Below are positions 1 to 64,000 of a DNA stretch of 64,000 nucleotides, piece by piece. The notes beneath the pieces were generated by a model. That model was not told the origin of the DNA and ran no database searches. It saw only the letters and a list, made by a program, of their open reading frames with translations. How positions within the stretch are numbered: position 1 is the first letter of the stretch; every line of letters begins with the position of its first letter. Position numbers and translations under genes: made by a program. This DNA is from Malus domestica. Taxonomy: Eukaryota; Streptophyta; Magnoliopsida; Rosales; Rosaceae. Location: positions 34,235,501 to 34,299,500 of the forward strand of contig NC_091670.1 in NCBI RefSeq assembly GCF_042453785.1, given 5' to 3'.

Positions 1-73
1 TTAAACTCAGATTTTTCGACTCAATATGAGTGCGATTCTATTTTATAACAATCCAACTCGCCAAACATTGTTA

Positions 74-347
74 TAAAAGTAAAACTAACATAAGGAAAAG
101 TCTAAAATAGCGTAAGTCATAGACTTATTAGGAGTCATTTATGAAACAGTTTCACCGAACTATTGATAGGGCCTTTTAACATGATCTAATATTATTCATT
201 TAAAATGTGTACGTAACACACCATGATTCAAAATGAAGGCTAGTAAAAGTAAAACTAACATAAGAAAAAGTCTAAAACAGCACAAGAGTCATAGACTTAA
301 TAGGAGTCGTTTACAGATGAAACACTTTCACCGAACCATTGATACAT
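74..347 (+). repeat. Direct repeat of about 100 bp, two copies
   Basis: Positions 74-168 and 246-347 are diverged direct copies. Both run from a shared AAAGTAAAACTAACATAAG block to a shared TTTCACCGAAC block, separated by about 78 bp of unrelated AT-rich DNA. No coding potential is seen. They may be the two ends of a small decayed element, but no target-site duplication is evident. Confidence 0.6.
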
Positions 348-349
348 CA

Positions 350-1540
350 TTCCCTCCTTTATTTATTTCCTTTTATTGTCCCTTTCTTACTTAAAGCCTT
401 AAAGGTAGGGCTCCCCATGTCACCCACCACCTCCTCCTTTTGACTTCATTCGTTTTAGATAAAGCTAACCCTCTGTGATGTCTTGAATCATACACGGTGT
501 CCACATTTATAATCACAACACACATATGCACTCTTTTCTCGTCACCAAAGCATCCATAATTCTTGTCTTGGTAGGAAATGTCCATATATATAATCCATCT
601 TCTACATTCATTATCTTTGGTAGACTTCATTGATAAATTGTCAAAATTTCAGAAAGACAGGATAAATCGTAGAGCAACAATATTGTTCACAACTTAACAA
701 TATCTGGTTCAGCAAGAATAAATTTTATCCTAAAAGCATCGATGTAATTAGAAACGGAACTGTGTAATTATAAGTTGTAACTTCTTTTGTTGAACTTCCG
801 ACGTTGGATTTCCAACCCAATGTTATTATGGTTTTTTTTAAAGACACAAAAAATTCATGCATGGAATACAAGTCACAATTTAACATCTATACATAATCTT
901 ACGCATGACGTTTTGCATGTAGACATTGGACGCAGTCCAAAAGATAAATCAACTTTTTCGTGGACGGAAAGGGATCATCAGATCTCTTCCTCCTAATTCA
1001 ATAAGTTCAGGGATCCGGATCATTGAAATTTAATCTATTGACTAAAGTTATTATAACTTTTCAAGCGGGCCTCTGTTTGTAGCCGTTGGATCAAATTTCA
1101 ATGGTTTGAATCTTCGGACTTGATGGATTAAGAGAAAGAGATCCGGAAATGATCCATTTTCTTCTTGGACCACGCAATATTGTACAGTATGATGCTTTCA
1201 AACATTGGATGCCTCAGAAAATGTAAAAAGCTCTGTTAATCTTGTTTTAATCTATGGATTTATCCATTTGCTCAAGAGTCAAGAGAAAAAGAAAGGCTAA
1301 AAATCCAAATCATAAATCCAGCAAAGGGGACAAGAATTAAAAGTTGAGGGGTATCAATGAAAAAAGGAGGAAAGGAACCCTAGAAAAGCAGGTTTGCCAC
1401 CAAAGCCGACCTCCAAAGGGTTCACTGCCCTGTGGTCCCTTCCCTCCGTACCGACAACCCCTCCCAAACAATTTAATTAATTTTACTAATTTATTACTAT
1501 AAATAAATAAATAAATAAAAAGAATCAGAATATAAAAATT
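350..1540. other. Intergenic, AT-rich, no gene seen
   Basis: No convincing exon is present. Positions 1011-1165 hold a foldback-like repeat in which a GGGATCCGGATCATTGAAAT block is followed by an imperfect inverted partner; a related piece occurs near 35.8 kb, so this is probably a small non-autonomous DNA transposon remnant. A short AAAT microsatellite lies at about 1498-1521. Confidence 0.5.
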
Positions 1541-1544
1541 AAAA

Positions 1545-2805
1545 AACTATTATATACCTTTTACTAAAAACTATTATACAAGGAACAACTCCCAACCCTC
1601 CAAAGAATTTCTGTTCTACGTACAACTGTGATTAAACATTAACATATATAAAAATTAAAAACAAGAAAATTAAAAAAATTAAAAAATACAAAAAAGTGGG
1701 AAAATGGTGTGCCTCTTATTGTCTGGTCTTTTGTAATCTGTCTCCAATCATCCTGAGCTCAAACTTCTTCACAGAACCAGCAACCGTTCTCATGGTTGTG
1801 TCCACAACATAAGGTATTTGGTCAACATTGGTCTGCGTCGCGTTGATCAGCTGACGGCAGGGCTCGCGCCGGGTGGCAATGGTTCCGTGGTAATGGAAGT
1901 ACTTGATCCTTCTCTCCGTCTTGTGAGTCGTCTTTCCCGCTACATTCTGCGACATGTGAACGCCCGTGGCGTACACATTGCGCGGCTGCACCGCGTATTT
2001 CCGGTCCCTTCGGATTCCTCTCTTCACATCTTTGTACACAAGTTTCTCAAACCCCCATTTCCTGCAGCATCACAATGTGTTCAGATCAGCATGTGAACAC
2101 AGATTATATTTCTATTGCAAGAAACCGATAAGATTTTCATGTGTCGAGCTTAGGTAAATTCTTTTTGTTGGTTCCGCTGAATTTACCCATTGGTATTTCT
2201 CAAGTCCCAACAAAACTGTCTTAATCTCTTAAGTTTTTAATTATTTTGATTGTTTAATGGTCAACAACAGTCTTAATCTTACTTAAATAATCAACGATAC
2301 ATTCATACATGACTTCTTTGTCTTTCAACCGATTCATTTCTTCCCTGACCAAATCTTTCATTTCCAAATTAATATTTAGATCTTAACTAATAAACTAATA
2401 TATAATTAACTTTGGTGAATTCAGATACTAAAACTATTATGGCCAGACCACTGTGCATTTTACCTAAATCTTCTACCCTTTGCGCGTCTTAACTAATCAA
2501 TTAGTGAAAACATATCGTTGTGTTCAAAAGTTTGCATCATACACTTACCACGTATTTGTATTTGTATCGTCTCTCTGATAAATATAGGTCCCACCAACAC
2601 ATGTGGGTTCGATTTCTACTAAAAAGATAGTGCAAATGTGGTAAGAGTAGCATCTTTGCTACCAGAATTAACATATAATTTTGATAGTTGGGATCATGTT
2701 ACATGCAGCATCTTATAGAAGAAAAGAACATCAATAACTGAAGAAATATGCTTTCACAACAAAAAAGCAAGAGTACAAGAAAGAAGGGTCAAAATGTTAC
2801 TAAAA
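1545..2805 (-). repeat. Source copy of a 1.2-kb duplicated block (GALS 3' end)
   Basis: This block holds the GALS 3' flank, last exon and 3' part of the intron. It matches 12785-13970 across coding and non-coding sequence alike, in the same orientation. Shared landmarks include the ACCAGTATA-poor 3' flank near 1550, the splice acceptor at 2062-2067, the CTTAATCTCTTAAGTTTTT tract near 2220 and the GGGATCATGTTACA tract near 2690. Homology that includes the intron shows a DNA-level duplication, not retroposition. Confidence 0.8.
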
Positions 2806-4611
2806 GAATAGTTGAGTCCTCCTCATGAATTAAAAAAAACAATCACTTTAACAAAGTTCAAAGCCCCCACCCCTCCACCGCCCACGTGCCCTAGTAAAAT
2901 GAATGAGGAGGACGACTAGGACTAGGAGGACCCTGCAGCAAAAGCAGAGGAATGTGCCGGAAAAAACATTTCATGCCAACAGACAACTTGATCAAAATTT
3001 ACATTTTCAACGTCTAAATGCAAAAGGTTGCAAAAAAGTCCACCCATAATTATGAATTTATGACTGCATTGCAATATACAGCAAATGTGACAAACAATCT
3101 CATGCAATTATTGCCAGAATCCAATGCCCAATGACCAATTGAAATGCACAACAACGCATGAAATTGTGGATTTTGGTTTCGTTTGCACACCAGTATATTC
3201 AACCCAGATGTCAATCAACAGCAGTAATTCAAAGATCTCACATTTCAAAATCTGAACTAAATATTTGAATCCGAAATCTCGTGTAGTTTAAATTAGATTA
3301 ATTAGAATATCGCTCGGATAAAAAATTAAGCGAACCCAATTCAGAAAATGAGCTTGATAGCAAAAGATGAGATGGGTACCTGTAAGTTTTGCGGTAATCT
3401 TCAAAGAGGCAGAGCTTGTTGCTCATCGGCATCTGCTCGATGGTGAACTGGGTGTAATCCGACAGGGAATCGAGCACCGACTTAATGTTGCTCTTGGGAG
3501 GCATGTAAATATACTCGTCCACATCAAAGAAGAACATCCACTTGGCCATGAATTTATACCGGTGCAAGCAATCATTCACCACCATGAACTGGTTGTGATA
3601 ATACCCATCGAACCTCTCCTGCTCCCTGATGTCCTGCAGCGTCACGTATCCGAGCTCCATCCATGGCTTCAGAACCTCCAGCACCTCCTCATGGATCCCG
3701 CCGGCGTCGTGGATTACGAAATGGGATCTCGGCCCGAACAGCCGGACGTGGTAAGCAATCCACTCCCTCACTCTCTGGGGACTCAGATTTCCGTACAACG
3801 AAGACCCACAGTATAAATAGTCGTATTTTGGCTTGGCGGTGAAGATTCCGGCGTTTAGAGTTCCGGGGGCTTCGGTTAAGGTCTGTATTGTGTCAGTGGT
3901 GTTGAAATTCCGGTCTCCGCCGCTTTCGGTGGTGGCTAATAGGAGGAGCTTACCGCCGGAGTTGTCAGCATTGATGGGCTGGGAGAATGTGCAGTTCACG
4001 ACCACGACGGTGTAGACCCGGCCGTAGCCCCAATCCGGGAGGATTTTGTACCCGATTGAAGAAATGGGTGGGGTCGAATTGAGATTGGGGACCCACTGGC
4101 ACTCGTATTTGGGGTTGGAGAAGACGTGGAGAGGCTTCGAGGCCAGACCCACAATGGCGAAAGTGTTCATGCCGCCTCTGTAAGCTCCCATGGTGATGAA
4201 GCTGTAGGCGGCGGAGCCGTACGGGTTGAACGCCCGTTTCAGGACACCATTGCTGGGCACCTTGTCGAGCTCAACAGATGGCGGCGGAGGCGGAGGCGGA
4301 GGCGGAGGCGGCGGCAGCGGGGAAGATGGTATTGATGACGGTGCTCGCGAAGAGAGTAGTGCTGCAGCTACGGCGGTTGCGTTGGCTATATCTGACTGGA
4401 ACGGTGCTTGGGCGAGGGCCTGGACTTGGGCCGGAGAGATGACTCTGGAGATGCAGAAGCGGAGGTCGGAGGTGGAGAAAGTGAAGCGGGAAGGGATGAA
4501 TTGGAGAAGAGTAGCTAACGTGCAGAGGATTAACAGAGCCGTGAGTAGTAGCCTCAGCTCCGCGGCGTAGTTCCAGACGACTCCGACGGGCAGCTTCTTC
4601 TCCTTCGCCAT
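1716..4611 (-). CDS. GALS: Galactan beta-1,4-galactosyltransferase (GALS), GT92/DUF23 family
   Basis: Golgi type II membrane enzyme that extends beta-1,4-galactan side chains of pectic rhamnogalacturonan I. Two exons, complement(join(1716..2061,3380..4611)), give 525 aa. The 1,318-bp intron has a GT donor at 3379-3378 and an AG acceptor at 2063-2062, and splits an Arg codon between TY and KWGFEKL. A short basic N-terminus is followed by one membrane segment at about residues 19-39, then a Ser/Pro/Ala-rich stem with 12 consecutive prolines at about 100-111. The GT92 domain fills roughly residues 260-505, with the metal/sugar-binding DVD in FFFDVDEYIYMPP at about 363-365. Exon 2 carries the family blocks YAVQPRNVYATGVH and KTTHKTE. 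Length fits the family (about 500 aa). The start is the first ATG after a GA-rich leader. Assignment to GALS1, 2 or 3 is not possible by eye. A broken copy of exon 2 lies at 12957-13296. Confidence 0.9.
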
Positions 4612-4712
4612 TGATGTGGGTAGAGCTTTAATTTCTACTGAACCAGAGAGAGAAAGGAAAGAAGTTAAAATTCTCTCTCTCTGAGTGTCGTTTGCAATTC
4701 TTTTGTTTTGGG

Positions 4713-4722
4713 TTATATATAT
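4713..4722 (-). promoter_or_regulatory. Likely TATA box of GALS
   Basis: The minus strand reads CATATATATAACC about 105 bp upstream of the GALS ATG. It is followed by a GA-repeat leader (GAGAGAGAGAATT) just before the coding region, a typical plant core promoter layout. The transcription start is not known. Confidence 0.5.
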
Positions 4723-4729
4723 GAGCTTC

Positions 4730-5968
4730 TGTTATTTCCAGCTATGATTTAACGAATCTTTGTAATTTTTTTTAACAAATAATATTATTTACACTTAAAT
4801 GAAGTAGATATGTTTAGCTTCATAATAGACTAGTAATAATGTGGTTCAAATTCGTTTTTAACGATAATTGAATCTAAAATCCCTCACTTATAAGTAAATA
4901 TGAATATTACTATATCGTAATACTAAGTGGCATGTTTTATTTTTTATTTTTTATTTTTTTGAGGGAATAATTGTTTGGGGAAGGATGGAAGGAAAGGAGG
5001 GTTTGGGTTTTCGCCGCTTTGGTGAAGTTTTATATGCTTTTGAATAGTTTTGGGAAACTGAAAAAATTAACGGTAAGGATTAAATTGGCCACTTTTAATA
5101 GTTTGGGGGTAAATTAGCTGAAAAACTAATTTCAGGGGGTAATTGACAGTTATGTAATAATTAGGGGGCCCATAGTTCCAATGCCACTGTGAATTGGAAT
5201 ATTCTAAAGACATGTGAAATGAAATCCCAATTAATCTTTTCTTTCTGCCACAAAATTCCAATTAATCAATAAGGTAAAAAAGTCTAATTAATCAACTAGG
5301 AGAATAATCACTTATCATTATAGTCTGAAAGAATTTATTTTTATTTGTAAGTGAACAGTTTTAAATTTAATTTTGGAAATAACATCATTTAGTTTTACGG
5401 TCTAATGATATTCCTCTTCACTTGTAAGTAAGTGAGAGGTCTTAAGGAAAATTTTTGCCGCTAAAGACGAATTTGAATTACATTATTATGATTAGTCTAT
5501 TGCAAGACTTAACCCACTCATCCACCACTTTAGTATAGATAATATTGTTTGTTCAAAAAAAAAAAAAAATTAGAAATAGCGCATTCGGTTCCAAAATTAT
5601 TATGATTGACCTATTATACCACTTAATTATGATCCCCCATTTTTATTATAAATATATTGTTTGCATTAAGAACAAAATTATTAATCAACTAGGATGGAAT
5701 AACCAAATCCTTGTGGAATGCAAAACCAAATTATCCATTCCTAAAGGTTCCTAATGAAAGATATTAGAAACCTCAAAATCTATTTTTTGTTTTTGGTTTG
5801 TATGTTTGTCCGAAATCAAGCATTAGATTGAATATCTAAAACTAACTTGTTGCCTTTCTTGCGCTCTAATTAATTATTGGACTCATGTTTTTATTTATTT
5901 ATTTATTTAATTATGTGGTGTAATTTACTAAATTTCTAAATAAAAATTATCTTAATTGTCACCCTATT
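4730..5968. other. GALS upstream region and AT-rich intergenic DNA
   Basis: No gene seen. The stretch is AT-rich with poly-A/T tracts (for example 5557-5569). Around 5085-5165 there is a patch of spaced TTTTAATAGTTTGGGGG-type units like those in the foldback at 55.4 kb, probably a transposon scrap. Confidence 0.5.
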
Positions 5969-6263
5969 TGTCACATCCCGGCCAGGGCCCTCATCACATT
6001 CCGGGCTCGACTTCGCCGTCGCACGATATTATCCGCTTTGGGCCCCGAGCACGCCCTCATGGTTTTGTTTATGGGAACTCATATGAGAACTTCCCAGTAA
6101 GTCACCCATCATGAGATTGCTCTCATGCGAACTCGCTTAACTTCGGAGTTCCGATGGAACCTGAAGCCAGTGAGCTCCCAAAAAGGTCTCGTACTATAGG
6201 GAAAAGAGTATGTATATATAAGGCACATATTCCCCTCTCTGTTGGTCGACGTGGGATGTTACA
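5969..6263 (-). mobile_element. Solo LTR of a Cassandra-type TRIM retrotransposon
   Basis: This is a 295-bp LTR bounded by TG...CA and flanked by a perfect 5-bp target-site duplication, CTATT at 5964-5968 and 6264-6268. On the minus strand it opens TGTAACATCCCACGTCGACC, the usual start of Cassandra LTRs. Its centre, about 6090-6172, resembles plant 5S rRNA, with recognisable GGAACTCCGAAGTTAAGCG and GATGGGTGAC blocks, which is the hallmark of Cassandra elements. No primer-binding site or second LTR is present, so the element is a solo LTR left by recombination. Confidence 0.9.
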
Positions 6264-6567
6264 CTATTCGCCAAATTTGCAACCTAAATACAACTCTAAC
6301 GATGGATTATAAGTTGCTTTTACTTGAGTGAGTGGTAATGCTAGAGTGACCGTATATCTAAATCATATTTTGTAAATTATATGACGTGATTGTTAATGAT
6401 TAAATTATTACTTTAGTGTATTAACGAGATTATTTCTTATTAGTGACATATCACATGATTTGTAAATGTGATTTGAAAAATTGATCTACCAATCATTATT
6501 CTTTAGCCTGAGAATCCAAACTCCTTAGCCGGTCAAATTGTAATAAACTGCACATATGACTCCTTAA

Positions 6568-6856
6568 GGGTGCATTTGGTACGCAGACGGGACGGGACAG
6601 GACGGGACGGAACGGGACGGGACGGAACGAAGGTGTAATTTTTGAAAAAGACATGGGGTATATTTGTCTTAAAATGGTAAAACATTGTGTTCCACAGACG
6701 TGGAACAAACCCGTTCCAGGGGGGGAGGTGGAACGTAAAAACACTCAAAATCTGTCCCGTGGAACAGCCCGTTCCACCCATTTTTGGCGCACCAAACGCG
6801 GGACGGAACGCCTCGTCCCGTTTCGTCCCGTCCCGTCCCACGTACCAAACGCACCC
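6568..6856. mobile_element. PIF/Harbinger-like MITE, 289 bp
   Basis: Terminal inverted repeats GGGTGCATTTGGTACG and CGTACCAAACGCACCC are flanked by the 3-bp target duplication TAA at 6565-6567 and 6857-6859, typical of Tourist/PIF-Harbinger MITEs. Inside the termini are GC-rich arrays of GGGACGGAAC-like units facing each other, and a smaller internal inverted pair built on GTGGAAC/GTTCCAC. It encodes nothing. The subterminal arrays are the kind of place where a transposase could bind repeatedly (inference). Confidence 0.85.
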
Positions 6857-6859
6857 TAA

Positions 6860-9800
6860 AGGCTTAAACGTGTATCAGATTTTAATAGCAAAAGATAAGT
6901 ATGTGTATGTAATTTACCCGCAAACCGCACATATTAATCGAATTAGAGTTTACAACTCATTTTATAATCACTTTTTTACGACCTCACAATATATAGATGT
7001 TCATATTAAGAATGTAATGAAAAATGCAAAAGAAATGGATGATTGACGTTGGAAAAATTGCAAAAGAAATTCAGAAGGAAGGACATTCAAATTAAAAATT
7101 ACAAACAAAAAAGCAACACATATTTTGAGTTGTTTTTCACGAAAATTTGTTCCATTCATTCTTCATCTATTTCCCATCACCATTATTCATCCTTCATTTT
7201 CCTATATATTTTCTTCACATATCAAACGCAAAATTTAAAAGAAAAAAAAAACAAAATGGTTATCAACATGTCCCTAATAGCTAATGTTTCGTTGAAGCAT
7301 ATCCCAAATTTAAAACCGAATGAATTTAAATGCTCCTTCCATTGAAATAGTGAGCTGTTATACATATTCTAAAACGTTCACGTTCTCTATAATATCAAGA
7401 TGTCGTTGTGTTAATATATTTTATCCAAATATATATATATTTTTAGTTCAAATTTTCACATGAGATCGTGGCAAGTCAATAAGTGCCTTTTTGTACCAAA
7501 TTATGAGTATGATTAATGGTGAATTAATCAGTGAACTGACTCTGTACTTTGAAACGTTTAATCGCCATGAAAATTGTTTAAGAAATATGGTGGCGGTTAA
7601 TCACCACCCCACCCCAGCAGAATCCAAGTCAGGCGCGTCGGTGGCAGGAGGATTGATAGGGATGGTAAGGAAGCGACACGTGTAGGATTCTCTAAATTTG
7701 AATAAGTATGTCGACGCTGTCAAAAAGCCACCTAATTCTTGTGGCCTGTCTTCACTTATACGACATCGGCTCGTGGGACCGCACTGTTCTTTTACCTAAA
7801 ATCGCTATCACCGCGGCCTGACACGTGGCAAAAGCAATTGATGTGTTTTCTATTCTGAATAAAAGTTGTATTGCATGGGTATATTTACCACGTCCCTTCC
7901 TCAATCGCGTTGGAGAAATTAAGATGTCGTTTAGAAATATTTTTAAAATAATCGAAAATATTTTACGTGAAAATATTTTTGAAATTTATATTTAATCAAA
8001 TCTTCAACAAAAAAAAAAAATTTAGTTAAATCAGTTTCATTAAAAATCACATATCTGATGCTTCTTTCAAAAAGTATTTTAAATGCTTTTAGAATTAAAA
8101 ATCAATTTCAACAAACACGTTTTCAGTCATTTTAAAAGAATTTTTAAACGAGTCCATAATTAACTCAAACATAAGAAAGTTAAAAATGAAAAAGATTTTT
8201 CCTTCGTGGTCGTGAATTTAGAAACTGCGTATATAAAATATATAGGCGACTTGTGTTATGAAATAGTATTTGAGGCTGTGAAAACGACTAGTGTTCACAC
8301 TCTAACTCTATGGCTTTCCTGGAATCCTGGGTGCCAACTGCCATGAGACATCCGAGTGGGGTAGAAATTAACTAATCATTAGTCAAGTTCCCATCGGATA
8401 TGTAAGTTCAGTTTGAAGAAATCTGTATGGTTTTCATCTCTGTTCATACGCTTGATTTTTGCAACAGATGCAGATGATCTCGACAGAATTTTGTAGCAGA
8501 GACAGACGCGCTATTATTCGTTCTCCTTGATTTAGTAAACAACAAAGTATTTTGGAAATGACTGTCATTCAACTAATTTCTTTTTCGCGTATGTAATCAC
8601 GCTTTAAGAGTCATTCGCGACTCGCGTGTGTGAGCGAATATCCATAACAAAATCATGTAAGTGAATATCCATAACAAAATCAATCATACAATTTTTTTAG
8701 TTAGGAGTTAGAGAGTACGTATGATTGAGATGTCATCGGCCTAGTTATTGGAGGCCCCCATGTTATGTTTCAACGAATATCACATATCAATCAGGTGCAA
8801 TGTGAAATTGTTTACTAATCTGTACTTTTTATTATCAAAATCTTCTTTGTCAATTAAAATATGGTGAAAAGATAATTTGGTCCTATAATCACAATTCAAT
8901 AAAAATATTTGAAAAATCATAATTATGGGCATTAAGGTAATTTAGCACAATTTTTTTTTAAAAAGTTTTTGCCTTTTCCCTCATCACATGTCATCAACGC
9001 AATTTACCTCATCCCTCTTCCTTTTTTCTTTTTAAAAGGGAATTAGCTGGTGGCTTCGATGTGGTAGTCAACCCTTTCAAAAACCGGAAATACTCACAAA
9101 ATCATTTTAGCCTTCTCCTGACCACTATCATGCGATTTACCAACAATATAAATTGAACTCAAAATGTGTCATGTGTACGATCTTAAATTCGTCTTCAACT
9201 ATTGGACCACCTTGTGATGGTTCTCACTTCTCTCTCTCTAAATCCAACGTTTTATCTCTGTCTCCTCTCTCACATTGATTTCTCCGCTTCCATAACGTGT
9301 CAAAAATATACACACAATTATTCTCCACAAATCACGACTTGCTAGTATATAGTATGAGATTAAGAAAAAGATTTTGCTTAATGTCGCACTATGAATTCAT
9401 TCGACCTAATTAACCAGTTGTCATGTCATTAATTTGGCAAGACAATTTGTGAATGAAAAGAAACAATGCATATTCATTCTTTTTTTTGGTAAAACAAGGA
9501 GGGATAAAACCCCAGACAGCCTAACTCAAACCATCAGAACAATAATGCATATTCATTCTTCAAGATGGAAAACAACGCCCATAATTTGGTATTGCAACCT
9601 ATTTTCTTTCTTCAAACTGATTTTAACACTTTTTTTTTTTTACATACACATTCTACACTTGTTTTTCACTGTTTCGATCGAATAAAGTAAAGAAAATCAA
9701 TTGTCAAATTGCATGTACGTGTGTTGCCTTACATACATTTTAAACATTCATTTTACGCCACTTAACATGAATAATGAACATGTCAAATTACAATTGTCTA

Positions 9801-10937
9801 ATCTTCGGAAGTAATATTTATGTGTATCAAGAATAATTGACTCGTAAATAGAGTATAATATAAGTAGATGACATCGACCTTGTCCAGTTTTCTATATAGT
9901 TATGTAATCTTGTGCGTGCATGTATTTTTGGTAAGAGGTCACCCTGGCCATGCACGTCCATTTGAAATAATCAAACTCTTTCAAATCTTTCATTTTTTGC
10001 AGAGCATATAAAAACATAAAAGCAATTATCTTTAAAATTATAATTCACTTATCTAATTCATTTAAAATCCATTTCAAAGTCCTAAATATATAATTAATAA
10101 CAAATGTATCATCGTACCATTGACATTTTTAGACGAGCATGTGAAGTACTTTCATGTCAAATTCACATCAAATTGGCAAAAATGTACTTGAAATAATGTA
10201 AATATTTGAAATTGATATGACCTTGGCAGCTTCGCTCATTGATGTTGAATATTTTGTGCAAATGCTCTGGTACATGCCGGGGAAAGGGGGAGGGGTGAGT
10301 TCCAGGGGAGGACCGCCGGATCCGAGAGGGTTATGCGTTCTGGTTTTTCTGGACACTTCCAACGAGAGAGATAGCAACGGAGCAACTCTGTATTTCAAAT
10401 TTCGAGAGCGAATTCATTTTTTATTAACAAAATTTTCTTTGAGAGTGAAAAAATAATTTAATCTTCTATCACAAGATAAAATTATGGGTAAAAATATAAT
10501 TTTGCAAAAACCAATTTTGCTTTTTTTTTTCTCTCTCACGCACATGTTATCATATTATATCTTTAATTTTATGTTTTAAGAAATAAAAATTAAACCTCTT
10601 TTCATGTACTCTCTTCCTCCGTCTCTCTTACATATTTCTCTCAAACCTCTCTCTCTCTCTATATATATATATTACATTTTTTTTTATTTGCACACACATA
10701 ATGGGTGGAATTCATCTAATTTTAAAATCTTAAGAATTTGTTAACGCTCAAAATTGCGAGGTCAACAAAAATTTGTATGGTCAGCCTTTAGTGGGCTCTG
10801 GACAAAGATTTAATGTTATGGACAACAAGATTTAAGGGGTCCACTCTTAAAACTGAATTACGTCTACTGCAGTGCTCTATATATATATGATACGGGTTAT
10901 AAGAAGCGCTTGATAATAGTGCAATCGTTTTCTTTTT
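6860..10937. other. Four-kilobase intergenic region, no gene seen
   Basis: AT-rich non-coding DNA. Details: a 21-bp unit with core GAATATCCATAACAAAATCA repeated at 8635-8656 and 8663-8684; an ACGT-core motif in GACACGTGGCA near 7822 with no gene beside it; and a GC-rich patch at about 10270-10390 that stands out sharply and may be an unidentified gene fragment. Many short open frames here show no family resemblance. Confidence 0.5.
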
Positions 10938-11031
10938 CTTTTTTGGCTCACCAAAGACCTATATATAGAAGAACGAATGAGTAAGTAAGGTACTTGTTCT
11001 TCTATATATAGGCAGTTGGTGAGCCAAAAAG
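10938..11031 (+). repeat. Long near-perfect hairpin, 36-bp arms
   Basis: Arm 10938-10974 and arm 10996-11031 are reverse complements except for one bulged T and a three-base internal mismatch, with a 21-nt loop. The paired core contains GGCTCACCAA and CCTATATATAGAAGAAC. It lies 14 bp outside a MITE at 11045. It could be a MIRNA-like precursor, a very small MITE, or simply a DNA palindrome. No known plant miRNA sequence was recognised in the arms. Confidence 0.8.
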
Positions 11032-11044
11032 TCAAGGAACTTAA

Positions 11045-11636
11045 GAGCCTGTTTGATATCTTATTTGAAATTTTTTATCATTTCTTAAAACATTTCTTAA
11101 GAACATTTCTTGAAAACAATTTTCTTTAAGACTCAAAAACTTAATTGGTTTGTGATTTAAAATTTTTAAATCTTAAGACTTAAACTAGACAAAGAAATCT
11201 AAAAAGAGGGGGTCACATGAGAGGGAGAAAGAGGAGAGAGGAGGAAATAAAGTAAGAGATGATTGAAGGAAAGAAAAAGAAGAGAAATGATGGGACGAGA
11301 TAGAGAGGAAGGGGAGTTGAGAGAAAGAACCGAGAAAATGAAGAAAGCGGATTAGAGGAGAGACGAAAAAGGTAAAAAAAAAAGGAGAGAAAGAAGAAAA
11401 CAGAGAGATAGGTTTGGAGTGAGAGGGAAGGAGAGAGAAAAAAGAAATGAGAGAGTTTAAGTTTAAAAACTCTAAAAACTCACTTTTTATGTTTTTAGAG
11501 AATATATTATATTTTTTAGTTAGTCTTGAGTTCAGTTTTTGAAAATAGTCATACCAAACAAGTTTTTAAGGCCTAAAACTTGAAAATTGTTTTTGAATTT
11601 AAAAAGTTGGATTCAAGTAGAGTACCAAACAAGCTT
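11045..11636. mobile_element. PIF/Harbinger-like non-autonomous element with polypurine core
   Basis: The termini GAGCCTGTTTGATATCTTA and (reverse complement) AAGCTTGTTTGGTACTCTA form imperfect inverted repeats flanked by TAA at 11042-11044 and 11637-11639. Subterminal sequences on both sides also pair loosely (CTTAAGACTTAAA and TTTTTAAGGCCTAAAAC types). The core, about 11205-11460, is almost purely purine on the plus strand. No transposase is encoded, so the element would need one from elsewhere. Confidence 0.65.
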
Positions 11637-11639
11637 TAA

Positions 11640-12284
11640 GTATTCCACTGTCCTCGCATTAAATGGTTTGAGCAGACATACCTGACCAGCCAATTATTCT
11701 TCCACTCTCTTAAGTAACACACGGAATTGAAGTGATGTTTGCTCAAGTCCAATTGCAATGTTTCCTGGTCCAACCTGTGTCAAGCACCTTGCTCGGTCCT
11801 GAGGTGTCGAAGGAACGCTACCCCGAACGATTGGTCTGACAACCTTTATGTCCCTTCTTAAGTTTCCTCCTTTGTGGATGACCAAAACGCAGCTTGGCAT
11901 TGATGTCTAAGAGGCTTGTCCCTTGGGCTTTGTGTAGTAAAGTAGTTTTCTTACTCGATGCTCGACTTCTTTGTTGATGGTCAACCCCGACCAGACCTGT
12001 CGTCTAGAGCAGTCGAGCCTCTTTCTTTTGGTTCTATTGGGCTGGCGTATAAACCCGCATGATTTTGTATTCCTTTACTTCTTTGGGCCTTCTTCAGGCT
12101 TGTATCATTTTAGGGGATCTGAAAAGACTTTCTGGTATCATAATTATTTAAAAATCTGCTGTTGGTGTGAAAGCTAGACTTGTGATCAGGAAGAGGCTAA
12201 AATGTCTTTGTGAGTCTTCGTATCCCTTGAAGAAGTGGATAAACGTAACTTGCCACCAGTTGTCCTCCTTTATTTAAGAAAATA
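11640..12284. other. Non-coding spacer, probably transposon debris
   Basis: Mixed-composition DNA with higher GC than its surroundings at 11690-12000 but no long open frame and no recognised protein. It may be part of an LTR or other decayed element; nothing specific can be supported. Confidence 0.35.
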
Positions 12285-12672
12285 AAAAAATGAGTGTATA
12301 AAGAACCACTCAAAGACCAATCTAACCCAACGGAACACAAAAGAAGAAAAGAAGTATAAAGATTTGAAGCCCACAAGATCACAAAGAGCGAGCGGCAGTT
12401 TCGAGCCCTAAAGCGGGATCTCATTAGGGTTTCGTCATAAAACAAGGATGGGGTACATAGAGAGGAGATAAACCTGTAACTGTGAGAGTTTGTAGCTTCC
12501 ACAGATCACAAAGCGCGAGCGGCTTCGAACTTTGGACTTGGATCAGCGATGGTGGTCGGCGGAGTTCACCTGAAATCAAGCTCGCAACAGGGTTCCTCTT
12601 TTCATTTTCCTATGTACCATATGTTTCTCTTTGATTTCTGCATGTTCGATGCTACCATAGATTTAAGAAGTT
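12285..12672 (+). pseudogene. Truncated copy of the RPS4 promoter, 5' UTR and first intron start
   Basis: This region matches 15305-15860, the promoter to intron 1 of the intact RPS4 gene, in the same orientation. Shared blocks include AAGATTTGAAGCCCA, CTCATTAGGGTTTCGTCA, CACAGATCACA and GCGGAGTTCACCTGAAATCAAGCT. The start codon is lost: where the gene has ACAACATGGTTCG this copy has GCAACAGGGTTCC. Homology stops in intron 1 near 12672, so no ribosomal protein exon follows. About 110 bp later a copy of the GALS 3' end begins. The telo-box-like AGGGTTT is kept, so the copy might still have promoter activity (inference). Confidence 0.8.
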
Positions 12673-12784
12673 CTACATAAACCTCAAAATTAAATAAATA
12701 AAGAAAATTAAATACTAAAAAGAATGTAACACAATCTAATATATGTATTTTTCCTCAGAGCATGCGACATGTCTGAAAACAATT

Positions 12785-13970
12785 ATATATATGCCTTTTA
12801 CTAAAAAATATTATACAAGGAAGATCAAGAACTGTAAACCCTCCAAAGAATTTTCTTTTCCATAACTGTAAATAAACATTAACATATGAAAAAATAACAA
12901 GAAAATTAAAATAAATAAAAAAAGAGATGCAAAAAAGTTGGAAAATGGTGTGCCTCTTACTGTCTGGTCTTTTGTAATCTGTCTCCAATCATCCTGAGCT
13001 CAAACTCCTTCACAGAGCCAGCAAGACTTATCATGGTTGTGTCCATAACATAAGGTATGTCGTCAACATAAGCCTCGGTCGCGTTGATAAGCAGTATGCA
13101 GGGCTCGTGCCGGGTGTTAATGGTTCTGCGGTGATGGAAGTACTTGATCCTTGTCATGTGTGTCGTCTTTCCTGCTAATTTCTGCTACTTGTGTACCCCT
13201 GCGGCGTACACATTGCGCGGCTGCACCGCATATTTCCGGTCCCTATGTATTCCTCTCTTCACATCCCTGTACACAAGTTTCTCAAACCCCCATTTCCTGC
13301 AGCATCACAATATGTTCAGATCAGCATGTGAACACAGGTTATACTTCTATTGCAAGAAACTGATACTTCAATTGCAAGAAACTGATAAAATTACAATTGT
13401 AGAGATTAGGTGAATTCTTGTTATCTTTGTGTTGGTTCGGCTAAATTGACCAAGTTTTATGCTGGATTCTAGATCTCTCTCAGACAAATTAAGAAATTTA
13501 CACAAATCTGTCTTAATCTCTTAAGTTTTTAATTAATTTGATTTCTTAATGGTCAACATCAGTCTTAATATTAATTAAATAATCAACAACATATTCATAC
13601 TACATATGATTTCTTTGTCTTTCAACTGATTCATTTCTTCACACCAAATCTTTAATTTCCAAATTAATATCTTGAGCTTAACTAATCAATTAATATATAA
13701 TTAACTTCCATGAATTCGATACGAAACTATTATGGCTAGACCATTCTGCGTCTTACCTAAACCTCTGACCTTTACTGTAAACATATTGTTGTTAAAAAAT
13801 TTAAATTAATAATTTTCCATTGCCAGAATTAACATATAAGTTTGATAATTGGGATCATGTTACAGTTACATGCATCTATAGAAGAAACAACATCAATAAT
13901 TGAAAATACATGCTTCACAACACAGAAGCAAGATTATCAGAAATATGTGCCAAAATGTTATTAAAACAAG
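12785..13970 (-). pseudogene. Truncated copy of the GALS 3' half (intron part and last exon)
   Basis: Copy of 1545-2805. The exon-2 equivalent is 12957-13296, 340 nt against 346 nt in the intact gene, with the splice acceptor CTGCAG kept. It reads KWGFEKLVYRDVKRGIHRDR in frame, then meets a TAG where the intact gene has TCG (GVHMSQ becomes GVHK-stop-Q). A 6-nt deletion follows just after the KTTH block; the rest stays open to the same terminal KTRQ and stop. There is no exon 1, so it cannot make GALS. The nonsense codon together with a preserved frame suggests relatively recent inactivation. Confidence 0.85.
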
Positions 13971-13971
13971 G

Positions 13972-14330
13972 GTTTTTTTTTTTTTTTAACAAATGGTCAT
14001 TAAAATTGACCCATACCATCAAAATGGTTCTTGAAATTAAAAATTGATTAATGTAGTCCCTGAAAATAGGTGTTGCAAATCATGTGGTCCTCCCGTCACA
14101 ATTTTGTAAAAAATTTTGTTATGTATTGATGTGACATATAAATGGGTTCCATAAGTCGTTTTATCACAAATGGTCCATGAAATTGAAAATCGATCAATGT
14201 AGTCCTAGAAATAGGTGTCTCAAATCAATGTGGTATTTCTATCACAATTCTGTCAAAGACTGTTATGTGCATCAAGTTTAATAATTTAATAATTAATTAA
14301 AAAAGTTGTCGACCCAGTCCTGCAATCACC
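13972..14330. repeat. Two-copy internal tandem repeat, transposon-like
   Basis: A unit of roughly 130-150 bp with cores AATGGTC..GAAATT, GATCAATGTAGTCC and AATAGGTGT occurs near 13990-14105 and again near 14165-14255. It is non-coding and replaces the sequence expected next to the GALS copy. The family is unknown; such imperfect tandem units are common in plant foldback and MULE-type elements. Confidence 0.5.
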
Positions 14331-15304
14331 TCTGATTCCAAGCCACACTTCTTTACCTCCATCTATGGTAGATTTTGCCGTCTTTTCTTTGAATTTTTTT
14401 TTTCTCAAGACACCCATCTTTACACCCTTCACCGAATTGAACCAGGATCAAGACCACCCTTGGTGATGCCTTGGATTGGCGACGACTTCTGTTACATCGA
14501 TCACCACTAATATTTGGGCTTCGACATCCTCATAACTTTAATCTTGTAGAGCATGTTCGGTGCTACCCCATTGATCTTAGTGACATGGAGAAAGACGAGC
14601 TCTGCCTTGAGATAATTCCATTGTAGAAAAATATGTTTTGACAACTTTTTTAATTACTTATTAAATTATTAAACTCACATCGGCGCATAACAAATACATG
14701 GAAGGTAAGGGCAATATTTACATATATATATATATATATTTTTTTTTTTAATCTTTTTATGCTTTATAAGTTTGTTCCATGCCAATAAAATGATTGTCTA
14801 ATTTCAATAATATATTTCAAATACATGGAATGAAGACAACAGTAGGGTATTTATAGAAAATGGGGTATTTTTTGGGTACTTTTTATGAATTTTTTACCGT
14901 TGGAATAATCCTGACCATTCAATTTCAAAATTATTTATGTTGGATGCCCCAGATTGCGCCATGTGGCAGCTATAGAAAAATTTGCAATTTTTTTTTACTG
15001 TTGGAAAACCGAACGATCCAAATCAACTGACCGTTGGGAACCCAATAACTTCGCTTGGAGGAACAAGGAGCTAGTTGGCTTTGGGCTATGCACGTGCGCG
15101 AGCCCCACTCGGTCCATTTCTGTATGCAGCGGGCGCAAGCCCATATGATTCTTGCAAGGGCGGTTGAACTGGCACAAGCCCTTGGCCCAATTGCCCTTCC
15201 CTTTTTTACTCTGTTGGACTTGCTTTGTTCAACCCAAGGGCAGTTGAACCCAATTACAAGGGCAATTGAGGGACTGTTGGAGATGCTCTTAATATCCAAA
15301 GACA
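14331..15304. other. Transposon-derived spacer upstream of RPS4
   Basis: No gene seen. An AT run lies near 14723-14738. The segment from about 14900 to 15291 ends in CTGTTGGAGATGCTCTTA, a terminus seen on many plant non-autonomous DNA transposons. Inside are repeated CAAGGGCA/CAATTGCCC blocks that pair with each other. The matching left end was not found, so its limits are uncertain. Confidence 0.4.
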
Positions 15305-15540
15305 AAAATAAGTGTACAAAGAACTCAAAAACGAATATAACCCCAACTAAACGAGAAATCTTTTAGTGACCTGCCAATACGGCTCGTTGCACCAAATATC
15401 ATAATACAAGTGATTGGATACTTGAAGAAAAAAAATTCAACCGTTTGTGTTACGATACTTGATCTACCGGTTCGTATTTTTTCAACACATTGCAAAATTT
15501 CTCTAACCGAACCCAAAAGAAGAAAATAAGTAGAAAGATT

Positions 15541-15602
15541 TGAAGCCCAAAAGTCGGCCCAGTGTCGAGCCCTGACGCGGGAGCTCATTAGGGTTTCGTC
15601 AA
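15541..15602 (+). promoter_or_regulatory. RPS4 promoter: site-II-like and telo-box motifs
   Basis: About 210-150 bp upstream of the RPS4 ATG lie AAGCCCA and GGCCCA (site II type, TGGGCC/T on the other strand), followed by TTAGGGTTT (telo-box, AAACCCTAA on the minus strand). This pair is characteristic of plant ribosomal-protein and translation-factor promoters (established knowledge). The same motifs survive in the broken copy at 12.4 kb. Confidence 0.65.
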
Positions 15603-15750
15603 AAACCAGGAGGGGGTATATAGAGCTGCGACTGAGAGTTTGTAACTTCCACAGATCACAGAGAGCGAGCGGCTTCGGACTTCGGACTTGGGAGCAGTGA
15701 AGGAGAGGCGGCGGTGGTCGGCGGAGTTCACCTGAAATCAAGCTTACAAC

Positions 15751-18004
<2,254 letters not shown>

Positions 18005-19891
18005 ATTGTCGCGTTGAAAACAAGCTTTAAAATTATTTGACGATTTTCACCTATGTTTTTGTAGTGGATACCTAATTACTTTGGATGTTATGCTGCAAAT
18101 TTTGTCTTGTTTATTTCTTTCACCCTTTCACATCTGGATACAAATAACTTTAGTTGTTGCACCGGCTTTATGCTTATGTTATTTTGAAGTAATTTTGCTT
18201 GGTCACTTGGTTGTTTCTAGTTTCTTAGCCACCCTAGTTAAGAATGTTACATCGGTTTATGTTTACTGTTTATTCATCTGAAGTTGTGCTCCGCTGGCCG
18301 GCCCCTGTTATTCAACACCGGCTGCGGCTGGCGGCATTGGGTATCGACAAAAGGGACACCAGTGATTGCAATCTGCGGCTGGTGGCATTTGTCGATACCA
18401 GTGATTGCGATCTTTGTGAGAAATGGTGCAAGCAGGGAAAGCAATGTTGGTGATCAGTGGTGGGGGTTGATCAACATCTTATGTTATACGACGTTTTCTG
18501 GTAGGGCGTTGTTGGAGATGCTTGGTCTTCTGAGTCGTCTTCTTCTTCAACGGCTAAAGGGCTGTTCGGGTGATCGAAAAGGGGCTCAATACAAACAGCA
18601 CCTTGTTTGAATTGGACTTGGAAATCCCAGCAGCAACATCTAATAATGAGACCTATAATTGATGAGTACCTGTGTCCTTGCAGCTTGATACGGATTCAGC
18701 GCACCTATATTCTCACGAATATAGTCGAGGCAGCTGAACCTAGTGTAAGAGATCCTGAACAATGTAGTGATTTAAGCAATCTTGTCTTCATGTTCTAAAA
18801 CCCCAGGTCGAGACGCATTCCTCAGCCGTGATCGCTTGAGTACAGAAGTCAGCAGTGGCAAGTGGTCCATTACCATAATGGTGGAAAGGAGTTGAGCTTT
18901 TGCATGACGGTGTGAGTTCATATCCCATCGGTGACTAATCTGACATCTAATTTAACAAAATTTATTGGTTGACAAAAAAATAAAAGTGTCAGAGTGCATT
19001 CGACACCACCATCACATATATTCTACTTGCCTGACCGAGCTCGGTCGTGGGTTGGCACGCCACGCCCGCATTCACCAGAAGGACGTACTTAGCTCTTTAG
19101 TTGCACAACAAGCATGTCATGTAAACTTGGTAATTTTTAGTGTCAACAGAATCACTTGGGAATATTTTGTAATTTGCATCAGGAAACAAAATCACCATGG
19201 GTTCATTACAACATCATGTTTGAAACGTTTCAAAAAAAAAAAAAATCATGTTTGAAATAGATGTATGCAAATGTACAAGAGTACCTGGTTTAGTGACATG
19301 CAGTCGTGACTTTATTATAGGAAATTATGAGTTCAGTTGTCATGGATGATAATTTATAGAAGAAATTAAATCGATGGATGCAGTTTAGTAACGATGCATT
19401 TAGATGTGTATTTGTCTTGTATTTTAGAGTAAAAAAAAAAAAAAGATTTGGAATTCATTTGACCATAAACTTGCCTCACGTGTAGTACCAGATTTCCAAC
19501 TTGACATCCAATATCCGGCTTGAATTGGAATCCATTCCAAATTCCCAACAACCACAATCAAAAGATGGCGAACAGGTTAAATTTAAATTCTGTAATTTCA
19601 GGGATACTATTTGTATTTGGGAAGCAGATTCTTCAATAAAAATAAGAGGCAAAAGAAAAGGTTTTGATTAGAAGCTGCAGGGAATCCTATGTTTTTTTGT
19701 TGGTGGGAGTTTTGGGAATGTCAACTAAAACTTTAGGTCCACCGAATGCCACTTTACCTGCAAATGTTACGGTCATGAATTAACTCTCATCATATCATAC
19801 ACCTCATCCATATGCAATGTTTTGCACAAACATAACAGAAACAAGGAAAAGTAGAAAAGTATGTTACTCACCACATGGAGAAGATGCTTAG

Positions 19892-19942
<51 letters not shown>

Positions 19943-20503
19943 CCATTCAACTATTCGTATGGAATTAATTAGTTTTTTTTTCTTTCTCAAATGGTCGGGG
20001 GCTCATAATTTGAGTTCCTGAATTTATAAATTGTTTAACGATCTGAGTCGTCCAAACCTTACCTATTGTGGATCGCACCACTACACCATTTCTTCACCCG
20101 GGTGAACACCAGACCCGAATACCCACCCTAAAAACTAAGAAACTATTGTGCTTCGAGCTACGTTCTTTAATATTTTTCAGTCCTTAGTGTGAATACTTTG
20201 AATGTGAATCCTCCCCTACATTGTTTAGATTAAGAGGAATGCTAGTAATATTCTCATATTGTAATGTAGTACAATGATCTTATTCGTTTATTTACTTAGT
20301 CATTATTTAAAGATCATATGTGCAATAAAATTAATTAAATTCAAAGTCGTTTAGTCCTTTTACAGATATTTACTTAATAAATGAATCATGTTATCACTTA
20401 AACATTGAAATTTTATCAGTGTTATTGAATGATCAAATAATTTTTAATTTGTTGATTATTTTTTGAACAATCGATATTATCTACACTAAAGGGAGGGGGT
20501 GAG
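18005..20503. other. RPS4 3' flank and intergenic DNA
   Basis: No second gene is supported. The segment 18280-18620 has moderate GC and open frames in two phases but no recognisable protein. A 46-bp AT dinucleotide microsatellite occupies 19895-19940. The remainder is AT-rich without clear structure. Confidence 0.5.
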
Positions 20504-20898
20504 TGTAAGAGTCCACATCGCCCGGGGGAGAGGAAGTGATGTGCATTATATGTACATGCCCACCTCCCTATAGTAAGACGAGTTTTGGATAGAAGCCCAA
20601 GAACAAATCCATGAGGGCGTGGCCCAAAGCGGACAATATCTTACTATGCGGACTGAGATGTGACAATTTGGTATCAAAGTCACTCCCCGGTCGGAAGTGT
20701 GTCGACGAGGATGTTGGGCCCCTAAGGGAGGTGGATTGTAAGATCACACATCACCCGGGGGAGAGGAGGTGATGTGCCTTATATGTACATGCACACCTCC
20801 CTATAGTAAGATGCGTTTTGGGTGGAAGCCCAAGAACAAATCCATGAGGATGTGGCCCAAAACGGACAATATCTTACTATGCGGACTGGGTTGTGGCA
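20504..20898 (+). mobile_element. Complete TRIM retrotransposon, 395 bp
   Basis: Two 162-bp LTRs, 20504-20665 and 20737-20898, each start TGTAAGA and end in CA. Directly after LTR1 is TTTGGTATCAAAG, a close match to the plant primer-binding site complementary to initiator tRNA-Met. The internal region is only 71 bp and ends in a purine-rich tract (AAGGGAGGTGGA) just before LTR2. The flanks GTGAG (20499-20503) and GTGAA (20899-20903) are a near-match target duplication. No coding capacity, so it is a terminal-repeat retrotransposon in miniature that needs proteins from other elements. The LTRs have diverged at roughly twenty sites, so the insertion is not recent. Confidence 0.9.
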
Positions 20899-20903
20899 GT
20901 GAA

Positions 20904-21935
20904 AATCGAACCTAAGACCTCTCACTTACCAGTGAAAGGGAATATCACTAGACCGTAATACTAAGCGACTAATTTGTTGATTATTTAGATAGTTGATATG
21001 TGAAGAGTGACCTAAAAATTAGACAATACTGATCAACAAAGAATATTACACGATGAAAATGAGAGCCACTAAGACAAAGCCGGTAGATCCGGATAAGAAG
21101 ATTGGTAGCACTCCCTTTAAATTAGATTATGAATATCAAGTCAAAACCTTAATTTCGTGAAAACAAACATAAACCCAGACTTTATATTAATTTATGATAC
21201 AAATATCCCAAAAAGGTCAGAATCTAGAAGCAAAGGGAAAAAACAAAAAAAAACGAAAAATATAGAATTAAGGACTTGTGTTTCTCCTTGTGCATAAAGG
21301 CAGCTTTTATATCTCTGAGCGAAGAACTGACACTACTCATCCACTTCAAGTGGAAAGAGGATTAGATAGACGGATAAATCATGGTCCATGGCTTTGGAAG
21401 GGCTGGCCCGAACAGTCCTACCTGTACTGATTATTCTTCACAATCTTGTTAAAAGCAAAACAAATAATAGAGGTGGTGATGTTGGTGGTGGTGGTCATCC
21501 ACAACCACTGAAAGCTATTTCATCCCATACCCATACACTTGCCATTACCCTTGCCCACCAGCACATGCTGCTTGTCTTCCACAATAGGTCCCTATTTCAT
21601 CTCCCAAGCCCTCTTAGGCTCCCACTAAAAGTACTTCTCTGGATATGAATTTAAGGACCAGACAACTTTTGATAAGATGTCGATAACATTGATAGATAAG
21701 ATTGTCTTCCATAAGTTGCAAATTACATTATTGATGCAAAATCCGTCCTTTAGAAAAGAACAGACATCATGCACAGAGAATTTCTACCTTGCTTAAAGAC
21801 AAACAACAACTATATTACAAACTACAAACCAAACATCTAGAGTTAGAGAATAAGCTTATTATGCTATAATTTGGATATTCCTAGCTATTCTATGCCATCT
21901 AAGCAAACATGTGTGTTCCATCAGAACTGTTGTGA
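20904..21935. other. Spacer and 3' flank of the DNA glycosylase gene
   Basis: No gene seen. An open frame at 21388-21648 on the plus strand has an odd, low-information composition and no family resemblance; it probably lies in DNA downstream of the convergent glycosylase gene. Confidence 0.5.
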
Positions 21936-23880
21936 TCAAATCATGGGTGATGATGGTGAAGGGATGCAGTGGAGGTGCCTTGGGCAGGTGATCAAGTGGT
22001 CGTTAGTGAGGCCAGCTGCTTGCATGAAGGAGTGAATCACAGTGGGACCGACGTGCCTAAAACCCCTTCTAACCATGTCTTTGCTGATGGCCTCTGACTT
22101 GGAGTTCTTCACAGGTATCTTGTGGCATGACTTGTATTGGGTAGATATTGGTTTGTGATTCACAAATCCCCACAAGTACTTGTCAAATGATCCCACTTCC
22201 CTCTTTATCTGTAAAGTTAGTTTAAACTAAGACATCATATTCACATCAAAATCACTTTATTACGTTTTTTTTTTACTTTATGTCAAGACCAGTAAAGGAA
22301 ATGATTTCCACACTCTTATTTTCACTGTTTGCACTCCCTTTATCAAATGGTTAGAAAGAAAGAGAGTCGAGCACAAAGGGTGAAAAAGTGCAGAAATCAC
22401 TTCTTGACTAGTAAATGTGAAAGATGTATCAAATGTTTGATGGGGATTATGATCCAGTTGTATCTCATAGTACCTCAAGAATTCTCTTAGCGTTGTCAAC
22501 AGCTCCTCGAACAAGGCTTATATCTATGCCAGAATCAGAACACAATATTATCTTCTTTTCACTAAATTTAGCCACAACATCTGCATCAAACCCTGAAAAA
22601 GCCTCCCTGCATAAGGAAACACTTAGATTAGTTAAGATTACGAAGTAGCTGTTGTTTAAGACTTCAAAAATACATTCCAGTGCGCCCAAAAGGTGCAGGT
22701 TTTATCATAAAATGTCTCAAAGCTATTATTAGTGGAACCATTATAACATACATATAGAGAACCTAAGAAGAGTAACGAAATTTTGGAATCACACACACCT
22801 CAATGTTTCCCTTCTCCTCAGGACTGAAGTCCAATCTGATCCCACTTGAGCACCAGTTAACAGTAGCAATTCAAGCAACATACTGTAAATGTGAGCAAGC
22901 AAAGTTAGCTATTTAGCTCCAAGGGAAATGTGTCCAAATAGATAAGCTTACAAGTTTTAATAAAATAAAATAAAATAATTGGGGATTCAATCATATTTTT
23001 AATTAAAATATTAGAACCGGTTCTATTTGTACATATTTTCCGTAGCTTCAAACATGTATGTGTGTCTGCGAGAGACAGTTGGGATGAGAGAGAGAGAGAC
23101 TTACTTGTCATCATGGACGGGAACTCCCCATTCTTCATCATGGTAAGCAACATATATTGGGTCTGCAAGCAAACACATTTTTTCAACTTTTTTATTAACT
23201 TGATAACTTCAACAATTTGTCTATAGAAATTTAAAGTTAGTACTTCTGCTAAATTTTATACCTGAATTAGGGGTGATGAAACTGCATCGCCTTTTCTCTT
23301 GACTGAAATCATTCGGTTGTGAAGAATCAAGAGGAACAACTTTCCCTTCATACTTGGCAGACTTTATTCTTCCGTAATGTGCAATTCGCATCTTTCGCTG
23401 TTCTTGCATTGTTGCTACTTGCTCCCTCCTTGCAGTTGCTATGCTTCCTGGTGCCTCTACTATCAAAGACGATATATTCTTCAACACACTTTCAGCAGAA
23501 GGTGCAACGCCACTAGATTTCTTCGATTTTTTCAAAAAATTTGTGGATTTGGTTGCACAACGAGGCGTCATTACAACCTTCTCAGCACTAGAATTCAGCT
23601 GATTGGGATCCTTACCTCGCTTAAACGCAGGCTGTCGAGGTGAAGGCAACTTGGGAGAGATAGGAGGAGAAAGTGAGGCCTTAGTTTTAGTAGTTGGAAC
23701 TGGTGAAGGAAGAGGAGTTGGAACATTAGTTTCTTGGGAGCTTTTCTTAGGAGACTTTTTTTGTTCCAAGCTTGGAAATTGGTTGCCGGTTGGCTGGAGA
23801 ACTGGACGCTGGTTGATCAGTTTCGCGGACATTGCAGAGACACTAACACTTCGTTGCAATTTCGGTTTCGAGGAACACAT
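21936..23880 (-). CDS. DNA-3-methyladenine glycosylase I (Tag/HhH-GPD family)
   Basis: Base-excision-repair enzyme that removes alkylated adenine from DNA. Five exons, complement(join(21936..22208,22474..22606,22799..22882,23105..23162,23262..23880)), give 388 aa with all GT-AG introns and matching phases. Residues 1-195 are low-complexity, Ser/Pro/Lys-rich and probably disordered, a plant-specific extension compared with the 187-aa bacterial enzyme. The Tag domain, about 197-378, opens RCSFITPNSDPIYVAYHDEEWG. Ligands matching the E. coli zinc 'snap' are Cys199, His214, His369 and Cys373 (H-x3-C in NDHLITCPRH). The helix-hairpin-helix region is in exons 3-4. At the position of the E. coli substrate-binding Glu (LEGQQAG) this protein has Thr (LTGAQVG), as I recall for plant paralogues, so substrate range may differ. 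Location (nucleus or organelle) is unknown. Confidence 0.9.
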
Positions 23881-23982
23881 TTTTTATGATCTTAGGAAGA
23901 TTAAAGTTGAAGGAGAGGGTTTGATGATGATGAAGGTGAAGAGGTTAAGTAGGGTTTAGGGGATGAAATGGAGTGGGGAGGA

Positions 23983-23989
23983 TTTTATA
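23983..23989 (-). promoter_or_regulatory. Likely TATA box of the DNA glycosylase gene
   Basis: The minus strand reads CTATAAAATCC about 105 bp upstream of the ATG at 23880, a suitable distance for a plant core promoter with a short leader. Confidence 0.5.
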
Positions 23990-23994
23990 GAAAA

Positions 23995-26900
23995 AAGTGG
24001 GGACAATGGGCAGGTTTTGGCTAAGTTGTAACATGGGTGGGTTAGGGTATGCCATAAGTTATACCCTAAGTAACCCTATTGTGAGGGTGAAAGTGACAAC
24101 CTCCTAACGAAGTGAAGGATTATAATTGTAATTTTGGTGAGGCAAAAGAAGGGGTGCGCGGGGAGAGGATGGGGATTGTGGTGCCAATGCCAGCCTTCTC
24201 AGGGACCCTCTTTTTATTTTCTTCCCCGCACCTTTGTGCCTTTACTGCTCAGACTCCATGCGTCCTCAATCCCAAGCTGGAGAGTGGGGTACATGAGAGT
24301 AACCAATCATTGTCTCTCTTTTGAGCTGGCGCAAAAGATTGTCAAGATTATGATATGCTAATCACACTTCAACCAATGCCTAGCTTTACTAAAATATCAG
24401 CGGTAACTAAAAGAGATTAAATGTGGTAGGTCGAAGCAAGAAGCTTGTTGTTTAATTGGTTAAGTGTTTACTTCTGTACTTCAGATTTCCTCATATCTTT
24501 TTCCTCAATATTGCTTGTATCAAAATAATCATAGGTTTTGAAGGCATTTTATTATATTTTTTTATACAAGCAAGACCAAAAAGTAGGACTCAGATTTTAG
24601 TTCGAGTTCTTGGAACTAAAAGAGATTAAAGTTTATTACATGTTGAAGTGCACCCCTCATCACTAAAAGCATTTCTTTCGATAAATTAGAATTTTTTTTT
24701 GTCTTTTGATGCAACTGATTAAAGAATAAGAATTCGAACAATCATGGATACAAGTTAAATTCTCTTAACCATGTGAATTACATGCCTCCCTTATATCAAC
24801 AAAATATATTAGAATCCCAGCACTTATTCAAAATCTGAGTGATTGAAACAGTAAATTATGTTTGTAGTTAAGTAGTTAAGCTAGTAGGTCCTGCTCCAGT
24901 TGGGCAGGATAAATGGCCATGAAATAGTTTAGTAACTATCAATTGTGTCTAATTAAAAAATTGGATGGAAACATGACTAAATAGTAGTATGCGTATGGTC
25001 ACTTTGAAGAAGCTTTAATATGTCATGTGCAGTTGAATCTGTGGGCCTTGTAGTTTGAACCTTAAACCACATACCCCATCAATGTCTCTTCTGTCAATCC
25101 ACCGCTTATAATTTAAAGAATTTTGGAGAATTTTTCAAAGTGAAAACTATTGAGTGACATGTAAAGAATTTTGGAGAAGCAGCAACCTTATAATATTAAT
25201 AAAAGTAGGAGAGGTGTCACACCATAGATGAATCAATGAAACTATATTTTCCGGCTTCGATGGAGCGATTATAGAACTGAAAACTTTTGTTTAGATTATC
25301 ACAATTCTTACATGTCAAGATTTAAATGAGAAGGAAACAAATGGATTTCAAATGATTCCTTGCATATAGTTATTTAAAATCCATTTCGTCTAAGTTATTT
25401 CAAATACATTCCATTCGATGTTTTCTAGTTTCGCAAATATACCGAGTCTTGGTGTCGAAACCAAATCCTTTATTTCAAATTTCTCAATCCAAATTAAGCC
25501 TAAGAAGATTATTCCTAACATTATTAGAGTTCTTTTGTTTTGTTTTTCTGTTCTTTTCTCTGGCCAATAAAGAAAAGTTACCAACGTTGCTATGCAACTA
25601 CGATCGACGACACATACGCAACATCCAAAAAATGTTTGTTGGGATTGGCCTTAGAAACTAGGGTATCTCCTAGGGTTAACTTTATTTTGGGTAATGCAGC
25701 TCCTCTTGTAGGTTCACATGTTCCTTCTGTGGATAACATCCAAATTCGTATAAATTCTTCAATCGAAATCACAAGATAACAAGCCATGTGTATTAGTACC
25801 TCTAATGATAGAGATTTGTCAGTTGAGAAAATTTAGGCCAACAGACAGTGTTGTAAAGTTGCCTTGAGTCACCTCTTTGGCCTATTAATTAAGATAGAAA
25901 GCAACATTGTCAATACGTCGTTATTTTATCTTCCTCTCTAATTACTATCTTTCGTATCCAATGGTATCAGATACCAATCTACATTACGTAGTATAAACCG
26001 GTCTTTTCTCAATAGTAGATTACATGCATAAAAAGACTCTTAATAGCTATTTCCACATGATCAAAGAAACACAAATTTGTCAAGACAAAAGGTTGGTTTT
26101 GGACATGATAAAATGCAGTGTTGTCATAAGGGTGACTGGCAAATTGTAAGGCAATAATTTAGGAAAGCGAGATAAAGCAAACAAACCATTACAAACGTCG
26201 GGTCATTTTATTGTCCTTCGTAGCAATAGTTGGATTTCTTCTATTTTTGAGAATGGCAGAGAATACTTTCAGGAATTTTCAAATACAATTTGATCATGAT
26301 AATGTGATGGGATGTTCCTTGTTGTCTTTGAGAAAGAAAAAAAATGCATGCATTATTGTTTGTACCAAAAATCAAATGCTGAAGTTGTCTTACAGACTTA
26401 CCCTATCAAATAGTTAAGGTTTAGAGACATGTGGTCACGAGGACATTGCACAAGGTAACCCCATCTATGATTGGATTGGACTAATAATAATTTACACACA
26501 CATATATACATACAGGATTAAAATCCGGGGACATCTTTTTTACATACATTTTGACACTTATTTTGTAAGTCACTTTGTAATGTATTTCAACAATTCAAAC
26601 CGTCTATATTTTAGTACATCATTCATAGATTATCATTGCAAAGAACTAGACAAATCCAAAACTATTAAGACATTCATTTGTGATGAAGAAAATAAACGAA
26701 TATGATTCTATAAAGAAACACTAAATCTAATCCAACTGTCATATGATTTTAGATTTGAGTGAGTTTTGGTAAACATGCTCTTTTAAAGAAGACTTAAAAA
26801 TAGATGGTTCAAATCGTTGAAATACGTGGACACCACAACAACGTGTCTCTGAATCCTAAAACCCTAAACCCTACACACACATAACTTGCCTCTAGACCTG

Positions 26901-27615
26901 TGTACGTGTGGGGTATGTAGTAGTGTATATCCTCAAAGGTATTTGGGACACCTTTAACTTGCTCGGAGGGAAAGAGAGCTATAACTATACCATATTTGGC
27001 TCAACATGCATGTGAATACTAGCCAAACCTAGTAATTACAAAACCATATATGATATTCTTTTAAACCTGTTCTGGTATTGCACCTAGTAAAAATAAGAGA
27101 TGCCAAGCACAATAGTTAACAGTACATGTGAGTGATTGTTAGTTATTTATACGTGTGTACATTAACCTATGTGAAAAAGAGAGCTCACAATGCATCAACA
27201 GCTAACAACCCTCAACGTGGCTTGAGTGAATGTCCCTAGCATAATATTTAACGATTATGCCGCTAGATCATCGTCACTTGATCACTCTTGGTTACGACTA
27301 TAGCATGCCCGTCCGGATGTAAAGAAATTTTGGGGGTCAAACGATATTTGGGTGATGGCTTAAATTCAAGGCATACATGATATTTTTGGAGCCTAAATAG
27401 GAGGGAATAAAAGGTTGGACAAGAAAAGAAAATAATAACTAAGAAAAAATAATGATAATGTACGGCTGGCCTAAGTGATGAGTTGTTAGGAGGCACTCTT
27501 AATAACGACTGAAAGGAAAGGGCTTTAGTTGCCCTTGTCCTTGTGTCCATTCCAGTTCCCATGCTTCAACTGAAGGAGGGTTGGAGGGCCATAGGTCAAA
27601 TATAGTTCTGTAATA
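23995..27615. other. Intergenic region, no gene seen
   Basis: AT-rich DNA with scattered short open frames that lack splice context or family resemblance. No RNA gene, LTR pair or clear inverted repeat was recognised. It separates two genes that are both on the minus strand. Confidence 0.5.
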
Positions 27616-27619
27616 AAAA

Positions 27620-28217
27620 GTTATCTCCAACCAAGAGGTCAAGGAGTCATAGGACTAAATATAATTTATTATTTTAATTGATTAATATGGTTACTTAAAT
27701 TAAATTACCTTAATAATTTTTTGAGATGGAATGTCAATAATTTTTCGAGTTGGAATCTCAATAATTTTACGTCTTGAATTTCGAGTGCCACGTTTCTATG
27801 TGTGAGTAACTTTACAGATTTCTTGTCGATAAAGAATCTTTTTTTTAATGTTATTTGAGTTTCATGTTGTTAAATGTTTTTTTTTAATATTGTTTAATGT
27901 TACTAAATGTTGTTTAATGTTGTTTAATATTGTTTAATGTTATTTAATGTTGTTTAATGACTTGGGTAGTTATAGGAAAAAAATAGAATTTTTATTTTTT
28001 TTTAATTTAAAAAAAAAATCAAATTTAACGACTAGCTGACGTCAGCAAGTAGTCGTTGGGATTCAAAATGCTGGACCGGCTGGTTTGGGCTAGCTAGTTG
28101 GCCCGGTAGGGCCCATGAGCCATTTGGCCTAGCTTTCGGTTGGAGACGGTTTTCGTGTTATTTCGGGCTATTTTCGACTTATGACCCTCTGACCGGATCA
28201 GTTGGAGATGGCCTTAG
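27620..28217. mobile_element. Probable non-autonomous DNA transposon with internal minisatellite
   Basis: The left end TTATCTCCAACC and the right end GGTTGGAGAC...GTTGGAGATGGCCTTA are inverted partners of a terminus common in plant non-autonomous DNA transposons. The interior holds a TTGTTTAATG-type minisatellite at about 27838-27960 and a T-rich tract, then a GC-richer segment with GGCCCGGTAGGGCCC. No coding region. Exact ends and target duplication could not be fixed. Confidence 0.4.
27838..27960 (+). repeat. Minisatellite of about 10-bp TTGTTTAATG units
   Basis: Roughly ten imperfect copies of TTGTTTAATG, with variants TTATTTAATG, TTACTAAATG and TTGTTTAATA, run head to tail inside a transposon-like element. 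Confidence 0.7.
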
Positions 28218-28548
28218 TTGTCAAGGTTGTTGCTGGGTTGCTGGTATCTCCCAGGGGCCACTGCATTCTGTTTAATTAGACAAGAACAATACATGAAAAA
28301 TTAATTACAATTGAATTATGAATTGTGAATAGTAAGATAGCATAAAAAGGGATTCAAACTTGAGTTCACAATGATCGTACAAAGAAATCCAAGTCTGCAG
28401 TTCGATTGTTCTAATGGTTTTACAGTCACACATCTGTTGTATAAAAGGACAGAAACAACACTAAAAATAAAACTAAGCGTGTGGGGGCAATATTTTAAGG
28501 GGTTTTTTTTTATTTATTTTTCACAGTTGCAGGTTCTTTTTGTGGGGG

Positions 28549-28550
<2 letters not shown>

Positions 28551-28586
<36 letters not shown>
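28551..28586. repeat. AT dinucleotide microsatellite
   Basis: An uninterrupted run of 18 AT units, followed by GCATATATAT. It lies downstream of the RING-finger gene in otherwise gene-free DNA (28220-29242). Confidence 0.9.
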
Positions 28587-28589
<3 letters not shown>

Positions 28590-29242
28590 TATATATTCTT
28601 TTATTGCTATGTACAGGAAAGTCCCCCAACAAGATCCAATAATTCTGATATTCTGTTTGTTTCTGCAAACTTGTTAAACAACCCTTCACATCACAATCCT
28701 GCACTAGAACAGTAAAATTACACCAACTCTTGTCTTTGGCTGAAAAAAAGGGATTACCTGCTTTTACTGACACTAATTTGAAATACATTATGACTAAGAG
28801 AACTGCTCTCCCACAGCTTTACTTCTGGTTTCTTACCCTTTAAGCAACATCACCTCTTGCAACTACGGAAATATTTGGATGCAATAGTCATGCCGTCATA
28901 TTGTAATACTGATTCACATGTTTTAACATGGGTGAATGACAATACAAATTCGGCACATTTTCTCAAATTGTATATAGCAAGATGAAGAACAAATAGTAGA
29001 GCTTGTTAGTTGTGGGTCTCTCCTAAAAAAACATACACACAAGAGTATATGTGGGAAAAGAGAAACCATGTATGATGTCCCATGATGACTTTTGACATGT
29101 AAAAAAAAAGCAGATAAGTAAATAGGCAAAGATGAACAAAATTAGCTTCCTCTTCCAATGTTGTATGCTTCACTATGTTGAGTTTTTCGAAAGAAAGACG
29201 GTCCTCTGAAGCAAGAACTCGTTCACCAGGTGCTGGTAGAGT

Positions 29243-32200
29243 CTAGTAATCCATCTGTGCCTTCACGACATCCACAATTGGAGCTCGACAGATTGGACAT
29301 TTTCCACTATTCCATTGCAACTCATGAGCACACTTGAGACAGGTGCACATGTGTCCACACCTGTAAATTTCAGAAATGGCATCTCACAAGATGAGTACTA
29401 TAGCCAACAAAAAATTGAAATGAAAAGATCTATACTCACATGAGAAGCCTTAGTTGGATAACAAGTTACCTGTACAAAAGTGAGTCGACTTTCACTTCAT
29501 GGCAAATGCAACAATTTCCTTTCTTTGGTAATCCATTTGCAGACCTTTTCCTCTCCTCTTGACCTGTAACATACAGAATAGTGTGCTGTCAAGAAACTGA
29601 TCGAAAATAAGGAGTAATGCAGACACTCAGACTTTGATTCTCGCTATTTTTGCTTTGAAAGAGTATTTAAAACTGTTCTAAAAAAACCAAATTAACAAGA
29701 GCAAGGATGTTTTTTAAAGACTTTTTTCAGTTGATACATTTGTGCAAATTATGGTATTCATTTTAAATTGACCGAGGCCCTAAATTAAGACAAACGAATG
29801 AGTAGTACAACACGAACCTGAATGAACTTCCTGCTTCATGGATTGTTGCATTACCATTTGCATGTCTACACAGCTCTTAATTACTTTTCGTAGCTCCGAC
29901 ATCTCACGATAGAGTTGCTCCATCTGCCCTCTCATGTCATATATGAATTCCATTTCCTGCAAGTTCAGAAGTGTTATCTTAGATTCTTTACTGGCCAATA
30001 AATTATGAACTCAAAGTTGACGCAACTGTCGAGGAGAAAAAGTTAAACTCACAATTGAAGGATGACTTACAGGGGAAGAGAAGTGATGGTGATTTTGATG
30101 GTATGATGGAGGTGGTGATGGTGAACCTTGGTGACTATTTGAATAGTAAGAATGAGATGGCAAATGTCGGGGTGGAGATGTAGAAGCAGCTCGATTAGCA
30201 TCATCCCCCACTTCTATATCTTGATAGCTCCATGCTGTCATGTGAGATGGCGATGGCTGCAATGATGTGCATTGGTAAAAATCATCACTTGCTTCTTGAT
30301 ATTGAGCGCTAATTAGACTTCTTTCTTCTCCTCCTTCATCATCATTGTCATCATCATCTTCTTCTGTCATGTTCTGATCTTCTTCTTGGTGTTCTTGTTC
30401 TTGCACTTGTTGTTTTTCTTCTTGACTGCATGCTGGCAGCAATTGTTGTTGTTGTTTTTGGTGATGCTTTTGTAAGAAAGTCATCAATTGATTCATCCTA
30501 TCGTGGCTGATATCATCGTCTTCTCCTTCTTGACTGCCATCTGGTTGCGCTTGTATTTCTAAGCGAGATTCCATCAGTCTGTCTATTCTGTCTCGGAAAT
30601 CACTTGCAAGACAATTTGATACTGTTCTTCTGCATAGATCAATGTGAAATTCAGATGAGTAAAACATAAAAATATGGTTGTACTATTACAGAAGCTTACA
30701 ACTAAACCAAAACACGAAAAGTTGAAGCAATGCTGGTGTACCTTTCGATAAGTTGGCGTATCTCCCCTTTGCCTGAGTTGGAGTTCAGCATCTCTTGGTA
30801 CCATGCCTTTCTCAGGTTTTCCCAGTAGCTACGTGGGCGAGAAATCTCATTGATCCAGTCATAAGTATAATCTCCATAGTACTGGTAATCATCCTCTAGT
30901 TGTTCTTCTATCTCATTCTCACCCCAACCAACCAAGGATGTGGTTGCATCTGCATTTTCTTGCGCATCAAGGTTTCTAGCCTTCGAACTTGTTCCTTGCC
31001 AGATAACTTCTGAACTCAGGCTAACTTCTTCATGAAGATCTTCACTAACATGAGGCAAGTTGTTTCTGGCCTCTGAACTTGTTCCTTGCCAGATAATTTC
31101 TGAACTAGGGCTAGCTTCTTCATGAGGATGTTCACTAGCATGAGGTAAGTTGTTTCTGGCCTCTGAACTTGTTCCTTGCAAAGTGACTTCTGAGCGCGGG
31201 CTGACTTCTTCGTGAAGGTCTTCACTAACATGAGGTGAGGTGTTTCTAGCCATTGGACTTGTTCCTTGCAAGGTGACTTCTGAACTCGGGCTCGCTTCTT
31301 CACAAAGATCTTCACTACCATGAGGGGAGGTACTCCTAGCCATTAGACTTGTTCTCTGCAAGGTGACTTTTAAACTCGGGTTGGCTTCTTCATGAAGACC
31401 TTCGCTAGCATGAGTTGTGGTGTTCCTAGCCATTGGACTCGATCCTTGATAGGCGACTTTCAAACTCGGGCTGGCTTCATCACGAAGATCTTCACTAGCA
31501 TTTGGAAAATTGTTTGTAGCCACTGAACTTGTTCCTTCCGAGGTGACTTTTGAGCTTGGGCTACCTTCCTCATGAAGACCGTTACTAGCTTGCGTTGAGG
31601 TGTTTGTAGCCACTGAACTTGTTTCTTGACAGGTGACTTTTGAACTCATGCCTACTTCTTCACGAAGATCTTCGCTAGCATGCGGCAATGAGGTCTGCAT
31701 CCCGGTTGCATTCTTCTGCTCAACTCTATCAACGTCACGATTAAGAGTGTTTTTGCTAGGCTTATTGGGAGTGGAGGAGCTTTTTGATAGTACACTGGTG
31801 TTCTTTACAACCTCCTTTTGAGGGCTTTTTGGAATAGCTGCATCACTCTGATCTGTTGAGGCCTGCTCCACACCAGTGCTAAATCTCTCCCTGAAATTAA
31901 ATGATCTAAATGTTACTTCGTTTTTCCAATCACACACAGTACATTAACGATTCGATTGGTGTCTAGGATTGGATTGGATAACTCACTGTATTCATGGTAA
32001 TCCAATCAAACAATCTGAAGCACCAAACAAACCCTCATATTATTCAGGAACAAGTGATGACAGTTGAAAGATTTTATTTCTTTCCAATTCTGTGCAATTA
32101 TTAAGTTCTTTTTCTTTAACTAACTTCACTTTATTTAAGGTTTAAACTAATTAGAAAACTTGCATTCAGACTTCAGAGAGCAAAGTGCAAATTTAGCATC

Positions 32201-33676
32201 AGAACTAGCTTGTATCTTGGCATGTTTCAATGATCACTGTACCTGAGATGCATGATGGCAGACCCTTGTGGAAGTTTGTTCACTTTAGATGTTGCTGGTT
32301 TCCGGCGCGGTACATCTTGACCTACTGCCACTGCCATGCGGCGTTGTAGCAGTTTAAGCCGAAGCATTGACTGCAAACAAGCATAATATGCTAAGTAAAT
32401 ATGTAATTGCTTTGCAATTTGAAAAGAAGGAAGAAAAGGGTTAAATATAATTCAGTGTAAACTAAGAACTAAGCTTGTTTAAGAAAACTTGAGTTAAAAA
32501 ATGAATGAATAATTAACGCACCTGAATTCGCCCTTTGTGTGAAAATCTTGAAACTGCTCTGCGGTCTACAAGCGCGTCAAGCTCCCTATGTCGGTCGCGC
32601 TCCAGGTGCATAAGCAAATCAGCAAAAGCCTGCCTGCCTCTGATCATCCTCGGTGAACTTATAACCTGAGAGAACCCTTTGTGCAGCTGCTCTGTCTGAT
32701 CAGACCCGAAAAGCCTCTCATGATCGCGCTCTCTAGACGGAGATGCATTGGTACAAGACTGCTGATCATTGTCATCACTAGAAGATAATGGACACTGTGC
32801 TGTCATTTTCAACCTTTTAATGATATCCGCAACACGAACCTTCTCCCTTTCTCTTTCTCTTTCCCTTGCATCTAAATTACTCAGGGCATCACTTGTGGTG
32901 CTTTCCTCAGAATGTGTGTCCTCAAATGAATCCTCAGCAACCGGGCCGGTGTCATACCTCTCATCAACACAAACCGAGTCCCCTGCTTCAGACCCTCTCG
33001 ATGATTGTTTCTCGAAAACTGGTGCATTTGAACCAGTGGACTCATTGGAAGCACTGGATTCATTGGAAGCATTGAATATGTTCTCATTCTCATTGCAGCT
33101 GAATCCAGAGTTAGACCTGCTTGTCTCTGCGCTGCCATTGGAACTCATCTTGAAACTGTTTGATTGGTTCAGCCTCTTCTCCCATATTTGAACCAGCGAG
33201 GAAGCTCCAACTCCCAGATTGTAAATTCTCGCCAAGCTATCCGTTCTGAAAAGAGTCTCCTTCAAAGATGTCGATGTCCTCGATGATGAAGGTTCGGAGT
33301 TAGGCACTGACATGAGCTCTGCCTCTTGGCTCTGCCTCTCAACCATTGCCATTCCTTCTTTCCCTCCTCGTCTCGCAGCCTGTCGATCAAGAACCCGAGA
33401 CTGCCTCGGGCTCATTGTCGAACAACCACCATCTCTTTCGACATTTTCAATGTCTCGGTCTTTGGAGTTGTTGCTTTCCTTGTCACTGGAGGCAGATATT
33501 GAAGAGACAGAAATGCAGGTGGTGAGGTGATTCCTCACCAAGCTATTCAAATTCTTCTGAAAAGCGGCCTGCGTGGCCCTGGCATTTCTCTCTCGGCACC
33601 TGTCTCGCCGGTTGTGATCCCTCAACACGCACCCGAAAGGCGCAGAAGACGCCATTTCAACTTGTGATGATGCCAT
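29243..33676 (-). CDS. Long RING-finger protein (C3HC4), putative E3 ubiquitin ligase
   Basis: Seven exons, complement(join(29243..29360,29470..29563,29818..29956,30071..30629,30742..31890,32243..32370,32522..33676)), give 1113 aa; all introns GT-AG. Translation is taken from the ATG at 33676 ([15 protein letters not shown]). The conserved N-terminus, [20 protein letters not shown], and the block [20 protein letters not shown] at about 350-370 match a plant family of large RING proteins (from memory, the At5g04460/At2g27950 type). Exon 3 carries eight tandem 30-residue repeats (about 499-738). Exon 4 holds the [30 protein letters not shown] region and a Gln/Glu/Asp-rich stretch. Exon 5 forms a short coiled coil ([19 protein letters not shown]). 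The C-terminus is a [23 protein letters not shown], then [12 protein letters not shown] and CPIC. Ubiquitin ligase activity is inferred from the RING; substrate unknown. Confidence 0.9.
30960..31679 (-). repeat. Eight in-frame 90-bp tandem repeats in the RING-protein gene
   Basis: Eight head-to-tail units, each 30 residues with a pattern like ASEDLHEE[19 protein letters not shown]4-H. The last units are the most alike (repeats 6, 7 and 8 share HEE, SSE and QGTSS blocks) and the first are the most diverged, consistent with growth at one end. Unit length is conserved at 90 bp, so the frame is kept. The composition is acidic and Ser/Thr-rich, probably disordered. Confidence 0.9.
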
Positions 33677-33699
33677 CTCAGAATTCAAATGGTCTGAAG

Positions 33700-36080
33700 C
33701 AATTACTGTAATTACATAAAACTACAGAATTTTCAGAGCAGCCTGAAATCCAAACCAAAAGGAAGAAATTAAAGAACACATATCGAAAATTCGACTGGTG
33801 GGGGGATTGAAAACAAAGAATCCAACCTCACAAGAAAAATCTTGTATGTGAAGAGAGGAAGAAAATGGATGATCCCAAAGAGTCTGAGAGAGGAGAGAAA
33901 CAGGCCGCTAATTTTACACAAAAGCAGAGGAGCTTTCTTAGGAACAAAACAATTTGTCATCCGCTCGTATAATACCTCATTCTTGTTTGCAATTTTTGCC
34001 TATTTTTAGACACGCTTTTTTGTAACCACCACCAATGCACAGACACAGCAAACAGAGTTGGCCTTTTGCTGTACAAAAACCTAACAAAAAAACAGTTAAA
34101 AGTTCAAAAATTTGAGATTTTCTGTGTATATTTTTATGTGGGTTTGTCTTGGATTGCCAAAATTTGAAGGTTAGGGTATCAAATCATGAGATTCCAGGAA
34201 AAAACAGAGGATGGAAACAGAGGAGGACATAATTGCACTGCTAAAACAATGAGAAAATTTGGTGTGAAAAAATAGGGATTGAATAAGAGAGAGAGACGTT
34301 GGTTTTTACTTTTTAGTCCGTTGGGAATGTAGGGCCATATGGTTGTTTCTTTTTTCTTTTCGAGAGTGGTTACGCCCAATTATCTGTCTTATTTTTTTAC
34401 CTATATTCATAAAAAAGAACAATTAGATTTGTTTCGATTTAGAAACCGAGATTAAAAGTAAGTAATTTGAAAAATAAGGGGTAATCCAAAACACTCAATT
34501 CGTGTAACATCTCACATCGACCAACGAAGAGGGGGTGATGTGTTTTATATGTACATGTTCATCTCCTATAGCACGATATTTATTGTAAGGGTGATCCATT
34601 TGAGTCGATGGTTATAAATTTTTGGTTGTAGCATATTAACAATTGCATTGATTAGATTACCATATTAACACACTAGCCTTTGAATTCTGTTTGCTCCACC
34701 TTCAATGCCATTTTTCGAGTCAACGCTCCATCCAATTTTTTGTTTTTGGTGTTTTCTTATCTTTTTAGGTTGGATTTTGTGACATTTCTAGCATGTCCAA
34801 TGCAATATTATAACACAGAATGTTGCTATCGTTTGGTTAAAAGTGAACAGTACCAAAAATGTTTCGTTAAAACTCCCCTGAATAATACAATAGCTATCGT
34901 TAGGGTTTTTTTTTTTTTAAAAAAAAAACTTCCCTTCACTTGTATAATAACATATGGTATACTGATAAAAATAAAAAAACTGTCCATGTTCTGAACACAC
35001 TGAAAAATCTCTCCTGATTATGAAAGAAAAAGTAGACAGTGGGTCATCATCCGTATTCATTATATCGCCAAAAATTACAATGCATGAGTGATAACTTTAT
35101 TTTAAATTTAATGACTTTTAATGACTAACATCATTTGAAAGAAAGAAAAAATGACTATTACTCAAATATTGTTTTACTGTGTAAGTCTGGTAATAATCAA
35201 ATTAGTTAGAATAATGTGTTACCCGTAATTTTTAAAAATTTAGTGTAATTTTCATATCGTAATATTATATCATCGCCAAACTATTGATGAAAGTAAAATG
35301 CTTATTCACTTACCAAATAGATGACGAGCATCTCAGCAGGTAGCCAGGAAGTATGTACTCATATCAATTAACTTCATATAATGACTCTGTTAATATTAAT
35401 AATCAATAATGATACATAATTTCACTGACATATCGTCATTACTATCAGAACTTAAAAATAATTCACCTCTTTATCAATATCGATAGCATAAACACTGAAT
35501 ATTTTCATTAATATCTGTGCAATGACGAATAATTTTTTCATCCATCATTTCCTATAAGGACTATGTTAATATCGAATAATCAACAACTAATACCCGTTGT
35601 TTAGTTTCCACTTTACTTTTAGGCTAATATTGATGTTTGATTATAATTTTTATTAATTTTTCGAGTCGAGCGATATTATCTTATTAAAGTTCCACGAGAT
35701 ATTTTTGACAATAAAACAATATGGTAACTACTTACTATATCGGTTTTAGTGATAATTTATATTCTTTACTCCAAATCATTTTTCATCAAATCCACTTAGT
35801 TCGGGATCCGGACCGTTGAAATTTGATCCAACATTTACTAACAGGGAACCTATTTAAAAGTTATAATAGTTGTAGCAACGGTCCTGATCAGGACTAGGTG
35901 GATTTAATGGAAAGGAATCCCTTTCCCTTTAGTGTACGAACATGCTATTTGGTGAAAAATTGAAGTTGCTAAATTGAAATTAATTCTCAAAAGGGGCGTT
36001 TCAAAAGATTTTCTCATTTTTAGGTGACAAATGTAATTTGGCGAGAGGTCAGGTGACAATTTAATAGCATTCACGAGAAA
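33700..36080. other. RING-gene upstream region and AT-rich intergenic DNA
   Basis: No gene seen. It includes a truncated TRIM-like LTR (34503-34588), a piece of a dispersed repeat (about 34826-34890, AAAGTGAACAGTACC...TTCGTTAAAACTCCC) that recurs near 63.5 kb, and at about 35795-35930 a foldback fragment related to that at 1.0 kb. Confidence 0.5.
34503..34588 (+). mobile_element. Truncated TRIM/Cassandra-like LTR fragment
   Basis: It begins TGTAACATCTCACATCGACC and continues with GGTGATGTGTTTTATATGTACATG, matching the first half of the LTRs at 20504 and 20737. The downstream half, primer-binding site and second LTR are missing. Confidence 0.7.
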
Positions 36081-36103
36081 ATAAGCCCGCGCGTTGCTGC
36101 GGG

Positions 36104-39100
36104 AACCTGTTGTTTCAAGTGTAATTGGATGAATAAAACACACTTAAGTTGAATAAATTCATTACAATTATGAACAAACAGTTTTTTTTTTATATACATT
36201 CAAATGAGCTGACATATAAACACATTGTACAATGAGTGGGAAGAAACTGAACGTCTTTGATTAGAAAGAGATGGTTTTAAAAAAAGTTCTGTTTCCTTAC
36301 GAAACAGAAGAAACATGTAGTTCACATGTAAAATTTTAGTTACCAAATCCAAAATAAAAAACAAAAAACAAAAAATGTGACTCTATATAGCTTTCTTATT
36401 ACACAAAAATATCCCTTAGTTAAAGCATGCCACACATCATCACATTGCTATTATATAAAGTATATTCCTCAGTGGCAAGTAATATACTCTCCTTAGCATG
36501 ACCTCTCAATCCCCTCTTTTATCTCCCTATAATCGTACAACAACCCATAAATACGGTGCCCCTTTAAAATCCAAGCATGCATTAAAAATTCAACAATACA
36601 GTTACAAAATCTCTATAAATGAACATACCTCAAAAAGCCAACGGCCGAAGTGACACTGCACACACTGCACACACTGCATGCACTCACATACGCTGCATAC
36701 ACACACTCACACACACTGAAGAATGAACGCATTATATTCAGTTAGAACCATTCAACTTTAAAAGCAGTGAGACCTTCCAAAGGCACAGCCTTACTGACCT
36801 CGGTTCAAATAACCAAATTGAGAACAACTGTTGAATTTTAGAAAAGTTGTACAGAGGGGAAAAAAAGAAAAAAAAAAAGAGAACAATCCTATAACCACAA
36901 CTGAAAAACAAAATCAAAATGAACAGAATAAAATATCAGCAGAGCATGAACACTAACATCCTTTGAAAACATGTGTTGGTTACGTATAATATATATGCGC
37001 ATAAATTAAGAAAATGACTTGAGTGCCCTAGCAGTAGTCTTTACGTTGAACCAAATCACTATTAGGTTAATTGTATTGATTCACACATCTTCTTTTATGT
37101 GCTAAATCTCTACTAAATTGCCCTACGAAAATGACATAAAACTAATTAAATTCCCAAGATATATGAGAAATACAACTTTTAAAAGTGTGACAATACATGC
37201 AGCACCAGGATGTTGCAGAACTCACTGCCCCAATGTAAGATTCGGTTTTTGTCCAATGTATGTATAAGCTTAGATACATCTGAGAATTTACTTTTCAACA
37301 GTTGTTACTCTCATCGTCTTTTGAGAGAGAGATACAAAGGTTAAGATTACAATGGGAAAGAGTTAGAATCCCTCTAAAATACTAAAGAAAAGCATACCTA
37401 CAACAGAGTAAACAACTGTTTGTCCTCATAGCAGTTTCTCAGAGCATTTATGCTGTCAGAAAGATAGTGCTCCACTCCAGAAGGATGGACAAATTTACCA
37501 GATGGAGACTGACCCAAAGAAAACATAATTAAAAGTTAGCATCTGACGAACAATTAAGGTGATGCAAAAGGGCAACACGTGATGTGAAATTATTATACCA
37601 AAATATCCAAGGTCTGTTAATTTAATCACCCAATAAAACGGACAGAAATTAAGCACAACAATATCAATATTAAAAGGAAGGAATAATATGAAACCTTGTG
37701 CATAGAACGTTCATCAGAATGAATCACACAACAATCAAGGATGGACAAATCACAAAAGTGACAATTAAAGGGCACCTAACGGACACCCCCATCTTTCTCT
37801 GCAATCGCAGAAATCCCTCGGGTTTCAGGAAGCAAATGGAAAACGAAATGCTTTTCCATCCCCTACCCATACTCATACCTCCCTTACCCGTTCCCTTTTA
37901 CCCTCACAGAAAATCCTCCCATCTCTCCCTCTCACCCTTGTCCCATCTCTCTGTCTGCAAATCGCAAAAAAGAAACCCTAAACAAATCCCTGAAATCCCT
38001 CACCTAAATCCTCTCACATTTCTTTCGAACACCCCTTATCTCTCTCTCTGCAAAACCTAAACCAGATCTCCTAAATCCTATCTTTGACACCCGACATACA
38101 GCCAAGAAGCCAAGATATTAAAGCAATCTCTACATAATACTGTGGAACAATGAAGCAAAATGGTACTTGTTTCTTGTCCAAAACTGTTGGTGCCGCCGCA
38201 CATTGTTATCAGTTAAGGGTTTATAAAAACCCACCCAAAAATTACCTTCATAAAAAATGCCACCACAAACCTATTATGCCCAGTCAATCAAGAACCTACT
38301 TGACTAATTTCAACTCAGCAAATGGTCTAGGTTTTTAGTTTTTTATGCAGTAATTATAGAGCACATGGATAAATTTTTTGACCATTTATACCCTGTTGTG
38401 GTTTCATAAGCTTCTCATTTTCTTAGTATCAAGCTCTCTTTGTGGGCAAAAAATATAATAATAATAACAATACTAATTCAAAAAGTAATGGAGATTACCA
38501 AGGAAATGAGTTTTAGGTTCTGAATGGTTTACCGATTCCCATCCATTTGGTGTGAAGACTTTCTTTGTTTTATGTTAGGTGACGCACAAACTCTCACAAC
38601 TGGTGTTTCAACAACCGACATTGCTCCTGACAAACTGCAAGAACAGAAATTGCATTATATGAAATTAGTTAAATTATTCTTTTCATCGTAAGTCATAAAG
38701 TTCGAAACTTTCTATCAAAATAATTCAGAACCTCAAACAGAGAACAAAACTTCTACATTGATAATAACAACCCCGAACAATGAAAAAAACATTGAACTGA
38801 AATCAAATCATGTGATACCTTTTCAGGTGATGCCCCTATCAGGAGATCAGATTATGTACCCATAATGGACTGGAAACAAAGCACTCATCTTAGTAGTACA
38901 TTACACAAAATCCCATTTAATTCTTCACCAAAAAAAAATACATCACATTTAAATAACAAAATATAAAAAAATCCAAGAAAGTAAGTTCATAACCGACAAC
39001 CAATCATCCAGAACAAACCTCATCAAACCCAAACCCAAATACAAAAGCCACTGACATAATCACCCAAAATTCACTACTGTAAACACAAAACCCACCAAAA

Positions 39101-40323
39101 AGTTACCTTCATAAAAAATGCCACCAAAAACCTATTAAGCCCAGTCAATAAAGAACCTATTTGACTAATTTCAACTCAGCAGATAGTTAGATTATTGCCC
39201 ATTAAACAGGTAGATCAAAGTAGAGTATATCCAGTTAATATTACAGTACAAATTTTGCATCCCAAGGAAAAGTACCAAATTCAACCTCAACCAATAAAAT
39301 AGCATTAAGCAATGTGAATTTTCAACTATTTTGACCAAATAAATAACTTTCCATTCTAATTTCATCAATTTCTCAGTAAATTAAAAAGGCAAAAATATAT
39401 CATTAGAAGCCAATTCAACAATTAACAAAAAAATTACAGAAATTAACTCAAATTCGGTAGCACAGCCTGCTATAAAGTAGAGGAAGTGTATGAGTAATGG
39501 ATGTCCAGGGTTGGTCCTTATGCAGAAGGAAGCATAGGAAGCATAAATGGGATATCAAGTGAGGATTTCAAGTAAATTCGCAACAACACAAAACCCAACC
39601 AGCAACAATTTGTTCATTACATCTTAAAACACAAAATTTTGTCCGAAAAATAGGACATTTAATGCAAAACGCTCAAAACTTTGCCTCCCAAAACTAACAT
39701 CTGAGAAAGCATTGCACTTCTTATCTTTAAAAGCATGAATGGTGAACTACATAAAAGAATAAGAATTTGCAATGAACTAAATAAAAACACACTTTTCACA
39801 AACATTATTCGCACAAAAATTAAAACTGTATTGAGAAACTCACCATTTTGACAAATAATAAATGATTTTAGGATACTTGATCACTAATATAAATTTGCAT
39901 GTTTAAGAGACAATCACAACCTGAATCCTTAAAAAGGTTATTTACACCTAAAATGAAACAGACATATCCAAAGGACATAACATAGTGATCTTTTGTGAGT
40001 TTAATATCTGGACTGGAGTTTATTTTTAATTTTAGTGTGGTGTTTAGCTGTTCTGGTTGGGTTGTTCCAGGGAGGTCTGTTGGACTGTTTACTGGGCCGG
40101 AACAGATGTTAAAATGATGTTCCATTCCTGAAGAAGAGATAAGACCATATCGCATGACAACTTTTAAAATATACAGGTTCATATAACATAGAAAAATGAA
40201 CAAATAAATGCACACCCAAATTACATGTGCCTGTCAAATTAAAAGACGACTTCTTGCTGAAATGATGACGGTAAGAAAGTCAAAGAGAGAAGAACAAAAG
40301 TATAAAAAAAATGAATACTTTAC
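36104..40323. other. AT-rich region with exon-like fragments, no intact gene
   Basis: No complete gene. Two minus-strand segments look like orphan exons: 38529-38634 (acceptor TTCTTGCAG, then 34 open codons including SVVETPVVRVCASPN) and 37398-37508 (acceptor CAG and donor GTATGC, 36 open codons including PSGVEHYLSDSINALRN). Neither protein was identified. A CACACTGCA-type simple repeat covers 36655-36720. A direct repeat of about 97 bp lies at 38226-38322 and 39086-39184. The pyrimidine-rich tract 37790-38090 resembles leader or intron sequence. Confidence 0.4.
38226..39184 (+). repeat. Direct repeat of about 97 bp, copies 860 bp apart
   Basis: Copies at 38226-38322 and 39086-39184 share TTACCTTCATAAAAAATGCC and TTGACTAATTTCAACTCAGC with few differences. 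They could be terminal direct repeats of a small element or the result of a local duplication; TG...CA ends were not found. Confidence 0.65.
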
Positions 40324-40985
40324 CTGCATATATTGCACGACAGTGCTAGTATAATCAACTACTCTCCTCTGTGTAAGCTTTCTCATCTTTTATCCAAGAA
40401 AAGTGTCAGCATGAGCTGCAACAAACAAACCATTTGTCACTCATTATAAAAAAAAGGGAAAATTTATTAAATTCTGCACTAAACCTCTTAACAAAATTAA
40501 ACCACTATTTTCAAATATCATTTACACCCTTGGCCTCACTGGCCCACCCTTTTAAATTGCAAATCTCAATTAACTTCAAGATCCAAAACCAATTCTAAGG
40601 GTTTAATGCGCTTTAAAGTTGAAAATCCCAATCAACAATAGAAGTATAATGCAACCAAATTCTTGTTTAGGTACTTACCCACAATTCAAATTGTTTTCTT
40701 TTATTCTCCATTAATTTCCAACCGAAACAAAAAAGAACCAGAACAAAATAGCAAAGACAAAGGCATAATTTGGTACAAACCATCATAAGGAGGAAGAGGA
40801 TGAGCGAGCACAGATGGGTTGTGATACTCCGGGGGCATACCGACGGCTGACGCATCATTGGGGCTGGTGGCGGGGGGGGCTATGAAATATCCACCTTGCT
40901 GCTGACGCGGCTGGTGTTGTTGCAAATGTTGGTGCTGATGTTGAGAGTGCTGTTGTTTGTGGTGTTGTGGATCAGGGTATATCAT
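40324..40985 (-). pseudogene. Truncated FY-like (WDR33/Pfs2) gene, first two exons only
   Basis: FY is the WD-repeat subunit of the plant pre-mRNA cleavage/polyadenylation complex. Exon 1 (40781-40985) encodes a His/Gln-rich N-terminus starting MIYPDPQHHKQQ and ending HPLPPYD. Exon 2 (40324-40415) continues AHADTFLG, then TAA, then KMRKLTQRRVVDYTSTVVQY. The latter part matches the highly conserved FY segment just before the WD40 domain. Exon lengths, the split Ala codon and GT-AG borders fit an intact gene structure, but codon 77 (40390-40392) is a stop and no WD40 exon is found below 40324. Retained introns exclude a processed pseudogene. Assignment rests on the RRxVDYTSTVV motif. Confidence 0.8.
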
Positions 40986-41449
40986 TGTCACCCCAAATCA
41001 AAGTACTAAGAGGAAGAGAGGAAAAAAAAAAACCAAAACTCTAGGATTAGAGAACCGAGAAGTGGAAAGTTGCACCAATTTAAACACCTTCTGCCGAGCT
41101 AAAAATTGAATTCAATTTGCAAAGGCAGTCACACTGGCTATGAATTCAAGTCAAAGAGGGTCTAAAGAGTGAAATTTAGAGTTTCAACACAGCATGGCCT
41201 TCTCATAGATATGGTTTCTTTTCATGATTTGAGAGAAAACCCCATCAATCGATCGACAAACTTGAACAATTAAAGAGTAGCAAAGCATGTAAAAAGCAAA
41301 AATTTAAAGTTGTTATGGATCCATATTTCACTAAAGACCACACATGCAGAAACAACACCCCCCCTCCCCCCAATTCGAGCATCACCGCTCAGTCCCCCCT
41401 TTTTTTTCCCTGAAATCCTACACCCACCCCTGTGACTGCAAACCATGCA

Positions 41450-41551
41450 AACCTCTTTGTGACACCGACATCACCCCTCCCCCCTCCAATTAAACGCATG
41501 AACCTCTTTGTGACACCGACATCACCCCTCCCCCCTCCAATTAAACGCATG
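41450..41551. repeat. Perfect 51-bp tandem duplication
   Basis: Two consecutive copies, 41450-41500 and 41501-41551, each starting AACCTCTTTGTGACACCGAC and ending ACGCATG. They look identical, so the duplication is recent or maintained. They sit between the FY-like and DDI1-like gene fragments. Confidence 0.9.
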
Positions 41552-41597
41552 AACATCATACAGTGAATTGCATATAAAACAACATTATCAAGTATAC

Positions 41598-42028
41598 CTC
41601 GAGGCGGCATTGGATACGATCATTTTCAAGTCTTCATCTCCGACACCAAGAGCACTCCACATCTTAGAATTCCTCATCTCCTTACACATTATATAGCAGA
41701 TGCTGCCGCTGAAGCAGCACCCATGTCTGCTCAAACGCGTCAAAAAACATATCATGCATTCGTTATACATTTCTCTATTAACTAATCAGCTAACTGAATT
41801 TAATTCCAAACCAAAAAAGTTTTGAACTTTTTTCTACAATCATATTCAGTTCTTCATCTCTTACTCTAAATCCCAATTACAGAAAGACCTAAACTTTACT
41901 TCAATTTAATGTTGTTTTCCCCCAAAACAGCACAATCCCACAAAAATAAAGTTGAAAAAACAACAATAAATCATGAATTCAATTAAATTTCTCACCTCCA
42001 CCTCTAGCAGAGCTTTCACATTTTCAAC
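41598..42028 (-). pseudogene. DDI1-like gene fragment (ubiquitin-like domain exons)
   Basis: DDI1 is a ubiquitin-receptor aspartic protease with an N-terminal ubiquitin-like domain. Exon 41996-42028 encodes VENVKALLEVE, a signature of plant DDI1. Exon 41598-41726 encodes TWVLLQRQHLLYN, then after a 1-bp insertion (AATGTGTAAGG where AATGGTAAGG is expected) KEMRNSKMWSALGVGDEDLK and VSNAAS, the end of the ubiquitin-like domain. Splice borders are retained. The protease and UBA parts are absent. A further exon-like piece ending at donor 42953 may be the decayed first exon, but this is weak. It is co-oriented with the FY fragment 600 bp away. Confidence 0.8.
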
Positions 42029-42254
42029 CTATCACAAAAAAGAAATAAAAATCAAATTCAAGTGAAAAAAAGGAGAACTTGAACTTCGAAATTAATTGAA
42101 AGAACTATAAAATCAATTGAGGGTTTTTGCTGAAGTGAAAAGTAAGGGTTTTACATTCTCTTAAGGATCGATGTCTAAGGAGAGGATATGGTCTTCTCCG
42201 TTCATCACTATGATCTTCATCTTCTTCAATTCGTCGCTGCGATTGGATCTCCAA

Positions 42255-42287
<33 letters not shown>

Positions 42288-43207
42288 AAATATACCCAAA
42301 AACCCAAAAGCTAGAAACTAAAACCTAATCACCCAAAATCCCCAATCCTTAACCAAAAACATAATCAGTCACATACACTACATATTGAATCAAATACGAA
42401 AACTCAAATCAAACGCCTTCAATTGCCTAAAGTTTCAAAATTTCAATCATTTGTCGAGCCTAAATTTGAAAAATTACAATCCCCTCTTGACTAACTCCAT
42501 CCAAAGATTTGAAATACCAAAAAGCAAATAATTCCACTAAAACTTAAGTAAATTCGGTATAAATTCAAATCAACTTAACAAAAAATGACAAAGCTACCAA
42601 TCAAAATAGGAATTCTGCAACTACACACACTATTAATAGTGCTATGCCAAACTCATATTTGAATGAGGTCCTCTACTATTGAATTGAAAGATGGCTGTTC
42701 TTTTTCTAAATTAGGATGATCTCACCAATCAAAATTACAATGCTATGCAAAACTAATATTCGTAATCTATACCAGCTCTAGCTTGCCTCCACCCGTAACA
42801 TCTCCAATCTGAGAAATACAGCGCAATTTCCGAAGAAAAAAAAGAGTCAGAAAACCTTAAAATCCCCAAGAACCCTAATTTATAAACTCCCAATCAAACG
42901 CAAAAAGGATAGAGGAAACCCAAATAAGGGAAATTCGAGAAATTCAACATACCGTAAGATGCTTTCTGACGGCCAAATTCATCGACAACGGAGGCGGTTG
43001 TCAATCGTCACTGTACCTCCATTTCGCGCCCGCCATGTTTAAGGCTTTCAACCGTCATTACTTGGTTTGTGGGCTTCACATCGAGAGATAAAGGGACTTA
43101 TCAAAACAAATCCCACTAACCTCCCTATTTAAACACAGAACGTGAAAAGCAATTTCAAATCAACAGCCATATGAATCCAGAATCATTAACAGTGATGCTT
43201 GGCTGAT
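42029..43207. other. Fragment-region spacer with CA repeat
   Basis: AT-rich sequence with a CA microsatellite at about 42266-42287. A GC-richer patch at 42960-43045 contains an ATG followed by a short frame and a GT donor at 42952; it may be the degenerate first exon of the DDI1-like fragment. Nothing else is recognised. Confidence 0.4.
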
Positions 43208-43390
43208 AAGAATATAGGGCACAGATGAAACCTTGCTAAACTTGGCATTTGGTCATTCAAACAATTGAATGAAAGAACAAAATTATGTCCAATCATTCAC
43301 AAACAACCACTTTTGCCATAATTTTCTTCTTTCATTCAATTGTTTGAATGACCAAATGCCAAGTTTGGCACGGTTTCATCCTAGATTCTT
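43208..43390 (+). repeat. Long foldback, 75-80-bp arms with short loop
   Basis: Arm 43208-43287 pairs with arm 43317-43390, leaving a loop of about 29 nt. The pairing is nearly perfect over AAACTTGGCATTTGGTCATT and TCAAACAATTGAATGAAAGA. It could be a small MITE or, if transcribed, a small-RNA precursor. It lies just outside the gene-fragment region. Confidence 0.85.
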
Positions 43391-44928
43391 GTAAAAAAAA
43401 AAAGTTTAAAGAAACATGAAGCTTTAAAGTAACAGAGGCATAAATGAAAAACCTTGGAATAAACTTAACTTAAATGTAAAATGGCAATTGGGTCAACAAA
43501 TCTTGGAATAAAACAAAATCACAAAATGAAAAGCACCTCCAATAAATTGACATTTTATACTTTTGGCTGGCCAAAAAATATCTATCTTTACTGGAATATG
43601 CAAATAGAAATGCAAATTGACAAAAACATTGAAATTGAAATGCACAGAAGCAAAGCAAATTACAAAACCTTAAACCAAATGACAGCTTGGAAATGGAAGC
43701 AAATGTGAACTGTTTTTAATCATTTAGGTTTAAATGATTGGCAAGAGAAAGGGCCATTCTTTGAATCAACATGATAAAAAACAGAACATGATTTATTTGT
43801 TCAAATAACCGAAACTGAGAAAAACAAATTACAAAAAAAATTGAGAAAAACAATTAAATTTAAATGCACAGAACAAAACAAATTGAGAAAAACACTTATA
43901 TCGAGAAAACACTTAAATTTCTTTATGCACAGAAGCAAAGCCAAGCACAAAACCTCAAACCAAATCACAGCCTGGAAATGCCAGGGCTTCAAAGCATAGA
44001 CATACTCTAAATCTAATCTAATTAAAGCTAATCAAACGAAATTAAAGCTTATTAAAACAAATAAGAACTTGGAAATAGAAAAGCACCATAATAAAAAAAA
44101 CGAAAAAGCAAAGATTGAAGATGGAAAAGGAACCTGCAATTAGGTTCTCGAGACGCAAAGAGACCAAGAGAGCGACAAAAAAATACAATGCAAGAAACCC
44201 TAATTTATTAGAAAAAATCATTAACAGTTAAAATCTAGGTTTATTCGAACAGTAACCTAGGAATTGAAAGAAAGCTTACCTTTTGAATCGAAGGGAAACC
44301 AGCAACAAAAGGCTTCAATCACTACATTTGCATGTTCGATTGATCAGTAAAATACACAGAATAAGAGTTGCATCACATAGCAATAAATTAGAGAGAATTC
44401 GAAGACAAAAGGAGATTTGAAATGTGTAAGAAACGTCACAAACCCTAGAATTCTTGCCGACGAAAATCACACTTTCGAAACCAACCCCTTTCTCTCCCTC
44501 GAATCGTACACCCCCTGTGACTCTGTCTGCCTGCAAGCCGCATGCCTTCCTCTCACCAAATCCCTATCTCTCTCCCTCCCTGTCTCTCTCTGCTCGCTCG
44601 CTCTCTCTCTCCCGACGGCATGCACTCACTGAGTGCCACTGCAGCTCACAGAAAGAAGGAAATGAAAGTCTCCAACCCACCCAACCCGTTCGAAACCATA
44701 CAGACCAAAATGACCATCGCACCCCTGCCTTTCCACGATCATCAACACGCGGCATGAAGATCAGTGGCAGATAGAGTCAGTGGCAGCCTCGTAAATAAAG
44801 TAAAATTCGGACCTAAAAACTGTTCATTGATACAGTGCAATTGGAAAGCCTTCTTTAGACTAAAGTAATATATTTTAGCTTCGCAGAGAAGGAGAGAGAG
44901 AGTGAGCACTGAAAGAAAAGTTTTGAAG
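43391..44928. other. Intergenic DNA and complex I gene promoter
   Basis: AT-rich, with short internal repeats of AAATTGAGAAAAACA type at 43800-43920. The part 44450-44620 is CT-rich (CTCTCTCTC runs), probably promoter or leader of the complex I gene on the plus strand. No separate gene is supported. Confidence 0.45.
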
Positions 44929-45026
44929 ATGCCGATAACTTCAACGATGGTCGGAGCCCTATTGGGTTTGGGCACCCAGATGTACTCCAACGCCCTCCGC
45001 AAGCTCCCTTACATGCGCCGTAAATT

Positions 45027-45062
<36 letters not shown>

Positions 45063-47145
45063 TCATTTCTCAGGTGATTGAATTGACTCATGAACCCTAA
45101 CCCCCCAATTTGTCGAATGATCCGATTCAGATCCTTGGGAGCACGTTCTAGGCATGGGATTGGGCGCAGTTTTTGTTAACCAGCTCGTCAAATGGGACGA
45201 GCAGCTCAAAGTGGACCTCGATAAGATGCTCGACAAGGCCAAGGCCGCCAACGAACGCCGTTACATAGGTAAACATTTCTGACCCAATTTAACAATTGGT
45301 TCATTTCTCAATTTCTCATGACTCAAGATTGTATCTTTCGACAACCCAACAATCCCATTTGTGTTTTGGCCTCTCAATTTTTGAGCTTAATTTTGATAAG
45401 TTCATTATTTAGATGATTTGCTAAATTTTGAAACACGCTATGATTAATATTAGAACCCCATGTCTCGTTTGATGGATCAGAATACTGTTTTCAGATGGTA
45501 TTTGCCTGTAATTGTGGTTTGAATATTGTGGGAATTCTGAATTAAAACGTTTTAGGTGAAATTATGTTGGATATTGTGGGAATGCTGAATTTATAAATCC
45601 ATTAAAGTCTCTCAAATTGTCAATTGAATACACCCCCTTATTGTCACTCTTTCTTTTCCTGTCCCTCCTTGCTCTCTAGCTCAAGGTTGTTCATTAAAAA
45701 GGTGGGATCTTTATATAAATGTGAATTAAGAAGACAATTTCGATATTCCTAACCAGGAAATCCCAGTCCTTGTGATACAGGGCTACCTAATCTCTGAACG
45801 TGATGCCAAGGTCGTATTGGCCTATCAGTCTACTAGATAATCTTACTGTTTATAAATTTTGTAGTATTTTTTTTACTTTTGTTTTACAGTAAGGATGATT
45901 GAGAAGAATATTTTCTTTTCTTCCTTTTATTACAGTCATCTAATCCATCGTGTGTCTTGTTATATGCTTTAAAGGCAAAGACTAAAGAATTTGTGCATGT
46001 AGTCCCTTATTAGTTTTTCATCTTATTGTTTGGTGTTCCTCTTAATTTCCTATATTATATGGTGAGCTGAAAAATTGGGATCATTTTGAATCATCGAACT
46101 GAAATTAGGTCTGAAATATTGTCAGTGAATCATTTTCCATTTGTTGACCCCCACATTTACCCCGCCCCTAACTGACAAAACCATGAAGAAGGATACTATT
46201 AATAAGCAATTTTTTTTTTCTTTTGAATTGTTAAAATGATTATGGGTCAAAACAAACTTTTGTGAGGGAATGTACTGATCCTTGGGATTATTTATCTATT
46301 AGGAGTTCTTCTTTTGCTAATCGTTTGGATTCTGGTTTGGTCCTTACTTTAAGCTCTGTTGTGCTCGACTAGACTATGGTTGAATGCTTTGAATTTACTT
46401 TATGCCCTCATGCTACCCCTGCTTTCAACTCCCTTCATCCCTTCTAGCTTTCCTCTAATTAAATTGACCCATCAGATGATTTTTCTTCCACATCTTTTGT
46501 CTGTCAGATCCCTTCATCCTTTATGTTTCAGTATATCTTAAGCTTAAAATTCTGAATTATATCCCTATGCCTCCAGACTTGCTAAGCACCCCTAGGATTA
46601 TTTGCTTTTGGAAGTATAAAAGATATTCCTTTTTGGTCAATGTAAAAGATAATCTACTCATCAGTGAATAAATGGTAAAGTGTACAGTTCTACATGTGGA
46701 AGTGATCCGGCATGGAAAACTTGGTAGCAAGTGTTTTCACCAACCGAGCCCTTACGGTTTGTGGATTTTGTTGGGACACACATTCATTCTTGTATCTTCT
46801 GCTTGGTAAAAATATGAAGAAATGCCAAGGGCGTTTAACTTATTGCATACTTGGTGTTACACTAGAATTTGAATTGCTTTAGCAGTTTTGTGTTTTTATT
46901 TGGGTGCATAAGTAGTCTCTAGCATTAACAGCTCTCCTTGGTTGGTCCACTACAATTTTTTTTTCCATTAATTGACTTTTATGATTGAACTAATTTGATT
47001 GGTATTCTTTTCATTTTATCATTTATGTATAACTCAGGAAGTAAGACGGAGAATTTTTTGTGATTTAATCTGTGCAAGCATATTGTTACGGTTTTTTTCC
47101 CTGCTTAATATTTCTCGTCTATCTGCAGATGAAGATGATGATTAG
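44929..47145 (+). CDS. Mitochondrial complex I small subunit, ESSS/NDUFB11-like
   Basis: Small accessory protein of the mitochondrial NADH dehydrogenase (complex I) membrane arm. Exons join(44929..45019,45131..45268,47129..47145) give 81 aa; all borders GT-AG. The protein opens MPITSTMVGALLGLGTQMYS, with a short hydrophobic segment, then RKLPYMRHPWEHVLGMGLGA and a second hydrophobic stretch (GMGLGAVFVNQLV), a charged helix (KVDLDKMLDKAKAANERRY), and the acidic tail DEDDD. It matches from memory the plant proteins annotated as complex I ESSS subunit (At2g42310/At3g57785 type). The last coding exon is 17 nt, after a 1,860-bp intron. Intron 1 carries a CT microsatellite at 45031-45059. No upstream in-frame start is needed. 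Confidence 0.85.
45031..45059. repeat. CT microsatellite in intron 1 of the complex I gene
   Basis: An uninterrupted run of about 14 TC units just downstream of the exon 1 donor. Pyrimidine tracts near plant 5' ends are common. Confidence 0.9.
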
Positions 47146-47984
47146 CTCGTGACTCAGTGTGTTGTGGCATTTTCAGAAGGGTTCCATGCTCTAAGAGACG
47201 GTTCGGCCTTAAAGTTTTAGGCACTTTTTGTTTTGAAATTAATGCTGATATGTTTGCAAGGCTGCTGTAAAAACTTTCCCAATTTTCTGATCTTTTTGTG
47301 ATGCATAAGCTTTGAAATACTTTCATATTGCAAAGCTGAACGGCGTTTCTTTAATAACAAACGGAATGAATTCAGTCCTCCTAGCTGCAAGTACAAATCC
47401 GTCCTTTGCGGATCCTTCGAATTGGTTGCAACAGTTCTCTTTCTTGTTTGCAAAGTGGTTTGGTTATATACTTTGTGAAGTTGTTTATCACTCACAAACC
47501 TGAATGAATCCGTCTTTTAGTTAGAGTTTTTAGGAGCAGTTGGACCAACTCCTGTTGGTTTCTAGGTTTTTGTTCTAATGTGTCAACTGTGACGAAAAGA
47601 TACTAGTTCCACAACCATTCACTTTCTGTTTTGACAAGGTTATATTTTAAATTACTCTAATCTACGAGATTCGGGATTAGAAGTTCTGTGCAAAGGGGTG
47701 GGTACGCTGCCCTGCCCAACTGGGGGATTCAAACTCGACGGTTGATTCACAGGTGATAATATAAACTTTCACAAAACAATCTTATATGATTGCCTCAAGC
47801 AAAAACAATATTCGCATCAGTGGCACCCTGCAACAAAATGCTGCATTGCAGTTGCTAGCCCAAACCAAATCAAACCAAATGAATGGAAACGCGACTGAAT
47901 TGGTCCTAGTTACTCTCTTAGACGGAGTGGTATATTTATATTAACAACAAATTTTCATCAATCTTCTAAAATATGATTCACTAC
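47146..47984. other. 3' flanks of two convergent genes
   Basis: It contains the 3' UTR of the complex I gene and the 3' UTR of the receptor kinase gene on the opposite strand. No additional gene or clear repeat is seen. Confidence 0.6.
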
Positions 47985-50900
47985 TTATGTGTAAGAATCT
48001 AAATTCGTCTTCTCAAACTCCACCGACCGATGATTAAACACATGTAGTAGTTGATCACACGCTTCTCGTGACGAAGGCCTCTCTGCCGGGCTGGTTTTTG
48101 TGCACTGCAGTGCAATTTCAAGAACCTGGAACGCGGTGTTTTCTTCTCCGGACAAGAGTGGTTTCAGTGCAGGGTCTATCAACTCTTCACGAGTAGAATC
48201 CTGCATTTCAATATGCATCTCGACCCACCTCACCATGTCCATCTCCACGCCGAAAGATGAATCTGTCGGCATTCTCCCGCTTACAAGCTCCATTAGCACA
48301 ATCCCCATGCTGTAGACATCACTCTTTTCTGATGCCTTGAGTGAATAAGCATACTCTGAAATCATATGACATATAGTTAGAATCAAACGCATAGATCATT
48401 CATGTCAAAATCAAACTCTAAATTCGGTATCCGAAGTACAAGAAAGAACATAATTCAAAGCATAACTGATTAGTACCTGGTGCTATGTACCCGTAGGATC
48501 CAGCAAACCATGTATTAGATTCTGTGTTAGACTCGTTGTTCTCGTTAAGTGTCTTGGCAAGGCCGAAATCCCCAAGATGTGCCTCCATGTTCGAATCTAG
48601 CAAAATATTGCTCGACTTAATGTCCCTATGGATGATCTTTGGCACGCAGTCATGGTGGAGATACTCCACTCCTTGAGCTAATCCAACCGCAATCTTTAGC
48701 CGTGCCTCCCAATCAAGGCTCTTCTTCTTCTTGTTACTTTGCTCTTGGTGTATCCAATCATACACACTTCCGTTCTCCATGTACTCGTATATTAACAGAT
48801 TGGATCCTGCTCCTTTGTTGCTGCAGTACCCCATTAACTTCACCAGATGCCGGTGTCTTATCCTCCCAAGTGTCTTAATCTCCCTAGTGAAGGTTTTGTT
48901 CGCCATAAGATCATCTTTATACAAAATCTTCTTGACTGCCACAGTTTCTCCTGTTCGCAGTTCAGCTTTGTAGATTACTCCCGACCCTCCTGAGCCAATT
49001 ACAAATTCGTTGCTCAGATTCTTTGTGGCGTCCATGATGTCTTTCCATTTGATATCTGGCTTGACAGAACCGTTTGAGAAAAGCAGTCTTCGCTGAGCAT
49101 GGGAAGAACTGGACGAGTACAAGAAGTTCATTTCACGGGCTTTCCGAAAAGCTTCTCGCTTGTGTTTCAGGAGAGAAGCAGCTCCGAATATCAGTAGAGC
49201 AATTGCAGATAGAGTACATATTGCAGCAAGGGCTACCACTGCCAATTCTGTTGGATCAGACTGCTGCTTTCTGCCAATGCAGCTTCCAAGAGGGCTTCCA
49301 CAAAGATCCAAGTTTCCCTCAAAAGCCTCAGCCGGCCAGTGCGAGAGTTGCTTGCTCAACTTTCCTTGCAGATTGTTGTAAGACAGATTAAGCTTTCCCA
49401 AGCTAATCATCCCACCAACTGGGGAAGGGACTTCGCCAATTAGTTGATTGTGAGATAGATCAAGCACTTCAAGTTTTGACAGAGTCCCAATAGAGGCCGG
49501 AATCTGACCACTCAAATTGTTGTAACTAAGGTCTAAAATGCTCTGAAGATTTTGGAGTTGTCCAAGCTCATAAGGCAAGTCACCATCAAATCTGTTCTGT
49601 GAGAGCCGAAGCTCATACAGCTTGCCTAGTTTCCCAATGGCAGGAGGGATTGGACCTGAAAAATGGTTGTGGTCGAGGTTTAGGACATTAAGCGATTCCA
49701 GGTTACCAATCTCAGCAGGGAGGGTTCCAATGAGAGAATTCTCACTCATGGAAAGCACTAGCAGTTTAGAACAATTGAACAATTCAATCGGAAGAGCCCC
49801 GGTGAAGCGATTTGAGGACAGCTTCAGCTCTCCTAACTGAGGCAAACCTCCAAACCACTGCGGAATTGTGCCTGAAAGAAGGTTGTCGTTCAAGTCAATG
49901 TGGGACAGTTTCTTGCACGATGAAAGCTCGTCCGGTATTGATCCTGTGAGTGAATTTCCGGACACATCTAGCAGTGATAGCTCACTGATATTCCCCAATG
50001 TGTGTGGGATTTTACCAGTAAACTGATTGTTCCCTAATCTCAACCTCTGGAGAGATTTCGAATTTCCGAGCTGGGAAGGAATCTCATGATCAAATGCATT
50101 GTCAGTGACATCAAACGAAAGAAACGAACTGGAGCTACACAATGCAGCAATGCTTCCATTCAACTTGTTTCCCGATAAATTCACTCTAGTCAAATTCGCC
50201 ATATTAGCCAATGTATCAGGAAGATTACCTTCAAGTGAGTTGTTGTACAGCATGAACTGCTCCATAGCTCCAAGGGACCCGAAAGTTATCGGTATCCCGC
50301 CAGATAAACGGTTATCCGCCAAGTCAAGAATAGTCAGCTTGTGACAGTTCCCCAATGTGGCGGGAATCTCACCCACCAACTCATTCTGCCTGATATGAAG
50401 TAAGTTCAAATCTTTGAGCCTCCCAATAGTAACCGGGATCTCCCCGCTGAACCGATTTCCAAAAAAATCGATCATCTGCAAGCTCGAACAGTTGCCAATC
50501 TCCATTGGGATTTCTCCAGAGAGCTGATTGTCGTAGAGATATAGAATCTCGAGCTCCCCAAGCATTCCAATCTCGCTCGGCAGAGGGCCCACCAAGTTGT
50601 TATGGTACAGAATAAGTGACTGCAGATTGCTGAGGTTTGATATCAACGGAGAAATCGAACCAACCAAGCTGTTGTTGTGGAGCAACAGATCAGTCAGCTC
50701 CACTAGTCCATAAATCTCATCTGGGATTGACCCGTTGATCAAGTTATTGGACAAGTCGAGCTGCTTCATTGATCGGCATTGGCTTAATTCTGCTGGGATC
50801 TCGCCGACAAGTCCCGAACCTGAAATCATTAGGAGCTCCAAACTTGTTGTGTTGGAACATAGATTTCTTGGGATGACGCCGGAAAGACTGTTGTTTGATA

Positions 50901-51882
50901 AAACTAAGGTTGCCAGCTGAGACATGGTGCCAAATTCGGCCGGAATACCTCCTGTGAGCTTGTTCACGGATAAATCAAGACTCTGAAGATTTCCCAGTTG
51001 AGATATGGACTTTGGTATTGGACCTTCAAGTTGGTTCCCCATGAGATTCATGTATCCGAGTTGACTCAGTTTACCGAGTTGACTCGGGATTTGGCCGGTG
51101 AGGCTGTTGTTTCCCAAGTTCAGGAGCTGGAGGTTACCGAGACGGCCGAGCTGCGCGGGGATTGTTCCGTTGAGGGTATTGTTGGCAGCTGTGAAGATAG
51201 TGAGGCTGGAGCAGTTCCCCAACTCAGCAGGAATCAAACCTTCGAGTTGATTGAGCTGCAGGATTAAGTTCTCCAGTAGGCCGAGTCGGCCGAGTTGGGG
51301 AGGTATTGGACCGTTGAGGCTGCATGAGGCCAAACCAAGCGTGACCAAATTGACAAGTTTGCCAAAAGTGGCGGGAATGGATCCAGTGAGCCCATTGTCG
51401 CCGATTCTCATCACTTGGAGACTCGTCAGCGAGCTGAGATGATTCGGGATGTCCCCAGTGAGCTGGTTTGAAAAGAGAAGCAAAGATTCCAAGGACGTGA
51501 GGTTAGAGAGGGTTGGTGGGATGGGACCCGAGAGGCGGTTAGAAGAGAGATCAAGGTGGAGCAGGTTTTGCAAACTACCGAGTGAGGGCGATATCGACCC
51601 GGCGAGTGACGAGCCGGAAAGGTTGAGCCCTACCGCTTGGACCGAGTTGTCCAGCGAGTCAAGCGCACAAGTCACACCTCTCCAAGTACAGAAATTTGGG
51701 TCGCTTTCGGACCAGCCATGCAAAACATTTTCTGGGTCTTCCACAATTGCCCTCTTCACCTCCAAAAGCACACTCAAAGTTGTATTGCCATCGAGCTTCC
51801 CCTCGCAGAACATAAACCCTAATGAAAGATGCAGAAACAGAGCAAGAAAAAGAGGCAAAATTGCATCTCTTACTAAAGCCAT
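47985..51882 (-). CDS. GSO1/GSO2-like: LRR receptor-like kinase, GASSHO (GSO1/GSO2) type
   Basis: Plasma-membrane receptor kinase; Arabidopsis GSO1/SGN3 and GSO2 perceive sulfated CIF/TWS peptides to control Casparian strip and embryonic cuticle integrity. Two exons, complement(join(47985..48355,48477..51882)), give 1258 aa, close to Arabidopsis GSO proteins (about 1250). The start is the ATG at 51882. A signal peptide covers about residues 1-28. An LRR N-terminal cap (NFCTWRGVTC) is followed by roughly 30 plant-type LRRs to about 850. The transmembrane helix is about 880-905. The kinase, about 955-1240, has GSGGSGVIYKAE, VAVK with Lys984, HRDIKSSN with Asp1087 and DFG Asp1105, so it looks catalytically competent; the RD motif is present. 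The single intron interrupts GYIAPEYAY in the activation segment, its usual place in this LRR-RLK subfamily. A partial duplication of the start makes an upstream ORF. Confidence 0.88.
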
Positions 51883-51935
51883 TTTTCTCAACCAAAACAG
51901 AGCAGCTCGAAGCTAGATGATGAACTGGTTGGAAT

Positions 51936-52007
51936 CTACTGTTTCTGGGTGGTTGACAACAGAGCCAGAAAAAGAGGCAAAATTGCATCTCTTACTAAAG
52001 ATGCCAT
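51936..52007 (-). CDS. Upstream ORF of the GSO-type gene (23 aa), duplicated signal peptide start
   Basis: This 23-codon ORF reads MASLVRDAILPLFLALLSTT plus a few residues and stop. It is a near copy of the receptor's own N-terminus (MALVRDAILPLFLALFLH), produced by a tandem duplication of about 60 bp that includes the Kozak-like GAGAAAAATGGC. It stops 53 nt before the main ATG and is in a different frame. If the 5' UTR covers it, ribosomes would meet this ORF first. Whether it is transcribed is not visible from the sequence. Confidence 0.65.
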   Translation of the reverse strand: MASLVRDAILPLFLALLSTTQKQ

Positions 52008-54583
52008 TTTTCTCAAACTAAAGCTGGCATCTTTAGTTTGGGTGTGCTGGTAAATTTTTGGGTGGTTGAATGTTGGACTCGGAGTTTGAGCGCTTGCACG
52101 TGAAAGTGTGCATGGAAGATTGAATGGGCAGTAATTGCATGCACTGGAAAATTGAGTTTTCTTTTTTCTTGCAGGAGTGGGTTTATGATGGAGGCCTAAA
52201 AATGAGTGCAAATCTAGAGAGAGAAAGAGATAGAAGAGAGAGTCTCAATGAGGCTACAAGTTTCTTATCAGCTGTGCTGCAACTGCAAGCTGCAAATTCA
52301 TATTAATGTGAAAACAACACAAGTCTTAAATAATGGGAAAAAGTTGGATTGACTATTGAGAATTGAGAAGGTCAAACTAGGTCAGAGAAACACCAAGAGA
52401 ATATTTTTATATTTAATAAAAATGGTTTTATTATCCAATATAAATGTGAATAGGTACACAAAGGTCAGAGTGTTTATGCAATTTGCAGTGAAAGAAAAAG
52501 AAAACAGAAGAAAAAACAGATGACTGTTAAGATATGGGCTTACACGGGAGAAGATACAGTGGTTGGGTGACCGACAGAGGACGATGTTTGTGGGTTTCAC
52601 AAACTGGTGTATTAGCTCAAAAATGACTGAGTCCCTACTCAGAAAGTGAGCGGTTGAATTTCTAAATTTTAATCAACCAAACTATGAAGAATATAGAATA
52701 TTTCTGCACTTGAAAGTTGCAAGCTTTACAAAGTCAACAGAGTTCCCCCAAACCCTAGTCATTCCCTACGTAACCCAATTAACTTACTTCTAGTTCCATC
52801 CTACTCTTAATATATATAATTTAATTTGATTAATTAATCATGTTTTGGTAGCTTAAGTCTTAGATGTATGATAGAAATGTAATACCATATACTTTATATG
52901 TCATGCTTATTGGGTTTGAGATACCAAATCCTCATGTCCTTTTGTCCATTCAATAATCATAGTTGTTTGATATATAAGCTTGATTGGTTGCATGCAATAT
53001 ACTAAACCCTATTTTTACTCCAATTTGTGTGTATTATTTGTTCTGTTTGCCCACTCAATAATCATAGTTGTTTGATGATGATTTCTCAATTCTTGTACTT
53101 CTCATTGATATGGATTTTTATAAATTTGGAAATAAATTATTGTGTGGTACCTGAACAAAGCTACATGACGTAACTAATGAAGGAAGTTGAGGTTTCATTT
53201 TAAAATTAATTGTTGATGCTAAGGTAGTCTACATAAGCACATGTAAGGTTCTTCAACATTTTGATATGAGACGATGCTAAGCATCCTCAAAATCAATTCA
53301 TGTGTTATAGTATAATTGAATGAAGAGTTTATAAATACTTTACAAAGATTACCCACATAGTCGTGTTTCAATAATGTTTGCCCTTTTTTCTAGCTTTCGC
53401 GACTCTTTGGAGAAAAACTCCTTCAGAACATTATCTTAATAATTATTAGTTAATCAGTATAGCGTCATGAATAGTCTTCTTCATATAGTAGGCCATGCTC
53501 TTCCAGACTTCCATGCACATTTACATCAATAATTTCATAAAGTTGAAAATAAAACCAAAAACGCAGTTGTCAGTTTATACGAAAGTGTATATTACTTAGA
53601 AGTTGATGAGATGTGTTTATTTGGTAAGCATGCAACGACTCAATACACATTCTTCTTCCAGCCACAAAAGCTGCTGATATCTTTTGTATAACTGACACGG
53701 TGTTTTGGTCTATTGTGCAGCGTTTGCGATTATTTATCTGTCTGCGATAGAGTCTGATTCAAAGCAAGCTCACATTTTTTTGTTTTCACCTTAACCTCCA
53801 ACAACTCATAGTAATTGATAACATTGAAACTCCCTTCATTAAATATATTTACTGATGTATAAAATATACAAGCAAGAATACCATGCATGTGAACCTTTTC
53901 CCCTCTGTTACCTCCACCAACCTATTAAAAGATCGAGTGCTATTTTATTGACATGTATACAACTGATCATTGTTGCATGCATGGAGTCACCTACTTGGTA
54001 ATTAAGTTCATGTTATATCAGACAGTTCATTTCTTATATATTAATCTAAATGAGACAATATTACTTTGTAATATATTCTTATAAAATGAGATTTTATAGT
54101 ATACTCTGGGGTATCTTAAACTTTAGAGTTTTAGGCCGTAAATTCTTTACCAATAATACAACAATATTTAACAACTAAAAACTCAAATTATAGGATACCT
54201 CAAAGCGTAATATAATTTTTTTCCTCGTAAAAGCATTGCTAGTTTTGTTGTTAACTTGCCAGGCTGATCGTTACCGTTGATGCTGACGGACTGTTGCTGC
54301 ATGGTGTGAGCCTCAAACAGCATCTACTCTTAATTATTTTGGAAAATTTAGCAATTGATGCGTATTCTAGGTCAGGATATTTTTTGGTATTTTATGTCAT
54401 AAGATTTTCTAGTAAGATATATAATTAGTGTTACGATTGCTTTCTTATTATTTATTAAGGTTTACAAATGATTTCCCCTTTTTTTAATAAAAAAAATACA
54501 CTCTGTAATAAAAGAATGAAATTTTGATAAGATTTGTCGTTTGGATATGTAGACATCTTGAAATATAGAATTTGGAAAAGATA

Positions 54584-54626
<43 letters not shown>
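54584..54626. repeat. ATT trinucleotide microsatellite
   Basis: About 14 uninterrupted ATT units in intergenic DNA. Confidence 0.9.
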
Positions 54627-55429
54627 GTCAAATGATAAATTTTATTTAATCAAGTCAAATTAATAAGTTTACATCCACAACAAGAATATTAAAAAGAAAA
54701 TCGAGACCAATACAATCCCAAACGGTCCTGGACTGATCACCGATAAAAGTCTAGCTTGAGTTTCACAACAAGTATGTTGTCCTGGCTTCACTAAATTAAG
54801 AGAAAATGATCGTTTTTGTCAATCAAATGTTAAAGTTTAAACCCGTGATCGCATGCTGAGGTAATACATACAAAAAAATAGGCTTAATTACTATATCTGC
54901 AATGGACTATAAATTACGTAAAGATCAGAAGAATATTAACTTTTCAATCGATTAATTATTATTTCTAAATTAAGCAAGCCTGGATCTGCATGCCAATATT
55001 CCTCACAGATTAGTATTAATTATAAAGTAATCTGTATTGTATTTGTGCATACGCTAGAATCATGACTAGGAGGGCGAAAGCTTGGACGAATTAACGAGTG
55101 GTTAGACAATTACAAAATGGTTGAGATAAATAAATTGTACAATTATATGCTTATATTCTTAGTCCAAGAGAATACGACGGAGACGATGATACTTAATAGA
55201 CTACTTAAACCCATGATCACCTGATTCACAATATATCTTCTTTGTTGACTCGTAATATTATATAATCAATATTTGATTAATATCCGTTTGCAAAATTTGT
55301 ACACTATTGCAAAATATGGGTTAGGCCAATCGGCTCAAGCGGTGTAATCTCTATTTTGCACTAAGTTGAAATTCTCATTTCGTGTAAATTTTAGAACAGG
55401 TATTTCTCGATTCCCCCTTTCCCCCCAAA

Positions 55430-55925
55430 AAGCAAAGCTGACAATTTCTCTATGAACTTTAATTTTAGCCATTTACTCTCATGAACTTTATAATTGACCA
55501 ATTTCTGCTTGATATTTAATTTTAGCCGATTGCTCCTGAACTTTTATAATTACCAATTTTCTCACTGAACTTTATAATTGGCCAATTTCTCCCTTAACTT
55601 TAATTTTAGCAGATTACCTGCTAAACTTTTATAATTGGTAATTTCCCCCGAACTTTAATTTTATAATTGCAAAAAGGTAATTTCATCGCTAATGTGGACA
55701 ACATATTGTTTCTCTTTTTCTCTTCTCTTTTGTTAGTTCACTCCTTACACTTTTTGTTTGAATTTTAGGGTTTAAGGGGAAATTACAATTGAGGGGAAAA
55801 ATTGGTCAATTATAAAAGTTCAAAGGAGTAATTGGCTAAAACTAAAATTCAAGGAGAAATTGGTCAATTATAAAAGTTTAGGGGGATAGAATTAAAGTTC
55901 ATGAAGAAATTGGCAGCTCCTTGCA
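55430..55925. repeat. Foldback element built of tandem ~25-40-bp units
   Basis: The left part (55440-55680) repeats units like CTTTATAATTGGCCAATTTCT and GAACTTTAATTTTAGC. The right part (55770-55925) carries the reverse complements, such as AGAAATTGGTCAATTATAAA and CTAAAACTAAAATTCAAGG. About 90 bp of loop separates them. This is the structure of a foldback-type transposon; no coding region or clear target duplication. Confidence 0.7.
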
Positions 55926-56336
55926 AGTTTAGAGAAAAAAAAGTGCATATACCTCATTTTAGAATGATGTACTATTGCCAAAAATCGTGCATTGCTTGTA
56001 TAATTGCAAGCATCTGTTGAAGTTTACTTTCTGGTAACATGATTCGAACTTTCAAGCCTTTTGCAAATTTATGTGAAAATATTTGACATGCAAATTAATT
56101 GTCAAATGATGAGGATAGAACAAATGAGGGGCAAGTATATGGACATGCATGATGCAGGGACTTATATCATTATTTTAAGGATTTGAAGTAGACGAGCTTA
56201 GCTTTTGTTCTACTTCAAACGTACATAAATCCCGGATTGAGATTCTCTGGATCATACTCTGGAGCCCGATTGACTAATCTGGATTGTTTAATTTAAATTT
56301 TGTGATCCTCATTAGCTCATCTCATTGACTCACTTC

Positions 56337-56915
56337 ACAAACAATCTCTCTCTCCAACGCCCATATATTTTTCTTTTAAACTGTTTGAATTGCTCGATCT
56401 GTAGGCTCTGAAGTGTAAAATCCAGAGAGAATCTCAATCCATAAATCCCGACACCACTCGACACTTTCGAGCTTTCCATATTGGATTGGATCTATCTTAC
56501 TTAATACCTCAACAATTGAACAGTTTTTCTGCAACTTTTTTATGATATTAGTGGCAATATATTTGGTTAATTTAACCATAAGCAATGTGGCTTTAACATG
56601 ATCAGAAGCATTTAATGAATTGTGCTGCCTGCACCTCACACACAACCTCTCTCCAATGCCCAAATATCTCTCTCTTGAACGGTTCATATTGCTAAGTCCA
56701 TAAACTCCGCAGTGTGAGATTCGAAGAGAATCTCAACACCACTCGAAACTTTTCGAGCATTCAATATTGGATTTGATCTGTCTTAATTTTATCTCAACAA
56801 ATGAACAGTTTTTTTGCAACTTTTTTATGCTATTAGTGCCAATATATTTGGTTAATTTAACCATAAACAATGGGATTTTAACATCATAAGCATTTCATGA
56901 ATTGTGCTAGGTAAC
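56337..56915. repeat. Tandem duplication of about 290 bp
   Basis: Unit 1 (about 56337-56630) and unit 2 (about 56637-56915) share CTCTCTCCAA-GCCCA, CACCACTCGA, TATTGGATT-GATCT, CAACTTTTTTATG and TATATTTGGTTAATTTAACC in the same order, with about 15-20% divergence plus small deletions in unit 2. Non-coding; one unit has a 103-codon antisense frame that is broken in the other, so it is not a gene. Confidence 0.75.
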
Positions 56916-58490
56916 TGTGATACTCACCAACTTAAGAAACTTGGGGTCACAGTAGAGCAAAACAAAAAGTGATATGGACGAGGGGTTGGGCCAAACGCCA
57001 AGGGAAGGTCGCCACCCTGAGGGATTAGGGTCTTCTTCACCTACAAGGCCAATTTATTACACGTCGATTTGTTTTTTGTTGCCACCTACCCATAGCAGAT
57101 AGGGTGTCAACAAAAAAGTTCATTCCGAGTTAAGAGTAAGTTGGCCTACCCATAGCGTAACATTCCGAGTTAAGAGTTCAAGATATGCAAAGTTTTGGAT
57201 TCCACGCTGATTTTCCGGGCATTGGTCTTCGTCTGCAAGCTAAATTCATCTCAATTGATCATATTGATTTGCTTACCTACACATAGTTGGTAGGGTGCCC
57301 TTATATTACCTTCAAAGCTTGGGTTTTGGCTTAATCTCATTATACAATCAATCACTTTAATGCCCAGCTTAATCATAAGCTCATGCTACTAGGCTCGACA
57401 ATCATAAAGTTTAATGTAACTCCTATAAAGTTGGGTGTCATCACACTATTCCCTGATGTGGGGCTCCAACCACTTAATATGTAAACGGTACAAAACAAGT
57501 TTAATATGTAAACGGTGCAAAACAAGTAATGAGAAGAACCCAAGTTTTAACCCTTTGCCTCTGCCATTTGTGAGTAATATGGAGACGACGGACCAAAAAC
57601 ATGATCCGTGCCCTTCAAGAAAGAGCTAACTGGAGCACTTTCATAACATTAACTTTGGTTTTTTTCTTTGCTTTCGAACTCCTTTTTTTTTTTTTTTTTT
57701 AGTATATCGATATTTGTATACTATGGGGAGGAGGAGTTCAGCTAAGTCGCACAATGAGCAGCCTAATTTAGTATCAAATTTGTCATCCATGAGATTTAAA
57801 CTCTTTTTTAATTTTTTTTTTAATTTTGATAAAAATGGATCTGAAAGTTTTGTCGTTGGAGCGTAATGATTCTTGGACCTTAGTTTGAACGGGTTTGGCC
57901 TTAAAAACTTTGAGTTAATTCATTCGAAGGGATAATTGGGCTAAGGTTTTGTGACCCAACTTACTCTATGTGCAGGCCAACTCTCTTTTCAGTTGTTGGA
58001 GTAGATATGTGTTATGATAATGTTTACGTCCCGTTACATACTTACATTCATGTTCGAATCCTTTTATTTTTATTTTATAAATCATACTAGTTTAGAATAT
58101 CGGTTTGTCAAAGAGTTACCGAACTTTTCCTTATTTTGAAAGAAAACAGCTAGTAAAAGTGAAACTAGAAGTTTCAAAATTCTAATTGTAGTTAAAAATT
58201 GTCTTAATATCCAATGAAAATCATATGTATCATGATGAAACCATATCACACAGATACGCGGCATCGCATTAGTTCTTTGAACAATGAAGAAATATTATTG
58301 CATTAGGTTTTGTGAAAGTCAATGTTTTTCAAACTAAAAAATTAAAGCAATCATTGTCAAGCTCTACATAGTACATACATGCTAGCATGTCATCTCCATT
58401 TGCAGGGGGTGCTTCCCACGTAGTCCTCAACTAATTAATGATTAAACTAATTGTTATTCCAATTAGATCCTCTAATCACCAATACCATAT
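56916..58490. other. Intergenic and peroxidase upstream region
   Basis: No gene seen. A duplicated ATTCCGAGTTAAGAGT motif with CCTACCCATAGC lies near 57070-57180, and TTTAATATGTAAACGGT-CAAAACAAGT is duplicated near 57475-57530. A poly-T run is at about 57683-57702. The last few hundred bases are the presumed peroxidase promoter. Confidence 0.5.
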
Positions 58491-58494
58491 GCAA

Positions 58495-58502
58495 TATATA
58501 AA
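58495..58502 (+). promoter_or_regulatory. Likely TATA box of the peroxidase gene
   Basis: TATATAAA in GCAATATATAAACAAAG, 95 bp upstream of the peroxidase ATG, with a CACCAAT box about 20 bp further upstream. The layout fits a plant core promoter. Confidence 0.6.
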
Positions 58503-58596
58503 CAAAGTTTGTCAACACGCTTTCATTGGAAGGCAAAGCAGCTAGCGTAGTTTTTCAATCTTGGGCATATAGTCTGTACACTTCTGCACAAGAAAT

Positions 58597-60317
58597 ATGA
58601 ATTCCATAGTTTCCTTGCTCTTAGTTCTTCTTCTTGTTGTTGAATTAAATGCTTCTTCATCTTACCCAGAACACGGTCACGATCGCCATGATGAAGAAAC
58701 AAACGAGTCCTGGGAGGGAGCAACAACTCTAACTCTAACACTTCCAACAATATCAGACGATTTGCCCTTTGGAGAGTTTCTTTCCAATTCCTACTATCAC
58801 AGGAGTTGTCCAGACCTTGAAGGTATTATAAGTAGGAAGGTGAAGCAATGGCTTAAGGAGGATTACAGCCTAGCAGCTGGCCTCATGAGGTTGCACTTCC
58901 ATGACTGTGCCATCAGGGTAAGAATATTATGGCTTAATTAACCTTCACATTATATATTAATTATTGACTACTTCTATTTAAACACACAAAACTAACCACA
59001 TATTGATCACCGCCTTTATAGAGGTTGGCACCCCGCCATTTTATGTATGTATATGTTGTACGTGACTAATAATATTTATTTGAAGAATGGATTAGTAATG
59101 TAGTTAATTTTGTGTCTCTAATAATTTTTTGAAGCTTGATGGACCAATAGTACTTAGAAAAGAGTTGGCCAGCTTCCATACATCCATCTAAAAAAATTAG
59201 AAATTTATTTATTTATTGCTTGGTATTTGATTTCTTTTAATCACAATTATAATGATTTGAAACACATGTAGGGATGTGATGCCTCCATCTTATTAAACCA
59301 TGAAGGAAGTGAGAGGGAAGGCAAGGCCAGCAAGACACTGAGAGGGTTTGAAGTGATAGATGATATCAAGGCAGAGGTTGAGAAGAAGTGCCCAAAAACA
59401 GTTTCTTGTGCAGACATTTTGACTGCAGCTGCAAGAGATGCTACTGTTCAAATTGGAGGTCCATACTGGGCTGTCCCCTATGGGAGGAAAGATGGAAAAG
59501 TTTCGATTGCTAAGGAAACTGAGATGGTTCCCATGGGTCATGAAGACATAACTAGTTTACTTGAGATTTTTCAATCACAGGGCTTGAATGTGGTTGACTT
59601 GGTTGTTCTCTCAGGTGAACCATCTAGTCCGCTTGCATTTCAATTGCATATGTATTTTCATTCAATCAATTTAACATGTTATGTTGTCACGCTGTCAATT
59701 TAGACCTTACATTACATACATGTTTTATTGCCACACTATCACTTTGAACAACACATTAAAACATGAACCAAACCTAATACTAAGAATTTAGATTGACAGT
59801 CTGATAATATAATATTCAAATTTGTGTGATAACAAAAAATGTTAAAGTTTGCCTACAACTCGAACAAAAATCTGGTTGCTTTTATTGACATAAATGGATT
59901 TCATCTGTAGGGGCACACACCATAGGAAGGTCTTCATGTGAATCCGTACAACACAGACTCTTTAACTTCAGTGGAACTGCCAAGCCTGATCCATCCCTTG
60001 ATGCGCAGTACTTGAGCTACTTGGAAAGAAAATGTAGATGGGCATCAGACTATGCTGATCTTGATGCTGTAACTCCACATAAATTTGACACTGCATACTA
60101 CATAAATCTGCAGAAGAAGATGGGACTTTTATCCACAGATCAAATGTTGTATTCTGATCCAAGGACTAAATCTCTTGTCAGTGCTTTTGCTTCCCAGCCA
60201 TCAGTCTTCCACTACCAGTTTGGAATATCCATGGCCAAACTAGGGAATGTTCAAGTCCTCACCGGTCAAAATGAAGGCGAAATTCGAACCAATTGCAACT
60301 TTGTCAACTCTTATTAA
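58597..60317 (+). CDS. Class III (secretory) plant peroxidase
   Basis: Haem peroxidase of the cell wall or apoplast; uses H2O2 to oxidise phenolics. Exons join(58597..58917,59272..59614,59911..60317) give 356 aa, GT-AG throughout. A signal peptide of about 20-22 residues is followed by an unusually long, acidic and His-rich stretch (about 23-62) before the mature domain begins at SNSYYHRSCPDLE. Catalytic Arg98 and distal His102 lie in RLHFHDC; the proximal haem-binding His224 lies in SGAHTIG. All eight Cys expected for four disulfides are present, as are GCDASILL and a calcium-site GCD. The usual HDCFV is HDCAI here. The FGEFLSNSYYHRSCP segment recalls Arabidopsis peroxidase 7, but that assignment is from memory. 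No damage seen. Confidence 0.92.
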
Positions 60318-61920
60318 GACCTTTAATTATAATAAGAAACGGTCTCAAATGCTTACCATGTTTTGCTTAATTAATTAACCATATGATATAAATGAATTTA
60401 ATCACTTGTTCGCTCATGTTCAACATCCTTTCTTCTCTCTCTACAATTTCCTATTATTTCCCATTTGTTTGATGTTCGCCTCCTGCTCAATTATTAGAAT
60501 ATCAAAGCTGACAATATATCTATATATTATTGATATTTTCTTAACGGTTTCTCAACAATGAGTGATATTGTGCTTAGCACATCTCAAGGAAGAAAAACTT
60601 AATTAAGTGTATCTGGTTTGTTTTATATCTCTAGTCACTCGATCAATCATATATTTAGAAAGATTGATATATAGGTAGATAACTATACACAAGCGATTAT
60701 AGGTAAAATTTTAGGAAAACTAATAAAAATGATTTGAAAACTTTGAGTTTTAATGATAAGGACAAAATAAATAGTAAAGTGAATAGTACTAGGATTAACT
60801 TTTTAGTGTAAAAATATGAATTTTCGTTAAAGTGAACATGAGTTTTTCGTTTAAGTTCTCTAAAATCTTTTCATACAAAAATAAAACAACCTCATTTGAT
60901 ATATTTGGCTGATAAGCCCGGTCAGCAGCCAAGCCAGTTTCAAATGTTGTCTTCCCGCTCTCCTTTATTGCACACTTCGACTACAACTCAAAATCCTCAA
61001 CAAATTGAGTCTGCGAGATAATCCAACCTTCTATCATTATCACATGTAGCTTACAAGACGACCCAAACCCTAATTTGATGGACAAACAATGGGTTTATGA
61101 GAAAGAAGCTCCTTAGTCTCGCAAGGCCTGTTTTTTATTTTCCTTTTTTCCTTCCCCTAGTGGCTGGGTGGTGGTCACAGTATGAGAAACTTTATACGGT
61201 CCTTGAAAAAACAATGCAATAAAAAGAAAAGAAAAGAAAAGAAGGGCTCTGCATTAATTGAATCATCCTGGACCTAAATGACAAGCAATCTTTGACACCT
61301 TTATCCTCTAGGGTTAAGCAAGCATCTCTGAGTCTCTGACTCATGCTCTGTGGGCTCTATTTTGTCCTCTTCCCAAGGAACTATGGGGTTGTTTGCAGGC
61401 GCGCCCTCACTGTGTCAGAAAGGTCAAACCAAGCAAACTGTCCCTTTATCAGGCAAATAAAAGAAAAAGTTAAACCTAAATATATAGTATCTTTGGATAA
61501 CATCTTATATCTAATCCAAATTCTTTTTTTATTTATCTTAAACTTCATAAACCATGAGTTAAATCATACTTTTAGTTATATATATATATATATATATAAT
61601 ATTGAAATGAATATGTTGTAATACAGAAGCTAGAAAGATTACATTTGATGTTTTGTTTATTTGTTCATTTCTTAAAGAAATGAATCATCCTCAAAGACAT
61701 GGGAAATTAGTCCACAAACATCTTGTTTTCCCCTTTTTTATTTGGACGGTGCTATCTACATACCTCTCTTTACTTTCCACATATTCTATGTTAATTTCTG
61801 TTCTTTTATCATCTTCAATTCATTCAATTCGACAGTCAAAAATTGAAAGATGTGTGTGAAAGATAAAAAGAAGTGTGTAGATACACCACCCTTTATTTGT
61901 TAGGTCTCTCTCTCATTTAA
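60318..61920. other. Intergenic region with dispersed repeat
   Basis: It contains a dispersed repeat copy at 60712-60862 and a TA run at about 61577-61598. An AAAAG run is at 61219-61240. No gene seen. Confidence 0.5.
60712..60862 (+). repeat. Dispersed repeat, copy 1
   Basis: It shares GAAAACTTTGAGTTTTAA, AAGGACAAAATAAA, GTAAAGTGAATAGTAC and TTTTTAGTGTAA with 63570-63728, same orientation. Parts of the family also occur near 34.85 kb and 63.5 kb. Non-coding. Confidence 0.8.
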
Positions 61921-61931
61921 ACTTTCGCAGA

Positions 61932-61938
61932 TATAAAC
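61932..61938 (+). promoter_or_regulatory. Possible TATA box of the CLE gene
   Basis: TATAAAC in CAGATATAAACCC, about 165 bp upstream of the CLE start codon; the following 130 bp would be a pyrimidine-rich leader. Confidence 0.4.
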
Positions 61939-62101
61939 CCTACAAGCATTTCAAATCTTGTACCATTTCTTTTTCTTTTCCATCTTGAGCTATGAGCAGC
62001 CTTAGTCTACAAATCCAAACCTTCATTTCATCACCAACCTAGAAGCTGCCAAGTCTAGAACTTGCTGAATGATTTGAATACAAGCAAAAAAATCGTCTTG
62101 C

Positions 62102-62476
62102 ATGGCTAGTAATGCAAAATCATCTACCACCACTTTTACAACCCTCCTCTTCTTTCTTCTCATCACATTTCAAATCACCGTGGCTCAAAAGAAGCATAGC
62201 TTGCCAATCCCAGGTACCAGTAGTACTTCCTCGAGATCACTTGGAGTTGGAGTCATCACTAAGAAAAATGCTATCGTGGAATCTTCTACAAGAAGACCCT
62301 CACACGGCATCATCAATTCAAAGGCTGATCACGATTTTACAGGCGAATCGGGACGAAGGAGAGGAGTAGGGTTTCAGGTTCGTCGTGGGAGGCAGCCAAT
62401 CCCATGGAAAGAAAATATGTTCAGAGCCGGTGCACATGAAGTTCCAAGTGGTCCGAATCCCATTTCAAATAGATGA
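62102..62476 (+). CDS. CLE41/CLE44: CLE41/CLE44-type prepropeptide encoding TDIF
   Basis: Secreted signalling peptide precursor, 124 aa, single exon. An N-terminal signal peptide (about 1-29, hydrophobic FTTLLFFLLITFQI, ending TVAQ) is followed by a variable basic region and, at residues 112-123 (62435-62470), the dodecapeptide HEVPSGPNPISN. This is identical to TDIF (tracheary element differentiation inhibitory factor), which is secreted from phloem and perceived by the receptor PXY/TDR to maintain vascular stem cells and suppress xylem differentiation (established knowledge). One Arg follows the motif, so a C-terminal trimming step would be needed. Prolines at positions 4 and 7 of the motif are the usual hydroxylation sites. 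It is close in length to Arabidopsis CLE44 (112 aa). CLE41 and CLE44 cannot be told apart here. Confidence 0.95.
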   Translation: MASNAKSSTTTFTTLLFFLLITFQITVAQKKHSLPIPGTSSTSSRSLGVGVITKKNAIVESSTRRPSHGIINSKADHDFTGESGRRRGVGFQVRRGRQPIPWKENMFRAGAHEVPSGPNPISNR

Positions 62477-63569
62477 GGAGTAATATTGAGGAAGCTAGCA
62501 TAACAAACGTGATCAAAGTAGATATATATGATCAAGAGAAAGAAATTTAATAAAAACAAAGAACGTATAGTCTGGGATTTTCTCCTTCTTTGTGGCCTGT
62601 CTTTTCTGCCATTTATTTATATGTCGCTGCTGTAATGTCACTACAGCTTAATGATCATATGTTATTTTTAATCTATTCCATAGTATATGCTAGATATTTG
62701 GAACTTTCAGACAATCATTTTGCCATTATAAGTAGGATGTATATGATCATATTCAAGTAGTAATGGTCTTCATGGTCATCATCATTAAGCTATTTTTGTT
62801 TTCTGCACAATTGTCTTCTCTCTTGCCACCCGCATTCCCTATTCTTTTGGATGTACATAATAAAATAATTGCGGTTGATTATTGTTCAAAAATGTAATCT
62901 AGCGTTGCCTATCAAATAATTATTAGTATTTTGCTCTTTTCCCGCTTCGAATGGATTCATGCATATAATAATATATAACACTAGGATGAAGCAATCATCA
63001 TCGATTACTAATTGGATGAATGAATATGGAATGAATTACATAGGACTAGGACAAGATGTTTCTTATTTGAAGAATTTTTTCTTGGTTTTTCCCTTTTCTT
63101 TTTTGAAAAAAAAAACAAGCATGTTTGTAGTTAAGGCACCTGATGTGGGGTTTGCTTTTTTGCTTTGTATCAGTTGTCAAAAGAGAAAAAAAGTAAGAAA
63201 AAATAATTGGATTTTGCCTTTTGAGAATGCTCATGTGAGTGGATTACGTGTCATTTTATTTGCTGGAGCTAGCTACACATAACTATTATGTTCCCTTGGG
63301 TTGTGGATAAACACAGAGAAGGGACATAATGATTCACAAATTGTGATGGGTTTGAGGCTTTTATTTGAGAGACTAGACTTCACTTGCAAATATATGCAAT
63401 AATTAAAGGAAAAATTAAAATGAAAATTAACGAAAAGTAAAAAAAAAAAAATCTCTTTTAATGAAAAGTTATTTTTAAAGGTATAGTGAATAGTATCAGG
63501 AAAATGTATAAATGTAATTTTTCGTTAAAAATGAACAGTACCAGAAGTGTTTTGTTAAAACTCCCAAAA
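62477..63569. other. CLE gene 3' flank and intergenic DNA
   Basis: No gene seen. Near 63440-63569 there is a partial, diverged copy of the dispersed repeat family (GTTAAAAATGAACAGTACC...TTAAAACTCCC). Confidence 0.5.
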
Positions 63570-63728
63570 TTAAAAGGAAACTAATGAAAATGACTTGAAA
63601 ACTTTGAGTTTTAACGATAAGGACAAAATAAAGGGTAAAGTGAATAGTACCATGATTGACTTTTTAGTGTAACAATATGGTTTTTCGTTAAAGTAAACAG
63701 TACCGCGAGTTTTTAGTTAAAATTCTCT
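63570..63728 (+). repeat. Dispersed repeat, copy 2
   Basis: Second long copy of the family at 60712-60862, with the same order of conserved blocks (ACTTTGAGTTTTAACGATAA, GTGAATAGTACCATGATTGA). Immediately before it is a related partial unit, so two pieces are nested or tandem here. Confidence 0.8.
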
Positions 63729-63757
63729 TTTAAAAGGAAAATAAAGGTTCCCAAAAC

Positions 63758-63930
63758 TTTGTGAGGATTTTAAAGATTCTTCAATTACATCCGTTTATCG
63801 TACATTGTGCGGTCAGAAATTATTGTAAATTTTTTTATTTAAAATTGAATATAAACAGTACCTGACAAAAACTATCCTCACGATGTACGATAAACAGATC
63901 AAATTGAAAGATCTCTGAGATCCTCACAAA
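63758..63930. mobile_element. Small MITE with long inverted repeats, 173 bp
   Basis: The left end TTTGTGAGGATTTTAAAGAT and the reverse complement of the right end, TTTGTGAGGATCTCAGAGAT, are inverted repeats that extend about 50 bp, through CGTTTATCGTACATTGTG against TGTTTATCGTACATCGTG. An internal segment of about 65 bp separates the arms. No coding region; the target duplication is not certain. Confidence 0.75.
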
Positions 63931-64000
63931 AAGAGAGATTTTTCAGTGTGACCGTCACACGAGGTGGTACATCACGTGTTTCTTTATAAATGGTGGGTTA

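Follow-up and report, generated by a model that had tools for sequence, protein, structure and literature searches.

Positions 36074-44868 of the window, the 64,000-nucleotide stretch of apple (Malus domestica) DNA analysed here (C10:34235501-34299500), very probably constitute a non-autonomous Helitron-like element that first acquired a piece of a DDI1 gene, later acquired a piece of an FY gene within the element itself, and then spread. Between them, the captured pieces represent three or four ordinary host genes, and two or more of these were taken successively. All genome searches covered 651 Mb in 19 contigs, and the features of the element are collected in Table 1. An earlier note on this DNA had assigned the unit to 37398..42953; the fragments it named do lie inside the element, but the span it gave is too small.

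Table 1. Features of the probable Helitron-like element, in window coordinates; ^ marks the boundary between element and host DNA.
Feature	Position	Strand	Remarks
Whole element	36074..44868	-	8,795 bp; 5' end at 44868, 3' end at 36074
3' end	36074..36103	-	Hairpin CCCGCAGCAACGCGCGGG, then CTTATTTTCTCG, host T after; 220 genome matches
3' module	36074..38231	-	Common, partly or wholly, to many related places
Probable sucrose-phosphatase C-terminal exon fragment	37398..37510	-	PF08472
Module adjoining the DDI1 fragment in sister elements	39189..39846	-	Partly in 13 loci
FY/WDR33-type 5' fragment (upstream region, exon 1, intron 1, exon 2, intron 2)	39854..41307	-
FY exon 2, in-frame TAA	40324..40415	-	Stop in 4/4 copies, in neither gene
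C-rich filler between FY and DDI1 fragments	41308..41536	-	Source not traced
DDI1 5' fragment (5' UTR, exon 1, intron 1, exon 2, part of intron 2)	41537..42252	-
RBM22-type (CCCH-RRM) gene 5' flank/untranslated region	42255..42598	-	81-82% to C1 and C7
Internal hairpin, 69-bp arms	43224..43380	.	Kept in C3, C10 and C13 copies
5' terminal module	44472..44868	-	Starts A^TTACTTTAGTCTAAAGAAGGC; common to at least 26 other places

The limits of the element are evident from its other copies. When aligned to the window, the full copies at C10:42.307-42.315 Mb and C3:33.731-33.740 Mb (hereafter the C10:42.3 Mb and C3:33.73 Mb copies) start and stop at the same points and have dissimilar flanks. A truncated copy lies at C13:36.946-36.951 Mb and a partial copy at C7:0.56 Mb. 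The further copies of the cluster envisaged in the earlier note therefore exist, at sites with non-matching flanks. Copies that are colinear over several kb, as these are, could also arise by segmental duplication, or the cluster could be a decayed ancestral gene neighbourhood; we give these explanations next to no credence. The similarity ends at the same two points, and outside them the window (compared from 30000 to 52000) has no stretch of 80 bp or more in common with the C3, C10 or C13 sites. A 46-bp stretch outside the element (34832-34877) matches near the C13 copy, and the flanks of the C13 copy have dispersed repeats in common with those of the C10 and C3 copies, at non-corresponding places. 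No empty site was found with the left flank as query; this flank is single-copy except for one short repeat.

Read on the minus strand, the element begins A^TTACTTTAGTCTAAAG and ends CCCGCAGCAACGCGCGGG-n8-CTCG^T; across copies the 3' end reads CCCGCAGCAACGCGCGGGC(A/T)TATTTTCTCG^T. Canonical Helitron1 elements start with TC, end in CTRR, carry a hairpin 10-12 nt before the 3' end, insert between A and T without duplication and have RepHel relatives. Here the A is followed by TTAC and not by TC in all four copies read at the 5' end without conditioning, and also at eight further 5' ends that were picked by a pattern containing ATTAC. In place of CTRR, the window, C3, C10:42.3 Mb and C10:19.66 Mb copies have CTCG, and related 3' ends read CTAG or CTAA. 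A CCCGC...GCGGG stem does stand 12 nt before the 3' end (the C10:19.66 Mb copy has a disrupted stem), and insertion between A and T is consistent throughout: a host T follows 18 of the 18 3' ends read (15 that are either CTCG-type or the C7 CTAG relative, plus three DDI1-bearing relatives, two of them local duplicates), and a host A precedes all four 5' ends read without conditioning. The element ends showed no direct duplication reaching 3 bp. The Helitron ends anticipated in the earlier note are thus present as regards the 3' hairpin, the A^T target and the lack of duplication, with TT...CTCG instead of the literal TC...CTRR.

That note had left the capture to either a Helitron or a Pack-MULE, and only the first of these is supported. 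Several same-strand, intron-bearing 5' fragments are, as a matter of general knowledge, also typical of a Pack-MULE, and some other terminal-inverted-repeat element might likewise have captured gene pieces. However, within 35900-45300 the internal hairpin is the sole inverted repeat that reaches 30 bp; none is terminal. Comparison of the outermost 100 nt at either end of the window copy gave no exact inverted match longer than 5 nt, and shuffled sequence averaged 6.5. Having neither long terminal inverted repeats nor a 9-bp target duplication, the element is not a Pack-MULE, and we regard capture by any such transposon as extremely improbable. The absence of terminal inverted repeats also bears on the class of Helitron. 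Assignment to Helitron2/Helentron was rejected, there being no asymmetric terminal inverted repeats and the target being A^T; together with the CTAG-ended relatives, these properties place the element nearer to Helitron1 than to Helitron2/Helentron. Judged from sequence, then, the element misses canonical Helitron1 by strict terminal letters and appears to work like Helitron1 by its hairpin, its target, its CTAG-ended relatives and a Rep match that lies between matching ends.

Both ends belong to a large family in this genome. At up to three mismatches the 3' end was matched by the number of sites given in Table 1 and its reversed control by none. By hand count, the 36 matches with zero or one mismatch comprise 20 CTCG (the window, C3 and C10 copies included), 13 CTAG and three other ends, under a search pattern that took A and C equally. 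A 17-mer of the 5' end, ATTACTTTAGTCTAAAG, has 342 matches at one mismatch or less vs 89 for its reversed control. The count of places that have the 5' module besides the window comes from scoring 40 of 307 candidates, and 21 of the 26 places listed end at query positions 1918-1922, corresponding to window 44867-44871. A query spanning 36040-39900 gave at least 53 matches (40 of 458 candidates scored), with repeated borders near 36057-36073 and 38231. The two ends also occur as pairs: a same-strand 5' end lies within 20 kb upstream of 24 of the 52 tested 3' ends (random mean 0.2, maximum 3 in 1000 trials), the members of these pairs sitting 6-19 kb apart. The wrong order or strand was seen for four of the 52, and 28 had no 5' partner among the exact matches listed.

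The Rep domain PF14214 has at least 142 matches in the genome (150 of 177 candidates scored), several in open frames near 1,488 aa. A Rep match is flanked by one more pair of such ends at C7:10.887-10.903 Mb, the 5' end lying 11.1 kb upstream of it and the 3' end, CTAG, 5.0 kb downstream; the match holds a TAA and has an open frame of 212 aa, with 800 aa in the piece that follows. Two further Rep matches, at C8:27.18 Mb (1,490-aa frame) and C11:3.30 Mb (673 aa), are each followed on the same strand, some 9 kb further downstream, by a CTAG 3' end of this family, as judged by eye.

The parent genes of the fragments were found in the same genome. Two FY/WDR33-type genes with introns, at C2:34.62 Mb and C7:3.18 Mb, align to the FY fragment in separate pieces (76-85%). 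The C2 locus has additional FY-type exons; when its exon 2, exon 3 and one WD-repeat piece are joined into a single query, the match is to WDR33 (3.7e-23). The DDI1 fragment is 83.8% identical to a gene at C11:3.41 Mb with UBL, RVP and UBA exons and 77.8% identical to another DDI1 gene at C3:3.11 Mb. The adjacent RBM22-type piece has its matches at C1:22.28 Mb and C7:25.64 Mb, immediately 5' of an ORF that reads as RBM22. These alignments confirm what the earlier note had read from the letters, namely FY-like and DDI1-like fragments side by side on the minus strand with their introns retained. They also bear on the ancestral-neighbourhood explanation: FY genes are on C2 and C7, DDI1 genes on C11 and C3 and RBM22-type genes on C1 and C7, the C7 pair being more than 22 Mb apart. 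Because the three genes lie apart, mostly on different chromosomes, an ancestral neighbourhood or a syntenic decayed locus is removed as an objection, within this one genome.

Two orphan exon-like pieces had also been reported, at 37.4 and 38.6 kb. The former resembles a sucrose-phosphatase exon and is probably the C-terminal one, on the basis of a PF08472 match (E 5.4e-7) whose 30 bits fall under the curated cut-off of 34.4 bits. It is present in the C10:42.3 Mb, C3 and C10:19.66 Mb copies as well. A PDB search with this 41-residue exon returned only lectins and other matches, which we take as chance. The 38.6-kb piece has no Pfam match at E<=1, and no source gene was traced for it or for 42797-44471.

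Both disabling changes named in the earlier note are real. The TAA in FY exon 2 is found in the window, C10, C3 and C13 copies and is absent from the C2 and C7 genes; its presence in all four copies examined indicates that it is older than their spread. The window and C13 copies have the 1-bp insertion of DDI1 exon 2 in common, and the C3 and C10 copies have a 120-bp deletion that removes the part bearing it. Other changes mark the window copy: a stop in DDI1 exon 1 (among the copies aligned there), a 51-bp exact tandem duplication (41450-41551) that overlaps the C-rich filler and is absent from the C10, C3 and C13 copies, and a small deletion at the edge of the FY piece. In the C10 and C3 copies that edge coincides exactly with the CAG splice acceptor of intron 2, a site missing from the window copy; this is a single coincidence and shows no mechanism. 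Most likely, the captured fragments make no protein.

The order of capture is recorded in 13 sister loci (L029-L032, L034, L037-L042, L044 and L045, some of them local duplicates of each other), of which L038, L041 and L045 have the family 3' end, as CTAA or CTAG. In all 13 the DDI1 fragment adjoins the module that ends at window position 39846. In three of them (L029, L031 and L037) the interval between the points matching 39846 and 41537 is 69 bp long, as against 1,690 bp in the window, and the bridge in L030, L038 and L045 is similar to this 69-bp stretch. Since the sisters join DDI1 nearly directly to the neighbouring module, FY came later, within an element that already bore DDI1. Alternatively, the FY cassette might have arrived with the first DDI1 capture, in a Helitron-like element all the same, and the sisters might subsequently have lost it. 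Helitrons can shed internal sequence, according to Dong et al. (2011; PMC3288121), and the copies described here do have internal deletions. The sisters, however, hold 69 bp that the window copy does not, with the FY piece and filler standing in its place, and the 69 bp include the start of DDI1 exon 3, matching the C11 gene. This identifies the state without FY as ancestral and makes loss of FY from the sisters very unlikely. Addition of FY inside the element also fits internal break repair with filler better than read-through at the 3' end. Such repair predicts microhomology at the junctions (PMC6544945); those of the FY piece showed none that was clean.

An unrooted tree of DDI1 sequences places the genes beside the window lineage and not apart from all of the elements (support 0.86). 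This topology would allow two separate DDI1 captures, and the common neighbouring module favours one. Distances give a relative timing. K2P distance is 0.014 between the C10 and C3 copies, 0.051-0.052 from the window to C10 or C3 and 0.061 from the window to C13. The FY pieces of the elements stand at 0.124-0.139 from the C2 gene, roughly as far as the two FY genes are from each other (12.1%). The distance to the gene exceeds those between copies, which indicates that capture was old and that the copies spread later. The donor may be either gene: the window FY piece is nearer to the C2 gene (0.124) than to the C7 gene (0.157), but 0.121 separates the genes from each other and C2 has the shorter branch. 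With the FY stop arising between capture and spread, the copies travelled as non-coding passengers, at least as far as FY is concerned.

We propose the following sequence of events. An ancestral element would have acquired the 5' part of DDI1 and risen in copy number. One lineage may then have suffered a break at the margin of this fragment and mended it with a piece of an FY gene plus filler, replacing the 69 bp. The resulting FY- and DDI1-bearing element, with its FY coding piece already broken, would have moved to C3, to C10 (twice), to C13 and probably to C7. In each movement, RepHel protein supplied by related elements would nick the element and copy it by rolling circle. A more far-reaching proposal, which we consider unlikely, is that this lineage swapped CTRR for CTCG, and TC for TT, without losing its mobility, and that its sense-oriented FY, DDI1 and RBM22 5' ends disperse host promoters, giving putative chimeric transcripts or small RNAs that might act on these RNA-processing and proteasome-linked genes.

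Gene capture by Helitrons is a well-known kind of event, and its stepwise course is already known from maize and insects; the departure here lies in the end letters, TT for TC and CTCG for CTRR. Stepwise capture by maize Helitrons is described by Dong et al. (2011; PMC3288121). The elements treated there are likewise non-autonomous, carry multiple gene fragments and a 3' hairpin, insert between A and T and include sister elements that differ by one captured piece. Their 3' termini are given as highly conserved CTAG, whereas the apple element has CTCG, as a subfamily, and a 5' TT in place of TC. Insect Hel1 Helitrons (PMC6544945) acquire filler DNA internally and in steps, as break repair predicts and as in apple; the end junctions of 2-13 bp reported there speak for the filler model, whereas the apple element has no clean homology and filler on both sides. 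Helitron2/Helentron elements of Fusarium also have ends that depart from TC and CTRR, but that source (PMC5148889) describes asymmetric terminal inverted repeats and other targets, and the apple element has no such repeats and uses A^T. In the open-licence literature we found no report that couples Helitrons with both CTCG and CTRR, and no study of apple Helitrons with captured gene fragments was evident among the entries listed there.

Taken together, the element is an ordered record of capture in a plant genome: DDI1, later FY at its edge, then spread. That it spread after the FY coding piece was broken argues against protein-level selection on the FY fragment. Given how frequent the CTCG end is, a search restricted to CTRR ends would overlook elements of this kind in this genome, and the CTCG end makes the 3'-end requirement of the plant RepHel directly testable.

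Within the element, the non-autonomous Helitron-like transposon with captured FY and DDI1 gene fragments, two repeats differ in their distribution among copies. The exact 51-bp tandem duplication of the window copy is missing from the other copies compared, on C10, C3 and C13. The hairpin is retained in the other copies (C3, C10 and C13) and also occurs elsewhere, at places on C2, C4, C5, C11 and C16 among the matches listed.

Features in and around the element
Feature	Position	Strand
Glycosyltransferase family 92 gene, part	3298-4731	-
Short repeat, left host flank	35769-35928	
Tandem duplication	41450-41551	
Hairpin, 69-bp arms, within element	43224-43380	
Leucine-rich-repeat receptor kinase, open frame 1,164 aa	48418-51912	-
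ORF, 132 aa	62078-62476	+

The left host flank carries a short, MITE-like repeat with at least 52 matches, the window counted (best 40 of 417 candidates scored), partly on both strands. On one side of the element is the receptor kinase; on the other, at 30-34 kb, are large ORFs on the minus strand, two of which gave no match in a Pfam search. The 132-aa ORF terminates in AHEVPSGPNPISNR, which includes what we take to be the CLE41/CLE44 (TDIF) dodecapeptide, and is a candidate vascular CLE peptide gene.

Relatives of the element are clustered at C3:2.70-2.79 Mb (loci L048-L050), where five exact 5' ends of its family lie in ~85 kb, among the matches listed. Because three of these loci are ~97% alike, apparently with the flank included, they probably arose through local multiplication.
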